Positions 1-29,440 of a DNA stretch of 29,440 nt are shown in pieces. Numbering within the stretch: the stretch's first letter is position 1; each line of letters opens with the position of its first letter. Below the pieces are notes generated by a model that was not told the origin of the DNA, did not search any database, and worked only from the letters and a program-made list of their open reading frames with translations. Both the position numbers and the translations under genes were made by a program. This DNA comes from a virus. Location of the stretch: positions 1-29,440 of IMG/VR virus record IMGVR_UViG_3300025655_000195; one strand, written 5' to 3'.

Positions 1-1
1 T

Positions 2-571
2 GACGGTAATCTTCTTCATAGCAGATTTGCATATAAGTTTTTCAAAGATAAAGTATTACCTATTGGTAATCTAGTATCATTTAGAGCTCCTATGGAAGTG
101 CTTGCTGATGGAATGATCGATCAGGAAGATGTTGATAAGCAAGAATTCATCTGGAGTGATGACTCAATTAACTTTTTATGGGAAATTCCTATCCTAGATA
201 ACCCTTTTGGTGCAGTAGCATATCAGAGATTGCTTAATACTTGTATTGCTAATATTCTAGCTAAGCCTGAATACCTGAATTGTCCTATCTATATGGATGG
301 TGATGATATCATGGTACAGAAAGAGTTTACTCAAGGCGGTGTTGTTCAGCAAGAAGGTAAAGTAAGTGTTAGTATTACATATGTTAAAGACGGTGTAGCT
401 CTTGGTCATACCGGTATCAATGTAGTAGCTGGTAAGAAGGCTCCTGCATTTGCATTTAGTACTAATTTTACTGATGAGCAAGTGAATAATTTCTGTGGTG
501 AAGTAAACAAAGCATTCTATGAATTGAATGATGATATGTTCGTTGCTACGTCTAAAGTTATTATTAAGTAA
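2..571 (+). CDS. DUF366-like protein (5' end cut by window)
   Basis: The frame is open from base 2 to the stop at 569-571, giving 189 visible residues; an internal ATG at 92 is not the likely start because conserved sequence lies before it (DGNLLHSRFAYKFF). From memory of the family, DUF366 proteins share an N-terminal D-G-x-L-x-S-x-F, a central S-D-D-x-x-F/H-F, a Q-R-L-L helix, a R/D-G-D-D-x-x-V turn, a K-x-S-V-S-I strand and a G-I-N-V strand; all have counterparts here (WSDDSINFLWE, YQRLLNTCI, MDGDDIMV, KVSVSITYV, GINVVAG). No function is established that I can cite. It lies 5 bp before a clamp-loader subunit gene, so it is probably expressed with replication genes. The family call is by pattern recognition, not by a search. 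Confidence 0.6.
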   Translation, partial: DGNLLHSRFAYKFFKDKVLPIGNLVSFRAPMEVLADGMIDQEDVDKQEFIWSDDSINFLWEIPILDNPFGAVAYQRLLNTCIANILAKPEYLNCPIYMDGDDIMVQKEFTQGGVVQQEGKVSVSITYVKDGVALGHTGINVVAGKKAPAFAFSTNFTDEQVNNFCGEVNKAFYELNDDMFVATSKVIIK

Positions 572-576
572 TTGTA

Positions 577-978
577 ATGCTCAATATCTTTGAAATTCTA
601 AATGATATAATTGTTACTAAGAAGGGTAACCTTTTGGATAACGTTGAGGATGAAGATCAGTTCCTTCCTTATATTGTTTGTAGGTGGTTGAGTATGTACT
701 CTCCTGAGTATGCTCAGATTATTAATGAGACCACTAACAAGCATTATAACGTATTTGATACGAAGAGAGAGTGGTATGATTATCTGATTAAAATATTACC
801 AAAAGGTTCGCCTGGACGTATTCATTATATCAAAAAAGAGAAAAGAAAAGATATCAATAACTTTGATGAGATAGTAAAGTTTCTTGCTAAACGTTTTGAA
901 ATATCTAGACGTGAAGTAGAACAATATCTTGACTCAGGTAAAATAGATGTAACTAAAATTAAATCAGCATTGAAATAA
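577..978 (+). CDS. 62: Clamp loader small subunit, gp62-like
   Basis: This 133-residue protein resembles the small clamp-loader subunit of T4-like phages, which works with the ATPase gp44 to load the gp45 sliding clamp on DNA. Visible support is an N-terminal hydrophobic helix (IFEILNDII), a Y-x-x-Y-I-V-x-R-W-L-S-M-Y segment typical of marine phage versions, and a basic P-K-G-x-x-x-R stretch followed by a helix (IVKFLAKRFEIS) that recalls T4 gp62 (LIIKLLAKRYQVN). It is shorter than T4 gp62 (187 residues), as I recall is usual in marine relatives. The partner gp44-like gene is at the other end of the window rather than next door, which is unusual. The start ATG follows the previous stop by 5 bp with no Shine-Dalgarno sequence. 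Confidence 0.6.
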   Translation: MLNIFEILNDIIVTKKGNLLDNVEDEDQFLPYIVCRWLSMYSPEYAQIINETTNKHYNVFDTKREWYDYLIKILPKGSPGRIHYIKKEKRKDINNFDEIVKFLAKRFEISRREVEQYLDSGKIDVTKIKSALK

Positions 979-1002
979 TATGTAAGGCTAATAAGTCTTT
1001 AC

Positions 1003-1413
1003 ATGTCTCAGGCAGAAAAAAGTATTGACTTATTAGCTCCTAAAAAGAGTCTAATCGACTTATCAGACCCCACTCAAGGATTCGATTCTACCTTGATGGG
1101 GTATTCCCTTTCTACCCTAATGGAAGATGTTATACTTGTTCGTTACGTTGACTCTAACGAAGATGGCACAGCTATCATTCGTAACGGTATTTATGTTCCA
1201 ATTAATGCTGATACCAAAGCATGGCGTATTGGAGAAGTATTACTTAAAGGTACTAAATGTGAATATGTCAATGTTGGTGATCATGTTATGTTTCCAAACA
1301 ATCTTGGTATTCCTATTAATAATCTCGACGTTGATGGTATCGGCAATGTAAAGAAAGGGTTATTCTTAAACGAAGCTAGAATTTTCGGCATCGTAAAGCC
1401 TAATGAAGGTTAG
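1003..1413 (+). CDS. 31: GroES/gp31-like co-chaperonin
   Basis: The 136-residue protein fits the Cpn10 fold. It has a strand ending in D-V-I-L-V-R-Y (near residues 42-48), a flexible segment like the GroES mobile loop (SNEDGTAIIRNGIYVPIN), then G-E-V-L-L-K-G, a V-N-V-G-D-H-V-M-F-P turn matching GroES V-x-V-G-D-x-V-x-F, and a final strand A-R-I-F-G-I-V-K-P. An extra N-terminal region of about 35 residues precedes the fold. In T4, gp31 replaces GroES so that GroEL can fold the major capsid protein; the same role is inferred here. The next gene starts inside its 3' end (11 bp overlap). A weak imperfect hairpin (981-1003) reaches the start codon. Confidence 0.65.
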   Translation: MSQAEKSIDLLAPKKSLIDLSDPTQGFDSTLMGYSLSTLMEDVILVRYVDSNEDGTAIIRNGIYVPINADTKAWRIGEVLLKGTKCEYVNVGDHVMFPNNLGIPINNLDVDGIGNVKKGLFLNEARIFGIVKPNEG

Positions 1414-1783
1414 TAGAGGACAACTTATAAACATTCTTAAAAACAATGTCTGTGAAGTAAAATTTGTTAGACGTGTTATTAAGACCGGTGCACCACCTAC
1501 TCGTCGTATGTTGTGTACAAATAGTTTTACTCTTTTGAATAGCGAGAACGGTAGGTTAACTCTAAACTATAGGCCCACCACTCGTTTACCTGATTATGAT
1601 CCAACGATTAAAAATTTAATTATTGTTTGGGATATATTCATGCAAAATTATAGACAAATTAATTGTACTAATGGTGTAGAATTAATTAGAACGATTCCTG
1701 CTAATGAGGAATTTTGGAAATACTTTACTGAAAACCTACAAACTTTAACACCACAAGAAAAACTAAATTTTCAAAATACATGA
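1403..1783 (+). CDS. WYL_2 / DUF2693-like small protein
   Basis: 126 residues. The layout matches the phage WYL_2 (Sm-like SH3 beta-barrel) family as I remember it: an N-terminal helix ending L-K-N-N-V-C-E-V-K-F, a strand with R-R-M-L-C-T, a linker with L-P-D-Y-D-P, and a strand pair V-W-D-I-F-M-Q-N-Y-R-Q-I-N ending in a short helix. The molecular role of these proteins in phages is not settled. It is translated from an ATG inside the end of the co-chaperonin gene and its own stop overlaps the next start (ATGA), so four genes in a row are probably translationally coupled. Confidence 0.5.
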   Translation: MKVSRGQLINILKNNVCEVKFVRRVIKTGAPPTRRMLCTNSFTLLNSENGRLTLNYRPTTRLPDYDPTIKNLIIVWDIFMQNYRQINCTNGVELIRTIPANEEFWKYFTENLQTLTPQEKLNFQNT

Positions 1784-2127
1784 TTGTTAAAGTTATAGAT
1801 GAAATAGAAAATAATTTTAAAGACTTTTTTCTTAATAATGTTAATTTTGTAATTAATGAAAAAATTATTAAGAAAGGCAAACTTATTAATCTATCAGTAA
1901 AAGATTTTTTTATTATATTTCAATTAGAAATACCTAAAGGCGGTATCAAAACATTTGAGATACCTTATCCCTTTGGAATAGAAAATAAAAAGTCGTTTGT
2001 TAATTTTGATTATAGGCTTTGTACGTTAACTCAAAACGATACTTATAAATTTGTTAAAGCAAGAAATTTTAAACCAAAAAAGAACTCAAAGTTTTATGAT
2101 GTTCAAATGATAATGAAAATAGTATGA
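1780..2127 (+). CDS. Hypothetical protein
   Basis: 115 residues, rich in Lys, Asn, Phe and Ile. I do not recognise it. It looks mainly beta-stranded in the centre (DFFIIFQLEIPKGG; TFEIPYPFGI) with a basic C-terminal half. No membrane segment or metal-binding motif is visible. Both ends overlap neighbours as ATGA junctions, which supports it being a real gene in the 1003-2426 operon. Its codon use is more A/T-rich than that of its neighbours. Confidence 0.6.
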   Translation: MIVKVIDEIENNFKDFFLNNVNFVINEKIIKKGKLINLSVKDFFIIFQLEIPKGGIKTFEIPYPFGIENKKSFVNFDYRLCTLTQNDTYKFVKARNFKPKKNSKFYDVQMIMKIV

Positions 2128-2426
2128 GAATATTTTTTAGTGTATTTACTGGAGTGATTTATGAACTTGAAGAAGAGTTTACTAACAACTTAGATTGTGG
2201 TCAACTTGAGATAACTAATCACCCAAAAAGTAATTGTAAGAAATGCTATGGTAAAGGCCATACGCATAAAAATATAAAAACAGACCACTACACGTTGTGC
2301 AATTGTACGATGAAAGAAGCTACCCCATCTATGTTAAAGATTATGTCAGAACACCAAGTAGAAGATGTTACTCTTCATACTAAAAAATCTGACTTTGATT
2401 CTATAGTCGATGACATATACTCATGA
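2124..2426 (+). CDS. Small putative zinc-binding protein
   Basis: 100 residues. The centre contains C-K-K-C-Y-G-K-G-H (C56, C59), similar to one half of a DnaJ zinc-finger repeat (CxxCxGxG), followed 15-20 residues later by C-N-C. The cysteines and histidines could bind one zinc ion. The N-terminus is a hydrophobic strand and the C-terminus is acidic. No specific function is recognised. It overlaps the preceding gene by an ATGA junction and ends 3 bp before the helicase gene. Confidence 0.6.
   Translation: MRIFFSVFTGVIYELEEEFTNNLDCGQLEITNHPKSNCKKCYGKGHTHKNIKTDHYTLCNCTMKEATPSMLKIMSEHQVEDVTLHTKKSDFDSIVDDIYS
2416..2421 (+). promoter_or_regulatory. Possible -10 element of helicase gene
   Basis: TATACT ends 8 nt before the helicase ATG at 2430. 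No clear -35 is seen. The placement matches other early-type genes in this window where a -10-like hexamer lies 6-8 nt before the start codon. Weak evidence on its own. Confidence 0.25.
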
Positions 2427-2429
2427 TAT

Positions 2430-4058
2430 ATGTTTAGTAAATATTTGAGTAAATTTCCGTATGGTTATAATCCATCAGAGGCTCAAGTCAAACTTATCAA
2501 AGAAATCGAAAAAGCTTTCAATGATGGCTATAGGTTTGTTATTGCTTCTGCCCCTACCGGTACTGGTAAGAGTTTTGTACCTAGAACTTTAGGTAATGTC
2601 AGTGCTAGACCGACTAAAGAATTTCGTTCGTTAATTGAATCGTACGATGCTTATGCTCAAGACTTTGCAGGTAATTTTATTAATGAAGCAGAGTGTTTAG
2701 CTGAACCATCATTTGGTACATTTGCATTAACTATTACTAAACAGCTTCAAGACCAGTATAAGAAACTATTTGATGATATTGATACTCTAAAAGGTAAACA
2801 AAACTACCTATGTGATATAGATGATTCATTTGATGTAGATACCGCACCTTGTACATATACTAAGAATCTTAAAAACCAATGTTGGGCTAAAGGCTGTTGT
2901 AATTATTATACAAATCGTAATCATGCACTTACTAGTCAGTTTTCAGTTCTTAACTATAAGATGTTTTTAAGTTTACCTGGACATGTTAAACGTAAAAACT
3001 TTTTAGTATGTGATGAGGCATCTGAGTTAGAAGAAGAACTAGTGAGACGATTTAGTGCTCATATTGATTATACGCGTCTTAATCTCAATAATGTTGAACA
3101 TTCGGTTCTTAAGTCAGATAAGTATGATGTGCAATATAGGTGGCTGACTAATCTTATTTTCAATATTACGGAGACGATTGAATCCCTTACGGGTAAGAAT
3201 AACAATAAGATTATAACAATATCACAACCTGAAGCAGCTAGACTTAAGTATCTACGTAATCTACATGGTAATCTATCAACTGTAGAACAAACTTGGCATA
3301 AATGTGAGTATATTGTCGATTTTGCTAAGAATGGTGTTAGTTTTACACCATTGAAAGTTAATAATCTAGCTAGTAGCTTATTTGATTACGGTGATAATAT
3401 ATTGCTAATGTCAGCTACTATAACTGATCATGCTTCGTATGCTAAAACATTGGGTATTAAACGTTACAAATATATAGAGACCCCATCAGCATTTGACCCT
3501 GCTAAATCTCCTATCTATCTAATGACTAAACCTGAGTTAAATTATAGTAACTTAGAACAAAATTTACCTAAGATAGCTAGATACTGTCAAGCATTATGTG
3601 ATAATCACCCAGATGAGAAAGGTATTATACATACTCATTCATTAGATATTTGCAAATACCTACAAAAGAAACTTAAAGGTGATAGGTTTCTATTCAGAGA
3701 AGAAGCAGCTAATAATGAAAAGATATTAGAAGAGCATTTTTCTACTGATAAACCTACTGTATTAGTATCTCCATCATTAACGTTTGGTACAGATTTGAAC
3801 GGTGATAAAGGTAGATTTCAAATTATTGTTAAAACCCCATTCCCGCCTCTTGGTAATAAACGTATTAAGAAAATGGCTGATTTAGATCCTGATTGGTATC
3901 AACAAAAGACATTAAGTGCATTCATTCAGACTACCGGTAGATGCACTAGATCTAAAGCAGATTACTCGGTTACATATGTAATTGATGGTAAAGCACGCAA
4001 ATTATTGCTAAAGAATAAGGATAAACTACCAGAACATTTTATTGAGCGGTTGAAATGA
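2430..4058 (+). CDS. DinG/XPD-type Fe-S superfamily 2 helicase
   Basis: 542 residues. A predicted ATP-dependent 5'-3' DNA helicase. Walker A is A-P-T-G-T-G-K-S at residues 41-48; motif II is D-E-A-S at 195-198, in place of the usual DEAH. Between them are cysteines at 128, 141, 151 and 156/157, the number and position expected for the XPD/DinG 4Fe-4S cluster domain. Motif VI is Q-T-T-G-R-C-T-R (Q500, G503, R504, R507). A Q-motif-like P-S-E-A-Q lies at 15-19. The length is shorter than bacterial DinG (about 700), so accessory arch segments may be reduced. Role in phage recombination or repair, or in managing replication intermediates, is inferred. A TATACT hexamer 8 nt before the ATG may be its promoter. 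Confidence 0.85.
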   Translation: MFSKYLSKFPYGYNPSEAQVKLIKEIEKAFNDGYRFVIASAPTGTGKSFVPRTLGNVSARPTKEFRSLIESYDAYAQDFAGNFINEAECLAEPSFGTFALTITKQLQDQYKKLFDDIDTLKGKQNYLCDIDDSFDVDTAPCTYTKNLKNQCWAKGCCNYYTNRNHALTSQFSVLNYKMFLSLPGHVKRKNFLVCDEASELEEELVRRFSAHIDYTRLNLNNVEHSVLKSDKYDVQYRWLTNLIFNITETIESLTGKNNNKIITISQPEAARLKYLRNLHGNLSTVEQTWHKCEYIVDFAKNGVSFTPLKVNNLASSLFDYGDNILLMSATITDHASYAKTLGIKRYKYIETPSAFDPAKSPIYLMTKPELNYSNLEQNLPKIARYCQALCDNHPDEKGIIHTHSLDICKYLQKKLKGDRFLFREEAANNEKILEEHFSTDKPTVLVSPSLTFGTDLNGDKGRFQIIVKTPFPPLGNKRIKKMADLDPDWYQQKTLSAFIQTTGRCTRSKADYSVTYVIDGKARKLLLKNKDKLPEHFIERLK

Positions 4059-4065
4059 ATAAATA
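4059..4065 (+). promoter_or_regulatory. Late promoter, ATAAATA
   Basis: ATAAATA just after the helicase stop, 6 nt before the ATG at 4072. It matches the T4 late promoter core (TATAAATA, centred near -10). A start point 5-7 nt after the last A would fall at or one base before the ATG. It likely drives the sheath stabiliser, adhesin and protease genes, which follow with overlapping ends. Confidence 0.6.
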
Positions 4066-4071
4066 TTTTGA

Positions 4072-4869
4072 ATGCGTTGGAAGTCGACATACTTTGAAAT
4101 ACAAGACCTTATTATTCAATTTGCTAATGCTTTTGATAGTATAGTTATTGGTAGATATAATAAGAATAGAGAGCAAAAAGATAGGATTTTTGTAAGATAT
4201 CTATACGCTCCTAAACAGCGCGTTCTTTATGATATAGTCAATAAAGCAAAAACAATTACTTTACCGGTAGTTGCTATCAATGTAGCAGGTATTTCTAGAG
4301 ATAATGATAGGGTTTTTAACAAGTTACCTGATGTTAACGGTTTCTATTATAGTAATGACCAGTATTCAAACAAATATAATGCTCCTACCCCAGTAAATAT
4401 TACAGTTAATTTTTCCGTTATAACAAGATATCAATTAGATATGGATCAAATCTTATCTAATTTTATACCTTATAACAACCCTTATATTATTATAAGCTGG
4501 CCAGTTCCAACAGGCTTAGGTGCATTATCTGAAATGCAAGAAATAAGAAGTGAAGTACTTTGGGATGGTAATATAAGTATGTCTTACCCAACCGAGTTAC
4601 AAGCTTCAGATAAAGCACGAGTTACCGCTGATACAACATTCACTATTAAAGGGTGGATATTTCCTGCAGCTCAAAATAACGTTAGTAATATTTATAGAGT
4701 TGATGCTAATTTCTATGCTGTTAGTGGTACTGAAAATACGGGTACGGTGCTTACATTAGATAATTACCCAACATTGAGAACTCAGTTGTCAGGATTATCA
4801 GCAATAACCGAAACAGTTACAGTTTCTGCTTCAGAGCAAGAAATTGAATCATTTATATTTTCACAATAA
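4072..4869 (+). CDS. 15: Tail sheath stabiliser, gp15-like
   Basis: 265 residues, close to T4 gp15 (272). gp15 forms the hexameric terminator ring at the head-proximal end of the contractile tail and joins it to the neck. Family hallmarks seen here: an N-terminal helix leading to F-D-S-I-V-I-G-R-Y, then V-R-Y-L-Y-A-P-K-Q-R-V-L (family: I-x-Y-G-P-K-E-K-V), a T-L-P-V-V-A-I-N-V-A-G-I-S-R-D strand (family: L-P-R-M-S-F-E-I), a Y-N-A-P-T-P-V-N-I strand, Q-I-L-x-x-F-I-P-Y-x-x-P, and T-F-T-I-K-G-W-I-F-P near residue 200. The start is fixed by the ATAAATA element. Its stop overlaps the next start (TAATG), so it heads the adhesin-protease operon. Confidence 0.8.
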   Translation: MRWKSTYFEIQDLIIQFANAFDSIVIGRYNKNREQKDRIFVRYLYAPKQRVLYDIVNKAKTITLPVVAINVAGISRDNDRVFNKLPDVNGFYYSNDQYSNKYNAPTPVNITVNFSVITRYQLDMDQILSNFIPYNNPYIIISWPVPTGLGALSEMQEIRSEVLWDGNISMSYPTELQASDKARVTADTTFTIKGWIFPAAQNNVSNIYRVDANFYAVSGTENTGTVLTLDNYPTLRTQLSGLSAITETVTVSASEQEIESFIFSQ

Positions 4870-7800
4870 TGAAGAGATTTGGACAAAAACTTTTAATTAA
4901 TAATAATCAAATTAACAAACTGATTTACAGTGAGTATGAAAAATCGTTTGTTTTTAAAATACCTTTTACTAGGGGCGGCGTAGGTAATAGCTTAGGGAAA
5001 GCTTCGACTTATCAGGTTTATTTGAGCAGCTCTAACCCATCTTCATTTATCCCCAACTCTCTCTCAACGGTTAATTTAAGTAGTGTAACTTATTACTCTG
5101 ATATTCCATCATTATCTTCTACTTACCCTGCATTTAGTGCTTATAATGCTTTAGATTTAGGTTGTGATGTATTTTTTGATTACACGTCAAATACAGTACA
5201 AGTGGGTTTAGGAGCTCTATCTGGTATTGCAACAGGGGAATTTAAGTTTTTGATTACTAGCCCCGGAGGTTATAATGTATTTCCTTCAGTTAATAGTGAA
5301 TATCCTTTTTATATTCAATCTCTTAACACAACAAAAACACCAGAAAGGTCATCCCCAGCACCTACCGGTACTGCAACCAATACACCCACACCTACACAAA
5401 CACCAACTAATACAAATACAGCTACTAAAACAAGTACAAGTACAGTAACATCTACTGCTACTGTAGGTTCCTCACCTACACCCACCGCAACGGTTACATC
5501 AACCACCACTAATACCACAACATTAACACCAACACCTTCTCAAACTTTAACAAGAACACAAACAGGTACTCAAACTCAAACACCAACTAATACTTCTACT
5601 CAAACTCAAACCATCACTAATACAGCTACCCAAACCCCTTCACCATCTTATACACCTACACAAACTTCTTCACAAACACAGACACCTGAAGTTACCCATA
5701 CTAAAACACCATCTAGAACTAGCTCTATTACACCTACTACCAATGCATCAGAAACCGCTACTCGTACCCCTACTAACACTGCCACACCAACCGGTACACC
5801 AGATGTAACATCTACTAATACACCAACAACAAGTAGGACACCAACTAACACACATACATCAACAAGAACAAGTAGCAACAGCCCCACACCTACAAATACT
5901 ATTACTCGTACTAGTACAGGTTCATTAACTGAAGGGTTAATAATGTATTTGGACGCTGATAATAGTTCGTCCACCGGCACAGCTAATCAATGGACGGATT
6001 TAACTTCAAATACTAATAACGGTTCTCTAAGCGGTGATGTTTTTTATAATTCAGGTTCAACACCCTCTTCTATTAGAAACTTTACTTTTGATCAGGGAAG
6101 TAGTATTGATATTAGCAGCAGCAATATAACATCATTAAGTACAAATGATTTTAGTTATATTATATGGGCTAAAATTTACAGTTTAAACAACGGTTCATCT
6201 GTACTTTTATCTAACTTTAATAATACCGCAGGTGATTTTACTTTTGGTTTTTATAATAACTACTTTTCTTATTATAATCCTTCTTTAGGTTGGACACAAG
6301 ATACAAGCTTTACTCTTCAAACTGGTTATTGGTACCAATTTGCTTTAGTTAGATCTTCAGGTACTTCTAGACTTTATATAAATGGGGTAACTAATTTATC
6401 TACTACCGATACTTATGATTATAGTAGTAGTGTTAACCCTAAGTTGGGTAGCGTTGTTAATAGTACGGGTAATTTTGACGGACAAATGGCTATCGTTAAA
6501 GTCTATGAAAAGGCTTTAAGTACTGCTCAAGTATTACAAAGTTTTAATAACATAAAACATAGATTTTATTTACCTGAAGTAACTCAAACCCCTACCCAGA
6601 CTAGAACACCTACTAATACAGCAACTATTACCGTATCCATTTCACAAACACCTACCCAGACTCAAACACCTACCTTTGGGTCATCACCTACAGGTACGCC
6701 TACTCAAACAAAATCTATAACTTTATCAAAAACTTCTACAAGCACCCCTACAACAACACCTACCAATACACAAACTAATACAAGAAACTGGACCCATACC
6801 AGAACAGCAACCCAAACACCAACCAATACAAGAACATCAACTCAAACCAGATCAAGGACACCTACTAAAACACCAACCCAAACCCCTACTAATACAATAA
6901 CAGCAACAAATACTGTTACATCAGGTAATACTCCAACAGAAACAAGAACACAAACAAAAACACCAACTAACACCCCTTCACAAACTGCTACAATTTCTTA
7001 TACACCAACTAGGATGGCTACAACAGCTACACCTACTCAAACCCCAACACATACCTTTACAAGATCATACACCCCTACTGAGACAAAGACAAGAACTTCA
7101 ACTCAAGCTTCTTATTCTTGCTGTCATTTAACTATGCAAGTAGATGCTTCTAACATTTACAGTTATCCTGGTTCTGGTAATATATTTTGTGACGTAAGAA
7201 GAAATAATGATTTATACATTTGTGGTTCTCCTCAATATGTAACATATACAGGGCCATCAAATCATTTTTGTTTAAATGGGTCTACAGATTGTATGGTTTG
7301 TGGTTATCAATTAGCTAAAAATACTGCAATTCCTAGAACCGAAGCTGGTCCTATACAAAATAGATACCCTTATACTTTTATATTTTGGATTAGAGTTAGA
7401 TCAAACATAAGTTCTTCAGCATCTTCATATACAGTGCCTATAGTAACCGATTATAATAATCAAGCTAATGTTTGTTATTTCATGATGGGTGTTAGAGGCT
7501 CAGGAGACACTGTTAATGCAGGTAAATTAGACTTTTGGGAAAAAGACAATGACGGTAATGAAATTTTTGCTAGAACGAGTTTAACTTATAATGATAATAG
7601 CTGGCATCAAGTTGCTTTTGTAGCCGATTCATCAAAACTAAGAATTTATGTAGATGGTGCAATTAGAGCAATATCTGAAGCTAATAGACCTTCTGGTATT
7701 ATTACTAATGGTACACCAATGCAATGGTTTTCAGGTAATAACTCTAATTTAGATGCTGATATAGCTATTATTAAAACATATTCTGGTATAGCTTTAAGCC

Positions 7801-8882
7801 AAGGTAGTATAGTTTCAACTTACAACGTTTTACGCCCTAGATTTAGTTTAGGTCCTATTACCCCCACTCCTACTAATACAAGAACCACAACACAATCTAG
7901 AACAAGAACAAATACGCCAACTATTACACCTACAAATACTTCAACTTCTACCAACACACCAACAGCATCTGTTAGTCCTACAGTTACGCCTACAGTTACC
8001 AGGACTCCAAGTTCGACTGATACACCAGGTGTTACTGCTACTAGAACACCTACTAATACTAGAAGTAGAACCCAAACCCCTACCCAAACTAGAACAAATA
8101 GTCAATCACCCACCCCTACAAATACAAATACACAGACACCAACACAAACTTCATCTAATACACCAGGATTAACACCTACCCCTACTAATACAAGGACCGC
8201 ATCTCAGACACCAACTACCACACCTACCCCTACGCAATCACCAACAAGCACCTCAACTAAAACATCAACTAGAACCCCTTCACCCACTAATACCAGAAGT
8301 AGAACTCAAACACCAACGACAACTCAAACACCAACAACTACACCAACTAATACAGTAACAAATACCCAAACACCTTTACGTACATTTAATAATAGTTTAA
8401 CTGGTACCGGTTCATCTCCTCATCCAAGTGCTAATGGAGTTACTTTCCAATCATCTGCAGGAGATGTTTTTGAATTTGATACAGATTTAACTGGTGGACC
8501 TGCATTTGATACAATGTATGTTTACTTAGATAGTAGTATTAAATCTGTTGTTAGTTACTCTTATAACGGTTATACGGGGGATACCTTTAGAATACAATTT
8601 GCTCCTTCTTCTACTTGGTATTACGGTACGTTTAGAAATGGTAATATATACTTTACATCTCCTGCTGTAACACCTACCAGAACTAAAACTCAAACTAGAA
8701 CGGGTACACAAACACCCACACCAACGCCTACAACAACCGGTACACCTGCATCAACCCAAACTAGAACACCTTCTCGAACAAACACACAAACTAGATCACA
8801 GACCCCCACACAAACTAAAACCAAAACTAAAACTCCTACATCACATGCTAATCAGATTTATGTAAGATACTACGATGAGTAA
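4869..8882 (+). CDS. Giant Thr-rich adhesin with lectin-like domains
   Basis: 1337 residues. Order: a beta-rich N-terminal domain (1-153), probably the virion anchor; Thr-rich linker 1 (about 154-354); a LamG/concanavalin-like domain (355-565) with F-S-Y-I-I-W-A-K and S-G-T-S-R-L-Y-I-N-G-V strands; linker 2 (about 568-747); a second LamG-like domain (748-996) with W-H-Q-V-A-F-V-A-D and L-R-I-Y-V-D-G, starting with a Cys pair and holding a Cys cluster; linker 3 (about 998-1168); a small beta domain (1169-1267); linker 4 and a 13-residue tail. In the linkers nearly every second residue is Thr, alternating with Pro, Gln, Arg, Asn, Ser or Lys, like a mucin stalk. No signal peptide is seen. Probable host-binding fibre or decoration protein; the glycan target is unknown. 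It overlaps both neighbours and has no Shine-Dalgarno sequence. Confidence 0.75.
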   Translation: MKRFGQKLLINNNQINKLIYSEYEKSFVFKIPFTRGGVGNSLGKASTYQVYLSSSNPSSFIPNSLSTVNLSSVTYYSDIPSLSSTYPAFSAYNALDLGCDVFFDYTSNTVQVGLGALSGIATGEFKFLITSPGGYNVFPSVNSEYPFYIQSLNTTKTPERSSPAPTGTATNTPTPTQTPTNTNTATKTSTSTVTSTATVGSSPTPTATVTSTTTNTTTLTPTPSQTLTRTQTGTQTQTPTNTSTQTQTITNTATQTPSPSYTPTQTSSQTQTPEVTHTKTPSRTSSITPTTNASETATRTPTNTATPTGTPDVTSTNTPTTSRTPTNTHTSTRTSSNSPTPTNTITRTSTGSLTEGLIMYLDADNSSSTGTANQWTDLTSNTNNGSLSGDVFYNSGSTPSSIRNFTFDQGSSIDISSSNITSLSTNDFSYIIWAKIYSLNNGSSVLLSNFNNTAGDFTFGFYNNYFSYYNPSLGWTQDTSFTLQTGYWYQFALVRSSGTSRLYINGVTNLSTTDTYDYSSSVNPKLGSVVNSTGNFDGQMAIVKVYEKALSTAQVLQSFNNIKHRFYLPEVTQTPTQTRTPTNTATITVSISQTPTQTQTPTFGSSPTGTPTQTKSITLSKTSTSTPTTTPTNTQTNTRNWTHTRTATQTPTNTRTSTQTRSRTPTKTPTQTPTNTITATNTVTSGNTPTETRTQTKTPTNTPSQTATISYTPTRMATTATPTQTPTHTFTRSYTPTETKTRTSTQASYSCCHLTMQVDASNIYSYPGSGNIFCDVRRNNDLYICGSPQYVTYTGPSNHFCLNGSTDCMVCGYQLAKNTAIPRTEAGPIQNRYPYTFIFWIRVRSNISSSASSYTVPIVTDYNNQANVCYFMMGVRGSGDTVNAGKLDFWEKDNDGNEIFARTSLTYNDNSWHQVAFVADSSKLRIYVDGAIRAISEANRPSGIITNGTPMQWFSGNNSNLDADIAIIKTYSGIALSQGSIVSTYNVLRPRFSLGPITPTPTNTRTTTQSRTRTNTPTITPTNTSTSTNTPTASVSPTVTPTVTRTPSSTDTPGVTATRTPTNTRSRTQTPTQTRTNSQSPTPTNTNTQTPTQTSSNTPGLTPTPTNTRTASQTPTTTPTPTQSPTSTSTKTSTRTPSPTNTRSRTQTPTTTQTPTTTPTNTVTNTQTPLRTFNNSLTGTGSSPHPSANGVTFQSSAGDVFEFDTDLTGGPAFDTMYVYLDSSIKSVVSYSYNGYTGDTFRIQFAPSSTWYYGTFRNGNIYFTSPAVTPTRTKTQTRTGTQTPTPTPTTTGTPASTQTRTPSRTNTQTRSQTPTQTKTKTKTPTSHANQIYVRYYDE
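5328..5927 (+). repeat. Thr-rich linker 1 (period 2 residues)
   Basis: Low-complexity coding DNA rich in ACA, ACT and ACC triplets on a 6-nt beat, encoding alternating Thr-X. Synonymous codons are mixed, so the regularity is conserved at protein level rather than as a perfect DNA tandem repeat. Confidence 0.85.
6577..7108 (+). repeat. Thr-rich linker 2
   Basis: Same 6-nt/2-residue Thr-X pattern between the first and second lectin-like domains. It recurs in units such as T-P-T-N-T and T-R-T, with many Arg and Lys residues exposed between Thr residues. Confidence 0.85.
7858..8376 (+). repeat. Thr-rich linker 3
   Basis: Same Thr-X pattern between the second lectin-like domain and the small C-terminal beta domain, with repeated T-P-T-N-T-R and R-T-Q-T-P units. 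Synonymous codons are mixed. Confidence 0.85.
8670..8843 (+). repeat. Thr-rich linker 4
   Basis: Short Thr-X tract near the C-terminus, rich in Arg and Lys (T-R-T-K-T-Q-T-R; T-K-T-K-T-K), followed by a short non-repetitive tail. Confidence 0.85.
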
Positions 8883-10236
8883 TATTGATAATTTAACTAT
8901 AAAAGCAAATCAACTTTTTGATTCTAACGTCAACTGGAATGGTGTTGTTGTTTCAAAAAAAGAAGTTCAAGGTGTTGAAACCCAACAGCCTTGTTTAACT
9001 TTATTTGTTGAAAAGAAATTACCTTTAAGTGATATACCTCAAGAGGATTTATTTCCATCTTCAGTTGAAGTAGATGGTGTAACTTATGCAACTGATGTTG
9101 TAGAAGTACCTTCTTTATCGGCAACCGGGTGCTATACTTTACCAGATCCATCTACTCCTCAAAGTACCTGGCAAATGCCTGTAAGTGGTAGTAGAGTAGA
9201 ACATAGACCATTAGTAGGTGGTATATCTGTTGGTTCTGTACCTCCGGATGGCTGGGGAGGAAGTTCTGTTGATACCGGTACATTGGGTGGGTTAGCTGTT
9301 GATTTAGAAGATTACACTATTGTAGGTGTTAGTAACAATCACGTTTTAAGTAAAAATACTTTAGCTGGTGATTTAGGCGGAGCTTTTACTAACGATTTTG
9401 GTTTAACTTTTTGGACATATCTTTCAGTAAATGACACGACTTCTTCACCTGGTGATGACAGGTACCCGGTATATCAAAGATCTACTTATGATAAATTTAC
9501 AGTTACTCAATCATTAATGCAACCTTTAACTGTTGGTACTGTTAAAAAAGCTTACCCTTTTAAATCTTCTGGTAATAGAGTTGATGTTTGTTCATTTGCA
9601 TTATCTGGTACACATACTCTTAATTTATCGGGTTCATCTACTAACTGGCAGCAATATCAATTAGATATAAGTCAGCCTATGGATTGGGCTACTGATTCGG
9701 AAATAAATTCATTATTAACCTCCGAGTTAGGTGCTCCTGTATTTAGATCTGGTAGAACTGAGGGTCCTGTAGGTTGGCCTGGTAGTGATCCTTATGGGTT
9801 TACTTGTAGGTTAAGTGCTTTTAGTATTGGTGGAGTTAATGTTAGCTATGGTGGTAATATAGGAACGTTAGGTTTTGAAGATCAAATATTTTTTAGAGGT
9901 AATTCATCTAGTTTATCCCCATCTTCTGGTGGAGATTCTGGTTCATTTGTTTGTGCTTTGTTTAATTCATCAAACCCTGCATTGTCGGCATGGAAAGTTA
10001 TAGGTCTTAACTTTGCTGGTAATGGAGTTATAGGGGTTGCTAATAAAATAACAAATGTAGCTAATATGTTTAATTTATCTGCTTACAAAGGAGATGAAAT
10101 AGATATAGGTTATAAAGGTTATGATATGCAAGTAATTAGTAGTAGACAATCAGCATTAACTGCTATGATAGGTGGTAAAATGTATTGGCAAGCAGGTTCT
10201 ACTGGTTTTCCTGCAACTACTTCATTTGACCCTTAA
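8875..10236 (+). CDS. Chymotrypsin-fold serine protease (S1-like)
   Basis: 453 residues. The catalytic triad is readable: H156 in S-N-N-H-V-L-S, D237 in R-V-D-V-C-S-F-A-L, S355 in S-G-G-D-S-G-S-F. Surrounding motifs match the trypsin-like subfamily of bacterial and phage proteins I recall (Nal1-like): an N-terminal V-E-K-K-L-P-L strand, a G-V-x-Y-x-T-D-V-V-E strand, R-P-L-V-G-G-I-S-V-G, a T-G-T-L-G-G-L strand before the His, and R-S-G-R-T-x-G before the Ser domain. All key residues are present, so it should be active. No signal peptide is visible. Its ATG lies inside the end of the adhesin gene (8 bp overlap), suggesting coupled late expression and virion or assembly use. Specificity and substrate are unknown; adhesin maturation, release, or cleavage of host surface protein are possibilities. 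Confidence 0.85.
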   Translation: MSNIDNLTIKANQLFDSNVNWNGVVVSKKEVQGVETQQPCLTLFVEKKLPLSDIPQEDLFPSSVEVDGVTYATDVVEVPSLSATGCYTLPDPSTPQSTWQMPVSGSRVEHRPLVGGISVGSVPPDGWGGSSVDTGTLGGLAVDLEDYTIVGVSNNHVLSKNTLAGDLGGAFTNDFGLTFWTYLSVNDTTSSPGDDRYPVYQRSTYDKFTVTQSLMQPLTVGTVKKAYPFKSSGNRVDVCSFALSGTHTLNLSGSSTNWQQYQLDISQPMDWATDSEINSLLTSELGAPVFRSGRTEGPVGWPGSDPYGFTCRLSAFSIGGVNVSYGGNIGTLGFEDQIFFRGNSSSLSPSSGGDSGSFVCALFNSSNPALSAWKVIGLNFAGNGVIGVANKITNVANMFNLSAYKGDEIDIGYKGYDMQVISSRQSALTAMIGGKMYWQAGSTGFPATTSFDP

Positions 10237-10245
10237 CATATAAGC

Positions 10246-10252
10246 ATAAATA
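10246..10252 (+). promoter_or_regulatory. Late promoter, ATAAATA, fixes a GTG start
   Basis: ATAAATA ends 5 nt before GTG at 10258, the same spacing as before ATG in other late genes. This supports GTG as the true start of the second Thr-rich protein, for which no suitable upstream ATG exists. Confidence 0.6.
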
Positions 10253-10257
10253 TTATC

Positions 10258-10974
10258 GTGGCAGGTATACCTACATTTAGAGATTTAATAAGACAAGCTA
10301 ACGGTGGTCCTCAGAGAGCTTCTAATTGGGCTCAGGCCAATGTGCATGGTATACCAGCTGTAACTTGCAGCCCAACAGTTTGTAATACACCTTCTCCTAC
10401 GACAACTAGGACAAATTCACAAACTTATACCCCTACATATACGTTTTCAAGAACATCTACACAAACCGGTACAAGCACACCAACTCAGACAAGAACAAGA
10501 ACTGGTACACCATTAGTTACGCCTACCATAACATGTACTAATTCGAGTACCAGAACAAGAACCGGTACACAATGTGCTACCAACACTGCAACAAGATCTC
10601 AAACACCTACTATTACAAGAACAAGAACAGAGACACCAAGTGCAACACCTTTACCATCTGCTACTATTACTCAATCAGCTACATTCACTAGAACAAGATA
10701 TCAAACACCAACGCAAACCAGAACAAGAACACAAACACCTACACCAACATTAACAAAATCAATTTCACCAACTGTTAGCTATTATGCTACACCAACACCG
10801 ACAGGCACAAGAACAAAAACCCCTACTAATACAGTAACTAGAACTAATTCATCTACTCGACCTACATCTTGTATTACACCTTCAGTTACTAAATCACAAA
10901 CAAGAACAAGTACAATTACAAGAACAAGAACCAAGAGTATAACATTATCTAGGTCAAGTTCACAATCATGCTAA
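10258..10974 (+). CDS. Second Thr-rich mucin-like protein
   Basis: 238 residues from a GTG start set by the promoter spacing. Residues 1-41 form a non-repetitive N-terminal part (an amphipathic helix F-R-D-L-I-R-Q is visible) that could be the anchor. The rest is an alternating Thr-X tract, richer in Arg than the adhesin linkers (T-R-T-R-T). Six Cys residues punctuate the tract and the last residue is Cys, suggesting disulfide links. No folded lectin domain follows. It sits between the protease and portal genes and probably is a virion decoration or stalk. No homologue with known function is recognised. Confidence 0.7.
   Translation: MAGIPTFRDLIRQANGGPQRASNWAQANVHGIPAVTCSPTVCNTPSPTTTRTNSQTYTPTYTFSRTSTQTGTSTPTQTRTRTGTPLVTPTITCTNSSTRTRTGTQCATNTATRSQTPTITRTRTETPSATPLPSATITQSATFTRTRYQTPTQTRTRTQTPTPTLTKSISPTVSYYATPTPTGTRTKTPTNTVTRTNSSTRPTSCITPSVTKSQTRTSTITRTRTKSITLSRSSSQSC
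10378..10971 (+). repeat. Thr-rich tract of second mucin-like protein
   Basis: Coding low-complexity DNA with the same 6-nt Thr-X beat as the adhesin linkers, enriched for ACA-AGA (Thr-Arg) pairs. Confidence 0.8.
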
Positions 10975-10978
10975 TATA

Positions 10979-12754
10979 ATGGGTACAGGAAATAAAAATA
11001 CATTTGGACGTTCGTTAATGAAGTATGTACAAAGCAGACTTCCTTATCAGTCTTATCAAACTATCGAAACGTTAAATGACGTAAACCCTAAGTATAAGCT
11101 ATTTCAAGGCGAAGGTAGTCGTCGTGAAGACGCATTACAGCGTCAATCTATTTCATCATCCACACCTATTAATAATTCAGCTGTTGGTGATATCGCAATG
11201 GACAAGGGCTTTCAGGAGTTCATGTATGCGAATATTCAGCAAGATAAAGCAGCAAGAATTCGTGATTATAGAGTAATGGCAGCATTTGCTGAAGTTGGAG
11301 ATGCATTAGATGAAATTTGTGATGAGATTATAAACAAAGATGCTAACGGTGAGATTGTAAAATTAAAATTTTTACATAGAGAGTTTAAACCTAATGAACA
11401 AAAGCAATTAGAAGATGAATTTCAGAAGTTCATTAGTTACTTTGATTTAGAGCATAAAGGTTGGGAATATTTTAGACAATTACTTGTAGAGGGTGAAGTT
11501 TATTGGGAACATATTATTCATAAAGATCACCCAAAAGAAGGTATTTTAGGTACAGTACAAATTCCTACCGAACTCATCGATCCAATTTTTGGTAATATTC
11601 AAAATAGTATTGTTCAAGGTTATCTTTTAAGAAAACCTGTCTTTAATGAAGAGAACCCTACTAAGATTGAAGACATGCAACTCATTCCAATGGATAAAAA
11701 TCAGGTTACATATGTTAACTCTGGTATCTGGAATGATAATAAGACAATTAGATTACCTTACTTAGAGAATGCTAGAAGAGCTTATAGACAATTATCTCTC
11801 ATTGAAGATGCAATTGTTATATATAGATTAGTAAGAGCACCAGAGAAGTTAGTATTCAATGTAGATGTAGGTAATATGTCACCTCCTAAAGCAGAAGGGT
11901 ATCTAAGAAACCTACAGCAAAAATATTGGAGTAGACATACATATGATACTGATAGTAGTGGTCAGGTAATGAAATTTTCACCTCAGTCAATGCTTGATTC
12001 TTTTTGGTTTGCTAAGAGAGCAGGTAGTGAAGGTACAAGTGTTACAACATTAGCGGGTGGTCAGAATTTAGGAGAGTTAGAAGACTTAATGTACTTCATG
12101 AAGAAGTTATATAAGTCACTTAAAGTACCTGTAACTAGATTAAACCCTGAGCAATCATTTCAAGATGGTACTGATATATTAAGAGAAGAGCTTAAGTTTG
12201 CTCGTTTCATTATTCGTATGCAAATGCAGTTTGCTGCAGGATTAAAGAATGGCTTTATAACTCATCTTAAACTTAAGAAGATATGGGAGAAATATAATCT
12301 AAAAGAACTTAATTTAGATTTAGAGTTTAATGTACCTTCTAACTTCTTTGAAATGCGAGAGCAGCAAAAGCTTGAGCTTAAAGTTAATAACTGGTCAAGT
12401 TTAACTAATAGTGAGTTTGTTTCTAATACTTGGGCTCAGAAGAAGTACTTAGGTTGGTCTGATATTGAAGTTAAAGCTAATAGAGAATTTTTACGCAAGG
12501 ACAAAGAACTCACTTGGGAATTAGCTCAGATTGAAGCTAGTGGTCCTAATTGGAGAGAGGCTATTGCCTCTGGTGGAGCCGAAGGGGGAGAAGGAATGGA
12601 AGCCGGTGGTGGTGCAATACCCGCTGGTGGCGGTTCAGGCCTACCCCCTGATTTCGGTCCCCCACCAGAAGGAGGCGGCCCTGATGTAACTGGAGGCGAC
12701 GTTCCACCTGAAGGAGGCGCCGCTCCTGCCGCAGAACCAGCCCCGGTTCAATAA
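10979..12754 (+). CDS. 20: Portal protein, gp20-like
   Basis: 591 residues (T4 gp20 has 524). The dodecameric portal at the head vertex is the DNA channel and the site where the terminase and neck dock. The N-terminal third has the strongly conserved R-I-R-D-Y-R-V-M-A-A-F-A-E-V-G-D-A-L-D-E followed by I-C-D-E-I, and the middle has F-W-F-A-K-R-A-G-S-E-G-T-S-V and E-D-L-M-Y-F-M-K-K-L-Y-K-S-L-K-V-P, both portal hallmarks. The last 60 or so residues (from about 530) are a Gly/Pro/Ala-rich tail that is absent in T4 and locally GC-rich. No clear late motif stands before the ATG, so it may be read from the promoter at 10246. Confidence 0.93.
   Translation: MGTGNKNTFGRSLMKYVQSRLPYQSYQTIETLNDVNPKYKLFQGEGSRREDALQRQSISSSTPINNSAVGDIAMDKGFQEFMYANIQQDKAARIRDYRVMAAFAEVGDALDEICDEIINKDANGEIVKLKFLHREFKPNEQKQLEDEFQKFISYFDLEHKGWEYFRQLLVEGEVYWEHIIHKDHPKEGILGTVQIPTELIDPIFGNIQNSIVQGYLLRKPVFNEENPTKIEDMQLIPMDKNQVTYVNSGIWNDNKTIRLPYLENARRAYRQLSLIEDAIVIYRLVRAPEKLVFNVDVGNMSPPKAEGYLRNLQQKYWSRHTYDTDSSGQVMKFSPQSMLDSFWFAKRAGSEGTSVTTLAGGQNLGELEDLMYFMKKLYKSLKVPVTRLNPEQSFQDGTDILREELKFARFIIRMQMQFAAGLKNGFITHLKLKKIWEKYNLKELNLDLEFNVPSNFFEMREQQKLELKVNNWSSLTNSEFVSNTWAQKKYLGWSDIEVKANREFLRKDKELTWELAQIEASGPNWREAIASGGAEGGEGMEAGGGAIPAGGGSGLPPDFGPPPEGGGPDVTGGDVPPEGGAAPAAEPAPVQ
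12734..12749 (+). other. Weak hairpin at portal gene 3' end
   Basis: GAACC (12734-12738) and GGTTC (12745-12749) can pair around a 6-nt loop, just before the next late promoter. There is no T-run after it, so a terminator role is doubtful. Confidence 0.2.
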
Positions 12755-12757
12755 ATA
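12751..12757 (+). promoter_or_regulatory. Late promoter, ATAAATA
   Basis: ATAAATA overlaps the portal stop codon and ends 5 nt before the ATG at 12763. The predicted start point falls on the ATG. Confidence 0.6.
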
Positions 12758-12762
12758 GATAT

Positions 12763-12987
12763 ATGAGCGATTGTAATTACTCCTCTTGTTGCGGTGGCGA
12801 ATCATTCAGTAGCCAAAAACCTAAAAAAGAATCAACTACTTATCCTAACAACTGCGGTGCTGCTTGTTGTTGTGGTACCACATGTACAACTTGTACGACT
12901 TGTACGACTTGCACTACTTGTAGTGCTGCTACATCTTGCCCTAGTACTGCAGGAAGAGCAACATACAGTTGCTGCTGTTGCTGCTAA
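12763..12987 (+). CDS. Small cysteine-rich protein with TTC repeats
   Basis: 74 residues, 18 of them Cys (24%). Features: an N-terminal S-S-C-C-G-G, a C-C-C triplet, five consecutive T-T-C units, and a C-terminal run of five Cys. It lacks the hydrophobic core of a normal globular domain. It could bind metal like a metallothionein or form disulfide cross-links on the virion. The late promoter directly before the ATG, and the position between portal and fibre-type genes, favour a structural role. An overlapping ORF in another frame (12794-12991) is a shadow. No known family is recognised. Confidence 0.7.
   Translation: MSDCNYSSCCGGESFSSQKPKKESTTYPNNCGAACCCGTTCTTCTTCTTCTTCSAATSCPSTAGRATYSCCCCC
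12883..12921 (+). repeat. 9-nt tandem repeat encoding Cys-Thr-Thr
   Basis: Four copies of a 9-nt unit close to TGTACGACT (variants TGTACAACT and TGCACTACT) plus a final TGT. Whole-codon units mean copy-number change would keep the frame. Confidence 0.85.
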
Positions 12988-12994
12988 ATAAATA
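12988..12994 (+). promoter_or_regulatory. Late promoter, ATAAATA
   Basis: ATAAATA immediately after the stop of the Cys-rich gene, ending 5 nt before the ATG at 13000. Confidence 0.6.
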
Positions 12995-12999
12995 TTAGT

Positions 13000-13281
13000 A
13001 TGTCAAGAGAAAGTATAAGCACATTAAAAGGTTACTTCGAAACTGGAGATGTTCCTACAGCTGAACAGTTTGGTAGCCTTATTGATTCTACATACAATTC
13101 AACATCAGGTATAGAAACATTAAGTACTGGTTATTCTAACCTTAGTGTTATTTCTTTAAGTGCTGACGAGTTTATTATTAATGATTTAAGAGGTTCTACT
13201 CAATCATTAGAAGTAAAAGCACCTGATGATAGTACCATTACATTAACAATTACTAATGGTATTATTACTAATATATCTTGA
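13000..13281 (+). CDS. Small virion protein with YFETGD-PT-QF motif
   Basis: 93 residues. The N-terminus carries L-K-G-Y-F-E-T-G-D-V-P-T-A-E-Q-F-G-S-L-I-D-S, a motif common at the N-termini of phage tail-fibre and structural proteins (YFxTGDxPTxxQFxDLIDS). The rest is beta-rich with a Ser/Thr-rich middle. Such motifs usually begin long fibre proteins, so a 93-residue version may be a small decoration protein or a reduced fibre. The late promoter and location support a structural role. Confidence 0.6.
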   Translation: MSRESISTLKGYFETGDVPTAEQFGSLIDSTYNSTSGIETLSTGYSNLSVISLSADEFIINDLRGSTQSLEVKAPDDSTITLTITNGIITNIS

Positions 13282-13284
13282 TTT

Positions 13285-13292
13285 TTTAAATA
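13285..13292 (+). promoter_or_regulatory. Late promoter-like TTTAAATA
   Basis: TTTAAATA 13 nt before ATG 13306. A second copy at 13299-13306 lies 8 nt before ATG 13315. The second gives the usual spacing and points to 13315 as the start; which one is used cannot be decided from sequence. Confidence 0.35.
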
Positions 13293-13293
13293 C

Positions 13294-13328
13294 AGCCATT
13301 TAAATATGCTCGTTATGTTTAAATGGCT
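13294..13328 (+). repeat. Perfect 11-bp inverted repeat at gene start
   Basis: AGCCATTTAAA (13294-13304) and TTTAAATGGCT (13318-13328) pair perfectly around a 13-nt loop containing both candidate ATG codons. It could be an RNA hairpin that presents or hides the start codon, or a DNA operator over the promoter copy at 13299. No T-run follows, so it is not a typical terminator. Confidence 0.65.
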
Positions 13329-14064
13329 ATCTCGTTTTTTCAGAAGAAATAAAAGCAATAGTAGGTATGTTTCATGTTGTACTCCTTTACCTACTCCTTC
13401 TGCTGCTCCTGTTTATTGCATAGAACCTCAAAATGTTCTAAAATCTAGCTGTTCTACTGCTAATGTTTGCTGTGGTAGCAACACATGTAATGGTTATAAA
13501 GTATCACCTTATAGTAAAAACTTTACTAAGCCTGAAAAACATAATCATGCTTATCGTCCTATTCAAACCACCGTTTGCTGTACTAATTGCGTACAGCCTA
13601 TAGCTCAATGCGATCCAAGCCCGGTATGTACACCTCCAACACCGACAACGTGCTATAGTACACCTTTACCAACTTGTGGTCAATCTTGTCAAATTGATTT
13701 TTATGAAACAGTTAAGATGACAAGTCCAACTTGTTGCACACCAGTAGTAACTCCGACTTATCAGCCATGTGCATCATGTGTACCTCAAACTGTTGAAGCA
13801 GCTGCACAAGAACCTATTTTACCTCAAGAAGGTTATATTTTTGTAATGAATGGTTATGGTGTAAATGTTGAAGTTAATAACGAAAAGGTAGAAGCTTTTA
13901 TTGATATGGGTATTGATGTTAACATAACACCTGGACAAAAGGTATTGTTACATCACAGAAAAGGTAAATATGATAAAATGATAGGAAAAGCAATTAGCGA
14001 AACTGGTACAGAAAGAAAGGGGAATGCAGAGGAAATCTTAGTACAAGAATTGTTAGATGTCTAA
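13315..14064 (+). CDS. Cysteine/proline-rich structural protein
   Basis: 249 residues from ATG 13315, or 252 from ATG 13306. The N-terminus is short and basic (F-K-W-L-S-R-F-F-R-R). A Cys/Pro/Thr-rich region follows with about 25 Cys, many as CC or CxxC pairs, through about residue 155. The last 80 residues form a Cys-free domain, probably beta-rich (Y-I-F-V-M-N-G-Y-G-V-N-V; D-V-N-I-T-P-G-Q-K-V-L-L-H-H). Cross-linked decoration protein or metal binder are options; no family is recognised. The 8-bp overlap with the next gene suggests coupling. Like the smaller Cys-rich neighbour, it is unusual for a phage that assembles in the reducing cytoplasm. Confidence 0.7.
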   Translation: MFKWLSRFFRRNKSNSRYVSCCTPLPTPSAAPVYCIEPQNVLKSSCSTANVCCGSNTCNGYKVSPYSKNFTKPEKHNHAYRPIQTTVCCTNCVQPIAQCDPSPVCTPPTPTTCYSTPLPTCGQSCQIDFYETVKMTSPTCCTPVVTPTYQPCASCVPQTVEAAAQEPILPQEGYIFVMNGYGVNVEVNNEKVEAFIDMGIDVNITPGQKVLLHHRKGKYDKMIGKAISETGTERKGNAEEILVQELLDV

Positions 14065-14284
14065 AATTAATGACCAAGATATTATTTTTTATTTAATTAG
14101 AAAGAGTGAAGATGAAGGAGAGTATATCTCCGCTGTCACTAAAGTAACCCCGGCTTTTTTGTTCGGGGTTCATATTTTCAGTTCAAATAAAGACGAAATA
14201 AATAAAACCTTCAGAATAGCAAAAGATCTTGTCAGCAAATATATTGATGAATATGACTTTACTAAGTCTTTAGATTCATACTAA
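14057..14284 (+). CDS. Hypothetical protein
   Basis: 75 residues, charged, with a probable N-terminal helix, a central hydrophobic strand (A-F-L-F-G-V-H-I-F) and an amphipathic C-terminal helix. I do not recognise it. The start lies inside the end of the Cys-rich gene (8-bp overlap), with no promoter of its own. It carries an intragenic hairpin at 14146-14170. Confidence 0.55.
   Translation: MSKINDQDIIFYLIRKSEDEGEYISAVTKVTPAFLFGVHIFSSNKDEINKTFRIAKDLVSKYIDEYDFTKSLDSY
14146..14170 (+). terminator. Intragenic hairpin, possible terminator
   Basis: AACCCCG (14146-14152) pairs perfectly with CGGGGTT (14164-14170), plus one G-T wobble pair inside; the loop contains six T. It lies about 80 nt after the end of the preceding gene, within the next coding sequence. 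The following sequence is A/T-rich but lacks an immediate T-run. Confidence 0.4.
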
Positions 14285-14288
14285 TTTA

Positions 14289-14295
14289 ATAAATA
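14289..14295 (+). promoter_or_regulatory. Late promoter, ATAAATA
   Basis: ATAAATA in the 18-bp gap before the fibre gene, ending 7 nt before the ATG at 14303. Confidence 0.6.
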
Positions 14296-14302
14296 ATCAT
14301 AT

Positions 14303-16333
14303 ATGCCGACGGTAGATGCAGCAAAAATAAAAATTCGTAGAGGTACTGACCAGGAAAGAAAGCGCGTTATACTAGATGAAGGTGAATTAGGCTACACTAT
14401 TGACACCAAGCGCGTATTTGCTGGTGATGGTACTTCCACAGGAGGAAACATTGTAGGTAATAAAACCTTTAATACAGCCAGAGTATCTACTAACTCTGTT
14501 ATAGGCGATACTACTTTAGATAATAATTTATATTATACTTTAACTGCATCAGATTATACATCTACCGATTCATGGTATCTTTTATCATCAAGAGTTGATG
14601 GTAGTACTATAAGATATAATTCAAATAATCATCTTGAATTAGTACCTGGAGCTGCAACATTATCTGCTGATAAAGTAGGGGCTGGTTTAGCTTTAGATGC
14701 CTCAGATACTTTATATATTAATATTGCTACTGATACCGAATCATCAACTTTACTTACCTTTAATGGTTCTAATGAATTATCTGTTGGTACATTAACTAAT
14801 ATTTCACACGGTGGTTTAGGATTTCAAGATACAGCTACATTAACCCAGCACCACTCTAATGCCGATGCAATTAACCCCGGGTTTATGTCAGCATCAGGAT
14901 TTAGTAAATTAGATGCTAGTCCTACCTTTCCTATTGCTACAGCTACTGATGCCAATTTACTTACTACTGGTATCAATAATTACGCTACTACAAAAATTAA
15001 TGCTTCTCAAATCACCGGTAATTTAGTTAGTGTGGGTAGTAGTTCAGCTAATACAGTAAGAAGAAATTTAGGCAACTTAGATAACTATACAGAACAATTG
15101 TCAGGTGGATATGTTACCGACCCTTACTATTTTCTTAATAAACAAGATTTTCCTGGTACGGTTTTGACAACTGGGTTGCCTTTAAGTTGTATATCTAATC
15201 AAGGAGCTTATGCTAATTTTAAAATAGGTAGATTTGCAGAGACGGATCCTGCTGACTCGGGAGATTATCAAAATAAAGCTTTTATATTACCTGGAGGTAA
15301 TGGAGTAATTTATTCTATTTTTATAAAAGACCCTACTGATCCTACTGCTTTTGAAACATATAAAGCTACATACCCTGAAACCCAAACTATTGGTTGTAAT
15401 TTTTCCACTACTAGTACAGATTTACAAGCCAATGTAGTAAATGCTATTAATACAATAAGCAATAGTTTAGGAGAATATGTCTTTGATGCTTGGTTAGATG
15501 GAGATGATATTTACATTCAATGTTTAGTAAAAGGTTTTACTGAACCATATGATATAGATTATGCTCAAGGCCCAGGTACATTAACATATGCTATAGAAGA
15601 TACAGCTGTTACTTATGCTAATGCTGCAACATATGAAAGTAAATCTGGTTCTGGTGTGAGTGCCGGTGATAGTAGCAACGGTAAAGTTTCTGCTAGTTTT
15701 TATGATTGGTTAGTATTAAGTACTGAAGCAGCATATTTAAGTGGTAGGGGATTACAAGCAAGTCATAGTATTACTAATTTTCCTGCTCAAGCAAGTTTAT
15801 CAAATAGTAAATACTTTTTAGTTTACGATTCTTTAGGTAATAGAACTTGTGTGTATTATGATGTAGATGGTACTGCTACTGTTCCTTCTATATCAATAAA
15901 TTCTCAACATAGAGGTTATATAACTAATTTAGTAAAAGTAGATATTCAATCTGCTACAACAGAAGATGAAGTAGCAGATGCCACATTAACCGCTTTACAG
16001 GCAGATAGTTATTTTAGTTCTGTATATAATGTAAGTTATTCATCGGGTGATTCTACTATGGTATTTACTTCAATTGCCCCGGGTTATAATGATGGTATAG
16101 TTAACAGAAAAGGGGTAGGTATTGGTTCAGGCGCTACATTTACACCTAATGGAGGTGAAGGTACACCTGATGTACGAGCATTAAATGGTGCATTTTATAA
16201 TGCATATAATTCTAACACTCAAAATTACCCTCAAAATTTAATTACCATACCTGGTAGTGCTAACACTAATCATGTATTGAAAGATATAAACGGTGATGAT
16301 GTTTTAGGTACAACACTTTTAAAATTTAGATAA
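14303..16333 (+). CDS. Tail fibre-like protein with Mtd-type N-terminus
   Basis: 676 residues. Residues 7-55 (I-K-I-R-R-G-T-D-Q-E-R; L-D-E-G-E-L-G-Y-T-I-D-T-K-R; F-A-G-D-G-T) match the N-terminal domain of the major tropism determinant family, found at the attachment end of many phage fibre and receptor-binding proteins. The rest is long, Ser/Thr/Asn/Gly-rich and beta-stranded, with no coiled coil or enzyme motif. Probable structural fibre or receptor-binding protein. The next gene starts one base after its stop and has the same N-terminal domain, so the two look like a duplicated pair that diverged downstream. Confidence 0.75.
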   Translation: MPTVDAAKIKIRRGTDQERKRVILDEGELGYTIDTKRVFAGDGTSTGGNIVGNKTFNTARVSTNSVIGDTTLDNNLYYTLTASDYTSTDSWYLLSSRVDGSTIRYNSNNHLELVPGAATLSADKVGAGLALDASDTLYINIATDTESSTLLTFNGSNELSVGTLTNISHGGLGFQDTATLTQHHSNADAINPGFMSASGFSKLDASPTFPIATATDANLLTTGINNYATTKINASQITGNLVSVGSSSANTVRRNLGNLDNYTEQLSGGYVTDPYYFLNKQDFPGTVLTTGLPLSCISNQGAYANFKIGRFAETDPADSGDYQNKAFILPGGNGVIYSIFIKDPTDPTAFETYKATYPETQTIGCNFSTTSTDLQANVVNAINTISNSLGEYVFDAWLDGDDIYIQCLVKGFTEPYDIDYAQGPGTLTYAIEDTAVTYANAATYESKSGSGVSAGDSSNGKVSASFYDWLVLSTEAAYLSGRGLQASHSITNFPAQASLSNSKYFLVYDSLGNRTCVYYDVDGTATVPSISINSQHRGYITNLVKVDIQSATTEDEVADATLTALQADSYFSSVYNVSYSSGDSTMVFTSIAPGYNDGIVNRKGVGIGSGATFTPNGGEGTPDVRALNGAFYNAYNSNTQNYPQNLITIPGSANTNHVLKDINGDDVLGTTLLKFR

Positions 16334-16334
16334 T

Positions 16335-17558
16335 ATGGCTAGCGTAGAAATAACAGATAACACTATTATACGTTCATTAGTTAGAAAAGGAACTAACGAT
16401 GAACGAAAACAAATTTCCCTAGCTGAAGGTGAGTTAGGGTTTACAACTGACACTAAAAGACTTTATATCGGCGATGGAAGCGGTATTGGTAATGCTACTG
16501 GTGTAAAATATCTAGGTACTGTTAATGATTTTACTACTGTAGCTTCCTTAAACCCAATGCCGGGTGATTATTTTAAACTTGGTTCTGGATTATATGCAAG
16601 AAAAAATGGTTACCAGGGTTCAGTATCTTTAGAGAACGATAATGCAGCTGTTGAAGCTGGATATGATAAAATTGGTTTAGCTGCAAACATAGGTAATGGA
16701 CTAATTTTAAACAACGATAATTTAAATGTCGATGTAGATGGAGTTTCTATTTTGATTGATAGTAACCAGTTAAAAGTTGGAGAAGTAAATTATGATGTAT
16801 TGCCAGATTCGTCTGCTAATAGTTTATTAGGTAATTCATCTACTGACGAACTCCCACCAGATAGTATTAGCGTAAACGAAAATAGCGTACTTGGTAGAAT
16901 TGCTAGTAGTAATGTTGATAATGTTACTTTTGATCAAATTTTGTCTAATGCTATAACCCCTACTATGGCATCATTAAAACTTACTGGGTTAGTTGGTTCT
17001 TCTACAAGACCAATTTATGTAAGCAGTGCTGGACAAATTACTACTACATCTCCAAATACACAGAAAAATATATCTTGTAGTCAAGGTGAAAGCGGTATAT
17101 TTGCAATGTCTAATGGATACCCTCCTAACGTTTTAAGTTATAATATATCCAATATAAGTGCTGCTATAGCATCTGGAACAAGTTTGGATTATTTAGGATT
17201 TGGATATGGATTTCAATTAAATGTTAACTATTCTATATGCACAGTTAATATAGATAATATAAGAACAGTTACTGGTAATACTTCATTAACGTGGGATGAA
17301 ATTGATGAATTTCATTTTCAATTTTGTAGTAATAATGGAGAAACAAGATGTGGGTTTTTTGGATATAGAAATCAATTATCTAATCAAAATGTAATTTTAG
17401 ATTTTGATTTACGTAGCAACGATGACGGGAGAATGGACGGTAGATCTAATTTTGGTTATCATATTATACCTAACACGGGTTCAGATTTACAATTTCATGT
17501 TGGATTAAGAGGAAATGGAGGTTTCCAAGCTTCTTTAGTTAGTATAAAATTGAAATAA
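16335..17558 (+). CDS. Second fibre-like protein with Mtd-type N-terminus
   Basis: 407 residues. The N-terminus (L-V-R-K-G-T-N-D-E-R-K; L-A-E-G-E-L-G-F-T-T-D-T-K-R-L-Y-I-G-D-G) is a paralogue of that in the preceding protein. The middle is beta-rich and the C-terminal 140 residues look like a compact globular beta domain with Cys residues and aromatic strands, a good candidate for a receptor-binding head. It has no promoter motif of its own, so it is probably read through from 14289. Confidence 0.72.
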   Translation: MASVEITDNTIIRSLVRKGTNDERKQISLAEGELGFTTDTKRLYIGDGSGIGNATGVKYLGTVNDFTTVASLNPMPGDYFKLGSGLYARKNGYQGSVSLENDNAAVEAGYDKIGLAANIGNGLILNNDNLNVDVDGVSILIDSNQLKVGEVNYDVLPDSSANSLLGNSSTDELPPDSISVNENSVLGRIASSNVDNVTFDQILSNAITPTMASLKLTGLVGSSTRPIYVSSAGQITTTSPNTQKNISCSQGESGIFAMSNGYPPNVLSYNISNISAAIASGTSLDYLGFGYGFQLNVNYSICTVNIDNIRTVTGNTSLTWDEIDEFHFQFCSNNGETRCGFFGYRNQLSNQNVILDFDLRSNDDGRMDGRSNFGYHIIPNTGSDLQFHVGLRGNGGFQASLVSIKLK

Positions 17559-17570
17559 CAAGTAAATTTA

Positions 17571-17576
17571 TATAAT
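17571..17576 (+). promoter_or_regulatory. TATAAT element 6 nt before start
   Basis: TATAAT ends 6 nt before the ATG at 17583, as with other early-type starts here. No convincing -35 is seen. It could be a variant late element (TATAATAA) instead. Confidence 0.35.
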
Positions 17577-17582
17577 AAAGAT

Positions 17583-17780
17583 ATGAGTAATATTATTACA
17601 GAAACAGATGGTGTTAAAATGGATAAATGTGTACTTTGTGATGCCGAAACACCATATACCGAACACACCCATATAGATTATCGTAACTTTTATGTAGAAG
17701 GGTGCGGTCAACTATGCGGGGAATGTTGGGATAAAGTTTATAGTGACAAAAGTAATAAAGATAATTTACTATTAGGATAA
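17583..17780 (+). CDS. Small putative zinc-binding protein
   Basis: 65 residues. C-V-L-C followed by G-C-G-Q-L-C-G-E-C-W gives five Cys in two clusters spaced like a zinc ribbon or treble-clef finger, with His residues between. An internal ATG at 17619 would give a shorter form starting just before the first C-x-x-C; I chose 17583 because of the TATAAT element. No specific function is recognised. Confidence 0.6.
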   Translation: MSNIITETDGVKMDKCVLCDAETPYTEHTHIDYRNFYVEGCGQLCGECWDKVYSDKSNKDNLLLG

Positions 17781-17783
17781 ATA
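17777..17783 (+). promoter_or_regulatory. Late promoter, ATAAATA
   Basis: ATAAATA overlaps the preceding stop codon and ends 7 nt before the ATG at 17791. Confidence 0.55.
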
Positions 17784-17790
17784 AACATAT

Positions 17791-18192
17791 ATGGATGCAG
17801 ATAATCACATGTTATTAGAAAAATATTTTTCTACTCATAATAGTCCTTATGAAAAGGAAACAAAAACATCCAAACATGTAAAATTTGCATCACCTCAAAC
17901 TTTTCAATCAGATCTACTTAAGATCTACAGTGAGTCAGGAACCTCAAATCTACCTTCAATTTATAGATTAGTTCATGAAAACTTTAAAGATGTGCAAATG
18001 TCTTTGAGTCATTCAGAAGGCTATAAGCATCTATACTGTGCGGCTATAGGTGACTATGAAATTGAAGGTAGTCAGGTTCATTTCTTACACCCAAGACCTA
18101 AAGTCTCTTTATATGAAAATACCTCTCTAGATAAGTGGGCTTCACTAGCTATCTTTAAGAGAGGTACTTCTACTGCTTTATTTAGAATCTAG
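17791..18192 (+). CDS. Hypothetical protein
   Basis: 133 residues, soluble, with mixed helix and strand; a helical N-terminal third and a strand-rich C-terminal half (L-Y-C-A-A-I-G-D-Y-E-I). I do not recognise it. The late promoter suggests late expression. Its last 11 bp overlap the end of the convergent holin gene, and a long hairpin (18120-18166) lies near its 3' end. Confidence 0.6.
   Translation: MDADNHMLLEKYFSTHNSPYEKETKTSKHVKFASPQTFQSDLLKIYSESGTSNLPSIYRLVHENFKDVQMSLSHSEGYKHLYCAAIGDYEIEGSQVHFLHPRPKVSLYENTSLDKWASLAIFKRGTSTALFRI
18120..18166 (+). terminator. Long bulged hairpin between convergent genes
   Basis: Stem of 9 bp (TACCTCTCT with AGAGAGGTA), then 5 bp (AGATA with TATCT), then 4 bp (AGTG with CACT) around a GGCTT loop, with two 3-nt bulges (TTA, AGC) on the 3' side: 18 bp in all. 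It sits 26 nt before the stop of the plus-strand gene and just beyond the stop of the minus-strand holin gene, so it could act as a bidirectional terminator. Confidence 0.5.
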
Positions 18193-18751
18193 GGCCAATA
18201 TTTGGTGTTTCAGGTCTTCTAGTTGCTGTTGCAACAGCTTCTCTGAATTGAGCTTTATTTACTTTCTTTTCCTCTAGTTGTTGAGGAGTCGTTCCTGAAG
18301 TTACTAAAGCCTTTGTTTCTGCTAATTGAGGTACTATTTTCTCAGCACTTCTACCAACAACATAGCCTCCTAGACCAATTGTCATTAAATTAAACAACTT
18401 ATCCGGTAGGTCTAACGCAGGAAATATACTTTCACCACCAAATACTGTTGAAATTTGATTAACTAAGGGAGCAATAAGATAATTGTTAGCAATAACACAT
18501 ATGATTATCCACATCAAAGCTGGTCTCCAATTACGTTGAAACCAGTGACCTTGGACTTCAGCTAATACTATATCTTTTTGCGCTTGTAGAACGTTATTTT
18601 GATTCTCTATGATTTTAGCTTCAAAATCTTTTTGAATCTTTTCTATTTCAGCCTGAACACGCATTTGATCCTCTTTACGAGTAACAAATTTCGTTATAAC
18701 ATTTGATATCGGAGCGGCTAACCCTGATATGATTGAACTTATTCCGACCAT
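18182..18751 (-). CDS. Holin, GTA_holin_3TM-like
   Basis: 189 residues. The order matches the three-TM holin family (GTA_holin_3TM): a hydrophobic or amphipathic N-terminus (G-I-S-S-I-I-S-G-L-A-A-P), a charged helical segment (about 25-65), the conserved H-W-F-Q-R-N-W-R-P-A-L-M-W followed by a TM segment (about 77-98), then a second hydrophobic stretch ending G-L-G-G-Y-V-V-G-R-S-A-E-K, a family signature. Holins form inner-membrane lesions that time lysis. No endolysin gene is recognisable in this window. It is one of only two minus-strand genes and has its own late-type element. Confidence 0.75.
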   Translation of the reverse strand: MVGISSIISGLAAPISNVITKFVTRKEDQMRVQAEIEKIQKDFEAKIIENQNNVLQAQKDIVLAEVQGHWFQRNWRPALMWIIICVIANNYLIAPLVNQISTVFGGESIFPALDLPDKLFNLMTIGLGGYVVGRSAEKIVPQLAETKALVTSGTTPQQLEEKKVNKAQFREAVATATRRPETPNIGPRF

Positions 18752-18756
18752 AAAAA

Positions 18757-18763
18757 TATTTAG
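18757..18763 (-). promoter_or_regulatory. Late-type promoter, CTAAATA (minus strand)
   Basis: On the minus strand CTAAATA ends 5 nt before the holin ATG. The same spacing on the opposite strand supports the motif as a real signal. Confidence 0.5.
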
Positions 18764-18791
18764 TTGATTAAGGTCAGATTAACGCTATAAT
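18764..18791 (+). promoter_or_regulatory. Sigma70-type promoter TTGATT-16-TATAAT
   Basis: TTGATT (18764-18769) and TATAAT (18786-18791) are 16 bp apart, a near-consensus host-type promoter in the 48-bp divergent gap. The expected start point is about 2-3 nt before the ATG at 18800. Confidence 0.6.
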
Positions 18792-18799
18792 ATTTGTAT

Positions 18800-19033
18800 A
18801 TGAAAACGAACGCATATAAAGTTATCGTGTGTGTCAAAGATATTGATACTATGACAAAAACTACAGAACAAGTAATTGATGTCGACGCTTTTACTGCTAT
18901 GGATGCTCATAAAGAGGTTCAAGATAATATTAATTGGCGTTTGCAAGAAATTACTGAGGTAATCCTAGTTCAGGATAAGAATGATGAGAATGGTCAGCTA
19001 GTTTATTCTCTAGAAACAGGTTTTGCAGAATAA
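18800..19033 (+). CDS. Hypothetical protein, early-type promoter
   Basis: 77 residues from ATG 18800; an in-frame TTG at 18794 is less likely because it would lie at or before the predicted transcription start. The protein is small and soluble with an alternating strand-helix pattern (A-Y-K-V-I-V-C-V-K-D; A-F-T-A-M-D-A-H-K-E-V), perhaps a ferredoxin-like or dsRBD-like alpha/beta fold. No family is recognised. The host-type promoter suggests early expression, set among late genes. Confidence 0.55.
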   Translation: MKTNAYKVIVCVKDIDTMTKTTEQVIDVDAFTAMDAHKEVQDNINWRLQEITEVILVQDKNDENGQLVYSLETGFAE

Positions 19034-19039
19034 TAAATA
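19033..19039 (+). promoter_or_regulatory. Late promoter, ATAAATA (best T4 match)
   Basis: ATAAATACTATT directly before the ATG at 19045 matches the T4 late consensus beyond the core (TATAAATACTATT). The gap to the ATG is 5 nt. Confidence 0.65.
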
Positions 19040-19044
19040 CTATT

Positions 19045-19308
19045 ATGCCAAAAGTTCAAAACTTTTTTCAGTCCATTCCGGATTTAAAATTGTTGACTTT
19101 AGGGTCTAAATATTTTAAAGTTGGTAATTGTGATATTGCTTTAACTAAAAATCAAAATGTTTTTCTCAAAACCCCTCCCAACATCGATGCAAGTAAAAAG
19201 GATGAAGCCCAAGAATGTATCAATAGAATAATTGATTATCTTGTAGAAGAAGGTTTCGTACCAAAAGCAAAAGACAATAAAAAAGTACACGTTTGGGTTT
19301 ACAACTAA
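19045..19308 (+). CDS. Hypothetical protein
   Basis: 87 residues, small alpha/beta protein with a helical segment (D-E-A-Q-E-C-I-N-R-I-I-D-Y-L-V-E-E) and a terminal strand (K-V-H-V-W-V-Y). Not recognised. The late promoter and the TAATG junction with the next gene indicate a two-gene late operon. Confidence 0.6.
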   Translation: MPKVQNFFQSIPDLKLLTLGSKYFKVGNCDIALTKNQNVFLKTPPNIDASKKDEAQECINRIIDYLVEEGFVPKAKDNKKVHVWVYN

Positions 19309-19730
19309 TGGGACGATCTATATCTAAGGCTAAATCAAAAGCCGAATATTGGCATACCTGGCATCATGATGATAATAAAGGATATTATATTATCAGAGAT
19401 TATCATACATGTAGAATAGAAATTGTTAGATACAACAAAGGAGAAACAGATCCAGTAACTAACGAAGTTTTCGATGAAGATATCTATTTACCTACTACTT
19501 GCGGTATGCGTTTAAACTATAGTTGGCATAATACTAAAGATGATCACCCTATTTACTTTAGATCATTAGAGAGCGCTAAGTATCATGCATGCAAGAAGTG
19601 GGATTTGAATAGGGCTATGTACCCTACCTTGAATAGAGATTACAAACGAGGAGGGGGTATTGTTCAAAAAATGATAGATGAAAATCTTAAATTGCATGCA
19701 TCAGGTAAATATAATCCATACGCAGATTAA
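19308..19730 (+). CDS. Hypothetical protein
   Basis: 140 residues from the ATG at 19308, whose A is shared with the previous stop (TAATG); a TTG 15 bp upstream in frame is less likely. Rich in His, Tyr and Trp (W-H-T-W-H-H-D-D; Y-Y-I-I-R-D-Y-H). Not recognised. The His cluster near the N-terminus might bind metal. Confidence 0.6.
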   Translation: MGRSISKAKSKAEYWHTWHHDDNKGYYIIRDYHTCRIEIVRYNKGETDPVTNEVFDEDIYLPTTCGMRLNYSWHNTKDDHPIYFRSLESAKYHACKKWDLNRAMYPTLNRDYKRGGGIVQKMIDENLKLHASGKYNPYAD

Positions 19731-19733
19731 ATA
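19727..19733 (+). promoter_or_regulatory. Late promoter variant, TTAAATA
   Basis: TTAAATA overlaps the preceding stop and ends 5 nt before the ATG at 19739. Confidence 0.45.
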
Positions 19734-19738
19734 TTTCT

Positions 19739-20089
19739 ATGGCCTATTACATGCCCGATATTCCATCAAATACTGTTTATGTAAATTTAAACAAATGCTA
19801 TAACATAGTATTTACACTAACTGGTGCTTCAAATTACGTTAAACCTGATATTGCTGTTAAGTGTAGTGAAGTTGTGATCTTTAATACAACTGGAGGTGAT
19901 CTTAAGATAAAATCTGGCAATAGTGAAAGTGTAGACCCTGCTTCATTGAACGATTTTATTATTCCTAACGGTGAAAAATTTGTTGTTATGGGCATGTCAA
20001 ATACTGAGCAATTAAGCTGCGCTGGCTCTTCTGGTACGTTAACAGCTAGAGCTCATTGGTACAATGGTACCCCTCAGGTGAGACAATAA
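19739..20089 (+). CDS. Hypothetical beta-rich protein, possibly virion
   Basis: 116 residues, almost entirely beta-stranded by composition (T-V-Y-V-N-L; Y-N-I-V-F-T-L-T-G; E-V-V-I-F-N-T-T-G-G-D-L), Gly/Ser/Asn-rich, with no enzyme motif. This looks like a small decoration or completion protein, but no family is recognised. The late promoter fits a virion role. Confidence 0.6.
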   Translation: MAYYMPDIPSNTVYVNLNKCYNIVFTLTGASNYVKPDIAVKCSEVVIFNTTGGDLKIKSGNSESVDPASLNDFIIPNGEKFVVMGMSNTEQLSCAGSSGTLTARAHWYNGTPQVRQ

Positions 20090-20092
20090 ATA
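20086..20092 (+). promoter_or_regulatory. Late promoter, ATAAATA
   Basis: ATAAATA overlaps the preceding stop and ends 5 nt before the ATG at 20098. It decides this start over an in-frame alternative start at 20056 inside the previous gene. Confidence 0.55.
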
Positions 20093-20097
20093 TATAC

Positions 20098-20376
20098 ATG
20101 GATAACGAGGCAATACTTGATTTGGCTCTATCTGTGTGCGAAGAATTTTGCGATACTATTATAATGGACCCTAAAAATGGGTCCATTTTACTGTATGTAC
20201 CTAAAAAATATTACGCACCGATAGTAACAAGGTTAGCTAAACTCGAATTTATCGAGGTCTTTAAACAGAAGAGACGCAAGTATATTGTTACCTGCCTTCA
20301 ACAACTTATAGATGATATAGATACTGAAATTATTGTTGAAGAAGAAGATGATGATGAGGAAGATGGTATTTTTTAG
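20098..20376 (+). CDS. Hypothetical acidic-tailed protein
   Basis: 92 residues. A helix, a strand-turn-strand and a basic middle (F-K-Q-K-R-R-K-Y-I) are followed by a strongly acidic C-terminal tail (E-E-E-D-D-D-E-E-D). Such tails are seen in DNA mimics and single-strand-binding accessory proteins, but nothing specific is recognised. An intragenic hairpin lies at 20163-20187. Confidence 0.55.
   Translation: MDNEAILDLALSVCEEFCDTIIMDPKNGSILLYVPKKYYAPIVTRLAKLEFIEVFKQKRRKYIVTCLQQLIDDIDTEIIVEEEDDDEEDGIF
20163..20187 (+). terminator. Intragenic perfect hairpin, terminator-like
   Basis: AATGGACCC (20163-20171) pairs perfectly with GGGTCCATT (20179-20187) around a TAAAAAT loop and is followed by TTTA. 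It lies 65 nt inside a coding sequence and about 75 nt after the end of the preceding late gene. It resembles an intrinsic terminator with a short T-run. Confidence 0.5.
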
Positions 20377-20381
20377 AAGTA

Positions 20382-20390
20382 TGTTATAAT
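20382..20390 (+). promoter_or_regulatory. Extended -10 promoter, TGTTATAAT
   Basis: TG-N-TATAAT ends 6 nt before the ATG at 20397, a textbook extended -10 element that would start transcription on the ATG. Confidence 0.6.
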
Positions 20391-20396
20391 GATTGA

Positions 20397-21089
20397 ATGT
20401 TAGAATTTGATCCAGCATCACATACGTATAAAAACCCCGTAACTAACGAAAAGTACTTAAGTGCCACTACATTGATTGGTAAGTTCAAGAAACCTTTTGA
20501 ACTTGAAAAGATGTCTAAACTTGTAGCTGACCGCGAAGGGGTATCTCAAGATGAAATAAAAGAGAGATGGAAAACCGTTAATAAGCAAGCATGTGATTAT
20601 GGTTCATCTATTCACCTTGTTATGGAAAATTGGCTTCATGAAAAAGATATCACTTCTGAAGAAAAACAACTTTACACTGACCCTATTGAACGTATTTGGC
20701 AACCAGATAGATCAAAGATTGAACCAGAAAAGAAACTATGGCTACACGAATACAAAATAGCAGGTACCACCGACGTATATGAAACACAAGGAAAGTACTT
20801 TAACCTATTTGATTTTAAGACTAATAAAAAGTTTACATTTACTAATCAATATGGGGATTATATGTTGGACCCTTTATCTCATTTACCAGCTTGTGAATTT
20901 AGCACTTACGCTCTACAATTAAGCTTATATGCGTATATGCAATCTTGTCTTTCAGGTCAAAAAGTAGGAGAGTTAGCGTGCTACTATTATGATAGAGATG
21001 AAAAGTCGTGGGTAAAACATAACACACCTTATCTCAAATTAGAGGTTCTTGCAATGTTAGAAGCATGGAAATCTAAAAATAGTAAGTAA
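20397..21089 (+). CDS. PD-(D/E)XK nuclease (RecB/Cas4-like)
   Basis: 230 residues. Catalytic core: D126 (A-G-T-T-D-V-Y-E), D139-F-K141 (the D/E-x-K pair) and Q174 in Y-A-L-Q-L-S-L-Y-A-Y, the RecB-type motif III. The upstream region has the A-T-T-L-I-G-K-F and C-D-Y-G-S-S-I-H-L-V-M-E helix typical of phage exonucleases of this group. It probably processes phage or host DNA ends. No iron-sulfur Cys cluster of the Cas4 type is apparent. The extended -10 promoter suggests early expression even though late baseplate genes follow. Confidence 0.8.
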   Translation: MLEFDPASHTYKNPVTNEKYLSATTLIGKFKKPFELEKMSKLVADREGVSQDEIKERWKTVNKQACDYGSSIHLVMENWLHEKDITSEEKQLYTDPIERIWQPDRSKIEPEKKLWLHEYKIAGTTDVYETQGKYFNLFDFKTNKKFTFTNQYGDYMLDPLSHLPACEFSTYALQLSLYAYMQSCLSGQKVGELACYYYDRDEKSWVKHNTPYLKLEVLAMLEAWKSKNSK

Positions 21090-21092
21090 ATA
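21086..21092 (+). promoter_or_regulatory. Late promoter variant, GTAAATA
   Basis: GTAAATA overlaps the nuclease stop codon and ends 5 nt before the ATG at 21098. Confidence 0.4.
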
Positions 21093-21097
21093 AGTTT

Positions 21098-21838
21098 ATG
21101 AGCGAAGATAGTAAAGCAATTTTAAATAAGCTAAAAGAACTTAACAAAAAGAAAAGTCTTTCTATCTTCCTCCCCTCATTGGGTAAAAAGTCAAAGTTTT
21201 TACCCTTTACCCTCAAACAACAAAAAACTATTCTATCTAGCATGCCTTCTGATGCTAGTGGTTTGATGAATTTTAACAATACCTTCAATACTATAATTGT
21301 TGAAAATTCAGAAGAAGAATTAGATTTAAATTCTCTGACTACATTTGATAGAACTAGCATTATTCTTAGTTTTAGATCTTCTACCGTAGGTAATGTATAT
21401 GAAAATGAAGATGGTAAAGTTAACGTAAATAACGTAATTAAAAAAATAGCTGAATATGATTACAAAGATTTATTTGAAGAAAAAGAAATATCTTTAAAAG
21501 ATCTATCAGTTAAAGTAAAAGTTCCTGATTTAAATTACGATTCAACAATTAACAATCAAATTTCCAAAAAGTTAACCAAGAAAACTTCAACACAAGAAAT
21601 TGTTAGTGAACTTTATACTAGTGAAATTTTAAAATATATTAATGAAGTTACTATAGAAGATACTACAGTAAATTTACGTAATATGAATTATTACGACAAG
21701 TTAGAACTTGTAGAACAACTACCTGGTAATTTTGTTAAAAAAATATTATCTTTTATTCAATCAATAAAACAAATAGAAACTGATTTAACTACTATTGATG
21801 GTGTTTCTGTAGACGTATCAAACGATCTGTTCTCTTAA
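21098..21838 (+). CDS. 26: Baseplate hub assembly protein, gp26-like
   Basis: 246 residues (T4 gp26 has 208). It fits the T4 baseplate protein family: I-F-L-P-S-L-G-K-K-S-K-F-L-P-F-T-L-K-Q-Q-K (family: L-P-S-T-G-x-x-V-x-x-R-P-F-x-V-K-E-E-K), then I-I-V-E-N-S, then L-T-T-F-D-R-T-S-I-I-L-S-F-R-S-S-T-V-G (family: L-x-x-F-D-x-x-Y-x-x-x-x-x-R-x-x-S-V-G). The Cys pair seen in some relatives is absent. In T4 it is needed for hub assembly. It heads the baseplate block to 28023. Confidence 0.7.
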   Translation: MSEDSKAILNKLKELNKKKSLSIFLPSLGKKSKFLPFTLKQQKTILSSMPSDASGLMNFNNTFNTIIVENSEEELDLNSLTTFDRTSIILSFRSSTVGNVYENEDGKVNVNNVIKKIAEYDYKDLFEEKEISLKDLSVKVKVPDLNYDSTINNQISKKLTKKTSTQEIVSELYTSEILKYINEVTIEDTTVNLRNMNYYDKLELVEQLPGNFVKKILSFIQSIKQIETDLTTIDGVSVDVSNDLFS

Positions 21839-21845
21839 CTTCCCC

Positions 21846-21853
21846 TATAAATA
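21846..21853 (+). promoter_or_regulatory. Late promoter, TATAAATA (full consensus)
   Basis: Exact TATAAATA in the 21-bp gap, ending 6 nt before the ATG at 21860. It does not overlap a stop codon. Confidence 0.7.
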
Positions 21854-21859
21854 ATATAG

Positions 21860-23767
21860 ATGACAGGTGAGTCAACTATATTTGCTGCTCAATTTGCGGA
21901 TATGTTTAACAAGTTCGTTAAACAGCAACTTGACTTCCAGAAAAAAGTAGAAAAATCTTTTACTCAAATAGCTAAAAATACTTCTACTGCTGATAAAAGT
22001 AAAAATAATAATCATCAAAATTATCAAGGTGAATTAGGCAAATTTAACGCAAAAGAAAAAAAAGAACAATCTAGCAAAAATCCAAGAAAAGTAAAGCAGG
22101 GTCCTACCCCGGTAACTTTAGTTGATATATCTAAAAAAGCTGCTGCAGCACTTAAAGATGAAGATACTTATAATATAACTAATCTAACATCTGGCGGAAA
22201 AGGAGGTGGTTCTGGATTGTTAGGAATGTTAGGTAGTCTTTTAGGACCTATTTTACCGGCACTTTTAAAATTTATAGGTATACCTGCAATAGGGGCTGCA
22301 TTAGGAAGATTCTTTAACTTAAAACCTTTTTTAACTGCGTTAGGTTTAACCGGTGCTATACCAAAAATAGCCTCTATGTTAAGTGAAGGAGTAGGTAAAC
22401 TATTTACTAAAGTAAAATTAGGGGAAAAAGTAACTAAATTTTTCTCTGCTTTAAAAGGATTTAAATTTTTACAACCATTTTTAAAACCTCTTAAAGCGTT
22501 ATTCAACCCTATATTGAAAGGAGGTAAAGCTGTAGGTGGTTGGTTATTTAAAAAATTACCAGGGATCGGGTTCTTACTTAGTCTTGGTATAGGAATGGAT
22601 AAAATATTAAATCAAGAAGGTAAAACTATAGAAGGTCTTCTTGATATAGCTTCTGGGTTTGCTTATATGTTTCCTGGTATAGGTACTGTAATAGGATTGG
22701 GTATTGATGCTTTAAATTGGTTAATTAATTCAGATGCAATAAGTGATGATGCTCAAGCTGATTATGCTAATTTAAAAAACACACCTATTGGTTTTAAATC
22801 TTTTGGCGATATATTCAGGGAAGGAATGTATGACATAAAACAAGGTCAACAAAACGTTAAAAGTTATTTCGGTAAAGTAGGTTTACAGTATAGTGATTTT
22901 CAAAAAGACCCTTCACTAACTAATTTTATTCCTTTTGTTGAAAGTTTATTTGGTAGTTATGACCCATTTGTTATGGGGTTAAAATTCTTAAACGGTGATG
23001 AAGTATTTCCTTCTATTGACGAAGCTCAGGGAGGTATGAGTTGGACTATATTAAAAGAAACATTACTGTTACCTTTTTATAATTTAACTAAAAATTTATT
23101 CGGTAAAGTTTCCGATCTTTTAGCTGAAGAATTTGGTTTATTTATAACAGCTGTTGAAGACGAAGTAGATGCTAGAAAGACAGATGCAGAACTAAATGAA
23201 AAATATAAAAGAAAATCTGCTGAATTAAGAGAAACAATAAAAAATGAATTTCCAGATATCGAAACAATGGATTACAAAGCTTGGGCCTTAAAAACCGGTA
23301 AATATTATCATGGAGGTAAGATGGGTAAAAGAATTAGAGATAATTATTATCAATCTTATCAAAGTTATTTAGAACAAATTAGAGAAGAAGAATATCAAAA
23401 AAGAGAAGAAGCTGAAAAAGAATCATTAACTCCGGGTACCGAAGATACAAATATTACACCTATTTTTGAAGATTCAAATTATATACCTTATCCTTCTGAC
23501 ATACCTGAAGGTACGGGGCGCGGTGGGTTATTAAATCAAGTAAACCCTGTTTATGATGAAAAATCATTTAACCCTGATCACCCGCTTTTAAAATTAAGAA
23601 ATGACTTTAGTCAATTATTAGAAGCAACAACAGAACAAACTAAAATGATGGCCGCTATGCTGCAAAAGAATACATCTAATAATGTATTAGCTCCTTCAAC
23701 CACTAACAATAACTATTTTAACGTAGTTAGTAATGTTAAAGATTACAGAAGTGGTGTTAACTCTTAA
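21860..23767 (+). CDS. Probable tape measure / hub protein (gp29 position)
   Basis: 635 residues. Residues 1-110 are charged and partly coiled-coil-like. A Gly-rich hydrophobic region (about 112-165) and further hydrophobic helices (about 232-245 and 259-290) follow, resembling the membrane-active segments of tape measure proteins. The C-terminal third is helical and charged (about 440-520) and ends in an Asn-rich tail. Its size and position between gp26- and gp48-like genes parallel T4 gp29 (590 residues), the tail-length ruler. I see no clear sequence match to gp29, so the call rests on position and architecture. Confidence 0.5.
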   Translation: MTGESTIFAAQFADMFNKFVKQQLDFQKKVEKSFTQIAKNTSTADKSKNNNHQNYQGELGKFNAKEKKEQSSKNPRKVKQGPTPVTLVDISKKAAAALKDEDTYNITNLTSGGKGGGSGLLGMLGSLLGPILPALLKFIGIPAIGAALGRFFNLKPFLTALGLTGAIPKIASMLSEGVGKLFTKVKLGEKVTKFFSALKGFKFLQPFLKPLKALFNPILKGGKAVGGWLFKKLPGIGFLLSLGIGMDKILNQEGKTIEGLLDIASGFAYMFPGIGTVIGLGIDALNWLINSDAISDDAQADYANLKNTPIGFKSFGDIFREGMYDIKQGQQNVKSYFGKVGLQYSDFQKDPSLTNFIPFVESLFGSYDPFVMGLKFLNGDEVFPSIDEAQGGMSWTILKETLLLPFYNLTKNLFGKVSDLLAEEFGLFITAVEDEVDARKTDAELNEKYKRKSAELRETIKNEFPDIETMDYKAWALKTGKYYHGGKMGKRIRDNYYQSYQSYLEQIREEEYQKREEAEKESLTPGTEDTNITPIFEDSNYIPYPSDIPEGTGRGGLLNQVNPVYDEKSFNPDHPLLKLRNDFSQLLEATTEQTKMMAAMLQKNTSNNVLAPSTTNNNYFNVVSNVKDYRSGVNS

Positions 23768-23770
23768 ATA
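23764..23770 (+). promoter_or_regulatory. Late promoter variant, TTAAATA
   Basis: TTAAATA overlaps the preceding stop and ends 6 nt before the ATG at 23777. Confidence 0.4.
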
Positions 23771-23776
23771 ATAATA

Positions 23777-25129
23777 ATGGGACTTAGTTATACATTTTTA
23801 GGTACGAATACAACTAAAGATAAAGAGGTATATACACCTCTAATTATACCTAATTCCTTATATAGTTTAGGGTATGAACCTCCTATACCCGCAGCTCCAA
23901 ACCCTAACTACAGTGGGTTACCTACCCCTTTTAGTGTTATAAGAAATCATTTAAAAGATAATCTAGATAACAATAATAATTTAACTACTACTGTAAATGT
24001 ATTGAATGATTATATGTGGACAATTTCTCCTAAAACTAGTAAAATGGGTAGAAATGCAGAAGAATATAGAAATGAAGGATTTAGAAATGTTAATGATGAA
24101 ACACCATATATTTTCTTAAAAGAAAAATATTTTTTAGTTAATAATATAATTGCTCAAGCACTTTACACTTTATCTATTTTTGAAGGTACCCCAGTTAAGT
24201 CGTTGACTGACTTTTTTAATTCTGCTACAGATTATGTACAAAAAGGATTAAGAGCATTTGGAGAAAAAGTAAAACCCAATGCCCTACCACCAGGGGAAGC
24301 GGGTCCCCCTGATCCATCTAACCCAGCCCCATCTTTCCTTTCACAAACAGGAGCCGCTATAGCTAACGGTATTACAACTTTTAATAATAACGTTGATACG
24401 TTACAAGCTATTTTTAGAAAGTATAATAATCCTGATTTAGAATCGGTTTTATTTCCTTATCAAAAATTATACTTTGTAGGTCCAACAGGTTTTCAATATA
24501 AAATACCTTACCTTAACACTAGAGTATTAGATATTAACAACAGTTTTGGTGAATCTGTTGAAAATATTACCGGTAATTTAATAGATTTAATTAACTCAGG
24601 TACTGGTTTTACTGAAGTGGTAGCCGGTACCGGTAAATTGCTTTCTCAAGCAGGTACTGCAAAAATTGAAAGAGCTAAACACTATCAATATCCTTCAGAA
24701 GGACCAGCAATAGAAGTGGTATTCCCTCTTTATAATACATCACCCGCTACTTATGAAGATGTTTTAAACAATTATAAACTTGTATTATTGTTAATGTACC
24801 AAAATTTACCTTTAAGACAAGATAAAATTATAGTTGAACCTCCAGTGTTATATGATGTGACTATTCCTGGTAATAGAAGAGCCCCATATTGTTATGTATC
24901 TAGTTTAGTTGTTAACTATAGGGGTAGTACAAGATTAATGGATTTAGATCTAGGTGGTATATCATCTACAAATGAAAATGTTTCCATACCAGCTAAACTA
25001 AAAACTATAGTACCTGATATGTATGAAATAAGAATGACTTTACAACCTATGATTGCAACCACCAAAAATTTATTATTTGCTACAGTTACTGATAATGTAG
25101 TAAAAGCAACAACTCAATCGTTTGAATAA
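23777..25129 (+). CDS. 48: Baseplate tail tube cap, gp48-like
   Basis: 450 residues (T4 gp48: 364). The C-terminal part has R-A-P-Y-C-Y-V-S-S-L-V-V-N-Y-R-G-S-T-R, then I-V-P-D-M-Y-E-I-R-M-T-L-Q-P-M, the type of strand pair found in tail-tube-initiator proteins gp48/gp54 of marine T4-like phages. The middle contains a Pro-rich loop and an aromatic region. gp48 and gp54 are related tube-fold proteins, so gp54 is an alternative. The next gene (gp53-like) overlaps by one base, supporting baseplate assignment. Confidence 0.55.
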   Translation: MGLSYTFLGTNTTKDKEVYTPLIIPNSLYSLGYEPPIPAAPNPNYSGLPTPFSVIRNHLKDNLDNNNNLTTTVNVLNDYMWTISPKTSKMGRNAEEYRNEGFRNVNDETPYIFLKEKYFLVNNIIAQALYTLSIFEGTPVKSLTDFFNSATDYVQKGLRAFGEKVKPNALPPGEAGPPDPSNPAPSFLSQTGAAIANGITTFNNNVDTLQAIFRKYNNPDLESVLFPYQKLYFVGPTGFQYKIPYLNTRVLDINNSFGESVENITGNLIDLINSGTGFTEVVAGTGKLLSQAGTAKIERAKHYQYPSEGPAIEVVFPLYNTSPATYEDVLNNYKLVLLLMYQNLPLRQDKIIVEPPVLYDVTIPGNRRAPYCYVSSLVVNYRGSTRLMDLDLGGISSTNENVSIPAKLKTIVPDMYEIRMTLQPMIATTKNLLFATVTDNVVKATTQSFE

Positions 25130-25488
25130 TGGAAGGTAATTATCAAAGAAATATAGATGGTTTACCTATATTAGGTAATAATAGATATGAAAATATTTTT
25201 AAGTTATATGAAACTGAAAATAATGAATATTTTTATAATTTAAAAACTTCTATTTCCTTCCCTTCAGATATTGATGATATTTATATTGATAGTTTTACAC
25301 TAGATAGAAATGTACCTTGGACTATAATTAGTTACAATATATACGGTAGTATATTTTTGTGGTGGTGTATTACTGAACTTAATAAAATATCTAATCCAGT
25401 GATTATGCCCAAATCTGGTTCGGTTATAAAATATATAAAACCACAGTATATAAAACAAATAGTTTCACAGATAAATCAAAATGGCTAA
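25129..25488 (+). CDS. 53: Baseplate wedge protein, gp53-like
   Basis: 119 residues. The C-terminal half (W-T-I-I-S-Y-N-I-Y-G-S-I-F-L-W-W-C-I-T-E-L-N-K-I, then P-V-I-M-P-K-S-G-S-V-I-K-Y) matches the LysM-like domain of gp53, which clamps wedges together in the baseplate. It is shorter than T4 gp53 (196), mostly at the N-terminus. Start and stop overlap both neighbours (TAATG before, 8 bp after), indicating tight coupling. Confidence 0.7.
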   Translation: MEGNYQRNIDGLPILGNNRYENIFKLYETENNEYFYNLKTSISFPSDIDDIYIDSFTLDRNVPWTIISYNIYGSIFLWWCITELNKISNPVIMPKSGSVIKYIKPQYIKQIVSQINQNG

Positions 25489-27133
25489 TTTTCAAAATAC
25501 ACCCACTACTGGGTTACCTCTTATAGATGAAACATTAAATCAAGCTAGTTTAAATTTTAGGTTTGATGATGTTCAATATAAGTACTATGTTTATTTGTAT
25601 AATGGTAACGGTCAAGTGTTAGGGTTGACTAATGAAGCTATAGAACTTTTAAACATTAGAGACAATATTCATGAATTAGCAGCTACCGGTACATGTATTA
25701 TAAGAAATGATGATGATGCTATTGAAAGAAGTAACTATAATCTTCAAAATGATCAGCAAGAAAATTATTTTGCAAGACAACCTAAAAATGGAAGCGGTAC
25801 ATATATAGATGAATTTTTCTTTCGTAATGATTGTAGAGATTTCTTATTAGTTTATATACAACCAGAACTTAAAGACTTGGTTAATGGAGAAGAAATAGAT
25901 AAAATTAAACCATTATCTACTTTAGTATATTCATTTGCTATTATTGAAAATGAAGATACTGTTTCTCAAAATGATGATAATATTAAATTTAAGAAATTAA
26001 CTTTAGTTGACACAGATTTAGAAATTTTAAGAGAGAAAAATTTATTTTTTAGTTCAGCAAAAATAGTTTCCTCTAATGAGGGTACTGATATTGCGCATTC
26101 TGATGATGATAGTAGAGGAGCATATACAGGCGATATATTAAAAAATATTATAATACAGGGACTAGATGTAGGTGGTTCAGGAGAAAGAACTGAACAAAAT
26201 GGAAGCGTAATAGATTATGATTTATTTGATTTAGGTACTTCTACTCTTTTTTATTCTTCACCTGGAGAATTTAATGTATTAGATGATATTAATTATGTAT
26301 CTAAAAGACACACTTCTTCTGCTCCTCCGCATGATCCTTGTTTACTTAGAAAAGACAGATATAGTCAAAAATATACTTTAATAAGTTATAAAGATTATTT
26401 TCAAAATGCAATATTTCAAAACGAATTAGGCTCTTCTGGTGGAGCATTACATAATGAAACAATATTTTTAGGGTCAGAAAGTATAACTAGTGATACAAAT
26501 GTTAAAAAAAGAGCTCCGAATATGCCATTTAATAATTTAACATTTGGGGAATATTCAATGGTTAATAACTATGATTTTTTTAACATGAGTGGTATAGACA
26601 CTCAAACAAAATTAATTACTACCGCTGTTCATTCATATCAAACTAACGATAAACAATTTCAAATAGATTTATCTAACAACAATATTAGCTCAACAATGGA
26701 TATGTATTATAACTTTTTTGTTAAAGGAGATAATGAGTATCCCTTATTTGTTTCAGGTAAAGAGATATTCACCAATACTTTCTTAAATCAATTTAGAAAA
26801 AACAATCTAAATTATAAAAATATATTTTCTATTAATGATACAGAACCAGATCAGCGTTTAGGATTAGGTAGAAATGAAATATTAAAGAATATGATATTTT
26901 TAAATAACGCCATCGAACTTAAACTGAAAGGACTTACTTTTAGAAGTTCAGGTAAGTTTTTTAGTTTTGAAAGAAAAGCTGGGGTAAATGAAAGTAAGTA
27001 TGATGATAAAGTCTTTGGTACTTATTTTGCAGTACAAGTAGATCATAATTTTTCAAAAGGCACTTACACTAATAATATGATTGGGGTTAAAACTTACTTA
27101 TTTGATAACCCATTTGTAAAGGAGGTTAAATGA
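25481..27133 (+). CDS. Probable baseplate hub protein (gp27-like role)
   Basis: 550 residues. The C-terminal region has I-E-L-K-L-K-G-L-T-F-R-S-S-G-K-F-F-S-F and later G-T-Y-F-A-V-Q-V-D-H-N-F-S-K-G-T-Y-x-N, the signature layout of hub proteins of the gp27 / Mu gp44 type (a strand of the 'G-x-x-x-x-x-P-G-x-x' kind followed by V-x-H-x-F). A large insertion region precedes it. No lysozyme domain is present. It is coupled to the gp53-like gene. Function is inferred from these motifs and the neighbourhood. Confidence 0.5.
   Translation: MANFQNTPTTGLPLIDETLNQASLNFRFDDVQYKYYVYLYNGNGQVLGLTNEAIELLNIRDNIHELAATGTCIIRNDDDAIERSNYNLQNDQQENYFARQPKNGSGTYIDEFFFRNDCRDFLLVYIQPELKDLVNGEEIDKIKPLSTLVYSFAIIENEDTVSQNDDNIKFKKLTLVDTDLEILREKNLFFSSAKIVSSNEGTDIAHSDDDSRGAYTGDILKNIIIQGLDVGGSGERTEQNGSVIDYDLFDLGTSTLFYSSPGEFNVLDDINYVSKRHTSSAPPHDPCLLRKDRYSQKYTLISYKDYFQNAIFQNELGSSGGALHNETIFLGSESITSDTNVKKRAPNMPFNNLTFGEYSMVNNYDFFNMSGIDTQTKLITTAVHSYQTNDKQFQIDLSNNNISSTMDMYYNFFVKGDNEYPLFVSGKEIFTNTFLNQFRKNNLNYKNIFSINDTEPDQRLGLGRNEILKNMIFLNNAIELKLKGLTFRSSGKFFSFERKAGVNESKYDDKVFGTYFAVQVDHNFSKGTYTNNMIGVKTYLFDNPFVKEVK
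27119..27125 (+). promoter_or_regulatory. Strong Shine-Dalgarno site (rare here)
   Basis: AAGGAGG 4 nt before the ATG at 27130, inside the hub gene's last codons. It is the only strong Shine-Dalgarno sequence I find before a gene in this window. Confidence 0.7.
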
Positions 27134-28023
27134 GCTACAAATATTACACAACCATAGACCCAAAATTATATGACCTAAACGTCTATTATGAAAAAGAGTT
27201 ATATAACAAAGCTACTAACTTTGGATTATTACTAGCTCAGGGGGTTAATCAATTAGATAATTTTATTGAATGGAGAAAGTCATTAGTAGGTATAGACCCT
27301 ATTACTAGCCAATCTGAAATATTTGTTGATTTAGATAAAGGAGGTATATCAAAATATTCTGAAATACAATATAAAGTGTTTTGGTATGAAAGATATTTAA
27401 CTTCAATAGCTCCAGTAAAAAGAAGATTTAATAAAGTACTAAAAGATAAAGTTCAGGTGTTTAAAGAAATTTCTGATAGTATAGGCTTATTAAGAAATGT
27501 AGAATATTTACCTGATGACTCTTTATTGGCTATATATGATGTTGACTTTAATTTGGTTTCAGATGATTTAGTTGAACAGTTAGTACCTGTTAACTTTGCT
27601 ACATCTGTTGAGAATAAATTAAAACCTAATACTAAGTTGTTAACAGGTTATATGTCAAGATTTTGTACTAGTTTGTTTAGACATAATATGTATCAATTAT
27701 CTGAACCTTTTTCAGATAGTAAAGAAGCTCATGGTAGTAATTTAGTAGCTGATTACTATCATTACGATAGAATATATAATGTAGCTAAAGAAGAGCTTGA
27801 AGCTGACTTAACTGAGTTTTATGGAAGCTTGTATGATATAATTACTTTTTATGAGCAGTATGACCCTCAAGATGATACTGATAACTTACAATTAAAGGAA
27901 AAAGGAGCAATAGAGTTTACTTTAGAAGGGTTGGAAAAGAAAACCGACTACTTAAAGAAAGAAGTCGGGTTTTATAAAAATGTAGCTGATAGTCTTACAA
28001 CTCTTGGGACTGTGTCGGTGTAA
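27130..28023 (+). CDS. Hypothetical protein in baseplate operon
   Basis: 297 residues, largely helical and charged, with many Tyr residues in the first 120 (Y-E-K-E-L-Y-N-K-A; V-F-W-Y-E-R-Y-L). No domain is recognised. Its ATG overlaps the hub gene stop (ATGA) and follows the strong Shine-Dalgarno site, so it is expressed with the baseplate genes; a baseplate assembly or wedge role is plausible but unproven. Its last 29 bp overlap the convergent gp16-like gene. Confidence 0.6.
   Translation: MSYKYYTTIDPKLYDLNVYYEKELYNKATNFGLLLAQGVNQLDNFIEWRKSLVGIDPITSQSEIFVDLDKGGISKYSEIQYKVFWYERYLTSIAPVKRRFNKVLKDKVQVFKEISDSIGLLRNVEYLPDDSLLAIYDVDFNLVSDDLVEQLVPVNFATSVENKLKPNTKLLTGYMSRFCTSLFRHNMYQLSEPFSDSKEAHGSNLVADYYHYDRIYNVAKEELEADLTEFYGSLYDIITFYEQYDPQDDTDNLQLKEKGAIEFTLEGLEKKTDYLKKEVGFYKNVADSLTTLGTVSV
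27944..27973 (+). terminator. Hairpin with T-run near operon end
   Basis: CCGACT (27944-27949) pairs with AGTCGG (27963-27968), flanked by an A-run before and by GTTTT after. It lies about 50 nt before the last stop of the plus-strand baseplate operon, just ahead of the convergent gene. This is the best intrinsic-terminator shape in the window, though short. Confidence 0.5.
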
Positions 28024-28471
28024 TATCTTTTTCTTCTCTTTCAACTTTAGCAAATAACTCTTTCATAACATCGTCTCTAGAGAGCATAATCTTAGCATTA
28101 AACTCACCTTGCATTAATTGCTTCTTACCGTCAATGTCCATCTGTTTAACTTCTTTCTGTGTTTTATCTTTTTTGTTCTGAACTAATATTTTAGAAAGAG
28201 TTTCTATAGCAGATGAAGAAGCATTTATTAATTCAGACAGACTTGATACGTCTCTACTTTCAGGAGCAGTTTCAACATATTGTTTTACTTCATCAACCAT
28301 TTCAATTGATTTCTTTACAAGCTTACCAGCGTTGTTAAGTATAAACTTTTCAAGCTCTTCAGGATCTAAGTTAAACTCTTCTTCTGCCTTTTCTGGCTTC
28401 TTAAGATATTTTTCAGCATTCTTTAACTGATCAACTAAATCACCTATATCATGACTTGGTATATCATCCAT
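27995..28471 (-). CDS. 16: Probable small terminase subunit, gp16-like
   Basis: 158 residues from ATG (minus strand, 28471); a TTG two codons upstream is less likely. The layout is that of gp16, the DNA-recognition subunit that regulates the packaging motor: an N-terminal acidic part, central coiled-coil helices (about 55-120, with Y-V-E-T-A-P and I-E-T-L-S-K-I), and a C-terminal N-A-K-I-M-L-S-R-D-D-V-M-K-E-L-F, which lines up with T4 gp16 N-A-T-V-F-M-G-S-P-T-E-L-M-D-E-I. Length is close to T4 (164). It is isolated from any gp17-like gene and read opposite to the baseplate operon. Confidence 0.55.
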   Translation of the reverse strand: MDDIPSHDIGDLVDQLKNAEKYLKKPEKAEEEFNLDPEELEKFILNNAGKLVKKSIEMVDEVKQYVETAPESRDVSSLSELINASSSAIETLSKILVQNKKDKTQKEVKQMDIDGKKQLMQGEFNAKIMLSRDDVMKELFAKVEREEKDITPTQSQEL

Positions 28472-28478
28472 TGCCAAA

Positions 28479-28485
28479 TATTTAA
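28479..28485 (-). promoter_or_regulatory. Late-type promoter, TTAAATA (minus strand)
   Basis: On the minus strand TTAAATA ends 7 nt before the ATG of the gp16-like gene. It supports the ATG start over the nearby TTG. Confidence 0.45.
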
Positions 28486-28510
28486 TGGTTTAATTTTGTA
28501 GTACAACATA

Positions 28511-28516
28511 TATTAT
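28511..28516 (+). promoter_or_regulatory. Putative -10, TATTAT, for dUTPase
   Basis: TATTAT ends 6 nt before the dUTPase ATG at 28523. No good -35 is visible in the divergent gap. The spacing matches other early-type starts. Confidence 0.4.
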
Positions 28517-28522
28517 GATTGT

Positions 28523-29026
28523 ATGAGCGATATGTGTGATGTATATGAATCAAATACAAACTGGGTTAATGTAGATAAACAAGCATTGACTGTTAAGTTT
28601 AAGAAGACGCATGATGATGCAAAACTACCTACAGTAAACAATGAAGAATGTATGACTGGTGATTCTGGTTATGATTTGTTTGCTGTAGAAGATACGACTA
28701 TTCCAGCTCGTGGTAGTGCAGTTGTGCCTGTCGGTCTTACTCTTGCAGATATTACCCCTGGTTATTGGTTTCGAATTGAACCTCGATCTGGTCTAGGTTT
28801 CAAACATGGCTTACAACCTCATCTTGGTGTTATTGATAATCAATACAGAGGTGATCTAGGTGTTAAGTTGTATAACTTTTCCGATACTGACGCTGTAATC
28901 GAAAAAGGTAAAGGTTGTGCACAATTAGTTGTCTATAGATTGTTGCAACCTATTATTGAATGGGCTGACGAAGTGTCTGATACTAACAGAGGGGCTGATG
29001 GATTTGGCTCGTCTGATAGTAAATAA
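28523..29026 (+). CDS. dut: dUTPase
   Basis: 167 residues, trimeric-type dUTP pyrophosphatase. dUTP is cut to dUMP and pyrophosphate, keeping uracil out of DNA and supplying dUMP for thymidylate. All five motifs are seen: S-G-Y-D-L-F-A (48-54), E-P-R-S-G-L-G (86-92), G-V-I-D-N-Q-Y-R-G-D (102-111, catalytic Asp and Tyr), G-K-G-C-A-Q-L (129-135) and R-G-A-D-G-F-G-S-S (156-164). The N-terminal 20 residues are an extra, non-conserved stretch. It precedes the clamp-loader gene by 4 bp. Confidence 0.93.
   Translation: MSDMCDVYESNTNWVNVDKQALTVKFKKTHDDAKLPTVNNEECMTGDSGYDLFAVEDTTIPARGSAVVPVGLTLADITPGYWFRIEPRSGLGFKHGLQPHLGVIDNQYRGDLGVKLYNFSDTDAVIEKGKGCAQLVVYRLLQPIIEWADEVSDTNRGADGFGSSDSK
29019..29025 (+). 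promoter_or_regulatory. Late-like element, GTAAATA, before clamp-loader gene
   Basis: GTAAATA overlaps the dUTPase stop and ends 5 nt before the ATG at 29031. A late motif before a replication gene is unexpected; it may be chance, since stop-codon TAA contributes half of it. Confidence 0.3.
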
Positions 29027-29030
29027 TGAT

Positions 29031-29440
29031 ATGTTCGATTCTCTTTTCGTTGAAAAGTATAGACCACAAACACTCGATGATATCATCTTAACCGATGACA
29101 ATTATCGAGTGTTTAACCAATTTAAGGAAAAAGAAGAGATACCTAATCTATTGTTTGCTGGACCTCCAGGTATCGGTAAAACTTCTTTAGCAAAGATTAT
29201 CGTAAAAGATCTTATAAAATGTGATTACATTTATATAAATGCATCTGATGAAAACGATATAGAATCTATTCGTAAGAAAGCTATATCATATGCAAAAGAA
29301 AGACCATCTAAAGGTAAGATTAACGTTATCATTTTAGATGAGTGTGATGGTCTTTTGCAAGAGTCTCAAAAAGCTCTTCGTAATGCTATTGAAGAATATA
29401 GCAGAACAACTAGATGGATTCTAACATGTAATTACATTCA
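29031..29440 (+). CDS. 44: Clamp loader ATPase subunit, gp44-like (3' cut)
   Basis: 136 complete residues are visible before the window ends (T4 gp44 has 319). AAA+ ATPase that, with gp62, opens and loads the gp45 clamp. Walker A is G-P-P-G-I-G-K-T (44-51), Walker B V-I-I-L-D-E-C-D (99-106), and sensor 1 is in T-C-N-Y-I (132-136). The N-terminal F-V-E-K-Y-R-P-x-T-L-D-D-I is the typical clamp-loader opening. No frameshift is seen. Confidence 0.92.
   Translation, partial: MFDSLFVEKYRPQTLDDIILTDDNYRVFNQFKEKEEIPNLLFAGPPGIGKTSLAKIIVKDLIKCDYIYINASDENDIESIRKKAISYAKERPSKGKINVIILDECDGLLQESQKALRNAIEEYSRTTRWILTCNYI

Follow-up and report, generated by a model that had tools for sequence, protein, structure and literature searches.

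A conserved C-terminal tail on diverse proteins encoded upstream of a NAL1-type serine protease in uncultured T4-like viruses

Within one group of uncultured T4-like viruses that infect microbes, the proteins encoded just upstream of a serine protease with the predicted fold of plant NAL1 end in a common tail of about 10 residues. The presence of one tail on very different surface-type proteins, each with the protease gene adjacent and downstream, suggests that it is a tag which the protease grips or cuts. Its consensus is N-[TQ]-[ILV]-[YF]-[VI]-x-[YIF], and the version NQIYVRY stands at the end of a protein of 1337 residues in the stretch analysed here (the window, i.e., all 29,440 nt at positions 1 to 29,440 of IMG/VR record IMGVR_UViG_3300025655_000195). 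Proteins in this upstream position are referred to as carriers, and the features of the window locus are collected in Table 1.

Table 1. The carrier/protease locus of the window and its flanking genes
Feature	Position	Strand	Support
gp15-type tail sheath stabiliser (flank)	4072..4869	+	PF16724 E 1.1e-20; phrog_227 E 5.4e-18
Carrier protein, 1337 aa: N-domain, Thr-X stalks, two LamG-type domains, third small domain, C-terminal tail	4869..8882	+	
N-terminal domain, aa 1-153	4869..5327	+	58% identity in L010, 55% in L181 despite differing remainder (alignment A8, 156 aa of window)
LamG-type (concanavalin-like) domain 1, aa 414-555	6108..6533	+	PF13385
LamG-type domain 2, about aa 753-998	7125..7862	+	Second PF13385 stretch; limits by eye
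Conserved C-terminal tail NQIYVRYYDE, aa 1328-1337	8850..8879	+	
Serine protease, predicted NAL1 fold, 453 aa	8875..10236	+	phrog_20754 E 1e-17; NAL1 Z 29.1; Foldseek E 7.1e-15
Catalytic His156 codon (SNNHV), predicted	9340..9342	+	28/28 rows of alignment A3
Probable catalytic Asp237 codon	9583..9585	+	27/28 rows of A3 (Glu in L079)
Catalytic Ser355 codon (GGDSGS), predicted	9937..9939	+	28/28 rows of A3
YWQAG motif near protease C-terminus	10183..10197	+	YWQxG-type motif in 73/80 proteases with upstream ORF
Second Thr-rich protein, 238 aa, GTG start	10258..10974	+	BLAST homologues in 4/18 close-clade loci, window included
gp20-type portal (flank)	10979..12754	+	PF07230 E 2.2e-106

The linkage of tail and protease was evident from either direction of search. 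A regular expression for the tail fits 64 of 80 upstream ORFs vs 41 of 1566 other ORFs, the latter figure serving as the comparison since the expression was drawn from the tails themselves; many of the loci overlap or are closely related, and contig ends truncate some carriers. Two of the 41 (L123 and L173) are actual upstream genes mis-assigned by the script, which erred in at least these two cases, and near-miss tails occur in L167, L168 and L169. With a stricter motif, 31 of 1029 distinct ORFs matched, every one adjoining a protease, and tail-first scans of the whole viral collection gave 30 matches, 24 of which end a real ORF, with a protease following in all 24 of these non-independent cases. 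The tail is absent from at least 11 of the 80 upstream ORFs, including those of L032 and L181, which have a close protease. The proteins that carry it differ widely: the upstream bodies form 28 BLAST clusters without mutual similarity, the tail is found in 23 of them, Pfam matched nothing in eight carriers at E<=0.01, and the tail-bearing protein of L011 has a match to phrog_677 (baseplate wedge/tail-fibre connector). Where proteases stand in tandem, the tail, as judged by the regular expression, is on four of the six proteases that precede another protease vs 3 of 73 otherwise, a comparison whose Fisher test counts related loci as independent. The three matches are accounted for by overlap with LWQVG, the end of the protease itself, and a fifth array protease has, by eye, the tail-like SYYKFIPNL. 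The earlier note's view of the upstream protein and the protease as a tightly linked pair is thus well founded.

The gene layout of the window is also as that note gave it, i.e., gp15, the stalked protein, a protease gene that begins within the last codons of the carrier (8-bp overlap, 8875-8882), a second Thr-rich protein and gp20. Its two LamG-type domains are real, PF13385 matching the carrier in two stretches at 85.4 bits (cut-off 27.6) as candidate glycan-binding LamG/concanavalin-like lectin domains; a Laminin_G_2 (PF02210) match at aa 885-938 lies below its cut-off. A separate N-terminal domain is likewise borne out by the alignment with L010 and L181, while its homology to the small carriers of relatives was unsupported (hhalign probability 0.2). 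The label "mucin-like" reflects Thr content alone. The conserved tail at residues 1328-1337, the main feature of the carrier, had been missed.

The larger unit proposed earlier, a module of adhesin, protease and mucin-like protein, did not hold across the close clade. Of 18 loci, 4 (the window, L008, L010 and L181) have the second Thr-rich gene together with the Thr-X adhesin; the other 14 have in the carrier's place a protein that BLAST does not relate to it (157-213 aa in 13 of them, 399 aa in the last), and BLAST gave no homologue of the second Thr-rich gene there (the contig of L035 ends too early to judge). As far as sequence comparison goes, adhesin, protease and mucin are the wrong unit, in that the protease and the upstream tail persist and the Thr-rich parts come and go, and the second Thr-rich protein is lineage-specific and outside the conserved pair. 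Nor is an insertion between gp15 and gp20 supported: both flanks, with carrier and protease between them, are seen in 13 of the 18 loci (L011 differs), which makes this arrangement the clade's usual one.

The likely catalytic triad of the protease, His156, Asp237 and Ser355 (GDSG), is invariant across the nine proteases of alignment A2, in keeping with the intact His-Asp-Ser triad predicted earlier. The phrog_20754 "protease" profile matches at aa 13-163, and also matches relatives (E of 2e-23 for L059, 1.4e-18 for L063, 1.7e-18 for L045 and 2.2e-25 for L082). Pfam NAL1_N scores 15.8 bits on the window protease, under its cut-off of 27, and is matched by 6 of the 28 members of A3 at E<=0.01 (best 6.2e-7); NCBIfam gave no match above cut-offs among six proteins. 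In the predicted model, the protease has the NAL1 fold over most of its chain: rice NAL1 (8pmi_A) superimposes over 318 residues (VIA Z, as in Table 1) with an rmsd of 3.7 and 17% identity, and NAL1 is also the Foldseek match. After NAL1 in the structure lists come bacterial chymotrypsin-fold proteases and DegP/HtrA, which leave the N-terminal domain uncovered. Chymotrypsin Asp189, six residues before the catalytic Ser, is the S1 residue of trypsin-type Arg/Lys specificity. At the corresponding site, assigned by spacing rather than structure, Asp occurs in none of the 78 readable proteases (Pro in 60, Ala in 9, others in 9; 5 of 83 lacked GDSG or had it beyond the matched range and were left out), so nothing points to such specificity.

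Our favoured explanation, to which we give an even chance, is a two-gene cassette in which a tag-ended carrier, probably on the virion, is paired with a NAL1-type serine protease that grips the tag strand. The last ~10 residues of the carrier would add a β-strand to the protease, possibly with the YWQxG-type motif as partner, and the enzyme would thereby be mounted, as a head supplied in trans, on the end of a fibre or adhesin. In tandem arrays, each protease would bear its own tag for the next, forming a chain. A need for the tag alone would account for the swapping of the carrier body, e.g., the LamG stalk of the window for small proteins, a fibre-connector-like protein or the Gly-rich stalks found elsewhere, and the mounted enzyme might cut host surface proteins or phage proteins.

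Structural modelling is consistent with docking in one relative. In an AlphaFold model of L050, a chain read through stop codons so that tail and protease are artificially joined, residues 11-20 have a mean pLDDT of 89 and form a strand at 13-18, between poorly ordered neighbours (52 and 38). With the same device, the window's own tail is undocked, residues 1-20 having pLDDT values of 39 and 32 and no strand, a negative result, although a weak test because only two residues separate the tail from the first helix. When NAL1 structures are aligned with the model, 4 of 11 rows extend to model residues 10-15, paired with NAL1 46-51; the other seven, some of them long constructs (8pmi_B, 8pn2_A, 8has_D), begin only at model residues 29-34, and residue offsets across the alignments vary from 32 to 37. 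NAL1 46-58, NSAAYFLWPTSNL, is tail-like by eye. Tentatively, we suggest that the viruses may have an undescribed way to arm virions, in which any surface protein with a swappable strand tag of ~10 residues could take up a NAL1-type protease through strand complementation in trans, and multi-enzyme chains could arise from tagged proteases, and that plant NAL1 may keep the strand in cis at its N-terminus.

It is somewhat less probable, and on balance we think it unlikely, that the tail is a processing signal, cleaved by the protease probably after the conserved Tyr/Phe/Trp so that the carrier matures in the course of assembly, in the manner of C-terminal sorting tags that have a dedicated enzyme. 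The catalytic residues are conserved, tail and protease are exclusively linked, a protease without Asp at the place of Asp189 makes a non-basic P1 plausible, and the aromatic position is Y in 37, F in 26 and W in 1 of the 64 fitting tails (the expression itself demands an aromatic there). However, the conservation, which in 62 of the 64 carriers leaves 0-5 residues to the chain end, spans ~8 strand-like residues, exceeding what a simple cleavage site requires, and array proteases bear the tail too; the docked L050 model is silent on whether the strand lies in or outside the active site. We consider it improbable that the target of the tail is a third, common virion protein (e.g., of the neck or baseplate), with the protease linked by gene order only. 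The carriers do resemble virion surface proteins, and most close-clade pairs lie between gp15 and gp20, but in distant viruses tail and protease remain together tens of kb from the portal (in G012, protease at 43.1 kb and portal at 11.6 kb), and among proteases it is a following protease that the tail accompanies.

The earlier note had instead supposed that the protease cuts either the Thr stalks, seen as rich in Arg and Lys, or a host surface protein, turning an attached virion into a released one. The LamG domains are adhesin-like and the triad is intact, and a slight excess of Arg and Lys in the stalks does stand (46/597 residues, 7.7%, vs 41/727, 5.6%, in globular parts, with borders set by eye), though not stalks "dense" in them. 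With the trypsin-type S1 residue missing throughout, carriers without Thr stalks retaining the protease, and no evidence found of a switch from attachment to release, this reading is very improbable. Hardly any likelihood attaches to the tail codons being conserved only because the overlapping protease gene has its start signals there, as the 8-bp overlap of the close clade might suggest: they vary synonymously, with all four Thr codons in use, so selection acts on the protein and a nucleotide-level cause is rejected, and the tail is also kept in non-overlapping gene pairs (gaps up to +14).

Precedents exist for parts of this arrangement. Plant NAL1 (NARROW LEAF 1; PDB 8pmi, 7y77, 8has) shares the predicted fold, an NAL1_N-type N-terminal domain and the GDSG and HV active-site motifs, and in one model its N-terminal segment aligns near the docking place of the viral tail (4 of 11 rows), but the viral enzyme has a separate tail-bearing partner gene and the extra YWQxG C-terminal motif, and in the window it falls below the NAL1_N cut-off. 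The phrog_20754 entry, although it matches the window protease and four relatives, is silent on a tail-bearing partner, and L082, its best match among the five scanned, is without tail and YWQxG. In the sortase/LPXTG and exosortase/PEP-CTERM systems, a dedicated protease acts on C-terminal sorting signals whose motif is followed by a transmembrane helix and a basic C-terminus. They too couple one enzyme to a short C-terminal motif shared by many unrelated proteins; unlike them, the viral tail has neither helix nor basic end, the chain stopping almost at once, and here the enzyme is a chymotrypsin-fold Ser protease, from an adjacent partner gene, in viruses. In chaperone-usher pili an N-terminal strand completes the fold of the next protein. 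By analogy, a strand at one protein end would complete the next fold and could form chains, but the viral strand is C-terminal, its acceptor is a protease, and complementation here is our proposal.

Among phages, a trypsin-like serine protease has been reported in the T4-like rhizobial phages phiM9 and P10VF (PMC10783043). Neither genome matches the profile of the present family or phrog_20754, so that, by profile, the reported protease belongs to a different family; a 256-aa frame of P10VF matches Pfam Trypsin (E 8.6e-5), and none does in phiM9. LamG-type lectin (Laminin G3) domains, like those of the carrier, are described on virion proteins, the tail fibres of jumbo phages, in a paper whose text lacks the words trypsin and chymotrypsin (PMC7824862). 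Searches by tblastn with the proteases of the window, L022, L059, L063, L045 and L082 and the carrier N-domain gave no matches in 50,697 records of cultured phages. Pattern-limited scans of cellular genomes gave no relatives among 40 stretches and, in a second scan, one among 30, on a 3.7-kb MAG contig that is perhaps a stray viral contig. The searchable literature, which included few subscription journals and not the NAL1 structure papers, gave no description of the tail/protease pair.

Should the tail prove to be a docking tag, it would be a modular plug that places a protease on the changeable surface proteins of large uncultured phages; it might also serve to fix an enzyme to any protein, and would hint at the role of the plant NAL1 N-terminal segment. 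If it is a cleavage tag, the pair would constitute a maturation system that the literature searched does not describe.

The window derives from an uncultured T4-like virus, whose 29,440-b record encodes in order a helicase, gp15 (tail sheath stabiliser), a carrier of 1337 aa, a 453-aa protease, a second Thr-rich protein and gp20 (portal); its portal matched 2490 phage records, all below 60% identity, and 29-33% in the 40 matches listed. Scanning with the window protease recovered seven related loci, in all seven of which the upstream gene overlaps the protease gene by 8 bp, and the upstream proteins end similarly despite differing bodies: SHANQIYVRYYDE in the window, SHSNQIYIRYYND in L010, DHGNQLYVRYE in L011 and SHQNQIYVSYE in L012. 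Profile searches added 59, then 110 relatives (80 kept of the 110), with identity to the window protease as low as 26% and some contigs exceeding 300 kb, and an upstream ORF was available for 80 of the 83 distinct proteases. The sole relative from cellular genome contigs (L182; MAG contig CALPIE020000194.1, 3.7 kb, binned as Bifidobacterium breve) is perhaps viral and wrongly placed in its bin.

Features with coordinates
Feature	Locus	Position	Strand	Remarks
GroES-type co-chaperonin	window	1003-1413		phage type, weak match (phrog_3188, E 3e-4)
Carrier	window	4869-8882	+	Thr-X stalks, two LamG-type domains
Protease	window	8875-10236	+	NAL1 fold
Holin-family gene	window	18182-18751	-	phrog_3427, E 3e-30; neighbours on opposite strand
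Doubled tail	L045	5417-5962		carrier tail in tandem (NTVFVKYDIIPGDAPGTNTVFVKYDVY)
Protease array	L176	G017:7001-27000	-	two series holding six or more NAL1-type proteases, several of which carry duplicated or additional domains
Adhesin relative	L181	7218-13445	-	2075 aa, Gly-rich domains; tail absent, yet protease reads intact

The association of this C-terminal tail (consensus N-[TQ]-[ILV]-[YF]-[VI]-x-[YIF]) with the protease is strong. When a back-translated tail pattern was run over the viral collection, 14 of 16 stretches were ORF-terminal and a protease came next in all 14, counting L017 and L013, where only the first 29 and 49 protease codons precede the contig end; the other two (L018, L027) lie in frames only 15-18 residues long. 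Two further scans with NT-type patterns yielded 5 and 9 stretches, ten of them ORF-terminal, each with a protease next, and four not at the end of a real ORF. Pooled, 24 of 30 matches, which include several near-identical contigs, were ORF-terminal, and the protease followed in 24/24. Applied to the last 20 residues, the tail regex matched 64 of 80 upstream ORFs versus 41 of 1566 remaining ORFs (distinct, at least 60 aa), and an earlier, stricter motif matched 31 of 1029 ORFs, every one adjoining a protease. Once L167, L168 and L169 (near misses by eye) and L123 and L173 (upstream ORF wrongly picked by script) are set aside, 11/80 are tail-less: L062, L068, L037 (whose tail region is out of frame), L032, L130, L134, L146, L082, L083, the protein that precedes the L058 array's first protease, and one step of the L162 array.

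The carrier bodies are diverse. Clustering of 79 upstream proteins, after trimming their last 20 residues and filtering out low complexity, gave 28 clusters lacking BLAST similarity to one another, 23 of which had tail-bearing members. No Pfam domains were found in eight carriers outside the window; the L011 carrier matches a baseplate wedge/tail-fibre connector (phrog_677, E 1.1e-18), and the adhesin's N-domain is common to the window, L010 and L181. The earlier note had read adhesin, protease and second Thr-rich protein as one module; the stalked adhesin and second Thr-rich gene occur together in only 4 of the 18 loci nearest the window (the close clade).

Proteases may themselves carry the tail. 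They stand in series in virus record G017, where the L176 array begins with proteases ending GTTYMRVIEN, GTTYMNL and GTVYQHIPNL and one without a tail, and continues with a 920-aa non-protease (GTTYFYIS), a protease ending SYYKFIPNL, which resembles the tail by eye and is regex-negative, and a tail-less protease. Across all loci, the regex found tails on 4/6 proteases when another came next versus 3/73 otherwise, those three matches overlapping the proteases' own LWQVG end; the L162 array is a clear exception.

The catalytic His and Ser never vary across 28 proteases, 27 of which also have the Asp; six residues before Ser stands Pro in 60 of 78 and Asp in none. The window protease model matched rice NAL1 (NARROW LEAF 1) at Z 29.1 over 318 aligned residues (Foldseek E 7.1e-15), the protease-family profile retrieved NAL1 from sequence (E 6.1e-8), and among viral models Virus NIOZ-UU157 supplied the best match, a protein still uncharacterised (E 3.8e-28). 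Proteases of L019, L023, L026 and L028 have an extra stretch of ~200 aa between the Asp and Ser regions; those of L050, L054, L060, L112 and L131 have long C-terminal extensions with GWFFEVGI or TGxFIAxGG-type ends, perhaps another tag.

The tag likely binds the protease physically, although of two models one is positive and one negative. For modelling, 18 of the 22 in-frame pairs listed were translated through their stop codons, rendered as Gly. In the L050 pair, modelled with 37 sequences, the tail forms a predicted strand at 13-18 (mean pLDDT 89 for residues 11-20) amid poorly ordered neighbours; 4 of 11 rows against NAL1 pair model residues 10-15 with NAL1 46-51 (46-58 being NSAAYFLWPTSNL), and 7, some of them derived from long constructs, begin only at residues 29-34. 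Modelled identically, the window pair showed a disordered tail and no docking; there the tail abuts the first helix almost directly, and NAL1 rows begin at model residues 18-20. Order in the C-terminal YWQxG stretch is high where the tail docks (91-92 for residues 431-444) and lower where it does not (66-71 for 431-460), and L082 and L083 lack both tail and YWQxG. These observations, the former from models of two different proteins, hint that the tail pairs near YWQxG; L032, with YWQxG and no tail, is at odds with this.

The tail is present in 16 of the 18 close-clade loci, and gp15 and gp20 flank the pair in 13 of the 18, at ~40-55% identity in the farther loci. A T4-type portal was detected in 13 of 37 records, many being fragments. 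Since it lies within ~1.2 kb of the protease in G001, G044 and G045, the three close-clade records among those 13, and ~27-31 kb away in G012, G014 and G022, carrier and protease move as a unit, and their placement between gp15 and gp20 characterises the close clade.
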